From assembly GCA_021234155.1 (NCBI GenBank), contig JAJEKV010000003.1, positions 18,708,386-18,772,385 of the forward strand: 64,000 nt of DNA, in the 5' to 3' direction. The stretch comes from Isoetes taiwanensis. Taxonomy: Eukaryota; Streptophyta; Lycopodiopsida; Isoetales; Isoetaceae. A program made the position numbers and the translations under genes. The notes beneath the pieces are model-generated. The model saw only the letters and a list, made by a program, of their open reading frames with translations. It searched no databases and was not told the origin of the DNA. Of this stretch, positions 1 to 64,000 are shown in pieces. The stretch's first letter is position 1. Each line of letters opens with the position of its first letter.

Positions 1-545
1 TACAATATCCATTGCCCTAGCTCTATTTTCTTGCGTGACATTCCTAATTTTAGGTCTCTCGTTTTCCACTTGTTTTCTAGCAAAAGTCATAACCTCCTCT
101 AAGATCCAGTAAAGGAGAAAGGAACTGATCTGCTCTAAGAGATTGCTTCTAATTCCATTGGAAAGGCTTTTGTGCTTTTATTGGCATAATATTAGTGTCC
201 ATTGCAGTGATCGTTATTCCAAACAACTGAACTATAAATAAGTTTACATTTGCATTGTTACTGTTAAAACAATAGAAATAGTTTTTTTCATCTGTATATA
301 TAAAAAAAAAAAAAAAAAAAAAAAAGAATAGTGTAGGAGAAAGGCAAATAAAATGCAGGGCCAAATACATAGTTAATGCAATGATGGCCTTGCAACCAAC
401 AGTAGAGTGATTATGCTAATGCACGCAGCTACTATTGCAGCTTAACTGTAGATTAGCTTGAAAATATATTGCACACGCATGGAAAACTAATAGAATATTC
501 TAGCAGTTAAAAAGATCTCCAAGAACATCCTAGCAGTTAATAGAA
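1..545. other. AT-rich flank, no gene seen
   Basis: I see no coding signal. It holds a poly-A run at about 301-325. The run makes a minus-strand reading frame look open, but that frame is only a homopolymer translation. The last bases carry the left target-site duplication of the copia element that follows. Confidence 0.6.
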
Positions 546-550
546 CAGTC

Positions 551-1125
551 TGTTAGAATAGTTCATGTTATAATTGTTTGATCCAGTCTGAGATTGAAGA
601 CTACATCATGAGGGTGAGATTCATTTAACCTAATGTAGGTGATGGTGATTTATTTCTAAGGTGCCATTAGACCGTAAGACCATTGGTTCGATGAAGACGT
701 TTATATTTATGGTAAATGGACACCTAATATGTGGCTAAGGGGGAAACTTTGTTCAAAACTTCCTGTTTGAGTTTTACATGATAAGCCTAGCTCGATCGGT
801 CCGCCTTAGCGGCCGGATCCAGGGCTATAACATAATCAAGAAGTATTGATTTGATTATCGGCCATATTGAAGTTGAATGCAGGTGCTGGATGGATTATCG
901 GACCTAAAGCTTGGGTTGTCGGGTGCAGGTCAACCAAGCTACAATAGCTTGGTCAATACCAATGCTACAGTGTTTTTACTGTAGCTATTATAAGGTTTGA
1001 AAACAATTGTTTAAGTTGTGAAGATAAACCAAAGGGAGAAATTAGCTAGAGATTATTGCTTGTTTCTATTCAATTTTATCTTTGAATAGATTATCTGCTA
1101 GTACCGTTGTGTTTAAAATTCATCA
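551..1125 (+). repeat. 5' LTR of Copia-A
   Basis: This 575-bp repeat is nearly identical to 5458-6031. It starts TGTTAGAATA and ends TTCATCA, giving the usual TG...CA ends. It should contain the promoter and polyadenylation signals, but I did not identify a specific TATA box with confidence. Confidence 0.97.
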
Positions 1126-1126
1126 T

Positions 1127-1139
1127 TGGTATCAGAGCC
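1127..1139 (+). other. Primer-binding site (initiator-Met tRNA type)
   Basis: TGGTATCAGAGCC begins one base after the LTR end. This is the standard plant copia primer-binding site, complementary to the 3' end of tRNA-iMet, where minus-strand DNA synthesis starts. Confidence 0.93.
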
Positions 1140-1161
1140 AGAGATTCAAGGTGAAATAATC

Positions 1162-2141
1162 ATGTCTAGTTTGGTGCTAATTTGCTTAATGCCATTGAGG
1201 TGTTTAAAGGAGAAAGTGGTTTCCAAGCTTGGAAACAAAGCATCCAAGAGGTTCTGGAGTTTGAAAAGTTATGGCATTTGGTTGATCCAAGTGCAGGTAG
1301 ACGTCCTACTGCTAATGTTAGTGCAGGATCTGCAAATGTTGCAGGAGCTAGTTCAAGCTCAAGTAGAGAAGGTTCCACGGTTGGAGGAGATGCTGAAGCA
1401 AGTGGAGGAAAGGATAGTACAATATCATCAAGCATTCAGATAGATGATGAACTCAAAATTAAAGAAGCTCAAGCAATTATTAGTTGTAAGGTTGGTCCTG
1501 CAATTAAGCTTAAGCTCAGAGGATTAAGCCCGATTGAAATGTGGTCATACATGATTAAGAACTATGAAGCCAAAACTTCTTCACAGATAGATGTGCTGGA
1601 AAAACAATTGAGGAAATTGAAACTTCATGATAAAGAAAATATTACAGAGTTTCTTGAAAATTTTGATTCAATCATTGCTGATTTAGAAGGGGCAGGGGTA
1701 ATTCTAAATGAACAGTACCAGCTTTTAGCAATCTCAAGGGCAGTATCTCATAATGCTTATCTGGCCACGCTCTTGAGGAATATTGCTAGGTCAAAGGAAC
1801 ATGCAATTCAAATAATAAGGACAGAATTTGAATAAAAACAAATGGGCCAAGAGGAAGATGATCAAGCCATTGAAGTGTTGTATGCTAGAAATTTCAGAGC
1901 AAAAAAGGGAAATGATGTTGCAAGCAAGGAAAGAATTGGTCCATGTTACAATTGTAACAAATATGGCCACTTGAAGGCTGACTGTCATAAGAAGGCAGGG
2001 AGGGAGATAGTTTGCTATAATTGTGAAGGCAAGAGGCATTTTGTTTCAAGGGAAACTTCAAGGGAAAGGGCAGGGGCAGAGGAAACAAGGGGGCAGCTGC
2101 ATATAAAGGCAAAGAGGGTACAAAAGATAATCCAAGTTTAA
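1162..2141 (+). pseudogene. Copia-A gag, broken
   Basis: This is the copia nucleocapsid/capsid polyprotein. Residues such as MLNAIEVFKGE and GFQAW in the frame starting at 1182 match the N-terminal gag (UBN2-type) domain. The likely initiator ATG at 1162 is one base out of frame with this, so a small indel lies between 1162 and 1182. An in-frame TAA at 1833-1835 splits the ORF. The same frame resumes at 1842 and encodes a good CCHC zinc knuckle (CYNCNKYGHLKADC) and a second, decayed one (CYNCEGKRHF, lacking the last Cys). The frame then changes before the protease region. Confidence 0.9.
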
Positions 2142-2221
2142 ATCTGGCACAGGAAGCTAATGGAGATGAGGACGAACACAATGAAGATGATGAGGTAAGA
2201 AGTGCTGAGTTATATCATTTA

Positions 2222-5200
2222 ATGCATGACAAAAATAATCATAACATGATGATTATAGATCCAAGAGCTGAGAGGACAGTGACCTCGTCTTCTCATTCAC
2301 TCAAGAACTGCAAGAAAGTACAAGAAGCACATGTACAATTAGGCAATGGAGATTTGCAAGAAGTCAAGGATTCTGGAATGCTGGAACTGTTCGATCTTGA
2401 TGGGAAGGCAGTCAAGCTAGAAAATGTGCTCTGTGTGCCAGGCCTAGTTAGGAATTTGATTTCTGTGTGTCAACTAGTAGACCTTGGCTATAAGGTCCTC
2501 TTTGAGAGATTACATTGTAAAGTTTTTCTCTGCAATAAATTAAAGTTCATTGGCAAAAGGGTCGGCAACATGTTTGGTTTAAATGTTGATCATTGTGTAG
2601 TTCCTGAAATAAATCTGATAACATGTCCTAATGTTAAAACATGGCATGAAAGGATGTGTCATGTGAATTCTAATACAGTGAAGCTTATGATAAAAAAGGG
2701 ATTGATAAAGGGCACTGCAGAAAATGACAGGGATTTTAAATGTGTTAAATGTAGCTTGGGAAAGCATGCAAAACTCCCATTTAAAAGATCATTAAAAAGA
2801 GCAAAGCACAAGCTAGATCTGATTCATACAGACTTATGTGGACCTTTAAATGTAACTAGTCTGTCAGGAAAAAGATATTTCATGATATTCATTGATGATT
2901 ATAGCAGGATCACTAAGGTTTATTGCTTGAGAACAAAGGATTTAGCACTTCAAGCTTTCAAAAGCTTTGCAAATGAAGTTCAGCTGGAAACTGGAAGAAA
3001 AATCAAGTGTTTATGCTCGGATAGAGGAGGTGAGTTCATGTCAAATGAATTTAAGCTTTATTGTAACAAACATGGCATTAAAAGGCAGCTGACTTGTAGA
3101 TTTCCCCCTCAGCAAAATGGAATTGCTGAAAGAAAGAATAGGACAATCCTTAATGCAGTTAGAAGCATGCTTAAATATTCAGGCTTGCCTAATTTCCTTT
3201 GGGAAGAGGCTGTTAAGACAGCAGTATATGTCCAGAATTTATTGCCATCTATAAGTATTAAAGGGGAAATCCCTGAGACATTATGGTCAGAGAAGTTACC
3301 TAAATATGAAAGGCTTAAAGCCTATGGATGCTTGGCATTTGTCCATGTACCTGATGAGTTGAGAAAGAAACTGGATGACAAGGCTTATATAACTTACTTA
3401 GTGGGATATGATCAACAATCTAAGGCATATAGATTGTATGATCCAAGTAAGAGAAAGATCATAATAAGCAGGGATGTATTGTTTGATGAAGAACAGTTTT
3501 ATAAAGTACTGCCTAAGATTAACAGCCAAGACCCTGCAGCTGATAGCAAAGAGGAAAAAAGGGAAAACCTTGGGAATGCACAAGCCGAAACTACTAGTAC
3601 ATTGGACAATGATGATGATGATGTAAATGTCAAACAATTGTTAAATGAACCTAGTGATGTTGATATTGAAAGTGTGCAGGCTGAAAGTATACAACCTGAA
3701 ATTGCATCTGAGCAACAAGAAGTGAACCAAGGAGAAATGTTGAGAAGAAGGAGGAGAACTGAAGCAGAAATACTTCGAGAAGGTGCAGTCAATCTTGAGT
3801 CATTAGGACGAGATAACATGGGTAGGAGCAAGAGACTTAGAGAAAATGAAGTTGAGATACTCAGTCTTTTTGAAATTTTGATGCATTTGGATCTCTGTAC
3901 CTAAGTCTTATGATGAAGCAATGAATTCTCCTGACTGTAAAGAATGGTTGAAAGCTATGCAAGCTGAAATGCAATCCTTTAGTAGAACAAATACTTATGA
4001 ACTTGTGGATATGCCAAGTGGAAAAAATATTGTTGGTAACAAGTGGATTTTCAAGATAAAGACGGAAGCAGATGGGGTAACTCCTAAATTTAAAGCACGG
4101 TTGGTAGCTCAAGGCTTTACTCAGAAGTATGGTCAGGACTATGATGAGACTTTTTCTCCACTTGTTAAAATGAATAGCATAAGGATGTTATTATCAATCG
4201 CAAATGCAGCAGACTTAGAAATGCATCATATGGACGTAAATACAGCATTTTTAAATGCAAGGTTAGAAGAGGAAATTTACATGAGATTACCTCCAGGTTT
4301 TGAAGAAAGAGCAGGTAAAGTATGGAAACTAAATAAGGCAGTATATGGTTTTAAGCAGTCCCCAAGAGAGTGGTAAAAGTGCATTGATTCTTTTCTCAAA
4401 GAGAAGGGGTTTACTAAATTGCAAAATGATGGAAATCTGTATAAATTTCATAGAGGAGCTGAATGGTGCATAATAGCACTTTATGTGGATGATAACATCA
4501 TGATGTCAAATGGCATAAATGTTCTGGAGCATTGCAAAAGCATTTTGAAAAGCAAATTTAAGATGTCTGATCTTGGTGAGCTAAAGAAATTCCTGGGAAT
4601 TGAAGTACACAAAGACAGAGCTAATAAGATACTAAATTTGACTCAGAAAGGTCAGATTGAAGGGATGCTTAGTAAGTTCAACATGAATGATTGTAATACT
4701 TGCAAAACTCCTATAGTTCCAGGATGTAAGATATCTGCCAGAATGTGCCCCAAGACTAATGCAGAACGAGAAGAAATGACCAATGTACCATATATGTCAT
4801 TAATTGGTTGCCTATCTTATGTGGCTAACTGCACTAGACCTGATATAGCTTATGTGGTAAATATGTTAAGCAGATACAATAATGATCCAGGGAGGGAGCA
4901 TTGGGTAGGTGCAAAACGAGTCTTAAGGTATTTGAAGGGCACCATGAATCATGGCATTAGTTACTGTTCTGAAAATCTACAATTATTGGCATACTGTGAT
5001 GCTGACTGGGGAGGAGACCTAGATAGCAAAAAATATACATCAGGCTATTTAACATTTTTAGGGGGAGCTCCAGTTAGTTGGAAGTGCAAAAAGCAGAATG
5101 CCACTGCAATATCTGCTGAAGCTGAATATGCTTCAGCAGTATTAGCCACAAAAGAAGTCATATGGGAAAGAAGACTTTTGATTGAACTTGGTTACAATCA

Positions 5201-5462
5201 AGACAAGGCAACAGAATTATACTGTGACAATACAAGTTGTATAGCAATGACAAAGGATCCTGTATTTCATGAGAGGTCAAAACACATTGAATTGGAGCTA
5301 CATTTTATCAGGGAAATAGTTGGGAAAAACATAGTAAAGTTATATGTGAACACTTCGAAACAGTTAGCAGATCTACTCACTAAGGCACTGCCAGAGAAAA
5401 GGTTTACAGAGTTGAAGTGTTTAATAAATTGTTTGGATTATAACATGAAGGGGGAATGTTAG
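2222..5462 (+). pseudogene. Copia-A pol (protease, integrase, RT, RNase H), broken
   Basis: The first part, 2222-3904, holds a decayed aspartic protease whose usual DSGA motif reads DPRA (about residues 13-16). It then has the integrase zinc finger (WHERMCH and CVKC, about 141-177) and the integrase core, with D near 204 (HTD), D near 267 (SDRGGEF) and E near 303 (AERKNR). A frame change lies between 3890 and 3921. Reverse transcriptase continues at 3921-4376 and is stopped by an in-frame TAA at 4374. From 4419 it carries the active-site YVDD, then RNase H (AYCDADWGG, SAEAEYAS). Length and order fit an intact copia pol apart from these lesions. Confidence 0.95.
5448..5457 (+). other. Polypurine tract of Copia-A
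   Basis: AAGGGGGAA directly precedes the TG of the right LTR. It is the expected plus-strand primer for reverse transcription. Confidence 0.85.
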
Positions 5463-6031
5463 AATAGTTCATGTTATAATTGTTTGATCCAGTCTGAGAT
5501 TGAAGACTACATCATGAGGGTGAGATTCATTTAACCTAATGTAGGTGATGGTGATTTATTTCTAAGGTGCCATTAGACCGTAAGACCATTGGTTCGATGA
5601 AGACGTTTATATTTATGGTAAACGGACACCTAATATGTGGCTAAGGGGGAAACTTTGTTCAAAACTTCCTGTTTGAGTTTTACAGGATAAGCCTAGCTTG
5701 ATCGGTCCGCCTTAGCGGCCGGATCCGGGGCTATAACATAATCAAGAAGTATTGATTTGATTATCGGCCATATTGAAGTTGAATGCAGGTGCTGGATGGA
5801 TTATCCGACCTAAAGCTTGGGCTGTCGGGTGCAGGTCAACCAAGCTACAGTAGCTTGGTCAATACCAATGCTACAGTGTTTTTACTGTAGCTATTATAAG
5901 GTTTGAAAACAATTGTTTAAGTTGTCAAGATAAACCAAAGGGAGAAATTAGCTAGAGATCATTGCTTGTTTCTATTCAATTTTATCTTTGAATAGATTAT
6001 CTGCTAGCACCTTTGTGTTTAAAATTCATCA
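5458..6031 (+). repeat. 3' LTR of Copia-A
   Basis: This is the partner of the LTR at 551-1125, one base shorter, with about 11 substitutions. It ends in TTCATCA, followed immediately by the duplicated target CAGTC. Confidence 0.97.
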
Positions 6032-6036
6032 CAGTC

Positions 6037-7454
6037 TAGCGGTTACTTCTTCGAGATATTCTATATGCTAATCCCACATCCATAAGTTTTCTTATTGAGT
6101 ATTCTATGATGCTAGAATATCTACAAAGGCAAATGAAACATAAAGAAATGTAAGAATCACATGGAAGCATTGCTTTATACTTGAAAAAATATGTGCAATC
6201 GTTGCTTTTGTAGCTTGATTTAAAGATCAACATGAAGCTCAAGAAATCATTATGTGCCCCACATCTTAGCTATTCAATCAAAAAATATAATCAGAGTAGT
6301 AGGTTACCTGTCGACAAGTTTATAGTCTTTGGCAGAAATTATTCTTAAAAATAGCTAGGCAAGAACATCGTCTAGGTACTCATAAGAGGCGAATCGAAGT
6401 AGTTCGATAGACCTCGCATAGAGATCCAGGCAAATCCAAAGAATGCTACCATCGTCATTAAGGTGAACTCGGGCTGGGTGGTAGCCTCCACCGTAAAATT
6501 TTGGCTAAATATAAAGAATGAAATAAATTTTGAAATTTAAGAAAAAACTTAAATATAGCAATTTAGTGAATATTCGCTAGAAATGGAGCCCAGCATTGTT
6601 GGGCACAGTTAAGAATTATAAATGATACACTGGAGCAATTGTTAAATGAATTCATATTTTTTTTAAACTACACACTTAATAGCATTCGACCACATACACT
6701 TCCCCTTCTTTTTTTCGTTTGACTTTTATCTTTCCTCGCTTTTCCTTTTTTTTTTTCCTCTTTCCTCTTTTCCTCTTTTCCATTTTCCCATTTACTTTTT
6801 TAGCAGGCTTGCCTCCCCCCCCCTCTCCCCCTCCTACAACAATTGCTGCAATTCTAGCCTATCCACGTACGTGCTTACCACATCATGCCAAAAATGATAT
6901 GGCATAATACTTGCCCTTAGATTTCATATTTTTGCATCTTGCGGTCCTCAAAATTAGAAATTCCATTTGAATTTTGTCTTCGACACACACCGGATCTTTG
7001 ATATATGGAGAATATTGCATTTAATGCAATAAATTCTCACGGCTAGCTTTTCGAAAATCAAAATTTAGATATTTTATATATCTTTTCCTATTCTCACGGC
7101 TAAAATTTAGATAATTAAAATTTGGATATATTTTTAGAGGTTTTCCTTGTTCTTTAAGTTCATTTAGAAGTGTATGACACGCTTTATTAAATTAGGACTA
7201 TTGCCACGAAATTTCTTGTTTTAAATAATTTTGTTTATATCCATTGTTATTATTAAATTAAACCTATTTCCAAGGAATTTCTTGCTTTTTAAATATTTTG
7301 AATTACCTCTATATATTCCATAAATGTACGTACTTTTCTTATGTTATTTAATTATTTCCTACTCATTGACTGAAAAGGGTGCAATTTATCTAGGTCAATG
7401 GTGCCCCTCCAACTCAAGATGGTGTGCACAATATTGATAAGGGCAATGTCAAAT
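6037..7454. other. Non-coding interval with pyrimidine-rich tract
   Basis: I see no supported gene. The stretch 6700-6835 is strongly C/T-biased. It lies downstream of a Helitron-like end at 6577-6604. A similar arrangement, end then about 100 bp of AT-rich DNA then a pyrimidine tract, recurs at 19758-20160. Confidence 0.55.
6577..6604 (-). mobile_element. Helitron-like 3' terminus (minus strand), decayed
   Basis: Read on the minus strand, a hairpin (GCCCAACAATGCTGGGC, 6588-6604) is followed after seven bases by CTAG (6577-6580). This fits the Helitron 3' signature of a GC-rich hairpin then CTRR. The stem looks like a C-to-T decayed form of the perfect hairpin at 25476-25492. The base after CTAG is not the usual T. 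The other end of the element was not found. Confidence 0.5.
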
Positions 7455-7715
7455 ATGTAGCAAAATAGGGTTCCAGGGGGATTTGGTATGGATGTAAAAA
7501 TAACAATTCATGAAACCATAGACCATAAATCCCTAAACAATTGAATGGGTTGTTATGAAAAAAAAACATAGATTCAAGATAGAAAATAATCACATTAGCT
7601 CATTGGGTACATTGGTTATGACATTGAGTTATTTTGGTAGAGGGTCAAGCCCCCGTATTTTATATTCTAAAATCTTAAGTAAAGCCGTATAGAGGTTCAA
7701 TATTCCTTCAAAACC
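7455..7715 (+). repeat. SINE-like repeat, copy 1
   Basis: This stretch is homologous to 10555-10850 and 10985-11270. It contains a pol III A-box-like string (TAGCTCATTGG near 7596) and a B-box-like string (GGGTCAAGCCC near 7642). Homology to the other copies stops where the MITE at 7716 begins, at CCTTAGGC. No protein is expected. Confidence 0.6.
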
Positions 7716-8218
7716 TTAGGCCCATAAAGTTTACCTACCATTAACATTAACACAACTACCATTAACATTATTAACACAAACCATTGCATTTAACACATTA
7801 AAATTAAAATCCCCCTTAAACCCCCTTTGGTTTGGGTGCATATTCACACGGGGGTTACGTAGGGCAGCGAGAGCCCCAAAAATATATTTACAATACATGT
7901 ATAAAATTAACACCATTAAGTACATTCTTTCAAACCTTATAGTATTTTACAAATCCTAATATACAGTATAGAAAAACTTGTACATGCATACCCCACAAAC
8001 GAGGATCGCTATGTACGGTTCAGATCAAGGAATAAAGGGCAAATATGCCCATCCGACAGCTCTCGATGCCCGGAGTAACCCCCCGTGTGAATATGCACCC
8101 AAACCAAAGGGGGTTTAAGGGGGATTTTAATTTTAATGTGTTAAATGCAATGGTTTGTGTTAATAATGTTAATGGTAGTTGTGTTAATGTTAATGGTAGG
8201 TAAACTTTATGGGCCTAA
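7716..8218. mobile_element. MITE with ~140-bp near-perfect terminal inverted repeats
   Basis: The arms 7716-7858 and 8075-8218 are reverse complements with only one base difference that I can find (five versus six Gs). The ends read TTAGGCCC and GGGCCTAA, compatible with a TA or TTA target. The loop of about 215 bp has no coding content. Arms this long and identical indicate recent insertion or a foldback-type element. It sits at the edge of the SINE-like repeat. Confidence 0.9.
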
Positions 8219-8503
8219 ATATGAATTACTAAAAAGCACAATAACATCAAGACAAACAAATTATTCCCATTGCAAACAACTATGAGTACATTTTGTAATC
8301 TCAATTCCGTACATTGCATACCAAAAGCCGGAGCCGCCCAAATATATGCAAACTGCACATTGTCAAGCATATGCTAGTGCATATGGTAACATGTGCTGGT
8401 ATCAATGCAAGCCTGTTTTGCCATGGCAAGCATTCATAAGCATATGGCAAAACAATAAGCCGCTTATGGCAAAACAATAAGCCGCTGTGTAAAGGTGAAA
8501 ACA
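8219..8503. other. Short non-coding spacer
   Basis: I see no gene. A 22-bp string beginning TTATGGCAAAACAATAAGCC is directly duplicated at about 8443-8486, next to the end of the PPR pseudogene. It could mark a rearrangement junction. Confidence 0.5.
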
Positions 8504-10135
8504 TTAGGCACTTGACCTCTTTTCACCATCTCTACATAGAGGCCAAGAGCATCTGCCTTCTTTGCAGAGCCTGTCCATGATGGTGGTGTAAGTGAAAATA
8601 TCAGGATGAAAACCCTTTGACAAAAGATAATGAAGAAGTTCATGTGCACCTTCATAGTTGCTAGATTTGCAGACACTATCAACAATTATGTTGATGGTGA
8701 TCTCATTTGGATTGCAGCCTTCAGAAATCATCTCCTTCAGTAGCTCATGTGCTTTCTCAATTCTACCAGCCTTAAAAAATCCATCTAACAAAGTATTATA
8801 TGTGAAAATACCTGGTTTGCAGCCATTCTCACTCATGGTTCTCAGGAGCTGAAAGGCATCCTCCATTGTGCCATCTTTGCAAAGGCCCCATCCAAATCCG
8901 GATGAAAGCCGCTTTCTACCATCTCTGTCAGAAGATTCAAGGCCCCAGCCAGTTTTCCAGCCTTGCGAAACCCGGTAATCAGTGTGTTGTAGGTAATGAC
9001 ATTGGGCTTGCAGCCACTTTGCACCATTTTTTTAAATAGTGCCAGTGCTTTTCAATTCATCCATAACTTCGGAAACAGCATCATTTTCCATGATAGCAGA
9101 AACTGCGCATTTCAGCCTTGAGGCTTCTTGGAAGTCCTCATTCTGCACAGCATCTTCAAGTTGGCTCTGGTCTACAAATGGATAAATAAAACTCAGCCAT
9201 AATTTGTATACAATCACAATATCATTTCTCGTACTAAGAACAACACTTAAAATGTTTAATAAAGTGAAACAATAGCAGGACTCTGATCATGATTCCAGTC
9301 TTAGCCTTTCAATTAGAGTATTAAGAGCTAACTTCAGCACGTTGCTTGGAACTAAAACTGACCTTCAAAACAAAAAGCAGGTTCTCCTGCTCCTCAGTTT
9401 CAAGGAACACCTGCTCCCAACGCTCCCATTCTGACTGTACGCACTCCTCCTCTTCCATGACCGTGAGTGTCCCAGATGGTATATCCTGGTCAGCATGCAT
9501 CGGTGCTTATTCTGATAATTGGCCAGATAATCGAGTAGTTTCTTGCTCGCAGATGCCATTACCTATATCCACCAAGGGATCCCTCAACTTAGCCATGGCT
9601 GCCTGCATCCTCTTCCGATTACTTTCCATATCCCAAAAACCTCCTTTCCCATCACTTTCCTTCTGCTTCCATTTTTCATCCCCATCTTCAACCAACCTTT
9701 CTTCTTTGCAAAGACCACCCATAAGCACAGAATAGGTGACGACATCAGGAAATACCTCTCCTCTTGAGACGACATCCTCAACAAGATGCGTGGCCTCATC
9801 TGACTTGCCAGCGTTGCAGAGCCCTCCAATCAAAGTGGTGAAGGTGAAAATATCAGGCTTGTATCCCCTTTTGCACATCTCTGCCAAAAGCTCATGCGCC
9901 TTCTCCATTTTGTTTGCCCTGCAGAGGCCATTCATGAGGCTGTTATATGTGATCACTTCAACCTTCCTTTCCTTGCACAAGCCACTGATTATGGTAGAGT
10001 AAGTGACCTGATCTGGAACGCATGACTTAGACATGGTTCTAAAAAACATGAGAGCATCAGGCCTTGCAAAGTCCACTTATAATACACAATACTGCATCTG
10101 GCTTAAGCCCCTGGTCTGTCATCTGTACAACTTCT
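8504..10135 (-). pseudogene. P-class PPR protein, fragmented pseudogene
   Basis: PPR proteins bind organellar RNA through ~35-residue repeats. On the minus strand the repeats read from about 10135 down to 8504. Characteristic strings include VTYSTIISGLCKERK, ITYNSLMNGLCRANKMEKAH, DIFTFTTLIGGLCNAG, DVVTYSVLMGGLCKEER, then after an interruption NVITYNTLITGFRKAGK, FTYNTLLDGFFKAGRIEKAH and DIFTYTTIMDRLCKEG. Roughly nine or ten repeats remain. Frame changes occur near 10070 (ISGLCK then PDALMFF in another frame) and near 8880, and no start codon or targeting peptide is visible. No DYW or E domain is seen. An unrelated spliced coding segment lies inside it at about 9050-9690. Confidence 0.88.
9050..9690 (-). 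pseudogene. EXECUTER-like (UVR-motif) gene fragment with intron, inside the PPR array
   Basis: On the minus strand an open segment ends WERWEQVFLETEEQENLL...FVLK at 9363. A consensus donor (AAG then GTCAGT) opens a 196-bp intron, 9167-9362. The acceptor CAG at 9167 restores the frame in phase 0 as SQLEDAVQNEDF, EASRLKCAVSA and VMDEL. The pattern W..W...F...E..E...LK.QLEDAV..EDF.EA.RLK resembles the N-terminal UVR-type region of plant EXECUTER1/2, plastid proteins of singlet-oxygen signalling. That assignment is from memory of the family, without a search. Both junctions with PPR sequence fall within one PPR repeat (KEERL upstream, ALALFKKM downstream). The fragment keeps its intron, so it moved as DNA, not by retroposition. 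Confidence 0.55.
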
Positions 10136-10457
10136 TCGAATTTGAGCTGATGCATCCCGCAGCCAAGTTAAGAAAGGGGATTTGAAGCTCGTAACCAAAC
10201 CGAGGTCCTTTTTTCTGTACCTTGATTATGGCCATCCACACAACCCTAAAAATAATGCGAGGATATTCACATCTACCACAAAAGAACCCTCCACCACAGG
10301 ATTTGCCCCTTTTTCTAAAATCAACGGCTAACAAAAGGGTGCACTCTAGAAATACTATTTAGTACACCTGGATGAATACGGCCACCAAATCATATAAAAA
10401 CCTTAGAGAAAACAGTACAAAAACACAAAAAAAAAACCCCTGTTATAATGCTACATA
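10136..10457. other. No gene seen
   Basis: This is AT-rich spacer between the PPR pseudogene and the SINE-like array. I see no supported coding sequence. Confidence 0.5.
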
Positions 10458-11405
10458 TGCGAAACGAGAGGTGTCCAGAGGCTCCACCATACGATCTGGG
10501 TCATAGGATCGACGAATCCGACGATTGTGGTAGTCTAGGGTGCACCTCGTTTAGAATATGTAGCAAAATAATAGGGGGTTCCAGTGGGATTTGATATGGA
10601 TGTAAAAATAACAATTCCTGAAACCATAGACCATATATCCTTAAACAATTGAATGGGTTATTGTGAAAAAAAAATATAGATTCAAGATAAAAAATAATCA
10701 CATTTGCTCATTGGGTAAATTGGTTAAAGTAGTCTTATTAGGACATTGAGTTATTTTGGTAGAGTTTCAAGCCCCCGTATTTTATATTCTAAAATCTTAA
10801 GCAAAGCCATATAAAGGTTCAGGATTCCTTCAAAACTTTAGGCAAAATCGTGTTTCATACTTCAAAATCATAGGCGCCTCCAATCATAAATGACTATAAG
10901 CGAAACGAGAGGTGGGCCCACAGGCTCCAACATACGATCTGGGTCATAGCATCGACAAATTCGATGCACTTCGTTTAGAATAAAAATATGTAGCAAAATA
11001 ACAAGGGGTTTCAGAGGGATTTGATATGAATGTAAAAATAACAATTCCTGAACAATTGAATGGGTTGTTATAAAAAAAAACATAGATTCAACATAGAAAA
11101 TAATCACATTAGCTCATTGGGTACATTGATTAAAGTAGTCTTATTAGGACATTGAGTTATTTTCGTAGAGGTTCAAGCCCCCGTATTTCATATTCTAAAA
11201 TCTTAAGCAAAGTCGTATAAAGGTTCAATATTCCTTCAAAACCTTAGGCAAAATCGTATTTCATATTTCAAAATCATAGGTGCCTCTAATCATAAATGAC
11301 TATAAACGAAACGAGTGGTGCCCAGAGGCTCCAATATACGATCTAGGTCGTAGGATCGACGAATCCGACGACTATGGTAGTCCAGGGTGCACCTCGTTTA
11401 GAATA
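10458..11405 (+). repeat. Tandem SINE-like array (units ~441 and ~406 bp, third partial)
   Basis: Unit starts marked by GAAACGAG fall at 10461, 10902 and 11308. The third stops after about 100 bp at TTTAGAATAT. Two units contain A-box-like (near 10704 and 11110) and B-box-like (GTTTCAAGCCC near 10764, GGTTCAAGCCC near 11170) sequences, about 60 bp apart. That is wider than in most tRNA-derived SINEs. A fourth homologous piece is at 7455-7715. A pol III origin is inference. Confidence 0.65.
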
Positions 11406-11950
11406 TATATCACCTCCTACCAAGAAAGAAGCACCCTACCAAGAATGTTGAAGAAAAACAATTAGTTCTCTACAGTAGGGTGCAATGGAGGAACAAGAAG
11501 GTGAGAATCATGCACAAGTGCAACAAGGAAATAGTAGGCCAATGAATCATTATACTAGCAGATCTTGGTCAAGCTGTTAATGATGAAAAGGGGAAAACAA
11601 TCTTGGATTGCAATTTTTAAGTTGGAAGACAACTGGAAAGATAAGGGCTTGGGTGACAAGGAATGTTTTGGTTGTATCAAGCAATTGGAGGATCCTTGCA
11701 TCATGCCATGGCCTATAAATAGTGTTCAATTTGTGGTTGTTGGGGATAATGATTGTCTTGATCTTATCCATTAGCAGTGGATACCCTAAACCTAAGAAAA
11801 AGGGGAGAAGTATTAGTTGTTAGACATTATCCTAACGAGAGAGCCAAGTTGATTAACATGAGACTATGGTGAAGGTTAGGGGCTTAGATTGTTGTTGGAG
11901 TGGTTGTATGCAATTCTTTACAAGAAGAGCATGCACTTCAGGATGAAAGA
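11406..11950. other. No supported gene
   Basis: Only short open stretches occur, for example from an ATG at 11483 for about 25 codons. I recognise nothing. The segment ends at the microsatellite tail of LINE-A. Confidence 0.5.
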
Positions 11951-12042
11951 ATGAGAATGAGAATGAGAATGAGAATGAGAATGAGAATGAGAATGAGAAT
12001 GAGAATGAGAATGAGAATGAGAATGAGAATGAGAATGAGAAT
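11951..12042. repeat. (ATGAGA)n hexanucleotide array, 3' tail of LINE-A
   Basis: About 15 copies of ATGAGA occur on the plus strand. They translate as MRMRMR, which is an artefact. The array ends exactly where the conserved LINE 3' end begins, so on the LINE strand it is a (TCTCAT)n tail. The other two family members here carry different tails. Confidence 0.9.
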
Positions 12043-13797
12043 GATTTTTTATCGTCCACTGAGGCCAATCGGCCTATGGGACCCATAAGGAGCGCAGCAA
12101 ACTTATTACTGTCCAGGTTAAAAAACCCCCGCCCCGAAGGGTTTTCGAGGGAAAAACCGTGGCAGTAATAAGAATGCTGTCAAACTGTACAAGTATACAT
12201 CAATGTATATATACATGTCAAGTGTGTGCCCGAGGACATAGCTGATCTCGCATGTCCATAACCTCCTGAAGATATGATCCCAGCACCCGTACGGATGCTG
12301 TGCTCAATGTCACATGTAACGGATGGCGGGCGACCAACTCAAAGATAGCGTGTCCGAATTTGATCATATGCTGGGCAACTTTGAAGGGTATGAGATTCAT
12401 CCTCAATGACTCCCATTTGGCAAAGCATTGATGAGCCCGCCCTGGCGTGGCTCACCAATCCATCCGCCCATCTCAATTCGAAGATGATGTGCCCCTGTGC
12501 GAATGGAGGCAATGAGTCTGCGCCTTTTCATGGGCAAGTGGGTACGCAGGTAGCATTGCGGGCCTCGTTCCAACGTGGGATTTATGTGGCACTGGTAGTT
12601 GACCTGTTCAAGGGCATTGGCATCCCAAAGCTTGCTGAGGAAGCAAGCGTCAAGATATTGCCTCAAGCTATGGCGATCTGCCTCTGTTTGCACATGTCAT
12701 GCATGCACCTGTGCTCCTGCACATTCCATCTAGCCAACCATTGAGCTCTCTTTTTTTTCCTCCAAAGCAGGCCTTGAGGGCCGCCAAGGCCCCATTGCCA
12801 TGATATAAGCTAGTTTAGGGAGACGAGCATCATCTATATTGACCACCTTCTGAAAATAGACAATGTGGCGATCAAGGGCCGCCCTCTGAAGAGGCAAGAA
12901 TCTTGTCTCCTCCAGTAGAATTTGATATGGGACTGTGGACTTCACCCCTAGTGCTCGTACTAAGAAGGCTTTCTGGACCTGCTCCAAGTCATTCCAAGTA
13001 GCAAGTGATACTACTGGGCCCCATACTTCCACCCCGTATAAAAGGACAGGCTCCACTAAGACCTTGAACAGGTGTGACTGATGGGCCCAATCATACAACT
13101 CCTATGACTATTGTTTTGCATTGCATATAGTGCCTTCCAGCCTGCCGTCACTCGTAGCCGTATGGATGTGTACCAGTGCATAGTAGAAGGAAACTCCACT
13201 CCCAAATATTTGTATGTGGATGCAACTTCCACATTCTGGCCTCGGTAATTGAAGGAGGGAACCCTCGGCTGACTTGAAGATGATATGAAAACCACCTTAG
13301 TCTTGGCAAGGTTGATGCGCATATCAGTCGCTTGGCAGAATGTGTCCAGGGCATCGAGATGTCGTTGCATGTCTGCTGGTATGTAAGCTAGGAGGTCCAC
13401 ATCATCAGCATATATTAACTGTCTGATGATCTGATAGAGAAGGTGAGCTCCATCGCCCCCATTATCAGCAAGCCAGCTCTCCAATTGATCAATGTAAAGC
13501 CCAAACAATGTTGGGGAGAGAGGGCATCCCTGACGAACCCCGATACTACTATCAAATGGTTGGCTTGTCTGCTGCAACCGACCCGAGCATCTTTCGTATA
13601 GCCTGTACATTGCATTCTGCAAATCTACAGGAACCCCTAGCTGTTGCAGTCTTGCCCATAGTTTCTCCCGAGGCACAGTGTCAAATGCCTTTGCAAAATC
13701 CACAAAGCAACAATATAGATCCTGACGGCGGTTCCTGCTGTCTTCAATCAGAGTTCGCAACGTGAAGATGTGGTCAATAGTTGAGTGCCGGGAAGAA
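12043..13797 (-). mobile_element. LINE-A: 5'-truncated non-LTR retrotransposon
   Basis: The minus strand encodes reverse transcriptase motifs CCFVDFAKAFDTVPREKLW, GVRQGCPLSPTLFGLYIDQL and LIYADDVDLLAY, then NLAKTKVVF and a C-terminal region with a decayed cysteine/histidine motif. It starts abruptly near RHSTIDHIF at about 13797, so the endonuclease and ORF1 are missing, the usual 5' truncation. The RT frame is open for 234 codons to about 13056, then continues in a shifted frame. The 3' UTR (12043-12180) is nearly the same as that of LINE-C and includes a GGGTTTTT/AAAACCC-rich block. The clade is not assigned. It does not look like typical plant L1, which has a poly-A tail. Confidence 0.93.
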
Positions 13798-14080
13798 ATC
13801 CAAACATAAAAAGATAACCTTTGCTAGGCAAATGGATAATGTAATTCTCGAAACCATTGCCACCTAAAGTTAGTTAGACTCTCTTGGTAGTTAGGGTTTT
13901 CTGACTTATAGATGCCATTTCTTCCCTTTTCATCTTCATCAGCTCATCTGCGTTCTCCTTTTGTCGAGACTTTCTTCAATCTACTTTCCTTTATCTCCAA
14001 GTTTCTGTTGGGCTAGAATATGATAATGCTAAGGCCAAGGGTGACAATAGCAGTGCATGGGAATGTTTTCTTCTAGATGA
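13798..14080. other. No gene seen
   Basis: This is spacer between LINE-A and the acidic region upstream of the FCP1-like pseudogene. I see nothing in it that I can support. Confidence 0.45.
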
Positions 14081-14099
14081 TTTACAACTATATTCTATC

Positions 14100-14880
14100 A
14101 TACGGATCGGGATCAGGATCAGGAACAAGATGAGTCAGAAGAGGATGAGGATCAGGACCCTTTCCTAAGTGGTGAAATCAAGTACGAGCTACTAACTAAG
14201 GAGAAGGGCCCCTTAAATGAAAATGGATTTCTTTGGATGCTTACCTCGTCGAGGCATTTTCTCCAATTGACACAACGTGCTTGGAGCTTCATGTTGGAGG
14301 TTATATTGCCCGAGAGGCTCTTATGGGTGTTAGAAGATGTCACTGCTTTGTGAGTGATGAGCAGACCAAAGAATTTCTTGAACCATTCCTCATGCATGTA
14401 CTTGCCAAATCTCTTAAAGGCCCTTATCGCAACCTAAAATCTTAAGCAATCAAAAGCCTCGTGGACTTGTCCAATTCAAAGATGCATGATGGTTCTGGTG
14501 AGGGAACTAGTAATCTGCAGTATGATAAGGAAAGTAATGACCAACTGGCTGCTAAAATGGCTGCTCAAAGTAATGTGATGAAGGCATAGGAGATATCCTT
14601 GCCTCCCTTGTGGGTTATGCAAGCAATAATAAAATAGATTCACAGGTTAACAAGGATCTAATTGATAAGGCAACCGAGGGTGAAGGGGCCATTGATAACC
14701 CAAGCAACTCTAGTGATTCACAGGTTTGCCAAATCAATACTAAAATAATGCCAGTTGTGAAGTCGTAGAGGAAAATAACAATTCTAACAGTCAGAAGAGC
14801 ATGAAATTTAAGGGTGGCGAAGGGGAGAATGACGCCGACGACGACAGTGAAACTGAAGATGATAGGTATGGCCTTGCATA
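14100..14880 (+). pseudogene. Acidic coding-like segments upstream of FCP1-like domain
   Basis: The stretch 14105-14165 reads as an acidic run (DQEQDESEEDEDQDP) and 14795-14865 as another (DDDSETEDD), followed by a GTATGG donor-like sequence. Frames between them are broken by stops. Acidic N-terminal regions are plausible for a nuclear FCP1/NIF-type protein, so these may be its decayed 5' exons, but no domain is recognisable. Confidence 0.3.
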
Positions 14881-14882
14881 TG

Positions 14883-15024
14883 AAATCGCGCCACGCGTGA
14901 TTTAATTTATCTTTGCTTTGAATTAAATCGTGCCAAGCGTGCTTTGATTATATTTTCTTGTCACACTAAATCACGTCGAGCGCGATTTGGTTAAGCCTAA
15001 CTCAAATCACGCCTGACACATTTA
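14883..15024. repeat. Four spaced imperfect palindromes, ~42-bp period
   Basis: AAATCGCGCCACGCGTGATT (14883) is followed by related sequences at 14925, 14968 and 15004, each about 21 bp, beginning AAATC and mostly ending ATTT or CTTTG. Spacing is 42, 43 and 36 bp. Each is an interrupted inverted repeat of AAATCRCG. They lie just upstream of the FCP1-like ORF. Confidence 0.6.
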
Positions 15025-15051
15025 TATTGTTGCAATGTATAATATAAGGGT

Positions 15052-15729
15052 GTGCATGCTAATCAAATCTTGCTGACCAGATGCATGTTTGATATTTTAG
15101 CTTGCCTTTGCGTTTCTAAGAAGGTTGTGGTGTTCAACCTAAACGGAGTTCTTTGTAAGACTTTTTCGAAAAATAAAGTGGCTAGAGATCAGTTTCATCA
15201 GACACCAATAGAATCAAATTCCAAGTGGATCTATCCGCGGCTGCACTTGAAGGAGATGCTAGATGAGGCATTTAGGTTATTTCGAGTTGGTATTTGGTCA
15301 TCCATGGAATTAAGGAACATCAAGGATACTTTGGAGGCACTGGGGGAAATGGTTAGACATTGGTTGACCTTTTGGGATCAACACAAATGTGTGAAGTTCA
15401 CTAATCCCAAGGATCCAACAAGCAAGCCTATCTTCATCAAACATCTGAGTAACATGATGGATGAACTTGGTATCGAGAATAAGAATGATATAATCATAGT
15501 GGATGATGATGCTCTCAAATGATTCTACAATCAAACACAGGCCCTGAATCCACCATCTTACGATCCAAAAAAATTTGCGACCGATGATTTTCAGGTGAAT
15601 TTTATGTCTATTATGAATAATTTAGCTATGGGGATGATAGTGCGTGAAGTGTTACACCCAGAACTAGATAGAACGGCTGACATGGAACCACACCTTGTTA
15701 TACGTGGAAAAACATGGATTGATCCCTAA
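15052..15729 (+). pseudogene. NIF/FCP1-like phosphatase domain, inactive and interrupted
   Basis: The frame reads KKVVVFNLNGVLC, FRVGIWSSMELRN, FWDQHKCVKF, IIIVDDDALK and NPPSYDPKKF. This is the motif order of plant NLI-interacting-factor/FCP1-like HAD phosphatases, which dephosphorylate serine residues, classically in the RNA polymerase II CTD. The family's nucleophile Asp (DLNG or DLDG) is Asn here (NLNG, about residue 29), so catalysis should be lost. An in-frame TGA at 15520-15522 interrupts it right after VDDDALK. The same frame then stays open to a TAA at 15727, giving a natural C-terminus. The start is uncertain because the first 20 codons lack family similarity. Confidence 0.72.
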
Positions 15730-16142
15730 ATGTTTTATTGAACTATATGATATTTTTTTATGATCTTTGTGTCATCTATCCATAATTTCGGATCTTCAAT
15801 TGCCTCGCAAATAATATAATCTGTTATTATCAAACCTAATATTTTCATCTCAATGCTATTCAATTTTGGTCTCATCTATCTTAACAACTTGCCCTTCATT
15901 TTTGCATATTTCAATTCGCATATGAAACGACACATGTGAATTGCAACCTTATGTTATCTATCAAGTCCAGAAAAAAAGATTAAAAAAAAAAATAAAAAAA
16001 TCCATAGAAGACAATAGCAGATTGGCGTGATTTTGGAGTTGACATAATCCCAATTTAATTGGATGATGGTTTAGCAGAACTACAAGAATCTCCAATAAGA
16101 AATTCAAAGTTACAAGATGGATTTTGACCTAGTTCGCAATGG

Positions 16143-16634
16143 ATGCTCCATCAACGTGTAGAAGATGCTCCTATCATGATGACTAATAATGAAGAAGGAC
16201 ATCATGAAGTGGTGTATTATGGCCCTGCAAGTGATAAACCAAAAGAGGGATTTAAACCTGAAAAAGACATTATGGAAGGTATGTTTCTCCTTGTGAGGCC
16301 TGATGATATGAAAGAGACTCTCTTTTGGCTAGGTGCAACATTGGCTAATCCGACTAAACAAAAGGATGGACTAAAAGAGTGTCTTCGGGTTCACATCCAA
16401 TGGTGGAAGCCACTCACTAGGGATAAGAAGAGTTCGAAAGATCAATACAATGGATGTTGCTACAAAAGATGGAAGCCAAATCCAAGTGAACAACGACAAT
16501 GGGTGGATGTTCAATCAGTAATCTATGGTTGGAAGGCAAAGACCTTTGCAATTTCCATGAAACAGCTTGAAAAAGTACTCGACGATGTAGTTGCTATTGT
16601 CCAAAGTCATTTGGAATTATGTACTGATGATTAA
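16143..16634 (+). CDS. Hypothetical protein, W-rich (163 aa)
   Basis: I do not recognise this protein. It is open from 16143 to a TAA at 16632. Visible features are an acidic N-terminus, a segment FLLVRPDDMKETLFWLG, a tryptophan pair in VHIQWWKPL, then YKRWKP and QWVDVQSVIYGWK. Hydrophobic strands with paired Trp, around FWLG and IQWW, resemble small Tudor/agenet/BAH-like reader folds found in some plant transposon-associated ORFs, but this is only an impression. It lies about 400 bp downstream of the FCP1-like pseudogene on the same strand. The first codon at 16143 is an ATG. Confidence 0.4.
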   Translation: MLHQRVEDAPIMMTNNEEGHHEVVYYGPASDKPKEGFKPEKDIMEGMFLLVRPDDMKETLFWLGATLANPTKQKDGLKECLRVHIQWWKPLTRDKKSSKDQYNGCCYKRWKPNPSEQRQWVDVQSVIYGWKAKTFAISMKQLEKVLDDVVAIVQSHLELCTDD

Positions 16635-16639
16635 CTTAA

Positions 16640-17400
16640 TAAATGCCAAAGTAAAATTCATTTTCTTCGCAATGGTTCCTTCTCATCACTATTTATTGTA
16701 TGACATGATTATGTAATAATCAAAGATCAAGCACTCAATATTTCAAATCATTATGAATATAGATAAGTCTAAAAGCCTTGAATAAGTCTAGATTTTCCTA
16801 AATACGTCATCATACCATGTCTCTCATTCACGATGATCCGCCATGCGTGCAAATGATCTTAGAATTGAAACATCTTTCATCGAATATACTTTGATCATAA
16901 ATACTAATTATAAAATTGCCCTTGCACTTGAATTCTAAAAGCCATCATTAGTAAAACATATATAATAAGCCTTTAACCATCTTTTATGGAATACAATACG
17001 TTACTAGATGCATTTTAACCACAAAATAAAGCTTATCTCTAAATATTATAAATATATCCACACCACTAGGTGAATTGCTTTGAGATTTGTTGCTTGTCAT
17101 ATGAGCCAACTAAAAATAATGTTTTGTATGGGCCAACTAGAAAATGTTTTGTATGGGCCAACTAGAAATAATATTTTAGATTTAACATGCTTTTTCTTCT
17201 CAAGATTGGTTTGTCAAACAAGGTAGTGTCTGCATTCTTAGGTTTGAGGTATGCCCATCAGTGCAATATACCAATCTTCATTTTAACAAGCAAGAACAAA
17301 CAACTATAACTCTAATATACCCTAATATACTATAACATAAAATGCACATAGAGCAACAAAATACCATCTTTCATCGTAATAAGCCATAGTAAATATCAAC
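16640..17400. other. AT-rich interval, short tandem duplication
   Basis: No gene is seen. At about 17103-17170 the string GGGCCAACTAGAAA is repeated two to three times with TTTTGTATG between copies, a small tandem duplication. Confidence 0.5.
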
Positions 17401-17479
17401 ACAACATGGCGTCAACTCCTATTGTCCTCTTCGTTCCCATGCTGGCTTATTTGTTATATCAAAGGTTTATCATTGATAC

Positions 17480-19757
17480 CTTCTGGACTGCAACCCCAGG
17501 ACCTTCTGGCGAAGGGTGCTCAGAAAGCCAGCACAACTTACAGGGAACATCACTCTCGAACAGTGGAGGGAATACTTGCAGTAGCTCTATGATCCCCATG
17601 ATGCTCGGATAGCGGTACCCATTCAGGATGGCCCGGTCAGGAAAGCACGGAGGCTGATGTATTCCAAAGCTTGTAGTGTCTTGCCAATGGGAAAGCGCCA
17701 GATTTGTATGGCATGCAAGAAGAGTTGCTCAAATGAGCGGGGCCACCCATGGCACCGGTCCTAACTGCCCTGTTCAATAGGGCATTACAAGAAGGATTCC
17801 CCCCATAGTGTACTGCTAGCAGAGTTGTGTCCATCCACAAGACAGGTGACCCCTATAGCTGAGCCAATTACCGGATGATCATGGCCAGTTCGGTGCACCA
17901 AATTGCTAGCCGAAATTCTCGAGCAGCAGCTGACTGATTGGGCCGAGGTGGCAGAAGTGCGAGCCCTAATATAGGCAAAATTCAGGCCACGACACTCAAC
18001 CATTGACCACATCTTCATGCTATCAACTCTGATCGTGGATAGCAGGAACCATAGATAGGACTTGTATTGCTGATTCATACTTTGCCAAACCATTTGATAT
18101 TGTGCCCGGAAAAAGCTGTGGGCACGGTTGCGAGAGCTAGGGGTCCCTGTGGATCGCAGAATGTAGTTTACAGGCTATGAGAGAGGCCAGTTGCAACTGG
18201 CAGAGCAGCCATTTGATAGCAGTGCCAGGGTCCGTCAGGGATGCTCTCTCTTTCCAACACCGTTTGGATTCTACATTGATCAACTCGAGCTCTGGCTTGA
18301 CAACAACGGTGGAGATGGGGTTCAACTGTTGCATCAGATCGACAGACATCTAATATATGCAGATGATGTGAACCTTCTAGCCTACACCTCGGCGAATATG
18401 CAATGCCACCTTTATGTCTTAGACACATTCTGCCAGGTGATGGACATGCGCGTCAACCTGGCCAAGACTAAGGTGGTTCTCATATTACCATTGCACCAGC
18501 CAAGGATCCCTTCCATCAGTTGCCGCCGACAAAATATAGAGGTGGCACCAAGTTACAAGTACCTGAAGTGAAGTTTTCTTCTGCCGTGTACTGGGACACT
18601 TCCATTTGGCTGCAGGTGACAACAAGCTGGAAAGCATTATTCGCAATGCACAACAACAACAATAAAGCAGAGTTGTATGACTGGGCTCATTAGTCGCACA
18701 TGTTCAGGATTTTGGTGGAGCCTGTCCTTCTGTAGAGGGTTGGAGTCTGGAGGCCAGTGGTATTCCTCGCCACATGGAATGAATTGGAGCAGGTGCAAAA
18801 AGCCTTCTTGATATGGGCACTAGGGTGAAGTCCACGGTCCCGTATTAAATCCTGTTGCAGGAGACATGCTTTTTGCCTCTTCAGAAGGCAGCCCTGGACT
18901 GCCACATCGTCTATTTTCCAAATATGGTTAGTATGGATGATCCTCATCTCCCTCATCTGGCCTACATAATGGCCATGGGGCCGCAACGCTTGAAGGCCTG
19001 CTGGAAAGACAAGAGAGCTCAATGGCTGGCCAGATAGAATGTTCAGCAGCATAGGTACATACAGGTGCAAACCGATGCAGATCGCCATAGCTTGAGGCAA
19101 TACCTTGACATCTATCTTCCTCCTCAAGCTCTAGGATGCCGCCACCCTTGAATAATTACCGGCACCACATTAACCTCATTGCAACATTACCTGCACACCC
19201 ATCTGCATATGCAAAAGCGCAAACTCATTGCCTCCATCCATATAGGGGCACACCGTCTCCGAATTGAGACAGACCGCTAGACTGGCGAGCCATGCCAGGA
19301 CAGGCTTTGTCAACGTTGCCACGCAGGAGCCATTGAGGATGAATGCCATGCCCTTCAAAGCTGCCCAGCATATGATCAGATCCGGACACGTTACACTGAG
19401 CTTATCGGGCCCGCCCCTACATATGATATTGGGCACGGCTTCAGTACGAACACTGGCAGCGTACCTCCAGGAGGTCATAAACATGCGGGATCAGCTATGT
19501 CCAGCAACACTCATCTGGCATGTATCTCATGATGCATGGTAATTTGTTTTGTATATTTTATACATATGTACAGTTTCACAGCATTCTTATTGCTGCCACG
19601 GTTTTTCCCCGAAAACCCTTTCCGGGGGGGGAGAGGGGGGGAAGGTGGGAGGGGGTTAATCTGGACAGTAATAAATCTGTTGCATTCTTTGTATTGGGTC
19701 CTATAGGCTACTTGGTCTTTGTGGACACCAAGAACCCTTCTATTCTATTCTGTTCTA
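17480..19757 (+). mobile_element. LINE-B: degraded non-LTR retrotransposon, plus strand
   Basis: This is the same family as LINE-A and LINE-C. The stretch 17500-17660 matches the linker before RT. RHSTIDHIFML lies near 17994. GVPVD lies near 18150, and the best-preserved frame, 18191-18571, holds VRQGCSLFPTPFGFYIDQL and LIYADDVNLLAY. Downstream frames to about 19540 hold the C-terminal region. The 3' UTR at 19595-19735 includes GGTTTTTCCCCGAAAACCC, shared with the other copies. Many stops and frame changes are present, so it is an old copy. It ends in a short TTCTATTCTATTCTGTTCTA tail at 19738-19757. Confidence 0.9.
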
Positions 19758-19786
19758 CTAGAAATGGTGCCCAGCGTTGGTAGGCA
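19758..19786 (-). mobile_element. Helitron-like 3' terminus (minus strand) abutting LINE-B tail
   Basis: On the minus strand a hairpin (TGCCTACCAACGCTGGGCA, 19768-19786) precedes CTAG (19758-19761), which is followed by T. That fits Helitron insertion between A and T. The flank is the microsatellite tail of LINE-B, so the Helitron-like element probably inserted into the LINE tail. The 5' end was not identified. Confidence 0.6.
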
Positions 19787-19849
19787 TAAGAACTGTAAAT
19801 GATATAGCCATTATTAAATTATTTTACATCTACAAAATTACATAAGGAA

Positions 19850-20160
19850 GAGCATTTTCAACCAAGTTTCTGCTTCCTCTTCCCTTTTCTTTTTTTTTCT
19901 CTTTCCCTTGCCCACTCTTTTTTAATTTTTTAACTTTTTTTTTCCTTTTTCTTTTCCTTTTCTTCATTTTCCCATCCCATTTTCTATTATCCTATTTCCC
20001 TTTTTTTGTTTATGCCTCCTTCCTTTTCTTCCCTTCCTTTTTTCCCTCTATTTTCTCACATTTTTGTTTTCCATTTTTTCCTTTTATTTTTCCTTCTTCC
20101 TCCTTTCCCCATTTCCATTTTGCCTTTTTATTTTCTCTTTCCTCGCTTTCCCTTTTTGGG
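19850..20160. repeat. Pyrimidine-rich tract
   Basis: About 300 bp is almost purely C and T on the plus strand, mainly CCTTTTT and CCCTTTT words. Reading frames across it are low-complexity artefacts. It lies inside the Helitron-like sequence bounded on the left at 19758. Confidence 0.8.
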
Positions 20161-22765
20161 TTGCCCCTGGGGGGCAAACCCTCGTTTATGTGGGTATGTG
20201 GGCATATCCAGGTATATGCCGGCATATGCCTAGCATATGCTAGTGACTGCTCGAAACTGGCTGCTGCCTGTAAACTCTCGGTCATCCAGCCCCATTCCTT
20301 CTTCTCCGTGGTTTAAGATCATGCCGTTGCTGATTTCCTGAGAGACAGTGATAGACGATCGTTTTTCTCCCATGATTCTTGGCGTTACAATTTTGTTTGA
20401 GCATTTTTTTTCTCTTCTTCCATTTTTCAGCCGATCTCTCAGCCCAGATGTCTTACGTTCAAGGCGGAAGGTCTAGGCTGTAGTAATCTTATTCCAATAG
20501 CAGAGGCTATTATTTCTTAACCACGTATTACATCTGAGGTTGGGGTTTAGGGCTTGGATTTCCGACCCGGAGCTTTAGTCTACAGAAGGGTTGATTTATG
20601 GAGCATTCTTAGAGTTTGTGCTAGAAAAGAAGATAGCTTATTAAGCTATTTGCATTCAACTAAATCGGAGGGAGTTTGAAGCGGAAGCAATCGCTGGGCT
20701 TATCTTTATACAACATCCATTGGCTGGCAAAGGAGCTAGCATCCATTCTGGTAAAATGTTTTTTTAAACTGTTTGTTGTTCTGTATTACTTGCTCCGACC
20801 TCTTCTTACTTGGTGTTTTGTCATCGATTTGATCTCTGGAGCAGGTTAAAGACCCACAAAGCTAGAGCTTAAGAGTTTTGAAAGCAACCTACGAAGCTAA
20901 CCCATCTGCTGCATCGCAAGAATTTATGATTCGCCATAGCTGCCCATCTGGCAACAACGATGCTCATATCCGAGCCACAAAAATAGAAGCCTATGATCTG
21001 ATAGAGTTTTTGCTGTATGTTCATATCTTAACAAGATGCACAGGAGCAGCCTTCTCACAGAGAAACATCATGTGTGGCGGCACTCTTTCCTTGGAAGGTA
21101 AGGCTTTATCTTAAGATGCTATTGGACATTTTTAGGTTTATCGCTTCTTATTTCGGGTCTGCACAAACATAGGCTTTAAACTCGCATGCAACCTGACACA
21201 GAAGCTCCAAATTGGTCGCAGCAATAGGCTTTGGATTTGTGATTTGCTATCTCCAATCCATGTGCACCGACGCTCTTGCTCCACATAGGTACTCCCAAAT
21301 TCTCTTTCGTGATCTAATGCAGAGTCATAAATCTATGTCATGTCGAATGAATAAAGGAGAGAAATCTCATTGCAAGATGCAGAGTTGGGTAATTCTTAGA
21401 TTTAGATCCAGAGTATTTGGTAACTCCTATTGCTTGTTGCAGAGACCCATGAATCCTTAACGTGGTAGGATTTTAAGATTTTTAAAAGATGATGAAGTTG
21501 TATCCAGACACTGTGTGCTAGCACTCTTGCTCCACAAAGGTAAGTTGTGTATTATTGGTAGCATGGAAAAGTAGTTCATTCCAGAACCTGTGCGCCAGTG
21601 TTCCTCTACTGTAAGGTAAAAATAAGCACTCGGATGTATTGAAGGAATTTTTGCAATCCCTTTACTTAATCGAGTAGACTTCAAAAACTTGTTGCATTGA
21701 GTGCCATGATTCTCTTATTATACAGGAGAACTCCCTTGGTGAAATGCATTATTTTCTTATGTAGATGAAGGCAGATGTAAGAGTAATATTCATTTCTTAA
21801 TTAATCCAGTCTTATACTGTTCATCCCACTAAACCAGGTAAGCAGACTTCCTTTTCCTAGAGATATTGCAATTTTCTTGACGCAAGCTGTTTCTTGCAAA
21901 AGGTGTAATATGCTCGTTTTTCTTGTTATAATGCTAAAGGTCACATGTTTTTAGATCTTTCTCAGATCAAACTTCCCTAAGAACAAGCTTGAGCATGAGA
22001 TGTGACAGGAAAATAATTATATGTTTAATTAGTAGCTTGAATCTTAATTGTGTACTATCAAATTGTAGTCCATTTGGGGTTTTGAAAAGCTAATGTGTTG
22101 TGTCCCTATTACTGATCCATTTTGGCTTGCAGAAGTAGGAAAAGAAGATTCTACAGTATTCAGATATGACACCCAAGTGCTCAGAGCCAGTGTACAGAGT
22201 AGTATCCAGCATATAGAGTAGTATATGTTCTGGACCTCATTTGGTTAGGATTGTATAAACTATTTCTGGTGGAAGTTAATTGATGCCTTTTGTTTATATA
22301 TTTTAAGGCATGTTACATGATTATCTCATTGATTTTTGAACAATTTCAGATCTGTGCAATTGAGGTTCAAGGCAGAGTAATTGTACCTTGTACCTTGTAA
22401 AACGTGTAACTTTCAAGCTATTTACAAGCCCACCTCGCTAAGCAATAATGTCCACTAAGTATTTTGATACTGAAATGTAAGCATTGCAAATGTTTTGTTT
22501 GCACGAATTTCATTATTAGAGTCTAAATACCACCTATGCGTAGCTTGTGATACTCTCTCAAAATCCGCTCATGAAGCAATAGTCTCCACTTAGCATTTGT
22601 TAATTGAAATAGAAATACTTGTTTTTTGTTGCATGATTCTTATTCATGGTTTAAATGCCACCTATATTTAGCTTGTGATGATTTTTTAGTCCTCTAGCTA
22701 CTCAAGTTCCACTCATGAGTTAGTGTTCTCTCAACTCAATGTAAATCTGATACTCTTTGCAAGCA
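20161..22765. other. Long interval without a recognised gene
   Basis: No protein is recognised. The stretch 20200-20250 has repeated GCATATGCC words. The 21100-21610 stretch has recurring GCTCTTGCTCCACA and TTGCAGAG strings with donor-like GGTAAG, reminiscent of a spliced non-coding transcript. This is not enough to call a gene. Confidence 0.4.
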
Positions 22766-22769
22766 GCTA

Positions 22770-22812
22770 CATGATATACATTGCATGATATACATTGCAT
22801 GATATACATTGA
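22770..22812. repeat. 14-bp direct repeat, three copies
   Basis: The string CATGATATACATTG occurs three times in tandem. It is followed at 22820-22940 by two copies of TTTAGGGCTCATTA in AT-rich DNA. Confidence 0.75.
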
Positions 22813-23399
22813 GCCTAGAGCGAACTCTAATTTTGACATTGGTACTTATTTTAGGGCTCATTAAATACTAATGCTAGAGTTCACTCCAATTTTGAGACAA
22901 AATTGACTCTAACTATGACTCAATTCACGATTTTAGGGCTCATTATTAGGACACTTATCAAACAATAAAAAATTGAATAAATAACTTACATACTAAAAAA
23001 CCCTCTAAACCTTTTCCAAAAAAACCCTCCAAAAATTCGCACTCACCTTGTATTTACGGGGGCGGACCTAGCTTTGTCGCCTAGACTATCACACCAACCG
23101 TCGACAACTAATTTTTGTGCAAGTGATTACATCTCAAACTTAAGCTATAGGAATTCAACAACACATCTGCACAATAAGTTATGGCTCAAGCACTCTTACA
23201 TCATATTGTTACCATTCTTACACCATATCAATGAAATTCTAGATTTAGCATTCTTGGTCTTGGCCATCTCCAAACTTAAACCATAGAAACTGCACCGTAC
23301 CCCCTGCATCAATGCTCATATATGGCTATGATTCCTATAGGTGCCAAGCAAACACACCCTCAGGCCACCGGAGGGCAACCCTCCGTGCGCAGCACCTTG

Positions 23400-24490
23400 T
23401 TTTCTTTTCTTTTTTTTTTTTTAATTTCTCCTGTCTTGTTTCCCCTCCCCTTTTTATTTTTCATTCTTTTCCCCTTTTCCTTTTCCCCTTTCTTGCTTTT
23501 CTCATTTTCCCATTCTCACATCCTTTTTTCCTTTTATGCTTCCCTTTTCCCACTCCCTACTCCCTTTTCCCCTTTTCTATTTCCTCTTCCCTTTTTCTTT
23601 TTTTCTTTTTTTGTCTTTTTTTCCCCGCCACTTTCTGCTTTCTGCTATGTCTAAATAATTTTAGAAGCACAAAATTACCACTAGCATTAGAATTATCTTC
23701 TTCTTGATAGTCTTTTAACATTTGGTTATTGTGTTTGGTGATGGGGCCTAGTCCCCAGGTTTTAAATGGGTGGTTTCCCTTGCATGTGCCATCCCATAAC
23801 CCGTTGGGTTCCCTTGGACGTAAAAATTCGTCTTATCTTATCTTATCTTATCTTTTACCCTTCCTGTTGTTCATCTTTTTCCATTCTCATTTCATTTTCT
23901 TTTCATGCTTCGCTCTTTGCTTTTCTATTTTCCCACTCCCCGCTTTTCCCGTTTCCCCTTTTCTACTTTGCCCCTCCCTTTTTTCCCCTCCCCTTTCTTT
24001 TTTCCATTTTACCTTTCTTTTTCTCATTTTCCCTTTCTCTATTTCCCCTTCTCTTATTTCCCTTCCCCCCTTTCGTCTTCCTTTCTCCCTTTTCCATTTC
24101 CCTTTTCATTATCTCATTCCTCGCTTTCCCCATTTCCATTATTTTTTCCTCCTCTTTCTGTTTCCGTTCATTTCCCCTTTTCCCTTTTGCTCTTTTCCGA
24201 TGTTTTCCTTTTTCCATTCTCAATCCTTTCCCTTTTCATTTTCCCACTCCCTGCTTTTGCCTTTTCCTTTTTTTTTTCTATTTTTTCCTTCCCTTTTTTC
24301 CCCTCCCCTTTCTATTTTTTGTTTCACCTTTCGTTTTCCCTTTTTTCAATTTCCCTTTTGTTCCATCTTTTCCCCTTTCCCTTTTTTCCGTTTCCCAACT
24401 TCCCTCCTATTTCCATTTTTTCTTTCTTTTTTTCCCTCTCGCCCGCTCCCTTTTCTTTTTTCCCCTTCCCTTTTTGCTTTTTCCCCCTTT
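23400..24490. repeat. Long pyrimidine-rich tract (~1.1 kb, with a break near 23700-23820)
   Basis: The plus strand is overwhelmingly C/T, with words such as CCCTTTTCC and TTTCCC, broken by ordinary sequence at about 23640-23830. All three plus frames stay open for more than 240 codons only because the tract lacks purines, so those frames are not genes. A run TCTTATCTTATCTTATCT occurs near 23832. It lies upstream of the Helitron-like 3' end at 25505 and may be its interior. Confidence 0.85.
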
Positions 24491-25475
24491 CAAATATTTT
24501 GACCATAAGATTGAAGCGAGTGAATCTTGGCCATTGGATCAAAGCATCTACACCATCTAAAAGTTTGAATCTCGGCAGCCCAACTGGTTGGCCAATCTCA
24601 TCCATACAATCTAGGGTTTGGTGCATGACATACACACATACTTATGCTATAACATTATAATATAAGAAGAAAGGCAACAATATGTCACATAATTTCTTCA
24701 GAAGGCTGGTGGAAATGCAATGGCTGCCCATTAGCATGGGGGCTTCATCTTAGTTGGCATAATAGCATTATTGCCTCCTAATATTTGACCATCAATACCA
24801 TTAGGACATCCTAAGATCCTACAGTATAGACTTTTCCAATGCATGCATGACCATTTTAAAAAAAAAATACTTTCACAGCAATTTGCAGACAATGTTTGAA
24901 GAGCATATTTTCAATGTGCTTACCAATGCACAACTTGATATGCCGTTTTAGATGAAATGTAGTTGTTTATTTACGGGAATGTTTATTCCAGAATGGAACC
25001 TTTAAGATGGCATCTACTGAGAGAGACAAAGTACTATAAGTTTGACACTCTCTATGATGAGGCATTGTTTCTACAAACATATTAAATCTTCCAATGTTAG
25101 CTTTCATATGTCAACTCTTACTAGCATTATCGTTTGCCATCTAAAAAGAAAAGGGGGGCAAAAAACCCCCTTTCTAAACTTGCCATGTTTAGGGCCAACA
25201 TTGATCCAGTTTGAGTGCATGCAAGTCTCCACTGTGTCTAGCTTTTGGCATGATAATCAGCAAGTCCCAGAGCCAAACAATACAAATGGTTGGTTTATAT
25301 TTGCCAAATCCAGTATTTAGTCACGGACAACTCTATGTGACACTCTCTAGAGCTCAAGGAATCCAAGGCATAATGTCCAAATAATGTTCATTCTTGCCAG
25401 TAAGAACATATGATGTTGTCGAAAGTTGCACATACGAATGTTAAAGGCTGAGTAAAAACGCATGCCAGAACATTA

Positions 25476-25505
25476 GCCCGGCAACGCCGGGCACACGTTT
25501 ACTAG
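25476..25505 (+). mobile_element. Helitron-like 3' terminus (plus strand), best preserved
   Basis: A perfect hairpin GCCCGGCAACGCCGGGC (25476-25492) is followed nine bases later by CTAG (25502-25505) and then T. This is the canonical Helitron 3' end: GC-rich stem-loop, then CTRR, then T. No 5' TC terminus or Rep/helicase was found, so a non-autonomous element is likely. Confidence 0.7.
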
Positions 25506-26011
25506 TCTACTTACTTAAAATGTTTTAGCTCTTTCTCTTTCTTGCCGGTGTGCCCTTTTCCGGGTGTGACTTTTGGAAGAAAAAAAGGGTTTTCCGGGAA
25601 AAACTCTTTTTTCTGACTATCTTTCCCCCTTTGCCCCTCAATGATATGAAAATATGGAATTTTGGAACGCTCGCACCTAACCTCTCGGGCGGTGGATCTT
25701 GCTTTCCTGATGGTGGGCTTTATTTCAATGGAATCGGCTTCTTGGTTAGGGTTTATGGTAGAAAAGGACTTGGGTTTTTTGCATCCAACTATAAGGGAGC
25801 TTCGAGCTGTAGCAATCGGCTTGGAAACGTTGCATGTTCTTGAGCACGATTCTTGCTTAGTTTTTAATATTTCCTGCTTTTAAACTCTATGCTGCTCTCT
25901 ATTCTTTGATCTGGCCTTGTTCTACCATGTTCAGACAACTTTGTTTTGTTCTCAGATCTACTCGCTCCCCCATGCCCTTGGTTCGGCGAATTGTCTACCC
26001 AAGTCTTCACC

Positions 26012-26050
26012 ATGTCTCGCAACTTCTTCATCGGAGGCAACTGGAAATGC
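26012..26050 (+). CDS. Triosephosphate isomerase, exon 1 (cytosolic type)
   Basis: ATG at 26012 opens MSRNFFIGGNWKC, the N-terminus of triosephosphate isomerase. TPI interconverts glyceraldehyde-3-phosphate and dihydroxyacetone phosphate in glycolysis. The conserved GGNWKC includes the catalytic Lys region. The exon ends in TGC followed by GTAAGC, a consensus donor at the place where plant cytosolic TPI genes have their first intron (known from the family, from memory). I found no exon 2 (expected to start Asn-Gly-Thr) downstream, so this is either the start of a gene with a very long first intron or an isolated fragment. A truncated L1 lies about 400 bp into the presumed intron. Confidence 0.72.
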
Positions 26051-26453
26051 GTAAGCTTTTTCTCTCAATGCAACTCCTTCAAAACTTTAGGTTTGCTACT
26101 CTGAAGTGAAAGTTTAGCAAGCAATCGGTTTTTGGCCAGCACTTTGGCAAATTCAAAGATTTGAAGTTCCAGTGCAAGCGGATTTCCAGTGCATTTTGTT
26201 TCCAGAGGTACTTTGTGCATTCCGTTTCATTCCGTTCTCTGATGTATTTTATCTTTCTAATCCACGGCAGCATGTGTTGTTAGCAGCATCAGCATTAGGA
26301 ACTTTGACGATTTGAAAAATTTTCTTTGTCTCCAGCAAATCCGTTGGCTTTATTGGGTCTTAGTCTCAGGTATAGTACCATCTTCTTGCTTGCTTGCTTT
26401 TTGGATGCTGCTTGATATTTTATCTTTCTTTATGTTAATGCTTGCTCAGGCAT

Positions 26454-26991
26454 CATTGAATTAGGGCCCTCGTGTGAACGTGCGTCCACAAATTTGATCC
26501 TCGAGTGTCAGCACTCGGCCCACTGTGCAAGCAAAGGGACGAGACCATTGAGCATTGTTTCTTTTTATGTGTTCATCTCCAGCCTGTTTGGTCTTGGCTG
26601 CTTTCTATTTTTTCATGTGACATTGACAAGTCAGCAAGTGCTTCTGGTTGTCTATCCGGATACTTGGAATAAGTTGCGGAGCCAAGTATTTCATTTAGCA
26701 TCAGGATGGTTGTTGTGGTCCATCTGGAAGCGCCGAAGACTGTCTATTTTTCAGGGTTTAGATATTCCTCCTGCAGTTGTCCTCCAGGACGCACAAGCTA
26801 GAATTGTTAAGGGTTGCTCTTCGCTTGCTCCTGCCAAGCGACAGTTGATATTTGAGTCCTATTTAAGTGTGTTGTCTTATGCATAGGCTGGTGGTTCTAC
26901 TCAGTGAATCATGATTATCCTCTTAGACTTTATTCCCGCCTCTGCATTTGTATTTTGCTTTTGGCTTGGAGTTTCAATAAAGTTTGTCGTC

Positions 26992-27023
<32 letters not shown>

Positions 27024-27036
27024 ATTGAATTAGGGC
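26454..27036 (+). mobile_element. 5'-truncated L1 LINE with 14-bp target-site duplication
   Basis: The direct repeat CATTGAATTAGGGC occurs at 26454-26467 and 27023-27036. Between them is the 3' end of an L1-type ORF2, with zinc-binding C-terminus strings RDETIEHCFFLC and PVWSWLLS. Then come a 3' UTR and a poly-A tail (26995-27022). Only about 530 bp of the element is present, so reverse transcription stopped early. The clean TSD and tail suggest recent insertion. Confidence 0.92.
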
Positions 27037-27377
27037 TTTCGCGATAGAGCTCCGGTGCAAAAAATAGCTTGCCATTATTTTTTCTTGCATCTTGCTCCTT
27101 GCTACATTTTGTTGAACTTTTACACACTGATTATTAAATGCTCATAATCTTTTGGATGATTTGATATGTCTATCATCCGTAACTGTTGGCATCAATTTGC
27201 TCAAGCACCAAACTATGACTGGTATTAAACGGAAGATTATGGCATTTACTGGATCATCTATTTAGAAAATGCTAGACATACATCGCAAAGATTGGCAGGT
27301 TGCATTTTATTTCTAGATCCAACTTGATTTATATTTTTCCAACTTTGCATGCACTTCGTATTTAAGCATCAGAAACA

Positions 27378-27737
27378 ATGGGTTGTCAAGGGGCGTCCAT
27401 TTTCTATTTGTTTTATGTATTGATCTGCATGGTAGCTCTTATTTTTGTAAAGCATAAATATTGTTCAACCACAAGGACTTTTTGTAGGTATACACCATAT
27501 GCTATACCATATTCAAAAATGCGGGAGCATGTGGCAGTAGCTTCAACCAACAAATTATCTGTGCTAGACTCAGAAGCTCAAGAATGCCAGGTTTTTCTTG
27601 AAGAGATGCATTATTCAGCAGCACATGAGCCAGAGGAGTCAGCTCCTTCTCGCAATATCTTCGGTCCAGCCTCCGGAGAGTTTTTTGGGAACCTTCAAAT
27701 TGGTGAAGAGCGCGTTTTCAGTAAAACGCCTAACTAG
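27378..27737 (+). CDS. Hypothetical ORF with hydrophobic N-terminus (119 aa)
   Basis: I do not recognise it. ATG at 27378 is followed by a hydrophobic stretch (IFYLFYVLICMVALIFV, about residues 9-25), then Cys-rich and acidic segments ending VFSKTPN. A TTTTGTAG acceptor-like sequence at 27480-27488 and CCAG/GT near 27590 raise the alternative that only 27489-27737 is an exon, with the hydrophobic part being intron. Neighbours are the truncated L1 upstream and the ABCG fragment downstream on the other strand. Confidence 0.3.
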   Translation: MGCQGASIFYLFYVLICMVALIFVKHKYCSTTRTFCRYTPYAIPYSKMREHVAVASTNKLSVLDSEAQECQVFLEEMHYSAAHEPEESAPSRNIFGPASGEFFGNLQIGEERVFSKTPN

Positions 27738-27739
27738 AA

Positions 27740-28835
27740 GCACTATATTTTTTGATTGTAAGTCATTCATATAATCATTAAAATTACAAGAAATTTATCG
27801 CGGCCGCCGCGAACATTTCTCTTTTCTGCAATACGAACATTTGGGGGATGAGCAACTAGTCGTGTGCATTCAATGCAGGAGAAGCACTTTGATGGGTCAA
27901 TTACCATACATCCCAATACATAAGGGCATACACATTTTGTATATGGATTATAAACAGCTAATTATTTAGCAACATGAAAAACCTTTTAACTTAGGGTCTA
28001 AGCATTATTGTATCGTGGAGTTGGGTTATTCTGTAGATAATGGGTACCATGAGATAGAGTTAAAGAGAGACAATGGTTGGAACCATTAAATAAACTGGTT
28101 CAAGAAAACAATGGTTCAACTGTCTTCAGGTAAGAACTATTTTCAACGTTGCAGAGGGTGATGTATAGGCCTAATGTAGAGGGAGAAAGTAGCAAAAAAC
28201 TAGAGTTCATGCCTCTAGATACCAAGTTGTGGCCTAATGAAACTGGCCTTGTTCTTTCCTCTCTTTTATTGTAGGTTATCATTAGAATTTGGTTGTAGGA
28301 GCATCGATTACATTGATTCAGGAAATGGAGATTTTATAAACTGTTGGGTCGTTCTATGGCTTAGGCTTATGTTAATTTTGACCAGCCGAGGCTAAAAAAC
28401 CAGAGCTTTCCAAAGACATAAAGGTCCTCAAAGCATTTTCCTGCGATGTTTGGAACTCCGATTCTCAAATTATGTAGAAATGGTCTTCCCATTATAGAGT
28501 TTGAATTTTTGTCACAGAAATATTACCAGTGTTGGTATTTTAAAGGAATTTTCTGGCATGGAGTCCTAGAATGTGGCAAGACATCTTGTCTTATACTGCC
28601 ATGGGCATGAATACAATATTTCAAACATTATGCCTGTACACAACTTGGAATTATATTCACAATGCATCATGTAGGTAGTGGGGACGTACAGAAGGTATAG
28701 TGAAGGTATAGTGCTGTCGTACTATGATACATATGATGCAGCTTGACCTTCATATTTGAACCTTACAGTTTAGTTAGCAATTACATGTCAAGGCTCAATC
28801 ATTAATATAACAATTTAACTGTCATGGCAAATTTT
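27740..28835. other. No gene seen
   Basis: This is AT-rich spacer. I looked on the minus strand for later exons of the ABCG transporter (ABC signature, Walker B) and did not find them. Confidence 0.45.
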
Positions 28836-28839
28836 TGCA

Positions 28840-30067
28840 GCCCAGCAAAACTACAACTCTTCAAGATACGACTGAGGCGCTTGTTTGCCCCAATGTCATC
28901 CTGTGTTTTTCCATAAAATCCTTGCCATTAGATAAAAGGTTAGGCAGAATCCTACACTACTTTATTAATCCTCACCTTGATGGTTTGATAATTCTGCTAA
29001 CGTCATTCAGAACAGTGAAATCTCTCCTTTTTGATGCATGTAGATGGAGCTTTGCCATAACCGTCTGTGCATAATTAATATGGCAGTCAGTGCAGTGGCT
29101 AGAGAGACTATGCAGACACACTGGTATTAGGGATTGGATTGGATTGAATTGACAAACAAGAATACAAAAAAACATTAGGATAAAGAATATAACAAGGCAA
29201 CTTTAACTACCTCAATTCCGTTCATAATGAAGTTCCAATTTGTTGGTCGTGCTCTGCTTCCAACAGATATTTTGGCCTCCACGGTCAAATTCTCAAATCG
29301 GACCTCGATTGTTGGAAGTTCAATTCCAGCTCTGCATGTTCCAAGGAGAGACAAATAAGTCAATTCTGATAACATATTGCTAATTATTAACTTTTGTCTC
29401 GTTAAATTGTGGCCAGAATATGTAACTATTTGTCTTTTGCATTATGTAATCTATATCTTTTTCTAGGACTTCTTGTATGACATTTTACAATCTGCATGCT
29501 TTTCGTTTTCGTACATTGTGAAGAGATAATGCCAATATACTGGCATGTAATTGTAAAGGAAGTAGAAGAAAAGAAGACAAGGGTGGATTGCTCTGATAGC
29601 ATTTTGCTATTTAAATTGTGGTTGTGTGTTTGCATTATGAAACTATATCTTCTGAGACTTCTTAAGTTACATGTTACTATGCATGCCTTCCATTTTCTTA
29701 CATTTTCAATAGATTATGCTAATACTGCCATGCATTTTAAAACTAGGTAGAAAAGGCAAGGGTGGAGGCGCTAAGCTTAAAGACATACACAAATATTAGA
29801 GAAAAAATTAGAAACTTACGCATTTATTCTCTGCATGATCCTGCGCAAAAGCTTTTCATTATCATCATCTACGGCCCGGAGAACACGTTGTAGGAGTTCT
29901 CTTTTTTCTAAATTAAGCACATCAATGTCTTCGTCATAGCCATAGCTCTTGGTGCTCTTAGTACGAGTAGAAGACTCCTCATCATTCAGTTCCAAATCCA
30001 AGTCTATGGAGGATCTTCTGGATTTGGACATGGATGCCATTGCATCTCCATAGCTTTCAAAAGCCAT
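28840..30067 (-). pseudogene. PDR-type ABCG transporter, N-terminal exons only
   Basis: Full-size ABCG (PDR) transporters are plant plasma-membrane exporters of about 1400 residues. Exon 1 (30067-29816) starts MAFESYGDAMASMSKSRRSS and ends RRIMQRINA at a GTAAGT donor. Exon 2 (29331-29211) reads GIELPTIEVRFENLTVEA and VGSRARPTNWNF. Exon 3 (29064-28976) reads KLHLHASKRRDFTVLNDVSR and ends IIKPSR. Exon phases join correctly. Exon 4 should start at 28900 with MTL and the Walker A motif GPPGSGKTT, but reads MTLGQTSAS with a stop soon after, so the ATP-binding site is destroyed. No further exons are seen. Copia-B is inserted about 350 bp upstream of the start codon. Confidence 0.85.
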
Positions 30068-30069
30068 TT

Positions 30070-30417
30070 TTCAAGACTGAATTTCCTACTTAAAGCAACT
30101 ATACCAGCAACATTTTGTTTGCTCAATTCATCGCTGAGCAAAACCCGTAAGACTCCATAGATTTGGCCGATTCGTTTGTTGTAATAGCAAACTCTTGGGG
30201 ACCAGAAAATGTTTTTTCATCTTTTAACGTCGTAGCAATTTAAACAGTAACCTTGACATTGTAGAAAGCTGGAAAGTTCAGACGAAGGCCCGTAAACTAG
30301 ACTTGCTGGAAACGTAAAGTACCGAAAACTAAAGTCTGTTGACGGTTAAAAAGTTGGCACAGTCCACTAAAGTCTGTTGACTGTTAAAAAGTTTGCACAA
30401 TCCTTTTCGAAGCTGGT
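30070..30417. other. Upstream region of the ABCG fragment
   Basis: This would hold the 5' UTR and promoter of the minus-strand ABCG gene. The string AAAGTCTGTTGACNGTTAAA occurs twice (about 30330 and 30371), a direct repeat of about 25 bp. No convincing TATA box was identified. Confidence 0.4.
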
Positions 30418-30422
30418 GCATT

Positions 30423-31086
30423 TGTTGAGATAATGATGGAAGACCGTATTTATCATCCGGGATGTGGTTAATCTGGACACCCATTATTGAGCCACCAAGA
30501 TGGTTCTTGGTAATATTGCAAGCCCAAAATAGACTTTTTGCCCTTTTTGATCGATTCTCGCTTTTTTTGATCAAATCTCTTCTTCTCTTGTCAATCTAGC
30601 ATAAAAAGGGGCATACAAACAAGAATTGGCATGTTTTTAAACGGATCAAACCGCCAAGTTACAAATGGAAGAAGAACGATCAAAATTTCTGCCCCCACAA
30701 TGCCACAGTGTGGTTCTGGAAAATGCCTGGTTTTTGTCCGGATTAACCACTTTTTGTCCGGATTAACCACTTGGCTGATATCGGATGTCCGGATTAACCA
30801 GATTGGGGAGGCTGATATAGGATGTCCGGATTGGTGAAGAAATGGCACGGATGTCCGGATTAACCATGATGTTTTGTCCGAAAACCACATCCCGGATGAT
30901 ATATACGGAATTAATGATCGAGATTCTCGCTTTAATGCTCGCGATGTTTGAAAAAACGTCAAAAAGATTAGTTGAGCTATAAATGGTTCTTGGTAATATC
31001 TAGGACTCTATTAATAGACTTGAGAGCTCCATAACGGTATCTCGTAATTTTCTTTGATCGGGATTTTTTGTGTTGTAATTGTTTCA
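30423..31086 (+). repeat. 5' LTR of Copia-B, split by a MITE
   Basis: LTR sequence occupies 30423-30437 and 30912-31086. It pairs with 39040-39222, sharing GAGCTATAAATGGTTCTTGG and GAGAGCTCCATAAC. It is followed at 31087 by TGGTATCATGTACC, a diverged initiator-Met tRNA primer-binding site. Confidence 0.9.
30438..30911. mobile_element. MITE (~474 bp) in the Copia-B 5' LTR
   Basis: Flanks share TAATGAT (30431-30437 and 30912-30918), which occurs once in the intact 3' LTR, so it is a 7-bp or slightly longer target duplication. Inverted repeats at 30444-30469 and 30883-30908 begin CCGTAT and include CATCCGGGATGTGG, with one mismatch. Inside, GTCCGGATTAACCA or close variants occur at about 30735, 30755, 30787, 30823 and 30853, and inverted near 30463. 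No protein is encoded. The superfamily is uncertain, with hAT or Mutator likely from the TSD size. Confidence 0.88.
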
Positions 31087-31391
31087 TGGTATCATGTACC
31101 AAAACAAGAATCGGAGAAAAGTTTGTGTGAACAAGGCAAGATGGCCAAGTTGAAAATGGATCTGAAGAACGTTGGAGAAGCTTTTTCGAACCAATGAGTG
31201 TGGTTGTGGAAAATGCACTTCGGCTATTCCGGAAGAACGTGATATCTGGGATGTTGTGAGTGGAGTTGAACCAAGACCGAGATTGGGGAGGCAGTGAAAT
31301 GATAGAGATGGAGTTTTTGTGAAAGAAATGGCATCTCCGGGCTGCATGGAAGAAGAAGGATGATCGAGCAAAAACATCCATGATGATGGGG
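31087..31391 (+). pseudogene. Copia-B gag, N-terminal part
   Basis: After the primer-binding site, frames in this stretch read ERDIWDVVSGVEPRP and DRAKTSMMMG, typical of the copia gag N-terminal domain. Indels shift the frame between these strings. The reading stops at the boundary of the inserted element and resumes at 35003 with LKDGQIPLVR. Confidence 0.8.
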
Positions 31392-31560
31392 AAGGGCAAA
31401 TGGGACTTGATTCCGGTTTTGTTTTAGGTGGGGTAGGGGGAACCGGGCGGTAGCCGGAGCGGTCACCTAGAAACCGGAATCAAGGACCATTTAATTCGGG
31501 TATAGATTTCATTGTGGACCCCACCTAGAAACCGGAATCAAGTCCCATTTGCCCTTCCCC
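31388..31560. repeat. 173-bp foldback at left end of the Crypton-like element
   Basis: The arms 31388-31419 and 31529-31560 are perfect 32-bp reverse complements, starting GGGGAAGGGCAAATGGGACT. Between them a second, imperfect copy of the arm (AAACCGGAATCAAGGACCAT, near 31470) is present. It may be a hairpin-type end or a separate small MITE that landed next to the element. Confidence 0.85.
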
Positions 31561-32473
31561 ACAATATAGAAATAGGGGAGATTTTTTTCTCCCTTTTCTT
31601 CTTCGTGATTTTTTCGGATCTCTCTGAGGCCATGGATTCTTCGAGGCCGTGGTTATTTCCTCCAGCGAGATCCGGCCGAGTAAAGCGGCCAGGATGAAGG
31701 GCTTTGCTCGCAAGAAGCGTTTTGAAGGCATTTTGGCTTTTTTTCGAATTTCATGAAGATTTTTGTAGCAGTTCGAATTTTTGTTGCTGATTCTTGTTGC
31801 TTAGTTGTATCGGACGTTAGTGTTGCATCGGACTTGGGTAAAACACAAATGTTCAAGTTTTTGTGAAACTTTCATGTATTCTTATTGTTTTTGCAATCTT
31901 TAATTGCTTTTTGTTTGATGTGTTTACCAAGAGGAAAGGAAATAGGGTCGATTCCGTCGAGTTTTGTTTTTGGGAACAAGCTCCAAAGTTAGTTCAGAGT
32001 TAATTTTGTATAGATTTAATTGTGTTTTGTTTGTAGATTTTTCTTTATTTTTAGGCATGCAAGGTTTTTTCTTGATTATATGCTCTTCTTTTGTCAGATT
32101 CTCCTAAAAGATGCATTCGAGGCTTGTTGAGAAGTTGGTTATACTTTTGAGCATTCGGTTTTGGAGGTAAATTTTCATGGATGCAGGTATAAGTTAGTTG
32201 TGGGATCTAATTTTTTGAATGTTGTTGCGAGATAGTTGTGGAGTTGTAAATCTTGGTTATAACTAGAAGGTTAGTGGGTCACATGTGTGTTAGGTGAGTA
32301 TGCATGTGTAGTAGGGTAGTCCAAATGTGTTTATTTAGTGCAAAAAATAATCTTGGAGTATATTCTTTGTTAAAAAATATGTTTAATTTTTGCGTGATGC
32401 ATTTAACCAAAGGGGAGATGTTATACCAAGAAATATAGTTTTACCATTTTTGATGGGAGATGTTATACACGCA

Positions 32474-34456
32474 ATGTTGAATGTGTCTTCGGAGGAGCAT
32501 TTGAATGGATCTGAGTCAGGTAATTTTCTTATCTATTGTTTACCTTTTGATAGTTTTTAATTATTATTCTTTATATGTAGGTGTTGGTTGTCCATCATTT
32601 AGTCTTGGTAGTCCTTTTGAGACTACTCCTAAAGATGGCATTGTAGGCATCAACTTGTGAGGCGGCCTTTTGATGGTAGTTTTGATCCCATTTAATGTAA
32701 TTACAATTTGAGTTTGATTGCGCACAAAACCAAAGATGATAATAGAGGAGGGTGGTTCAAGTTTAAGTACCGGATGAAATAATGCACGATGGCGATGAAT
32801 ATGATGATTTAGTGGGTGATCGGGCGCCGTGGAAAGAAGCCATTGAAGCTTGGTGGTTTTGTTGAGCTGAATCCAGAGCTTGTTACTAGGGTGACTAATG
32901 CCTTTGCAAGTCCTTTGGAAACAAAGGACGAATGGGTCAGGGGCAGGTTTGATGCATGGCGGATGCATCTTGGGAAACCAGTTGATCTTAAAATTGAAGA
33001 CATGGAATTGGACATTCTTGCTGAGTATTTGGAAGAGTTCATGCCTTGTGTGCGTCGAATCGATGGGAAGCCATATCCACTAGACACGTAAGCTGTTTAT
33101 TATTGCTTTATTATTGTTTATTATTAGTTTATTATTCTGACATGTTTTCTGCTGTGCAGGTTGCAGAATCTGTTCCGTGGTTTCAATAGAATTTTACGTC
33201 GGGCACAGGATGCTAGGATCATGAATACTCGACAGGAAGAGAAAGTAATTGACATCTATAAGGATGTCAAGTTCATGAAAGCTCGTAAAGCTTTGGAGGT
33301 TGCGATGGAGGAATCTGTTGCTGCCGGGTTTACTCCGAAGAGGAAGAAATCAGATATATTGAGCCGGGAAGACCAATCCAAAATTCTGCAACATCCAGCA
33401 CATCAAGTGAGCAATAATTTGGGACTGCGGAAGAGGTTTGCTTTCTATTGTATGTCACGTTTTTTAATTCGTGGGGGCGAGGAATTATGTAAGATCAGAG
33501 ATTTTCAGTTTTATATTGGAAAAGACTTTGTGAATCAGTATCTAGAATTCTGTGAGACGACCAGTAAGAACTGGCGTGGCGGGATTAAGAAGTGCAAGCC
33601 TGAAGATTTCAGGGAGCCCGTCAGATGCTACGAAGCTGATGTCATAGAGTGCTGGAGACATTTAGAGTACCGTTTACCAAAGTATGAGGTGAAGGATAAG
33701 TATGGTGGCAGGTTCGTCTTCTTGCAGGCTATTAATCGTCCCTGAAAAGATATATGGTATAATACGAATCATGTTTCATCGAAAACCATGTCAACTTGGC
33801 TGAAAGACATGGTTGAGGTGTGTGGGATAGATGGAAATTTTACTAACAAAAGCTGCAGGAGTACTGCAATTACGCAGATGTCAGTGTCAGGTGTGCCTAT
33901 TGAAGTTGGCATGAAGATTACGAGTCACAAGAATGCTGAATTATATCAGTGTTATGATCAGAGTGGGGTTGTCGCACGAGCATCTGCTATGGATGTTCTG
34001 AATTCTGGTAAGACATATGTAGAGTCTTTTCAGAATAATGTCAAAAACTTGAATGCTGGATTGTGTGGGAATCCGGAGAAGGCGGCTAGTTTATGTTCGT
34101 CATTTGGAAATCTTTTGTGTGATATCACGAACAGCAAGAGTGCTTCAAGTTCTATGCAGGCTGTTACTCCAGGTTCTAGTCGTCAAGTGCCGGTTGAAAT
34201 AGATGATTCATACATGAATGACTTGGATCTGGTGCTAAAACAGAAGCCTGATTTGAAGAAATATTTCTCTGACCCTGTAGAGAATGCTGCTGGATCTGGA
34301 AGCGTGAGTATTTCAGGTAATAAAATTGAGAATATTGTGATTCATGTGGGAAGTTTAACTAAAGCTGGATCTCTTATAAAATCTCTGTAAGTATTTTCTT
34401 TATAATTTTCTTGGTTTCTTTATAATCTTTGGTTTTAATTGTTTATGCTTTGCAGG
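32474..34456 (+). pseudogene. Tyrosine-recombinase-like protein (Crypton/DUF3504 family), one nonsense codon
   Basis: The gene has several exons. A short Ser/acidic exon (ATG 32474 to 32519) is followed by a 61-bp intron and an exon from 32581 that loses frame near 32670. The main exon from about 32816 ends at 33087, with a 72-bp intron (33088-33159, GTAAGC to TGCAG). The long exon from 33160 ends before GTAAGT at 34388, with a short last exon at 34456. Box I Arg is in RGGEEL (33470). Box II Arg is in NKSCRST, a His lies in TSHKNAE and the candidate nucleophile Tyr is in LYQCYDQ (about 33950). Thus R, R, H, Y remain, while the usual His of HxxR is Asn. An in-frame TGA at 33743-33745, possibly a CpG-decayed Arg codon, separates box I from box II. 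The N-terminal region is basic and helical. Confidence 0.8.
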
Positions 34457-34544
34457 AAATGAGGGTGCAGCTGCAATGTGGATAGTGGAGTGTCTGGAAT
34501 TTGCAGTACGGGGAAGAGGCAATTGGGACTTGATTCTGGTTTGA

Positions 34545-34980
34545 ACTGCGCTAATGAGATGTGATAACTTTCAGTGTTGTAAATCTGCAACTTTTGATGT
34601 TTAGTGTCTTAAGTTTGAGTACTTTGAGTACTCTGTTGGGATAACTTTCACTGTTGCTGATCTGCTACTTTTGATAACTTTGATAATCCAAGTTTGTACT
34701 GAAATCTAACTTTGATGATCTAAGTTTTGTACTGAAATCTAAGTTTGATAATTTGAGATTTGTAACTTTGATGTTTGTAACTTTGATGTGAACTTTGATG
34801 TGTAACTTTGATGTGAACTTTGATGTTTACAACTTAAAACTGCTTGAAAAAAATTTAGAAGTGAAAAAACAGGCAATGACCGGTTCAACCTGTCACGCGG
34901 AATTAGGGCACCCAACTGCCATTCCGGGATATTGGCTGTGACACGTGTCAAGCCAGAAATGCACCAACAATAAAAAAAAT
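34545..34980. repeat. Simple AACTTTGATG-type repeats, 3' region of Crypton-like element
   Basis: Degenerate tandem words AACTTTGATG and TCTAAGTTTG fill about 34600-34830. This is the untranslated right part of the element, up to its right inverted repeat. No gene is seen. Confidence 0.6.
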
Positions 34981-35002
34981 CGACCCTATTTCTATATTGT
35001 TT

Positions 35003-35779
35003 GGGCTCAAGGATGGGCAGATTCCATTAGTGAGATTGAAGAACACTGCAAAGGAAGGATGGGAGTGCTTGAAGAAAACATTCAAGGCTCATAACACGTC
35101 ACAGAAATGGTTTTTGTGGCAAAAATTTTTTAGTGCTAAAATGAAGGAAGAGGATGATCCCACTGATCATATTAGCACTATGGAAAGCCTAGCAGATCAG
35201 CTTGCAGCACTAACTGACTCTATTAGTGATGAGGATTTGGCTATGGCAATATTGGCAAGCCTTCCAGGATCCTATGACTCGATCAAACAGGCCATGGGAT
35301 GTAAAGATGGAAAAATGAAGAGTGAGGCAGTGATTGGTGCTGTGCTTCAAGCATCTCATCTCCTCAAGAAAGAGGAGAAAGAATCAGCCTATGTGGCCAA
35401 AGTCAAGGCTTCAAGAAACGATTTTGAATGCTGGTCTTGTGGCAAGAAAGGCCATATTGCAAGGAATTGCAGACACTCCAAGAAAGTTGGGGACAAAAAG
35501 GCTGACAAAGAGAGAGTTGATAGCAAAAAATACAGGAAGGCCAGATCCGGTGAAAGAAGATGGAATAATGCCCGCTCTGGTGGCTCGGGGGCAAGCGTGA
35601 CAGAAGATACCTCTGCTAAATCTTCAGAAGAAGAAGAAGATAGTGAAATTGAAGAGAATGTAGCTGTCCTAGTTGACCAAGAATCTGAAAGTGACTGGGA
35701 GAACGATGCATCCTTGGAATTGTACAAGAGCTTTCTCAATTCTCGGTGGAACTCCAGCAACTCCAGCATGCATGTTTGA
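35003..35779 (+). pseudogene. Copia-B gag, C-terminal part with zinc knuckle
   Basis: The frame opens with LKDGQIPLVR and continues as an alpha-helical capsid region (LADQLAALTDSISDEDLAMA, SLPGSYDSI). It reaches the CCHC knuckle CWSCGKKGHIARNC near 35431-35472, then a basic and acidic tail. The protease follows in another frame, overlapping from about 35770. Confidence 0.9.
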
Positions 35780-38700
35780 TAATGAAGAGGAACAAAGAGA
35801 GCATATTGGATTTGCTGCTGAAGTTGAAAGCACAGAAGCAATGGCATTAGTAGCAAGTGCAATTCAAGAAGATGCTTGGATCCTTGATTCGGCTGCTACC
35901 CATATTATGACTCATAACAGGGAATGGTTAAAAGATTACAAAGCTGATGACAGTCACAAAAGAGTAAGCGGAATTGCATCTGGACTTCAGGTTATGGGGA
36001 CTGGAACCATGACCTTTAGATTCTCTGATTATTCCAGAGGCCTTAAGAATGTACTCTATGTGCCCAAGCTTCCATGTAACTTGGTGTCATTGTCAAGATT
36101 GGCTGATGCTGGAGTGTTTGTATGGGTGGAAAGACATGAGATTTTGCTCATGAATGCAAGAAAGGAAGTTATTGGAAAAGCTAGTTGTGTGGGCTACCTG
36201 TACAAACTATTGGCACAAGATCAAGAGCTGCAACCAAGTGTGGTGTCTGGAATCCAGGTCATACCCAAAGGCAACTTGGGTTTATGTGAAGGGTGTGTAC
36301 TGAGCAAACATCATCAGAAGAAAATCAAGAGATAAGGTACTAGGGCCACAAGAATTGTTCAGTTGATTCATACTGATCTGAGTGGGTGGATGCCAGTAAT
36401 GTCATTGGGTAAAGCGCAATGTTTTTTAGTTATTGTGGATGATTTTTCCAGAAAGTCCTTTGTGTTTCTACTCCATAAGAAAAATGAAGTGTTGGATATC
36501 TTCAAAACATGGATGAAACAAGTGGAGAAGGAAACTGGCCATGTTGTGACAGCAATTAGAAGTGATAATGGGACCGAGTTTGTGTCCAAGGAGTTCAACA
36601 CATGTTTGGAACAGGCTGGTGTGAACAGACAGTTTCAAATCCACATGAGAAATGGCAGAATGGAGTAACATAGAGAAAGATGCGCACTTTGAAAGAGTGT
36701 GCATTCAGTATGTTGAGATGGGCAAAATTGGCAGATGTTTTTTGGGGGAGGCTATTCATACATCGTGCTTTCTTCAAAATCGAGCTTCTACCGTGGCTGT
36801 CAAAGCAAAAACACCAGAAGAAGTCTGGAGTGGTCTGAAACCTAGTGTTGAGAATCTGAAAGTGTTTGGATGTATGGCGTATGCCTTTGTTCCAAAGGAG
36901 CTTAGAGAATCCAAATGCGGAGTCAAGTCAAGAAAGTGCATATTTGTGGGATATTGTCAGGAAGGAAAGGGGTATAGACTGTTTGATGTACAGACCAGAA
37001 AGATTGTCAAAAGTAGCAGTGTTCACTTTGATGAGTTCGGAGTAGCAGCCCGAGCAATCACTGGAGATGATGAAGAGAAGGATCTGTTTCAAGAGCAAAC
37101 CGTGTTGTGGTTAGACATGCAAGAAGAGTTCTGCCCCAAAGTCATTGATATCATTCCTGCTCAAGCACAGGTCCCGGACTCACACACAGGGTTGCATTCT
37201 CCACCATCATCTTTACACAGGCACAATAGTCCTCCGAGGGAGATAATTGCTCCTTTGAGGAGGAGTCTACGTGGGCATCATCCCACTCAAAAATGGCTGG
37301 AGAAGAAAGGGCATCAATCTACAGCATTGGCAGAGGCTATGCATGTTGAGATTATGATTGAGAGACAACTAGGTTCTGGTGGCAAGAAGATTTTGAAGAA
37401 AAGTGTATTGCAGAATGTTTCCAATCATAATTTTTAGAGCCACTAACAGTCCAAGAAGCAGTACATGGACCGGATCTTGAGCATTGGGAACAAGCTATGC
37501 ATGAAGAGATTGGAGCTATGCAGATGACAGAAGCTTGAGAACTTGTAGATCTTCCATAGGGCAGAAAGGCAATTGGATGTCGCTGGGTGTTCAAGATTAA
37601 GCAAGCTCAAGATGGATCAGTAGCTAGGTATCGAGCTCGGCTCGTGGCACAAGGTTTTTCTCAGCAACAAGGGATAGATTTCGAGGAGACCTTCTCGTCA
37701 GTTGCTAAGATGACATCCATTTGAACAGTGTTGGCACTCGCAGCTCAAGAGAGTATGGAAATCCACTAGATGGACGTCAAGACCGCTTTTTTAAATGGAC
37801 ATTTGATTGAAGAAATTTTCATGAGACGGTTTTGATCAAGAATCAGGGAAAGTATGTAAGCTTAAGAAGGCTCTGTATGGATTAAAGCAAAGTCCGTGCA
37901 CGTGGTATCTAAGACTGGATACTTTTCTGAAGCAGCTTGGTTTTCAGAGATGCACCACTGAATGGAATGTGTATTACATATGGGTAGACAACAAAATTAC
38001 AATGGTAATAGTGTACGTGGATGATCTGATCATTGTTAGTAAAGGTATGGAAGGGATTCAAGACATAAAAAAGGCACTTCATATTGAGTTTCGCATGACC
38101 AATTTGGGTGAGATACAGACTTGTTTGGAACTTCAAATCACTCGAGATAGAGCGAAACGAACTTTGCTCATTCATCAAAAACAGGCTATTCTTAAGTTGT
38201 GCAAAAGGTTTGGTATGGGGAATTGTGAGATCAAGGAGACACCTGCAGCTTTGCATTGTAGATTGAGGGGAGAAAAGGCTCCGAAAACCAATGAAGAGCA
38301 ATCAGTTATGGCACAAATACCTTACAGAAATGCGGTTGGCTCCTTGATGCATGTGATGGTCAGTACAAGACCTGATATTGCCCAAGCAGTAGGCATGGTT
38401 AGCAGGTTCATACATAATCCAGGTATAGAACATTCTAAGGATGTTAAGAGGATTGTGAGATATCTTCGTGGTACAGCAAATATGGGTTTGAGATATGGTC
38501 CAGACTCAAATCACCCTTCCGTTCGCCTTGTATCTTTTGTAGATGCAGATTGAGCAGGAGATCAGGATAGCCGGAGATCAACAACAGCTTTTTGTGTGAT
38601 GTTACATGGGGCAGCAGTCACTTGGACTAGTTGTAAGCAAACATCAGTGGCTTTGTCATCAAGTGAGGCTGAGTGCATAGCTACCTCCACAGTAGTGAGA

Positions 38701-38900
38701 GAAACAACATGGTTAAGGCAATTTTTGGCAGAGATTGGATATGGTCGACCTGAGCCCACTGTTATCTACAATGATAACAAAAGTAGCATTGCCTTGACTG
38801 AAAATCCAGTCCATCATAGAAGGTCTAAGCATACCTCAATCCATCACCACACTAGAGGAAAGTTGTGGATCGAACTATTCAGATGAGATATATTTCAACA
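35673..38900 (+). pseudogene. Copia-B pol, broken
   Basis: Protease has WILDSAATHIM near 35880 (DSA where DSG is usual). Integrase shows HTDLSGWMP, VDDFSRKS and SDNGTEFVS. The third catalytic Glu region is scrambled at 36650, where the frame changes. An in-frame TAA lies at 36333. RT starts near 37450 with stops (ARLVAQGF, MDVKTAF readable) and keeps YVDDLIIVS near 38015. RNase H follows, with SFVDAD, a stop, then SSSEAECIA and YNDNKSSIAL. Several independent lesions fit an old copy. Confidence 0.92.
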
Positions 38901-38979
38901 GATGAAATGCCAGCAGACATCTTGACGAAGCCTATGACAAAAGAAAAGTTCCTGCAGCACAGGAATACCCTGGGTATGG

Positions 38980-39039
38980 ATTCTTCATTATAAGTAGAAA
39001 GGAGGAGTTGGATTTCTCATTATAAGTAGAAAGGAGGAG
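38980..39039 (+). other. Duplicated polypurine tract of Copia-B
   Basis: Two copies of a stretch ending AAGTAGAAAGGAGGAGT lie back to back, with the second abutting the LTR. The second copy is the plausible plus-strand primer. Confidence 0.7.
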
Positions 39040-39222
39040 TGTTGAGATAATGATCGAGATTCTGCTTTAATGCTCTGCATGCTGTTAAAAACAGAAAAAG
39101 ATCAGTTGAGCTATAAATGGTTCTTGGTGTAAATATCTAGGATTCTATTAATAGACGTGAGAGCTCCATAACACGTATCTCAGAATTTTCTTTGATCTGC
39201 GCCTTGTGTTGTAATTGTTTCA
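39040..39222 (+). repeat. 3' LTR of Copia-B
   Basis: This 183-bp uninterrupted LTR runs from TGTTGAGATAATGAT to TTGTTTCA and is followed by the GCATT duplication. It provides the unsplit reference showing the MITE insertion in the left LTR. Confidence 0.93.
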
Positions 39223-39227
39223 GCATT

Positions 39228-40736
39228 TATTGGCTCCCGATTTAGGCTTGGATTCCAAAGGGGTATTGCATTGGACTCGGTGGATTAGGGATATTAAACT
39301 CGTGGTTTCAGCTTTCTAGGTTAATCAACAAGTCAAATTACTCATATTTACCCATATTTGACCTTGAATTTCAAGTTGATATTAGATAAGTCAAATACCT
39401 CCAAGAACAGAGAAAACTCTTTCGCCGGAACTACTATCCCAAAAAAATGGTGGTATTAGACTCGTCTAAACTCATGCTCCATTCCACAAGTCAAATACCC
39501 AAGGGCTATTAGATTCGCCTAAACTCACACTCCATTCCACAAGTGGAATACCCCCTTTGGCTATCCCACAAGTCCAATATATACCCCCTTTAATTCCAAC
39601 TTTAAGTTAACTACTTATGACTTTTCCAGTTATCAAGATCATGAAATAGAGATGTGAGTCGCCGCTATCAGATGACTGTATCAAGTCATCAAACTATATT
39701 TAGCTCAGAAAAGCTGTTTGATGTTGTGAATTATTTCTCCTTTACGATAACAAATTTTGACATAAAACTTGTGGCCATAAGTTGTCAACTCTAAGAGCTA
39801 TAGTCCAACAATTTTTTGTATCCATGAGTCATGTTGATCTCAATTTTCACTAAAGAACATTTGATACAGAATCCATAAGAAAAATAGAACTAAAATGGTT
39901 TATGAGTTTGATATAGAATTCAGGAGAAAAATAGAACTAAAATGGTTTAAGTAAACTCATAAATAAGCTTTCTAAGGGCAATAAATGATGCACTCCATAT
40001 ATTCCACTTATATATACGTAATAAAGAATTTTATCAACATAAATATGGTGAAGAACCATGTATTCTTTATATTTAGAAGTGGTTGCCACTACACAAAATT
40101 GGAGTTTAGTTAAGGTAATAGTACAAAGAACTCATCTTTTATGACAGACAATATTTTTTATGAATGTAACCTTTCCTTAGCAACATAGACCTTGAATTTT
40201 GTGTTAAAGTAACACATCATGTGCAAGCTTTGATTTAAAAGAGGCATGGACCATTTCTGGTTTGTAATTAGGCTTACCATATTTTGAAGCAAGATAATAA
40301 TTCTTTTTCAACTCATGACTGACAAAACATGTGATAGAAGTTCAAAATATAGTCTGTATTATCTTAGTGCAAAACATACGATGAAATCTTCTTACTTTTA
40401 ACTATCATAGTACACGTGTTTGCTGCTTAGGAGTTCTTATTTTATATTAGGTATAATAATAGTAAGACTAATTTTTTTATGGATTCAGGCTTCATTAGCG
40501 ACATAGATCTTCAAGTTGATGTTAAAAATAACATACTCCTATATATACGATTTGAATATAAATGGGTATGAACCATTATAGTCTACAATTAGACGAATTG
40601 GGTATAGAAGTAAATCTCTTTATCTATCATTCTCAATTCTATTTATTGTTCATTTGTCACTTATATAATGATATCCGTTCATCTTATCTTATCTATTATT
40701 CTTTCAAAGATATTCTACCCCACTAAAGTACTGAGT
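39228..40736. other. No gene seen
   Basis: This is AT-rich spacer. Short near-duplicated phrases occur (AAGTCAAATACC-type words at 39390-39560, GAAAAATAGAACTAAAATGG near 39880 and 39920). No coding or RNA gene is supported. Confidence 0.5.
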
Positions 40737-40990
40737 AAAATTTTATTTCTTGTGTGTACCCATGGTAGATTGGTAATTACGATTGCAACGTAATAGGCCT
40801 GAACATGGTGCACTAATTGTGAATGCCTCTTGGTAGATCGGCAATTGTGCTGCCGCACAATAGGCTTGAACAAGGGTGCATGATGTATATTTTTGAAGAG
40901 CGATAATTGTGGTTGCAACACCATAGGCCTGACAAAAATTGCATCCGTATCGCCGAGATACAATTATTTTGCAGAGATGAAAAGAATAGG
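40737..40990 (+). repeat. Degenerate 66-bp tandem repeat, copy of 48815-48985
   Basis: The first unit starts GGTAGATTGGTAATT near 40765 and the second GGTAGATCGGCAATT near 40831. A more diverged third starts near 40899. Each ends in a form of TAGGCYTGAACA. The block from AAAATTTTATTTCTTG onward is about 90% identical to 48815-48985. Confidence 0.7.
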
Positions 40991-41616
40991 GATGCGGAGG
41001 TGCCAAAGATATATAGTACTGTGGAAGTACAATAACGTAAATACTTGTTTTTGAGTTCGCAGGGTTGAGGAACTTTCAGATTCATGTTGATCATGGAATA
41101 ACCACCTTGAGAAGGGATGGACCAAATTGGAGCGTACTTGGACGATCGCGGACGATCTTTTTGAGAAGGAATGGATTGATATAGAGTAAAGCACAGGGGA
41201 GTGGTCCACGACAACTGGGTTATTGAAGCATGGCAAAAATATGGCAAACATTACATGTTAATGTGTTATTCCCAAGTGGTCTAATAATATATTAAAGGCA
41301 AGGGATAACCATTGAAAGGAAGGACATATATTAATAGGGTCCTTTATTGGAAATACTAATAAAAGGTAGGCATCGGGAATATCAAAGGAAGGAAGGAAGG
41401 AAGGAAGGTACTTTTATCGTCCACGGAGACCAATCGGTCTATGGGACCCAATACAAAAACGCAGCAAGCGGATTACTGCCCGGATTAAAAAACCCCCGCC
41501 CCGAAGGGTTTTCGAGGGAAAAACCGTGGCAGCAATCAGCCTGCTGACAAACTGTCCTAACATATAAAATGCAAAAACACCCAAATATATACAGTCATGC
41601 ACCACACCCGTAGTGC

Positions 41617-42270
41617 CTAATCAGCGGGCAGCCAGGCGGGGGCAAAGTGACCTCGCAGGTCCAAGACCTCTGAAGATAACGATCCTGTGGCACGATCGAC
41701 GGCAGGTTCATCAAGAAATGCAAGGGCAAGTCCGGCCGTACTAAGGGAGCGTGATTCGCCCGGATCCGATTGAACGCCGGGCAACTCGGAAAGTGTGAGA
41801 CTCATCCTCAATGGCACCGTTTGACAAAGACCGACAGAGCCCGCCCCGGCGGGGCTTCCCAATCCACCGCGCCTCGGATCGCGAAGATGGTGGGCACTGT
41901 CGCGAATGGAGGCAATGAGTCTCGCTTTTTGGGGCAGCTGGGAACGCAGGTAGAGCTGTGGGCCCCGGGCTAACACGGGGTTGATGTGCTCCTTGTAATG
42001 GGCCATTTTGACCTGCTCTAGAGCGCCAGGGGTCCAGAGCTTGCCAAGGAAATAAGCGTCTAGGTACTCCCGCAGTCGCCACGATCCGCGGCCCACCGCC
42101 TGCGCGCATCTATGCTCCCGCGACGTTCCACCGGGCGAACCACTGATCTCTCTTACCCCTCCAACAGGCCCTAAGCCGATCGGACCCATGGCCCGATGTA
42201 AGCTAGGTCGGGGGGAGCCGAGCATCACCCATAGTAACCACTTTCTGAAAATAGACGATGTGTCTATCAA
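41617..42270 (-). pseudogene. LINE-C C-terminal region
   Basis: The frame reads HINPVLARGPQLYLRSQ, ARLIASIRDSAHHLR and a Cys/His-containing segment (CRSLSNGAIEDESH in an alternative frame). It aligns with LINE-A residues ERGPQCYLRTHLP and RLIASIRTGAHHLR. This is the zinc-binding-like tail typical of LINE ORF2. Confidence 0.75.
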
Positions 42271-42384
42271 GGGCTGCCCGCTGAAGTGGCAAGAATCCAG
42301 TTTCCTGCAGCAGAATCTGATAGAGGACTGAAGGTTTCACCCCAAGTGCCCGTGCCAAAAATGCCTTACGACACTGCTCCAAAG

Positions 42385-43804
42385 TCATTCCGGTCGCCAA
42401 AGAGACGACCGGGCCCCAAACCTCGACCCGATAAGGACAGGCGGTGCCTCGACGGATGTCATGGCCCCAATCATAGAGCTCACCGGGTGATCGTTGTTGT
42501 TCGCGATGGCATAAAGCGCTTTCCGGCCCGTCACCCCGCAAGCGGATAGACGCCTCCCCAGAGCGAGGAGGGGAACTCCATCCCTAGGTACTTGTAGGTG
42601 GGCGTGATGTCCACTGTGCCGCCCCCGATATGTGAGTGCGGGAGGCATGGGGTGACGGAAGAGGATATGAGAACCACCCCGGTCTTGGACATGATTGACG
42701 TGCATGTCCAGAGCCCGACAAAATGTGTCTAGGGCATCGAGGTGAGATCGCGATAGCTTCGGGGGTAAAATAAAGAGGCCAACATCGGCCCCGCGATAGA
42801 TGAGCCGGGCGGATGACACGGTACAAAAGTCGTATGCCATCCCCCCATGCTCGCGAAGCCGTGGCTCTAACCGATCAATGTAGAGGCCAAAAAGTGTTGG
42901 CGAGAGGGGGCAACCCTCGCGGACCTCGATACTACTTGGTGAATGCTTGGCCCGTCGGTGCACGATCCCGCCAAAACAACTCTCATACAACAACTCAGTA
43001 TATGGCATTCGCATGGCAGCGGGAGCCCGATTGACGCAGTCTAGCCTACGCCTTTTCGGGAACCGTATCAAAAGCCTTCGCGAAGTCCACAAAGCAGCAA
43101 TACAAGTCCTGCCGATGATTCCGGCTGTCTTCAATCAGTGCCCGCAGTGTAAAGATATGGTCAATCGTTGAGTGGCGGGGTCTAAAGCCTGCCTGTGTGA
43201 GGGCTCGCACATCTGCTGCCTCTGCCCAGCGGGTCAACTGCTGCTCGAGAATGCCAGCCAACAGTTTGGCAAATACTGAACTGACCATGATCGTCCGGTA
43301 ATTGGCCGGACAGTGTGGGTCGCCCGCCTTGTGAATGGGAACAACCCTGCTTGTGGTCCATTGTCGGGGGAGACCTTCCTGCAATGCTCTGTTGAACAGG
43401 GTAGTGAGGACCGGCACAAGCGGCTGCCCTGCCCATTTGAGTAACTCGGCCTGCATACCATCGAGGTCAGCTGCCTTCCCATTAGCCAGCCGTTGCAGGC
43501 CCTCCTCAACATCCTCGTCCACGAGAACCAATGGGGGGCCATCCTGTGGGGGGTATGCACGCCCCGGGCGGGTCATAGAGCCGCCGCAAGTACCGTTCCC
43601 ACTTTGCCGGGTGTGATGTCCCCTCAGAGGTGGGCTGGCCTTGAAGCACTGCGCCAAAAGGTTCGAGGATGAGTGTCCGAAAGGCCGAACATCTCCCCTT
43701 GATGCACGGCAAGGTACCCGCCTTTGTGTCCTTCGATGGGATGGCATCGCGGTGGTGGCCCAAGGCGGTACGGATCGGATCAGATGTGGAAGCTGCGCTT
43801 GCAT
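42385..43804 (-). pseudogene. LINE-C reverse transcriptase domain
   Basis: RT fingers and palm are well preserved in 43804-43046: LANGKAADLDGMQAELLKWA, VVPIHKAGDPHCPANYRTI, RALTQAGFRPRHSTIDHIF and CCFVDFAKAFDTVP. After a frame change the frame to 42385 has REGCPLSPTLFGLYIDRL and LDALDTFCRALDMHVN. The catalytic YADD stretch is damaged by small indels. Confidence 0.88.
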
Positions 43805-44079
43805 TCTTTACACCGCATCAAACCATCGGTTCTGCTGGGAATGTTGCTGACCCCGAAGCGGCGGCGGGGGTCCGCCAAAGCACCATCCATTCGCATCCCA
43901 TAATAGCGAAGTCACCGGTCCGCTCCTTTGCTCTAGTGTGGAGGTCCGCAAAATTACCGGGAGGGCGTCCATGAGCATCTCGGCAGTGAAGTCCTCTGCA
44001 CGCTCATAATCTAGTCTCAACCGAGGGGGCGAGGGCCGGCATAGTGGGGGTCCGGGCGGCTTGCCAAACCAGGTCCAAA

Positions 44080-44893
44080 TAAAGTGGGAGGTGATCTCGA
44101 GTCGACCTCCTCATCCCGACCGCTCCGTGCCCACCCGGAAACGACCGATGAGATGCATATCTTGCGCAACTACTGAGCACATAGTCGACCACACTAGACC
44201 CTCCCCCCGATTGTCACATGCATGTGCACTTGCGAGAATCGGGCCACCGCGGAAAGGCCATTGCAAATTATCAAGTCAAAAATGCCACCTAGCAGAGCAA
44301 ATGCCTCGCCAAAGCGAAAGTGACCCGGGTTGTCATCCGACCCTCGTGGGCCGGGTTGCTTCGCGGGGCGAAGCTGCAGGACATCGTCGGAGGGGGTCAA
44401 GTCGCATGGGCTGCTCTACTCCTCGTCAGGTGCATTGAAATCTCCAAGAAGGACGACCCTACCCAACCGGCCGGGCCGTCTTGTATGTCATCATATAGAT
44501 CGACATAAGGGTCCATCCTATCCGCATCGGGGTGGCTGCTTGCGATAGAAGGTCCGTCTGCGTGAGGGAAATAACAGTGCGCCAGAAAAAGAGGGTTGCC
44601 ACCGGTATTATGTACACGAACCCACAAGTACCGGCCAGGTCCGTCACTGCCTTCGGAGGGTAACCGAATGTGCCAAGGTTGTCCGGTAGTAGCAAGCCAC
44701 TCCACCATGACCCCCGTCTGCATGTGTATTGAAGACCCAGAAATGTTGGTAACCCGGCAGATCGTAGCTCAGGCCAAAGATGCTCCCATGTCTCCATGAG
44801 AAAGATGAGATCCATATCACCGCCCGCGAAGTTCGACTGTCCCCTTTCGCCAAGGGAAGCCTCGACAATTCCATGAGACCACCGGAGACACAA
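44080..44893 (-). pseudogene. LINE-C apurinic-type endonuclease domain
   Basis: The minus-strand frames contain DLIFLMETW (the ETW of the EEP fold, near 44800), GGHGGVACYYR, MVDYVLSS and RDHLPLYLDLVW (normally SDH, near 44095). These are the ordered motifs of LINE apurinic endonucleases, which nick the target for priming. The domain is spread over at least three frames. Confidence 0.7.
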
Positions 44894-45903
44894 TTCCTAT
44901 TTGTCGGCCAGGGATGGTATGCGCAGCCCGAGTCAGGGGAGGGACGGGAAGCTGCAGGCCGAAAGTGAGAAGTAGATGGAGCCGGAGGCAAAGATGTGGG
45001 TGGAGAGGGCGCGGGCCCGGAGGGAGCAGGAGTAGGAGCAGGAGAAGGGGGGCCGGGGGGAGAAGCGGCGTGGCCGCTGCGGTACCAAGGGTGGGCTGCG
45101 GGTCTGCAGCAGAGTGTGTCGCCGGAAAATGTGCATCCCCCGCCGAACCACCCCGCTGGCACCCCCTCGGTGGCTAATGCCTCGACCCCGACAAGCTCCT
45201 GCCTCGCGTGCCTCCCCGTTGCACGGGTGTGAGGTCGCGTCCACGCATGTGGATGTCCCCTTCAAAGATCCCGCCCGGGCGCAATATGGCATCACGCACC
45301 TGTGCATCCGCAACCGTGAATATGACAATGCGGTCACGACCCGGGCGCTGAGCCCCATGACGGGCTGCTCGAGAAATGTGAACTGGCCCCGGGAATGTCA
45401 TCCGATCGAGGAATGTGTGTTCGGATGCCAGGGCGAGACTCTCCCCGGCCGCTCGGCATGCCTCAAACTACCAGATTGTGGCCTCTCTCTGCCGCTCACG
45501 AGTTTTGCGCCCGCTGGTCAAAGGTGGGCAGGGCCGGGTCCTCAGGCCGGGGGTGGTGGTGGTGGGCCGGGATGGCGTGGAGTGGGTGGAGTGTGGGCGG
45601 GATGGCGTGGAGTGGGTTGGAGGGCGGGGGCAGCAGCGGGGGCGGGCCGGGCGTGGAGGCCGGGGCGGGTAGCGGTTCGAGCGTTCGCCTGCCCCGGAAG
45701 TCGGGAGCACGCTCTTCTGTGTGGCCTGCCGCTGGCCATCTCCCACGCGCATCAAGCAGCAGTGACTATGAACCCCGGTAGGGGAGACCCCGGCTGGCTC
45801 CGTGGATGGTTGCCCCAACCCACGGAGCTCCGTGCTCGAAAAGTAGCGAGGCGTGCTCGAGCCCCAAAGACACGGGCGCCGAGGGCGGGCTTGCTGTTCG
45901 ATC

Positions 45904-46534
45904 TTACTCTAAAGATCCCGAAGGCGTATGCGGTTCATGCGCAAGAGCGACTGCCCTCCGTGCCATGGTGGTGGGCGCCTCCACCTCCGGACCGGCCGGT
46001 GACACCGTGACCATCGTCTCTGCATTGGCGCGCTCCCTCTCTGTGTCATGGTGTCGGGTGATGAACACAGAGTCTAGGCGGGCCCGCATGTCAGCGACCT
46101 CCTGCCTGGCCTGTTGCCGCTCGAAGTGTGCAAGGCCAAGGCCATCTTCCACATGCAGCGTGCGGGTCTCCAGACCTGTGATGCGGTTCTTCTCGACCCC
46201 GATTTGCCTTTTGAGCACATGGGATGCCGAGGACTCCATCTCCACTGCCATGCCCGGCGGTGAACCTTTGTTAGCCTCAATCACGAAGCAGCGTTAGCCT
46301 CCACTCCCGCTTTGACGTGGCTCCAATTCTCTGCCGAGACAGGAGTTCCTATGTGGTCTGAGCAAACAATCCCTTCCGGTCGGGCTGGCCTTGCTGAGGG
46401 GGCCTTAGCCTTAGCCCGAGCCTCCTTCTTCATGGAGGATGACTCTCCCCTGTCCATGATGGCTGATCGGGACCCGTTTGTCTTGGTGCGCCCTCGCCTT
46501 TGGGTTTCCCAGCCGCCCATCTTTTCGTGGCCAT
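45904..46534 (-). pseudogene. LINE-C ORF1-like region (basic then coiled-coil)
   Basis: An ATG at 46534-46532 opens MATKRWAAGK, frame-shifted soon after. An overlapping frame from 46520 is rich in Lys/Arg/Ala. The frame 46284-45904 reads as a charged helix with heptad-like leucines (RITGLETRTLHVEDGLGLAH, QQARQEVADMRARLDS), consistent with a coiled coil as in LINE ORF1 RNA-binding proteins. No zinc knuckle is seen. Confidence 0.5.
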
Positions 46535-46539
46535 GACTT

Positions 46540-46860
46540 CCAAAGTTTGAGGGGTCTCGGCGGGCGGAAAGGGTGCTTAGAATTCAATTTGGGGACTCAA
46601 AACGCGGCAGAGCAGCACCTTTTGGGGGTGTGGGGTTTTGGGGGTTCCAAAGTCTGAGGGGTCTCTGGCTGCCTCAAGGGTGCTTAGAATCCAATTTGGG
46701 GACTCAGAAAGGCGGGCAAAGCACCTTTTGGGGGTTTGGGGGTTTTGGGGGTGCCAAAGTTTAAGGGGTCTCTGGCTGCCTCAAGGGTGCTTAGAATCCA
46801 ATTTGGGGACTCAGAAAGGCGGGCAGAGCACCTTTTGGGGGTTTGAGGGTTTTGGGTCTA
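46540..46860 (-). repeat. Three 107-bp tandem repeats upstream of LINE-C ORF1
   Basis: Units begin CCAAAG on the plus strand at 46540, 46647 and 46754, exactly 107 bp apart, and share GGGGTCTC, GGGTGCTTAGAAT and CAATTTGGGGACTCA. They lie immediately 5' of the first ATG on the LINE strand. By analogy with the promoter monomers of mammalian L1 5' UTRs they may carry promoter activity, which is inference. Confidence 0.85.
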
Positions 46861-46990
46861 GAGAGAGATTGTAAACCCTAGAGAGAGAAAGCCAGAAAGG
46901 GGCAAATCAAGGGGGACTATGCAAGGGGAGTGAGGGCGCTAGAGAGAGGGAGTAGGGCGCTGGGGAGGGCGCTGGGCGCTGGGGAGGGCG

Positions 46991-47110
46991 CAGGGTGAAG
47001 CAACAAACAAAAAGGTGGTTGCAATAAAAGATAGGGTCGAGGTGATAACAAAGGGATCCACTATTTGGTTAAATGGCCAAGGTTCTATTTTTAAAGGAAT
47101 TTTATAATGA
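46991..47110. other. LINE-C / LTR junction spacer
   Basis: This short stretch lies between the inferred 5' end of LINE-C (GGGCGCTGGGGAGGGCGC words) and the LTR-like sequence. No gene is seen and no convincing LINE target duplication was found. Confidence 0.4.
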
Positions 47111-47828
47111 CAATGGGCCTTTATTTGGAAAAAAGGGGACGTGAGCAAATATATAGGAGCATCAACCTGTTAACAGAGGATTACAGAAGGGCTGAAGGAG
47201 TTCGGATCTCCACTGCGGCATCAGCCAACAACAAACTACGTTCCTGCAAATCGACGTCTTCATCACGGAACTCCTCAGAAGCCCAAGTCTGTCAGGTCAC
47301 AGCGGCCGATACTTCTTTGGACAGAGCCTGAGCCTAAATCTGATAAGGGGGCAGCGGCAGCAGAACAGGGAGGACTCTCAAGAAATTGTTGCAGCGGATT
47401 GTTTATGTTTATGGTGACAGACCTATAAGCATTGTAGAAGATTGATTGAAGGGATCACAGCCAACCCGAGTTGGTGCAGGAGTCTGCCGACCGTCTGCTC
47501 AGATTTGCTGTTAAGGAGACCCTTAATTCATTATGAGGCGATTTCCCTTGTGAAGGGCAGAATTGCAATCCAGCGGTGGTTCCTTCCTATTGGATAGGCG
47601 GGATGTTAATTTCTGCTCAAGAGCTACACGGAGTAGCCAGAGATTTGTGTGTTAAGCCAATTGCATTGCCATAACCCTGTGGACCCGGTTGGGTGGTTAA
47701 CCATATAATCCAATCTATTTTTTTGAGATATGAAATATATTTGGATCTTGTTCTTCACTTGTCATGTTGTTGAGTGGTTATTTAGCTTTCCATAGTCATT
47801 GAATCTTATCAAGTGGTATCAGAGCAGA
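47110..47828 (+). mobile_element. LTR-like end with primer-binding site
   Basis: TGGTATCAGAGCAGA at 47814-47828 is an initiator-Met tRNA primer-binding site. It lies two bases after a TTATCA end at 47811, so the preceding several hundred bases should be a 5' LTR. Its left end is not fixed. No second LTR and no gag/pol were found downstream, so this is a truncated or non-autonomous LTR element. Confidence 0.65.
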
Positions 47829-48814
47829 AGTTGCGATTGTTCTGGGATTTATGGGATGTGGGAACATCACCGAGATTTTGAATTTTAAATTTTGATTTGA
47901 AGATGGAACTAGTGGTGGTATCATACTCCATTGGCTGTGAAATACCAAGAATCTTGCAAGCTTGTGCTGCAAGTACAGCTGGGTTTAACTCTGTCAAAGA
48001 AGTATTGGGGCCAAGTATATGAGTAAACAGGCGACTCTTTGGAGCATGGCATCCAAAGTAGAGACTTGGAGTTCTGGAGCCCCAAAAACTTGTGTGATTT
48101 TGGGATAAAGACTTTTTGGTTGATGAAGAATGATATTGTTCCAGTAAATGCGTATTGAAAACAAGATGGACTAGGGGTGCAAGCGAGGCTGGAGCATCAA
48201 TAGCCAGAAAAAAAAAAAAAAAAAAAAAAAGAGAGAGAGAAAACTCGATGCTTTCATGGAGAATGCTTGAAGTATATGGGCCGACTTGTTGTGAATGATT
48301 TGGATTACTGGGAGAAACTTCTATGATCCTTTGGGGGTTATAGAATAATAAAGGCGACTACTGGATTGTCGTGGAGAAAGCTTGTCTTGGAGACAAGTAA
48401 CACCTGCTGTACAACATTGAGCTCTTCTTTGTCATAATAGCCGAACTACCTGCCATAACCTCTTGCCATCTCTAGAAGTCTGTTTTGATCATTTAAGCCT
48501 ATGTAACTTCCAACATTTAAGCCTGAGTATGAGAACTGAAAAAGCATCTTGCTTGAGATTGCGGAGTCAGATCGTAGTGATCTGAAAGGCCGCTTGGTTG
48601 TGGGGGTCATATATATATGAATCTTTGACTTTGGAAGTCATTTATATTAACACTTGACCTTATTTGCAGGATTGCTTAGTGTTAGGGGAGAGCTCTACAA
48701 ATAAGTTATTGGATATATGGATGCGAAATTTGGATGCGGAATCTCAAATTGCTTCATAAAGAATGGGCTTATGGGTAAAGTTCGTAAGTTGATTTTCTTT
48801 ATGCGAAATAAAGA
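47829..48814. other. Internal region of LTR-like element, non-coding
   Basis: No open copia or gypsy frame is present. A poly-A/(GA)n run lies at about 48210-48240. It could be the untranslated interior of a LARD/TRIM-like element. Confidence 0.4.
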
Positions 48815-48985
48815 GTAAAATTTTATTTCTTGTATGTACCCATAGTAGATTGATAATTACGATTGCAACGTAACAGGCTTGAACATGGTGCACTAATTGT
48901 GAATGCGTCTTGGTAGATCAGCAATTATGCTGTCGCACAAGAGGCTTGAACAAGGGTGCAATGATGTATATTTTTGAAGAGCATA
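48815..48985 (+). repeat. Second copy of the 40737 repeat
   Basis: It aligns with 40737-40910 over about 170 bp in direct orientation with roughly a dozen differences. The two copies bracket LINE-C and the LTR-like element. Confidence 0.75.
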
Positions 48986-49008
48986 TAAGGTGAATTCTTG
49001 CTCCACTG

Positions 49009-49445
49009 GATCGCTATGGCAATTTAGTTGAGCATAAAAAAGTGGAGAGAGCTATGGGTTTGCTCAGCAAGATCGCCACAGCGATTTTGTTGAGCACAAA
49101 TTTTGTGATAAGTTGTATTTTGTGATAGTTTTTTGTGTTAAAAAAACTATTCTATTCTATTCTATTCTATTCTATTCTATTCTATTCTTTGTATATTGAT
49201 AATTTCTATTACTGGACAAGGTGTATAATTTTATATTTACTCCTTAAATGCAAAAATAAACAACTTATTTTATCCGTGAGTGTCCAATATGCTCGACATT
49301 TTTTGTTCAGGTAGATCGCAATGGCGATCTTTGCAAGCCTTTCAAGTATAAAATTTGTAAAAATTATTACACTATCTTGTATAAAATTGCCTTAAAATGT
49401 TCATATATTGGTTTCTTATGATAAAGAAGATCGCAATGGGCGATT
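49009..49445. repeat. Four GATCGC-centred imperfect palindromes and a (TTCTA)n run
   Basis: GATCGCTATGGCAAT (49009), GATCGCCACAGCGATT (49071), GATCGCAATGGCGATC (about 49314) and GATCGCAATGGGCGATTT (about 49429) are related inverted repeats with similar short AT-rich contexts (TTGAGCA, TTGTTCA). A TTCTA pentanucleotide run lies between them at 49147-49189. Confidence 0.6.
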
Positions 49446-49513
49446 TGTTCAACCTTTTTTGCATGTTTTTTCTTGACCAATGAGGTCCTCATAGACTTCT
49501 TTTAGCGATTTAT

Positions 49514-49729
49514 ATGGGCAGTGCAACCTATTTCGAGATCAACAAGAATTCCAAATTTCTCAAAGTAATTAATTCGTGCTTAATAAGGGGAAGGGGCAGA
49601 AGTGATAATAGAGGTGCATATAGTGGTGGTAGAAGGAATAGCAGAGGAAGGGGGAGATCTGAGTACCCTAATAGAGGTGGTAATGTGTCAAGAGGCCCAC
49701 CCACTTACAACATCTGGAAGAGGGGGTAG
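49514..49729 (+). CDS. Small RGG-rich ORF (71 aa), doubtful
   Basis: From ATG 49514 the ORF reads into RGRGRSDNRGAY and RRNSRGRGRSEYPNRGG, an Arg/Gly-rich RNA-binding-like stretch, and stops at 49727. A shifted frame continues with GRGGRAWAAGSS. RGG tails are common in plant gag-like and RNA-binding proteins. No folded domain is present, so this may be a fragment or chance reading of a purine-rich stretch. Confidence 0.3.
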   Translation: MGSATYFEINKNSKFLKVINSCLIRGRGRSDNRGAYSGGRRNSRGRGRSEYPNRGGNVSRGPPTYNIWKRG

Positions 49730-49859
49730 AATGCAAAATGAAGGAAGAGGAGGAAGAGCATGGGCCGCTGGCTCTTCGAAAAGTGTACAGATGGTCGGTA
49801 GTACCCCTATATCTATGGACCAGCATCGACCAAAATTACTCGCCTTTGAGACCTAATAA

Positions 49860-50564
49860 CTTGAACTATACATGGGGAAACTTGTAAATCTGGGCATTGT
49901 CTTCTATTTGCAATGACAAAAGTGTTCTTTTCCATCTTTAATAGAATCTTTATGTACTTTCTACAGGAAATACATGTGGTTTCCAAATCCCTAGTATAAT
50001 CTATGGGGAGATTTAAAGTTGTTAATGAAAAGCTAGTGATACCTCTTACATACACCTATTGTATGTTAACAAGATCATGGAACTAGTCAATATAAATAAA
50101 ATATTTATCATTTATTGCCTCGATGGCTTGGGGATTGAGGATCCCAAAGTATTGGATACAATTGTGTATGGATGGAAATATTTTTCAAGTATTAAATCCT
50201 CTTGGTATAAACCAAAAGATACGTTTCGCAATTTCTCATGCTTGGATAACTTGAGTTGCCAATGTGAACACATAATATGGTTCTAATCTTTCCTTGATAT
50301 TGGAGAAGATGGAAGTAAATATGTTACAACACTCTCCATAGACATATGTCATTATACAAGGAAATATGGTCTAAATCATATTCCCCTTAAGGAGCCTAAT
50401 GTGGGACTTGTTATTACAGGAATAACTGGACATGTGGAATGGGTGTTTGTGTGGAGTTTATAGGTGAATAAAGAGTTTGTAGGAGCCTCTATATCTTTAA
50501 GGACGTCAACACTGTAGATGAGATTCTTCGGATAAAATTTTTATAGCAGGAGAATAAGGTACTG
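49860..50564. other. No gene seen
   Basis: AT-rich interval. The 50059-50286 frame (YCLDGLGIEDPKVL) is open by chance as far as I can tell. Confidence 0.4.
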
Positions 50565-50709
50565 ATTTGGGAAGTTTACCTTCAGATTACACATGTGGTT
50601 GGGCTCAATTGGATCATTTTGTCCAGTGGAATTAGTCTTGCCTTTACATTTTATTTTGTTACAATTTTTTATTGTTAAGTAAAGTTTGTCGTCCTTCAAA
50701 AAAAAAAAG
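50565..50709 (+). mobile_element. 3' end of an L1 LINE with A-tail
   Basis: TAAAGTTTGTCGTCCTTCAA plus an A-run (50679-50709) matches the last bases of the L1 at 26975-27022 (AATAAAGTTTGTCGTCCTT then A-run). Only the 3' terminus is recognisable and no target duplication was found. Confidence 0.7.
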
Positions 50710-52130
50710 GGGAGTTGTATGTTCATAAATGGAATGAGATGTCAAATAAAATCCACAGATATAATGGGATAATAGATGTAACAGCTCATGAGCACATGGA
50801 ATAGGCAGTCATAATAAAATAATGGAATGAGTAGGGTGCATGGTGGAGTTCATAGAGTCTAGGGTATTAAAAGACTATCTATCTGTAACGAGCTTGGCCC
50901 ATTAGCAGGCATGTAATTTACATTTCATTATTGATGCTTATAACCAAAGGGCATCAGTTTCTATAAGCGTTTATGGAAGGAGGCAGAAGGAGCAATTTCT
51001 GGGCTGTTTTGCTGGCCGGCCAGATTTCCGTATTGGTCTGATAAGGTCGAAATTCATCCGTATGAGGGAGATATGGCAGAAAGAGTGAAGCTATATCAGA
51101 ATTGAATGCACCATTGTATCTCTTTGTGCAGCTTGCTTCATGGAGCTAGAAGCTGAAAGAAGGGGATAGTTTGAGAAGCAAACAGGTACAAGAACTCAAA
51201 GAATCGTCATTGAAGTGGTTCTCAGGTGGGTGGTTGCCGCTTACACCAGGGGAAGCTTAGATTGCTTAGGTTGTTCTTGTCGTTGAAAGAGAATCATAAT
51301 TTAATGATTTGAATTAAGAGTATAAAGGAATCTGGGTGATCCTGAATGTGATAATGTGGGATTGAATGTATTTTGCCACATTGGTATATAAGAGGAAGTA
51401 AGAACTAAGCTACGCTTATTGTAAGAAGTCTGGGAATAGTCCTTAGAATTATAGGTAGTAGGGCAGACCTTGTATATAGTAAAGGGGATCCTCGCAATAA
51501 CAATATAGAGATTGTTCTGCTTGGAGAAGCCAGAACTCAATTGGAACTTTGAGATCATCTAACTGATGGGGTTTGCATGGAGGCTCTAACAAGGGCACGA
51601 AAGGCGCCATCGGCTCCATGAGACAAGAAGCTAATTTAGAAGGTATGTATATATACCTTTGGTGATTAGATTGAAGTTAAGATGCTAAAATAAACTATGA
51701 TAGGGAATTGCACTGCTAAGAAACAACCGTGGAGGTTATGTGAGATACGTTAATCTTTCAGTTAGATAGTAAGAATGTATGCCAAAACGGCCCAAAGAAG
51801 CTTATGGGGGCTTCTGCAGTATGGCAATGGCATGGAGTATTTCTGGCCAAATAAAATGTTAAGTTATGTAATTAATTTACTAGTAAGAAAAAACAAACTA
51901 ACATATTGAATTGCATATGAATATTCTGTAAAATGCTCACTCCTTATGGAGGGTGTAACTTTGGGGAAGCATGCTGGTAGAAGTATGTTGTAGTTGCTAG
52001 GTGATCCTTGTACCTTATATGGATGTAAATTGTAGGGATATCATGATTGTTTGGGAATAGGACATTATAACATCCTAGAATAAGCTTTTCCTATAGGGAG
52101 GAAAATGCGAGACCTTTTATGTGTTCTTGT
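50710..52130. other. No gene seen
   Basis: Mixed-composition spacer between the L1 end and the CACTA-type element. Nothing recognisable was found on either strand. Confidence 0.45.
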
Positions 52131-52149
52131 CACTACCACCCCAAAACTG

Positions 52150-52990
52150 GGTCCACATGTTGTTTTTCAGTGTCTTTTTTGCAAAAAAACAACACCAAAA
52201 AACTACGTGTTGTTTTTTGTCCGGATTTGCTAGAAATGACGTGTAGTTTTTAGCCAAATTTTTATACATGTAGTTTTTTTGTTAAAAGTCTACACGTAGA
52301 GTTTTGTCAAAATTATCTACACGTAGGAATTACACGTATGTCTACATGTTGTTTTTTAGAAGTAGATGTGGTTTTCGAGTGTTGCTTTTTCTAAAATAGA
52401 CATGTGGTTTTTAATAAAACCTAAAAGGTCCACATGTAGTTTTTAACTATTGTTTTGTATGAAAAAAAACACTAAAAAACTACGTATAGAATTTTGTCCG
52501 ATTTTGCTAGAAACTACACGTAGTTTCTTTGTTTTTTCTTTTAACTATGTTGTTTCTAAATGTTGTTTTCTTAAAAAGGTGATATGTGTTTTTTAGGAAG
52601 AATGTGGTTTTTTGTAAACTCTGTTGTTTCTAAGTGTTGTTTTCTTAATAAAATGATATGTGTTTTTTAAGAAGAATGTGGTTTTTTTTAACTCTGTTGT
52701 TTCTAAGTGTTGTTTTCTTAACAAAATGACGGGTGCTTTTTAAAAAAAAATGTGGTTTTTTTTTTTAACTATGTTGTTTCTAAGTGTTGTTTTCTTAGGA
52801 AAATGATATGTGATTTTTAAAAAATAACTGTTGTTTTCAAGTATTCTTTTTCTCGTAAAGAAGAATTTTGATATATAGGTTTATATAAAATCAACATGTG
52901 GTTGTATAAAATAAGCAAGTGTGGTTTGAATTGAAAAATATGCAAAGTGTTATTTTTGTTTGTTTTTCTAAAACAAAGACGTGGTTTTGA
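52150..52990. repeat. Left subterminal repeat array of the CACTA element
   Basis: Many degenerate copies of CTACACGTAGTTTTT, TTAACTNTGTTGTTTCTAAG and TGTTGTTTTCTTAA occur over about 840 bp. Subterminal repeats of CACTA elements bind the DNA-binding transposase protein. Most known arrays are a few hundred bp, so this one is long. Confidence 0.75.
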
Positions 52991-53192
52991 ATTGAAGATC
53001 TAGAAACCATTGGAAAATATATACCTTTATTTTTCAAGATTGCAGTTACAATTCACAATCAGAACAAAGATATTTTCAGCAAAACTTGCTTGCTGCCATT
53101 AATCTGTGAAACAAATTTAGAAATACAATCATTCTAAACAAGATTTAAACATCTTCATGCATAGAGCCAGCCATAGGTAGAGCCAGCCATAG

Positions 53193-53651
53193 GTGTTTGC
53201 GGCCAGGCCAGAGTACAAGATTTGGCAGCAAAACTTGCCCACATATCACCATAACCCTCTGCGCTTCCTGTCTTGTAAGGCAGCAAAAATTGCCATATTC
53301 TTGAAGAAGGCAAGCAGCAAAACGTTGAACAGAAAATGCTCTGTTATATCAAGATGGGGAATAACATCAAGCCCCTGTTTAATCAACAAATCTATTGTCT
53401 GCTGTTTTGTCACAGGAAGACATGATTTCATTCCTATTGTAGAGTTGAAAAATAATCGAGATGGCTCTGTGAAAGCTGAGCAGACAACATACAAGTTAAT
53501 AGAAGCTTTGCAGAAACCCTTAAATCTCCTCTTCTCGCATAAGAAAGACGGGACCTATCTTAGAAAGAAAAAAATAGGTAGAACATACGTAGTACTGCTA
53601 TCCATGCCCACGATTGAAGAAAGGGCAGGAGCTCGGACTTGGAAGTGGTAA
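53193..53651 (+). CDS. Unrecognised ORF inside the CACTA element (152 aa), doubtful
   Basis: It is open from 53193 to 53651 with no domain that I know. The opposite strand is also open for 82 codons (53494-53246, with LPVTKQQTIDLLIKQGLDVI), and that reading looks at least as protein-like. A captured fragment of a host gene on the minus strand is possible. I cannot decide between strands. Confidence 0.25.
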   Translation: MFAARPEYKIWQQNLPTYHHNPLRFLSCKAAKIAIFLKKASSKTLNRKCSVISRWGITSSPCLINKSIVCCFVTGRHDFIPIVELKNNRDGSVKAEQTTYKLIEALQKPLNLLFSHKKDGTYLRKKKIGRTYVVLLSMPTIEERAGARTWKW

Positions 53652-53659
53652 AGCCTATA

Positions 53660-55585
53660 TTTCGAGGCCGATGCCTCTGTGGCCTCCGGTGATCACAACC
53701 TGCAGTCCACCACGAATTCGTTTGAAACAGCTTTTTAAGAAAAAAAAAGGGTTTGGAAGATGACCTCCTACCTTCATACATGTCGATTGGTAGCCATTTT
53801 TCACCAGAACGAAACCTTCTTCCCCTGTTTTAAAATAGATTCTGAAGACAGGTTCCTAAGACAGAAACCTTCTTTCCGGTTCCTAAGCCAAATTTAAAAA
53901 GCTTCTAGCTGGGGTAGAAACAATAGCCGCAGAGATGGCCGAACTAGAGGCAAAGAAAATTCCCACACCGTGATGAATTGTTACTGTAATCCTTTGTAGG
54001 TCGTGGGTCCTTAGAATTCCGTTGCCATGGGCGGAATGAAGCTGTATGAGTGTTGCAACAGAAGCTAGAAGCTGGAACAGTTCTGACATTTTTCAAGGCC
54101 ATGCATCTGTGCTGCTTAAGAGATCACGTCTGGCGAAGGAGGGCAGTTTATTGCCACTGAAAACTCTGGTTAATGTATTGTGCCACTGCTGCTGGGCCGA
54201 TGCCGCTCATGAAGATAGATCAGAACCAATGGCTGCATAGATGGCGACAGAGATGGAGTGGAGCAACAGAGAAGGAGGCGGCAAAGATGGAGGCCACAGA
54301 GATGGCTTGAATTTTGGCGGCAAGCCGAAGGCAACAAAAGAAGAAAAGGGATGCACGAATTAGGGTTAAAAACGAGATTTGCAAGCGGTGGATAAACGGC
54401 CAATCAAATTTCTCTTCTTGGATCGATGACCTGGATTATGTGTGAACCGTCCATACTTTGAAAAGTTTCCCGCCATTGATTGTTCCTTTTCATCGCTGGC
54501 ATATTTAATCTGGTGTTACCTATGGAAGCCCCGCAGGCATATCTAATCTGGACATAGATAGGCCCTTGCTTTGCAAATATTCAGTTTGGATGGGTGTTGT
54601 GTTTTTATACTTTCAGGATTTTCTATTCGATAGGGTTGTATTATTAAGTTCCTCACTCATTAGATCATTGGTCTACTCAGTATCATTATCGCTCCAAGAA
54701 ATTGATTGTGGTCGCACATTTTTTTCGACCGACTCCCTTATTGGTTTGCATTGTGACCATCAGGAAGGACATCGGGTATGAAACATACTGGATTCTAGAG
54801 AGGCTCTAAAGAGAACGTTGTGAGGGACACTTGGTTGGTATCGAACATACCCTCCAAAAGAGTACCATGTGCTCTACAATATAATAACATCTAGTGAGAA
54901 ATATACCCAGTTCTAGAGAGGAGGACCAATGTTTGAATCTAGACTTCGGGAACGACCTCAAGCAACTGTTTCAATATTGTACATTTCATAAGCATTAGAA
55001 TCTGATGGCTATGAACATTCCAACTCAATAATCCAACATATGAAAAATCTGATGGAGCACTCACGATAAATGCATGGATTAACCGCCAGGCAACAAACAA
55101 TTTCACTACATTATTCCTTGCCCCATGCATTGTTAATGTACTTTATTTTCCCTCTTGTTTCTTGAGAAGCATCGAAGTTCTACCCATAACATAGTTACAA
55201 TTAAAAAAAATGGAATGGTCCAGACTAAGTGGCATGTTTAAGCCTATGTGGCATGTCTGAACCATGTGTTTCAGCCTATGTGGCATGTTACAACCTATAT
55301 CGCTAGGAAACATATTGTTAAGAAACATGTTGTAGAAATAGTTGTGACGTAATAGTTTCACGTTAACAGGTAAGATAGGGATGGAGGTCTAAAATCATTT
55401 GCTACATAGAGCAATTTGGCCTTTGGGATAGCTCACCCAGCGAGGTTCATCGGGCCGGGATCGGCATGTATCCACCCATCAATTCAAACCTACAAATCTT
55501 GGCAGATTAACAAATACCATACCCAATTCCGAATCTCTCTACAATGCGATCGTTGCAAGAATGGGAGGCGCTTGCGAATGCGTTA
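53660..55585. other. CACTA interior, no gene recognised
   Basis: Ordinary-composition DNA. A short piece at about 55228-55330 has GTGGCATGTTNNAGCCTATG words, related to the minisatellite at 59825. No transposase motif is seen. Confidence 0.4.
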
Positions 55586-55589
55586 GTCA

Positions 55590-56890
55590 TATAATGTGGT
55601 GTGCCACATCTTTCAAAGAAATGCCATGTCATTATAGTGAATATGCTTCTTCTAAGAAGTTGCACTAGGCAAATTCTTCATTTTTCTATCCCTTCATCTT
55701 TTGCCATGTCATCACTCATATGCTCATGCCATGTCATCACCCATATTTGCTGTAAAAGTCACATGTCCAAAAGAAAGGAAGTTTGGTTTCTCTTTATTAT
55801 AACACCTCATCATTTCAATCACCTTGCTTGCCACTATAACCTACTTATCTTTTAATCCCCCTTTTCTTTTAATTGGCCTAGTCATTTCCTATTTAAAATG
55901 CATTGTCTAAGCAAATTTTGCATTTTTCCACCACTCTCATCTTTTTGACTCACCATAGTTGTCATATACTCATGCCATGTCATCTCCCATAGTTTTGGCA
56001 AATAAAGAAGTTTTCTTGCTCTTTTGATGCCACCTCATTATTTCTAGGGCCATATCATTGCCATATTACCTTATGCGCCACTATCCTACTCATGCATTGC
56101 CACTCTGCTCTAATAAAGCAGATTTCAACCACAACCTGTAGAAACTTAAGGCAAACTTGAAACTATGCTCAAGTTGGAGTTAGAGCCTTCAGATCACTTA
56201 AGGCGATCAATCATGCGAGAAAAGATTGATAGAATAACTCAAAAAGTTCAAAAGTTCATGTGTTCATACCTTTCCCATTTCCATAAAATGGTACCAGTAC
56301 TCAAATCGAGATGGCAGAGTGGTGCCTAAGCCAACCTATACTAGATAAAGACGAGTGGCAAACATGCCTTATACTAGACAAAGGCGCATGCATGAAAATC
56401 AAGCATGGTAAACGTAAATATGAAAAAAACCCCTTTTCTTTAAGTAAGAGGAAGTAGGAACCAAATTGCATACCTTATATTTAGTCAAACGCTCTTGTAA
56501 CTTCTCATGTTTCTAAATATTGCACCGATTTGCTATGCCATGTACCTGTGTGCTCCATATTCTAGATTGCCCAGAGGGGGGTATTTGGCAAAATTGAGGT
56601 GCACTATTTCACTTATACAATCAGGGCTTCTGAACATGATTCAATGCAGGACATGTGTGCAGTGGGGTCATCCATTGCAAGGTGGAAAAAAATGGTGAGG
56701 TGGCCAAGATGAGCAATGAGGTGGAAAAAATGAGTTATGATGTGGCAAAATATGGATGGATGGAAGAATGAAGAATTTGCCTAGCCTATTTTGCAGTTTT
56801 TTAGAAGAAGCATATTTTACCATGATGACATGGTATTTTTTAGATGATGTGCCATTTCACGTGATGATTAAGCATTTTAGGCACTTTTGG
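55590..56890. repeat. Large inverted blocks (GCCATGTCATCA-rich)
   Basis: The stretch 55590-56090 and, reversed, 56630-56890 share strings such as GCCATGTCAT, AATATGCTTCTTCTAAGAAG and GGCAAATTCTTCAT. Diverged direct copies recur at 58840-59280. This looks like a foldback-type or duplicated non-coding element inside the CACTA element. Confidence 0.6.
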
Positions 56891-56899
56891 TAGAAAATG

Positions 56900-58340
56900 A
56901 CTAGACCATTCTAGACCAGGAGGTGCTTAAAGTAGAGATGCCAATGAATCAGATTGTCGTGAAACTTGGTCCCATATGGGGTAATATCAATACTCTGAAT
57001 ATTGTGGAACATTCAATTTGTCGTTCCAGAGTATTCGAAGTGTGATTTTCTCTTTTTTTTTTTCTTTTTTTTTTTGGAAGATAAAGAGGTGCCATTTTTA
57101 TTTTTTGAAAATAAAAAGGATATACATTAGTTCGGATGAGGGACTACTACAGGTTCACACCTTCTTCGTCTCCCAACAGACAATGCTTATTCAGATTCCT
57201 AAGAGTCATATAGAAAGAAGTAGTACAAAAAGCTAGGACAAGGAGTGGTAAAAGATAAACAACGATTTTTTGAGGAATTGTGTTTGTGCGATGGCGGTCT
57301 TTGGAGAAAGGACAGCTTCTCTCCTACCATAGCAGCCCTAACCACGCGCCCCAAGAAGCAGCATCTAGGAGGTCGTCTTTGTGACAGGCAGTAAATTTAT
57401 CAATCTAAGAAAAAGTTTAATATCTAGTCAAGGTCCCAAGTGCAAAGGACCTAAACTTCGACCTCAAAACATAAACCCTTCAATAACCTACCGGCATACA
57501 TGGTTTATGTTGATTGTTTTTGCAAATCAGTGCACGAAAAATACTTCTTGTAATCCAAATTCCAGTTTGACCAGTTTTCCCATATCACAACTCCTTTTGG
57601 CACACCTCAGTTTTGGAATTTCTCAAAAACTTCATTGGCAACTCAAAATCCTCATTTCTGATCACAGTTTGCAGTTTGACTTTCATTGACCTTTTGACCC
57701 GACTTTGAACTTCGAATATCCCACGGATCGAGATCACGAAGTCAATAATTCCAACTCTGTCAAGCGAGAATGTGGACAAATTCATACATTTGCCCTCTAC
57801 AATTCACGGTTTCTTACCCTCTATTACATTTGTCGGGAATGCATTTTTGTTTTCATTCTTTCCACGGGCTTGGGGGAATTTTGGAAGTCCGTTACTTGCC
57901 ATTAACATGGTTAAGTGATTGATGAGTATTTAATGTACATGTTATTTAAGATTATTTGTTACGTGATAAAACCGTTTTTGTGCACCTTCTAGGGTATACA
58001 TGATTTGCTATTGTTGCGGATTCTATTGAATGATCATCGAATGATGATCATTGATATAATTTTAAGAGGTCTTTTTAGAATTATATTGAGTTTAACTAGA
58101 TAGAAACCCAAGAAGCGGCAAAAGCGGCTAAACTCCGGCAAATACACACGTCGCTACAATTAGTGTAATGACATCCCCAAATCAAAAACACAACAAAAAA
58201 AACTTCTCATGTACAACATAAAAGATAACTTCTACCATTAACTAGAAGACAAAAAAAAAAAACGGACGCAATGTGAAACACAAACTAAAGCTCGATGCCT
58301 TATGATGTCTATTTAAAGAACATTGTCCACATTTGACCAT
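56900..58340. other. CACTA interior, no gene recognised
   Basis: AT-rich, with short homopolymer runs. No coding domain was recognised on either strand. Confidence 0.4.
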
Positions 58341-58392
58341 AGCTCCCTCCCTCCCTCCCTCCCTCCCTCCCATCCCATCCCATCGCTCCCTC
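58341..58392. repeat. (CTCC)n / (CATCC)n microsatellite
   Basis: About six CTCC units, three CATCC-like units and further CTCC units. It lies about 280 bp upstream of a Helitron-like end. Confidence 0.9.
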
Positions 58393-58641
58393 CCTCTCAA
58401 ATGGCAAATTATTAGATTGCATTGGTTTAATGTTTAAGGTTGATTACCCTAGATTCCATGTAGTCTATTATATCTACCCATTCTATCCAACACTATGTTA
58501 CTACCCATTCCATGTGCATATGGCTAATGCAATGCATCCGGGCAATACCTACGTAACATCTACAAATACATCTACATTTATAGCTTATTATTCTGTCTAC
58601 AAAATCCATCACTTCTACTCATTCTAAACGTCCACAGCTAA

Positions 58642-58671
58642 TGCCCGGCATCGTCGGGCACACATTTCTAG
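58642..58671 (+). mobile_element. Helitron-like 3' terminus (plus strand), inside CACTA element
   Basis: Hairpin TGCCCGGCATCGTCGGGCA (58642-58660) is followed by ACATTT and CTAG (58668-58671), then T. It shares stem and spacer with the end at 25476-25505, so it is the same family. The 5' end is unknown. Confidence 0.68.
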
Positions 58672-59824
58672 TTCTTCTATAAATCATTTGGCGCATCATA
58701 AGCTACTTATAGGATTAGCATGTTTTTAGAAGCTCAAAGGGCAAAAGATGATTATCTTACCTCAATGAGTATCAATATCAATATTGTTATAGTATTTGGC
58801 ACATCACATATTGACACCTCAATTTGGCCTATTCAGTCTGCCATACCAAATGTGTTAGTCATAATGCGACTTGCGTGAAATATGCTTCCAAAAAGTTGCA
58901 AATTGGCTAGACAAAGTTTGAATTTTTCTATTCCTTCATGTTTTGCCACGTCATCATTATATTTGCCACCTCACATGCTCATGCCATGTCATCACCAATA
59001 TTTTTTGCAAATAGTCACCTTTTCATAAAGGAACTTTTTATAAAGGAAGAAGTTTGGTTTCTCTTTCTTATGATACCTCATCATTTTCCAGTGCCACGTC
59101 ACCTTGCTTGCACTGATTTGCCACACCATCAAAAGAAATGGGCCATGTCACCATGGAGAAATATGCTTTTATAAAAGGTTGCAAAATTGTCTACGCAAAT
59201 TCTCCACTTTTCCAACCCCTCATGTTTTTCCACCTCACCACTCATGCCATGTCATCTCCCATATTTTTTGCAAATTGGAGTTTGGATCTATCCTCCTCCT
59301 GATGTGGCAATTAGAGTATGAGAGCCGCTTTTGCGATGTAGCAAGATATTATTTTGGATCATTAACGGTTGCTATGACTGCATGCATGTTTAGAGGCGGT
59401 GCACCAAGTTAACCATAAAAACGACCATGGTATCAACCTCCAAAGCGTAAACCCTACAAGAACCTAGTAACTCATAGGGTTTACATTTCGGAGGTTGAGA
59501 CGTGGTCGTTTGCATGGATAACTTGATGCACCATCTCTAGACATGCATGTAGAGATTTATGACCACCTAAAAAATGGAGTTTCAGGTCTACCGGCCATCC
59601 CGAATTGTCCCAAACATGATTGCTCTTTGCAAAAGCGCTATTGAATTCTAAATCACAGATCGGGAAGAGAATAAATCCAAAATCAATTTTGTTAGTTCTC
59701 TTTGCTCCACATTACCAATTGCAACTCCCCGTCCAAATCCTCGGTTCAAGTGATGAAAACTCAAGCTTCAAAACGTAAACCCCTTCAAGAACCTAGTAAC
59801 TCACAGGGTTTACATTTCAGAGTC

Positions 59825-60555
59825 TATATCCTAGCCTGCATGGCATGTTTGAGCCACCTTGGCATGTTGGAGCCCACGTCGCATGTATGAGCCACCTTGG
59901 CATGTTGGAGCCTATGTGGCATGTTGGAGCTCGCGTTGCCTAGGCGGCATGCTTGAGCCACCTTGGCAGGTTGGAGCCTAGGTGGCACGTTGGAGCCCAC
60001 ATGGCATGTTTGAGCCACCTTGGCATGTTGGAGCCTAGATGGCATGTTTGAGGCATGTTGGCATGTTGGAGCCCACGTGGCATGTTTGAGCCACCTTGGC
60101 ATGTTTGAGCCTAGGTGTTATGTTGGAGCCCACGACATATTTGAGCCACCTTGGCATGTTGGAGCCTAGGTGGCATGTTGGGCAGCGTGGAATTTTCGAG
60201 CCACCTTGGCATGTTTGAGTCTAGGTGACATGTTGGAGCCTAGGTGGCATGTTTGAGCCACCTTGGCATGTTCTAGCCTAGGTGGCATGTTGGAGCCCAT
60301 ATGGCATGTTTGAGCCACCTTGGCATGTTGGATCCTAGGTGGCATGTTTGAGCCTAGATGGCATGTTTGTGGCACGTTGGCATGTTGGAGCCTAGGTGGC
60401 ATGTTGGAGCCTATAGGTGGCATGTAGGAGCCTGCGTGGCATGTTTGGGCCATCTTGGTATGTTTGACCCCAGGTGGCATGCTTGAGCCACCTTGGCATG
60501 TTGGAGGCCATGTGGCATGTTGGAGCCCGCGTGGCATGCTTGAGCCACCTTGGAT
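59825..60555. repeat. 19-bp minisatellite, ~38 units
   Basis: Units alternate between TGGCATGTTGGAGCCTAGG and TGGCATGTTTGAGCCACCT types. Because 3 x 19 = 57, each minus-strand reading repeats every 19 residues (for example MPRLQHAKVAQTCH-like), which keeps long frames open without selection. It also appears as a single piece at about 61200-61240. Confidence 0.88.
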
Positions 60556-60639
60556 CTAACCGTTGAAGGTATTTTTCACGAATGTAAAACAATACGATAC
60601 ATTTCCAAATTTGAGCACACAAACAATATTCCAGGTGGT

Positions 60640-61930
60640 GGTGCTTTGCTTAAGAAATAGCCTCAAAAACACCTCAAAAAAACTATACTTCCTTAAGAAA
60701 TAGCTACGTAAAAACTACACCTTGTTATAAACCACACCACTTCAGAAAACCACACTTCTTTAGAAAAAAGCCACTTAAAAACTACACCTACTTAAAAACC
60801 ACACCTAAAAAAACCATACTTACTTTAAAAAACAGCTACTTAAAAACTACACCTAGTTATATAAACCACACCTAAAAAAATCATACTTCCTTAAAAATAG
60901 CTTCTTAAAAACTACACCACTTCAGAAAATCGGCCACTTAAAAACTACACCCGCTTATAAACCACACTTCAAAAAACCATACTTATTTAAAAAACAGCCA
61001 TTTAAAAACTACACCCACTTATAAACCACACCTCAAAAAACAACATCTCAATTAAAAAATCACACCACTTTAAGAAAACCATACTTCCTTAAAAAACAAC
61101 CACTTAAAAACTACACGTCACTATAAACCACACTTCTAAAAATTATACTTCCATATAAAACAACTACTTAAAAACTACACCTAGTTATATAAACAGTCTG
61201 TTTGAGCTACTTTGGCATGGTCAAGCCTCAAAAAACCATACTTCCTTTAAAAAAACAGCTACTTAGAAACTACCCCTAGTTATAAATCACACCTCAAAAA
61301 ACCAAACTTCCTTAATAAATAGCTACTTAAAAACTACACCTAGTTATAAACCACACCACTTCAGAAAACCACACTTCTTAAAAAAACAACCACTTAAAAA
61401 CTACATCTAAACTTGAGGAAAACCATACTTCATTAAAAAACAGCCACTTAAAAACTACACCCACTTATAAACCACACTTTAAAAAACCATACTTCTTTAA
61501 AAAACAGCTATTTAAAAACTACACTTGCTTATAAACCACACCTCAAAAAACAACACCTCGATTAAAAAAATCACACCACTTCAGAAAACTATACTTCCTT
61601 AAAAAACAACCACTTTAAAACTACACCTCCTTATAAACCACACCTCAAGAAACTACACTTCCATAAAAAACAACTACTTAAAAACTACACCTAGTTATAA
61701 ACCACACCTCAAAAAACAACGCCTTCTTAAAAACAACACCCTCTTTAAAAAAAAAACAACACTTCCTTTAAAAAAACCACACCTTAAAAAAAGACCACAT
61801 CTTCAAAAAAAAAAAAAAACTATAGCTCCTTAAAAAAAACTACACCGCCTTCTTAATAAACCACACCTCCACATAACCACATGTAGATTTTTTTGAACGA
61901 CGACATGTGGTCTTTTTTTAACTGTTGTTT
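60640..61930. repeat. Right subterminal repeat array of the CACTA element
   Basis: Some 30 or more degenerate copies of CCACTTAAAAACTACACC and TTATAAACCACACC occur over about 1.3 kb. They are the inverse-strand counterpart of the left array motif GTAGTTTTTAA. Confidence 0.82.
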
Positions 61931-61965
61931 TTAAGTGTGGTCCCAGAATTGGGGTGGTTGTGTGT

Positions 61966-62478
61966 GTAGTATATCTAGATATGCTAAATGCTTGGATACC
62001 ATGGTGATGCATCAAGGTTGCATTACATTAGCATGTACTTGTTGAATATTTGACATCATGTGGTAGAACATGAACGTGATCTGTTTATGTGATTTGTCTA
62101 TGAATGTGATCTGTCTATGTGATTTGTCTATGTTTTTCTTAGTTTTTAGGCAAAAAGTAGTTAGTTTTTTGTTGTTTTTTTATAGCTAGGTCAGGCAAGG
62201 TCCTCAGCTAGGCCCTCGATTGTTGCCCCCCTGTTTAAGGGGCGTGACGATGGTGAGCGCCTTGTTCTATGGACTGAGCTTGACTTATTTTTAGAAAAAA
62301 AAAAACTAGCAAAAAAGCACGCCAGAAGCCATAGAAAATAAAGGCGCAGGAAAATTAGGGCAAATTATAATATAAATTGAATTGGATTGAAGAGCACAAT
62401 TACCTAGGGAGAAGTCAAATCATGGAAAAAGGAAGCACGTTATTTTATCCTAATGAGAATGCTTCCTCGGACCTCAAG
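61966..62478. other. No gene seen
   Basis: Spacer after the CACTA element. ATGTGATYTGTCTATG-type words occur two to three times at 62070-62130. Nothing else is supported. Confidence 0.45.
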
Positions 62479-64000
62479 GGGCGTCTCTATTAGATGTTAA
62501 AACATATCCCTTTAATAAGGATAGAGACAAATTAGAAGGACACTTAGTGATGCTACATACAACCAAAAACTTTTTTTGAACGCATCATTTCGTGAATTAA
62601 GTGTTATCATTGATGGCATGCTGAACTTTGAAAAACAGCAAGTGTTGTGCATTAATGAAGCCGAAACTAAATATTTCATGTCGCTATTTACAGAAACATT
62701 TGTTACTCCCACTCAAGAACTACTTTTTTATCTCACAATTGGTTGGGGGCTAGACAAGATCATGTTGGCCTGTGATGCTTTGACCAATTGAACTGTCCAA
62801 TTGAAGGTGCATGAGGTGCCACAAGACTTTCAACCTTGTAACAGGTAAGGCAGATAAAACAAGCACGTCATTAGCAAGGAACAATTAGAGACCATGAATG
62901 GAGCAATCTGAATTATCGTTCTAGGAATTGCTGGTATAGGATCTTTGTGGAGGCTCCATAAAAATGATGAAACAAAAATTTACATAGCCCAACTCCTTAC
63001 AGTAGAAGGTTGTCTTGAACTTGAATTGGCAAGTAGTTTTATGTGTCTGTCATACCTTCTTTCATGTGGGCGTGTGTCTATTGATTATGCAATTTTTTCT
63101 TCAATAATGCAACCTTAGATCTTCCATCCACACTTGGTAAAGCTGATAGGATATTAGAAGGCATGGGATATCTAAGGTATGCGATGTACATGAATCCTAC
63201 ATGAGTTAAGGCGAGGCAAATGAATCCTACATGACTTGACCATTGAAGTTAAAGCATTGTATTTATATATATCTAAGTGGGCGTCTCTATTAGATGTTAA
63301 AACATATCCCTTTAATAAGGATAGAGACAAATTAGAAGGACACTTAGTGATGCTACATACAACCAAAAACTTTTTTTGAACGCATCATTTCATGAATTAA
63401 GTGTTATCATTGATGGCATGCTGAACTTTGAAAAACAGCAAGTGTTGTGCATTAATGAAGCCGAAACTAAATATTTCATGTCGCTATTTACAGAAACATT
63501 TGTTACTCCCACTCAAGAACTACTTTTTTATCTCACAATTGGTTGGGGGCTAGACAAGATCATGTTGGCCTGTGATGCTTTGACCAATTGAACTGTCCAA
63601 TTGAAGGTGCATGAGGTGCCACAAGACTTTCAACCTTGTAACAGGTAAGGCAGATAAAACAAGCACGTCATTAGCAAGGAACAATTAGAGACCATGAATG
63701 GAGCAATCTGAATTATCGTTCTAATTGCTGGTATAGGATCTTTGTGGAGGCTCCATAAAAATGATGAAACAAAAATTTACATAGCCCAACTCCTTACAGT
63801 AGAAGGTTGTCTTGAACTTGAATTGGCAAGTAGTTTTATGTGTCTGTCATACCTTCTTTCATGTGGGCGTGTGTCTATTGATTATGCAATTTTTTCTTCA
63901 ATAATGCAACCTTAGATCTTCCATCCACACTTGGTAAAGCTGATAGGATATTAGAAGGCATGGGATATCTAAGGTATGCGATGTACATGAATCCTACATG
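62479..64000 (+). repeat. 810-bp direct tandem duplication, second copy runs off the window
   Basis: GCGTCTCTATTAGATG occurs at 62481 and 63291. The two copies are almost identical over at least 700 bp (one C/T change near 62590, one 3-bp indel near 62930). Each contains an open frame (62576-62791 and 63376-63591) with ELSVIIDGMLNFEKQQ and YFMSLFTETFVTPTQE. I do not recognise the protein, and its start is uncertain because no ATG precedes it in frame. The near identity implies a recent duplication or an assembly duplication. Confidence 0.9.

Follow-up and report, generated by a model that had tools for sequence, protein, structure and literature searches.

A probable tyrosine recombinase transposon with terminal inverted repeats, decayed and nested in the gag gene of a plant copia retrotransposon

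In a plant window of 64 kb (the whole stretch of DNA that was analysed) we found a tyrosine recombinase (YR) gene between terminal inverted repeats (TIRs), nested in the gag gene of a copia retrotransposon. Positions 31561-35000 probably represent a decayed, TIR-bounded YR DNA transposon of ~3.4 kb that was inserted into the gag of this older copia. As far as the available sections of surveys of land-plant mobile DNA extend, a YR gene between inverted end repeats is a combination that they do not describe. Several points count against our reading: only one copy was seen, its gene is dead, the match to PF00589 stays below the gathering score and a YR that moves TIR-ended DNA is unlike the usual description of Cryptons.

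The host copia (30423-39222, plus strand) was recognised by its LTR start and end motifs and by its gag, SH3-like and RVT_2 domains. The LTR start motif is found at 30423 and 39040 and the LTR end at 31086 and 39222; the alignable parts of the two LTRs (30912-31086 and 39048-39222) are 84% identical. The 5' LTR is itself interrupted at ~30438-30910 by an insertion with inverted ends around CCGTATTTATCATCCGGGATGTGGTT (~30444-30479 and ~30875-30908). The gag gene is split into a left part, which reaches the junction (31342-31386), and a right part with the zinc knuckle (35001-35779; Retrotran_gag_2 with E=1.3e-23, zf-CCHC), both on the plus strand. On its own the right part enters the Retrotran_gag_2 profile at position 44 of 172. 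When we joined 31386 to 35001 to model the empty site, we obtained the unbroken reading KKKDDRAKTSMMIGLKDGQIPLV across gag, the Retrotran_gag_2 score rose from 83.5 to 99.7 bits and the start of the match shifted from profile position 48 to 30. The continuous reading and the better profile match thus indicate that ~3.6 kb was inserted in gag. This gain bears out the nesting in a copia gag that the original prediction had claimed, with the edges refined from 31392 and 35002 to 31386/31387 and 35000/35001 (± a few bases). Nesting had also been taken there as proof of mobility. The insertion of DNA stands, and it is supported that YR-bearing DNA entered gag after the copia had integrated; that the YR was the agent does not follow, as nesting is silent on the agent.

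Other repeats and genes were observed elsewhere in the window. A second copia, probably younger, has LTR-like repeats at 551-1125 and 5457-6031 (98.1% identical) with an RVT_2 match between them. Related LINE-like sequences at 12026-13823, 17680-19751 and 41412-43489 share 67-73% identity and one of them has an RVT_1 match. There are two large degenerate tandem arrays (59833-60553 and 60669-61880, with periods of 19/38/57 and ~64-166) and a direct repeat of 725 bases (62479-63203 and 63279-64000, 99.4% identical) that is cut by the window end. The window also holds PPR arrays and a match to an ABC-transporter N-terminus slightly below the cut-off (E=3e-5), which we take to be of the PDR/ABCG type. 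We regard the host as a plant on the basis of these two features and of the copia content.

The block inserted in gag consists of two units, a fold-back of ~175 nt (31387-31561) and the TIR-bounded element (31561-35000, plus strand, ~3.44 kb), and base 31561 is common to the fold-back and the left TIR in the repeat calls. We delimited the element by its TIRs, its single recognisable gene and the insertion in gag. The left TIR, ACAATATAGAAATAGGGGAGATTTTTTT, covers 31561-31588 on the plus strand and is complementary at 26 of 28 positions to the right TIR (34973-35000, minus strand), and the right end is the point where gag resumes. The ends of the element carry CAATATAG. Among 2000 Markov pairs compared over 33x33 offsets the best reached 21/28, which rules out a chance inverted repeat, and we take the 28-nt repeats, which the original prediction had not mentioned, as true terminal inverted repeats. 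The repeat calls also gave a 15-nt stretch at 31939-31953 (plus strand) that matches the inner right TIR exactly in inverted orientation. Near the right end of the element we observed tandem AACTTTGATG-type repeats (34675-34826), which are absent near the left end. Within the 64-kb window there is no second copy of the element, and a scan of viral contigs for the TIR pattern gave one match.

We then compared the edges for direct repeats of at least 3 bases, varying each edge by 3 bases. None were detected at the fold-back beside the YR element, nor at the YR element with the fold-back as its left flank, and the gag flanks gave TGG as the sole repeat. Wider offsets gave TGGG, GGG and TGG, where TGGG (31387-31390 and 35002-35005) occurs around the composite block only. 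At the element edges we see neither a clear target duplication nor a shared core, a lack that is compatible with a YR without demonstrating one.

The TGGG repeat bears on a strict Crypton, in which the inverted repeats would be incidental, the true unit would be 31387-35005 and TGGG at both edges would be the recombination core. Such an element would be YR-only and of the right size, and the available part of PMC3212892 gives short direct repeats of 4-6 bp as typical of fungal and oomycete Cryptons. However, a match of four bases with free offset is weak, given that edges within 3 bases yield only TGG, and the TIRs at the edge are far above the control. Cryptons are described in the same part as having neither TIRs nor long direct repeats, and for animal Cryptons terminal repeats were not found (PMC3212892). 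For this reason the plain name Crypton, as used in the original prediction, is not supported for an element with 28-nt TIRs. As matches to the Crypton-associated domains are missing as well (see below), we consider a strict Crypton unlikely.

TIRs are characteristic of DDE elements, so the insertion could also be a non-autonomous DDE-type transposon that was moved by a DDE transposase from elsewhere, with the YR as a captured passenger or as part of a MarCry-like fusion. There is a precedent in MarCry, where a Crypton is joined to a mariner element that has TIRs of 16 bp and TA duplications; the available text attributes these TIRs to the mariner-type transposase (PMC3212892). The adjoining fold-back shows that MITE-like DNA was active nearby. 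Neither a reverse transcriptase (RT) nor a DDE domain was detected in the tested open reading frames (ORFs) of the block, though, and apart from the YR gene nothing in it was recognisable; the eight other ORFs are without an accepted domain (one chance-level match, E=0.061). A DDE insertion would also leave a target site duplication and none is visible, although the fold-back could hide the left copy. We regard this origin as improbable.

The YR gene is read from the plus strand. Its N-terminal exon (32582-33087) has no Pfam match and was assigned because its frame joins that of the next exon across an intron. The main exon with the catalytic domain (33160-34386) follows, and the last coding bases with the TGA stop lie at 34456-34462. 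Both introns (33088-33159, 72 nt, and 34387-34455, 69 nt) begin with GT and end with AG, and without them the frame continues to a stop after SLK; the gene is spliced, as had been proposed. A weak candidate for an upstream exon, MLNVSSEEHLNGSESG (32473-32519, plus strand), followed by a possible intron with GT-AG ends (32520-32580), was found by reading only. On the plus strand 33161-34387 contains 1 stop in 409 codons, compared to an average of 27 and a minimum of 12 in 2000 first-order Markov sequences derived from 31561-35000. Together with the held-out profile match described below, this control rules out a chance ORF. Within the main exon there is an in-frame TGA at 33743-33745, and from 32582 to ~32820 the readable pieces are in differing frames, with the frame open from 32813. 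This copy of the gene is therefore dead.

The joined protein matched PF00589 with 8.8e-6 and 26.0 bits, which is 1.1 bits below the gathering score of 27.1, and the C-terminal half alone matched it with 1.8e-4 (Pfam). Two PHROG integrase families were matched as well (4.9e-6 and 4.9e-5). The predicted structure has the fold of a tyrosine recombinase catalytic domain, with modest model confidence and an alignment that is made of integrases. Among the PDB chains listed in the comparison there was no Crypton or DUF3504 chain, which carries no weight in either direction. Both the profile matches and the predicted fold place the protein among the tyrosine recombinases, as the original prediction had it, and the outcome that would have refuted it, the lack of any HMM or fold match to this superfamily, did not arise. 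The main exon was also recovered by tblastn. Against plasmids the search (E up to 10) matched 260 records, of which the best had E=2e-4 and not one spanned 80% of the query; against phages it matched 9 records, the best of them from a cyanobacterial phage (E=1e-3). With the window protein alone as query, short cyanobacterial integrases were the closest matches among the plasmid records listed (the best 12 of 20 listed rows, 260 in all). The second scan for relatives was seeded by an alignment with four cyanobacterial rows and its mostly cyanobacterial output is partly a product of this seed. Of the 88 loci found in all, 85 had an ORF with a box-II pattern and 31 were left after removal of near-duplicates; leaving out one locus cut by a contig end and one short locus, we used 29, so that alignment A3 has 30 rows including the window. 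When the window was cut into 761 six-frame pieces, a profile built from the 29 other rows, with the window excluded, matched a single piece (E=1.8e-12), and the reversed pieces gave no match.

Further comparisons gave little. Foldseek with the predicted model returned nothing under E=0.001, and a single-sequence structure prediction had a pLDDT of 36.2, too low for use. The NCBIfam scan gave one weak match (E=0.092), phmmer searches of single proteins against PDB sequences gave weak matches only (E of 0.71 or worse) and none of 19 stretches found in viral contigs with the joined protein was confirmed.

The protein had also been called DUF3504-type, a label which we dropped, as a Pfam search up to E=10, run without a positive control, gave no DUF3504 match. 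In the same search there was no match to GCR1_C, the CryptonF domain, either. DIRS elements carry a YR together with inverted terminal repeats, which speaks for a third origin, the fragment of a DIRS/Ngaro-type YR retrotransposon that lost its reverse transcriptase. According to the available part of PMC3212892, the YRs of animal Cryptons reach E <= 8e-12 against DUF3504, while those of DIRS and Ngaro do not match it, in agreement with such a fragment. There is no trace of an RT in the block, however, what lies between the repeats is a compact unit of one gene with introns, and DIRS is known only from green algae in the available text of a review of land-plant transposable elements (PMC9033089). 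We rejected the DIRS fragment, which we consider highly improbable, on the ground that the other ORFs of the block are without an RT match.

All four motifs listed in the original prediction are present, with RGGEEL starting at 33470, NKSCRST at 33845, TSHKN at 33920 and LYQCYDQ at 33941. In the numbering of protein P0004 they contain the box I Arg104 (33470-33472), Lys230 and Arg233 of the box II K-S-C-R (33848-33859), His256 (33926-33928) and the candidate nucleophile Tyr265 (33953-33955); the beta-strand Lys136 is encoded at 33566-33568, and all lie on the plus strand. Lys136, Arg233, His256 and Tyr265 (A3 numbering: 82, 179, 202 and 211) are invariant in 30/30 rows of A3. Arg104 is one residue off the Arg of the relatives in both alignments. 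Lys230, three residues before Arg233, stands opposite a His of the relatives in one alignment and falls in a gap column in A3. A K-x-x-R box is the form found in type IB topoisomerases. Because Arg104 is out of register and the box-II His is replaced by Lys, the alignments leave it uncertain whether even an intact relative of this YR would be active.

If the TIR-bounded YR transposon is the correct reading, the YR would bind the inverted ends, pair the two TIRs and cut the strands through a covalent tyrosine-DNA bond at Tyr265. The element would be freed, probably as a circle, and rejoined elsewhere, in this case in gag, by the reverse reaction. This chemistry is proposed by analogy with the tyrosine recombinase superfamily. 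We link the YR to these repeats because both form one unit, and we would expect the element to belong to a family of copies.

The MITE-like fold-back (31387-31561), which was identified from inverted and direct repeats and from a hairpin prediction, lies between gag and the left TIR. Its arms (31387-31419 and 31529-31561) are 33 nt long and 100% complementary, and the 175 nt are predicted to form one long hairpin as single-stranded DNA (-59.9 kcal/mol, z -11.95). There is a further copy of the arm at 31464-31492. Another copy of the arm motif (34511-34542, plus strand, direct repeat, 84%) lies 3' of the YR stop codon, and the motif is possibly a shared recognition sequence. The 19-nt core of the arm has 4 occurrences in the 64 kb, all inside this insertion, compared to 0.02 expected. 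As the arms are perfect while the adjacent gene is decayed, the sequence suggests that the fold-back is a separate insertion which arrived later than the YR element. A random MITE insertion leaves the exact edge position and the shared arm motif unexplained. In a wider reading, a land-plant lineage of TIR-bounded YR DNA transposons with a K-x-x-R box II would exist and the fold-back would be a small non-autonomous partner, set at the element end by the same recombinase via the arm motif also found behind the YR gene. We offer this wider proposal as a conjecture that is rather unlikely to hold.

A described plant YR transposon was not found in the available parts of the open-access literature. 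Cryptons go unmentioned in the text available of the land-plant review (PMC9033089), and the corresponding part of PMC3212892 calls YR genes rare in eukaryotes and gives the range of Cryptons as animals, fungi, oomycetes and a diatom. Automated plant tallies count against novelty: in the sections available, 'Crypton' has 7 hits with 2,054 bases in olive (PMC4007544), is listed in a tally for Asteraceae (PMC4546089) and stands in a table of the superfamilies that occurred in every group under study, with land plants as one of the groups (PMC4438587).

Of the known systems, the short cyanobacterial integrases share a THSxRRTALTQM-type box II and its spacing with the protein at 24-29% identity; they are the closest among collections that hold no eukaryotic genomes, so this ranking is silent on plant relatives. 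They differ in being bacterial, ~220 aa long and intronless, with a His in box II. MarCry-1_FO likewise has a YR gene within a TIR-bounded element, but there a DDE transposase and TA target duplications are also present, which we did not see here (PMC3212892, available part). The same source portrays the Cryptons (CryptonF/S/A/I) as DNA elements with a YR as hallmark gene, with similar gene content and, as here, no DDE or RT found; they are without TIRs and, except for the animal ones, have the short direct repeats, whereas our element has TIRs, lacks the DUF3504 and GCR1_C matches and has Lys for the box-II His. Starships of fungi are YR-driven and, unlike Cryptons, sometimes bounded by inverted repeats (PMC12134995, available part). 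They are distinguished by a large cargo and a DUF3435 captain; our element is 3.4 kb long, a single gene is recognisable in it and a Pfam search without a positive control gave no DUF3435 match. If our reading is true, it would extend the known range to a TIR-bearing YR element that clearly entered a plant retrotransposon, supply an architecture intermediate between Cryptons and Starships and allow a test of whether a eukaryotic YR can move TIR-ended DNA.
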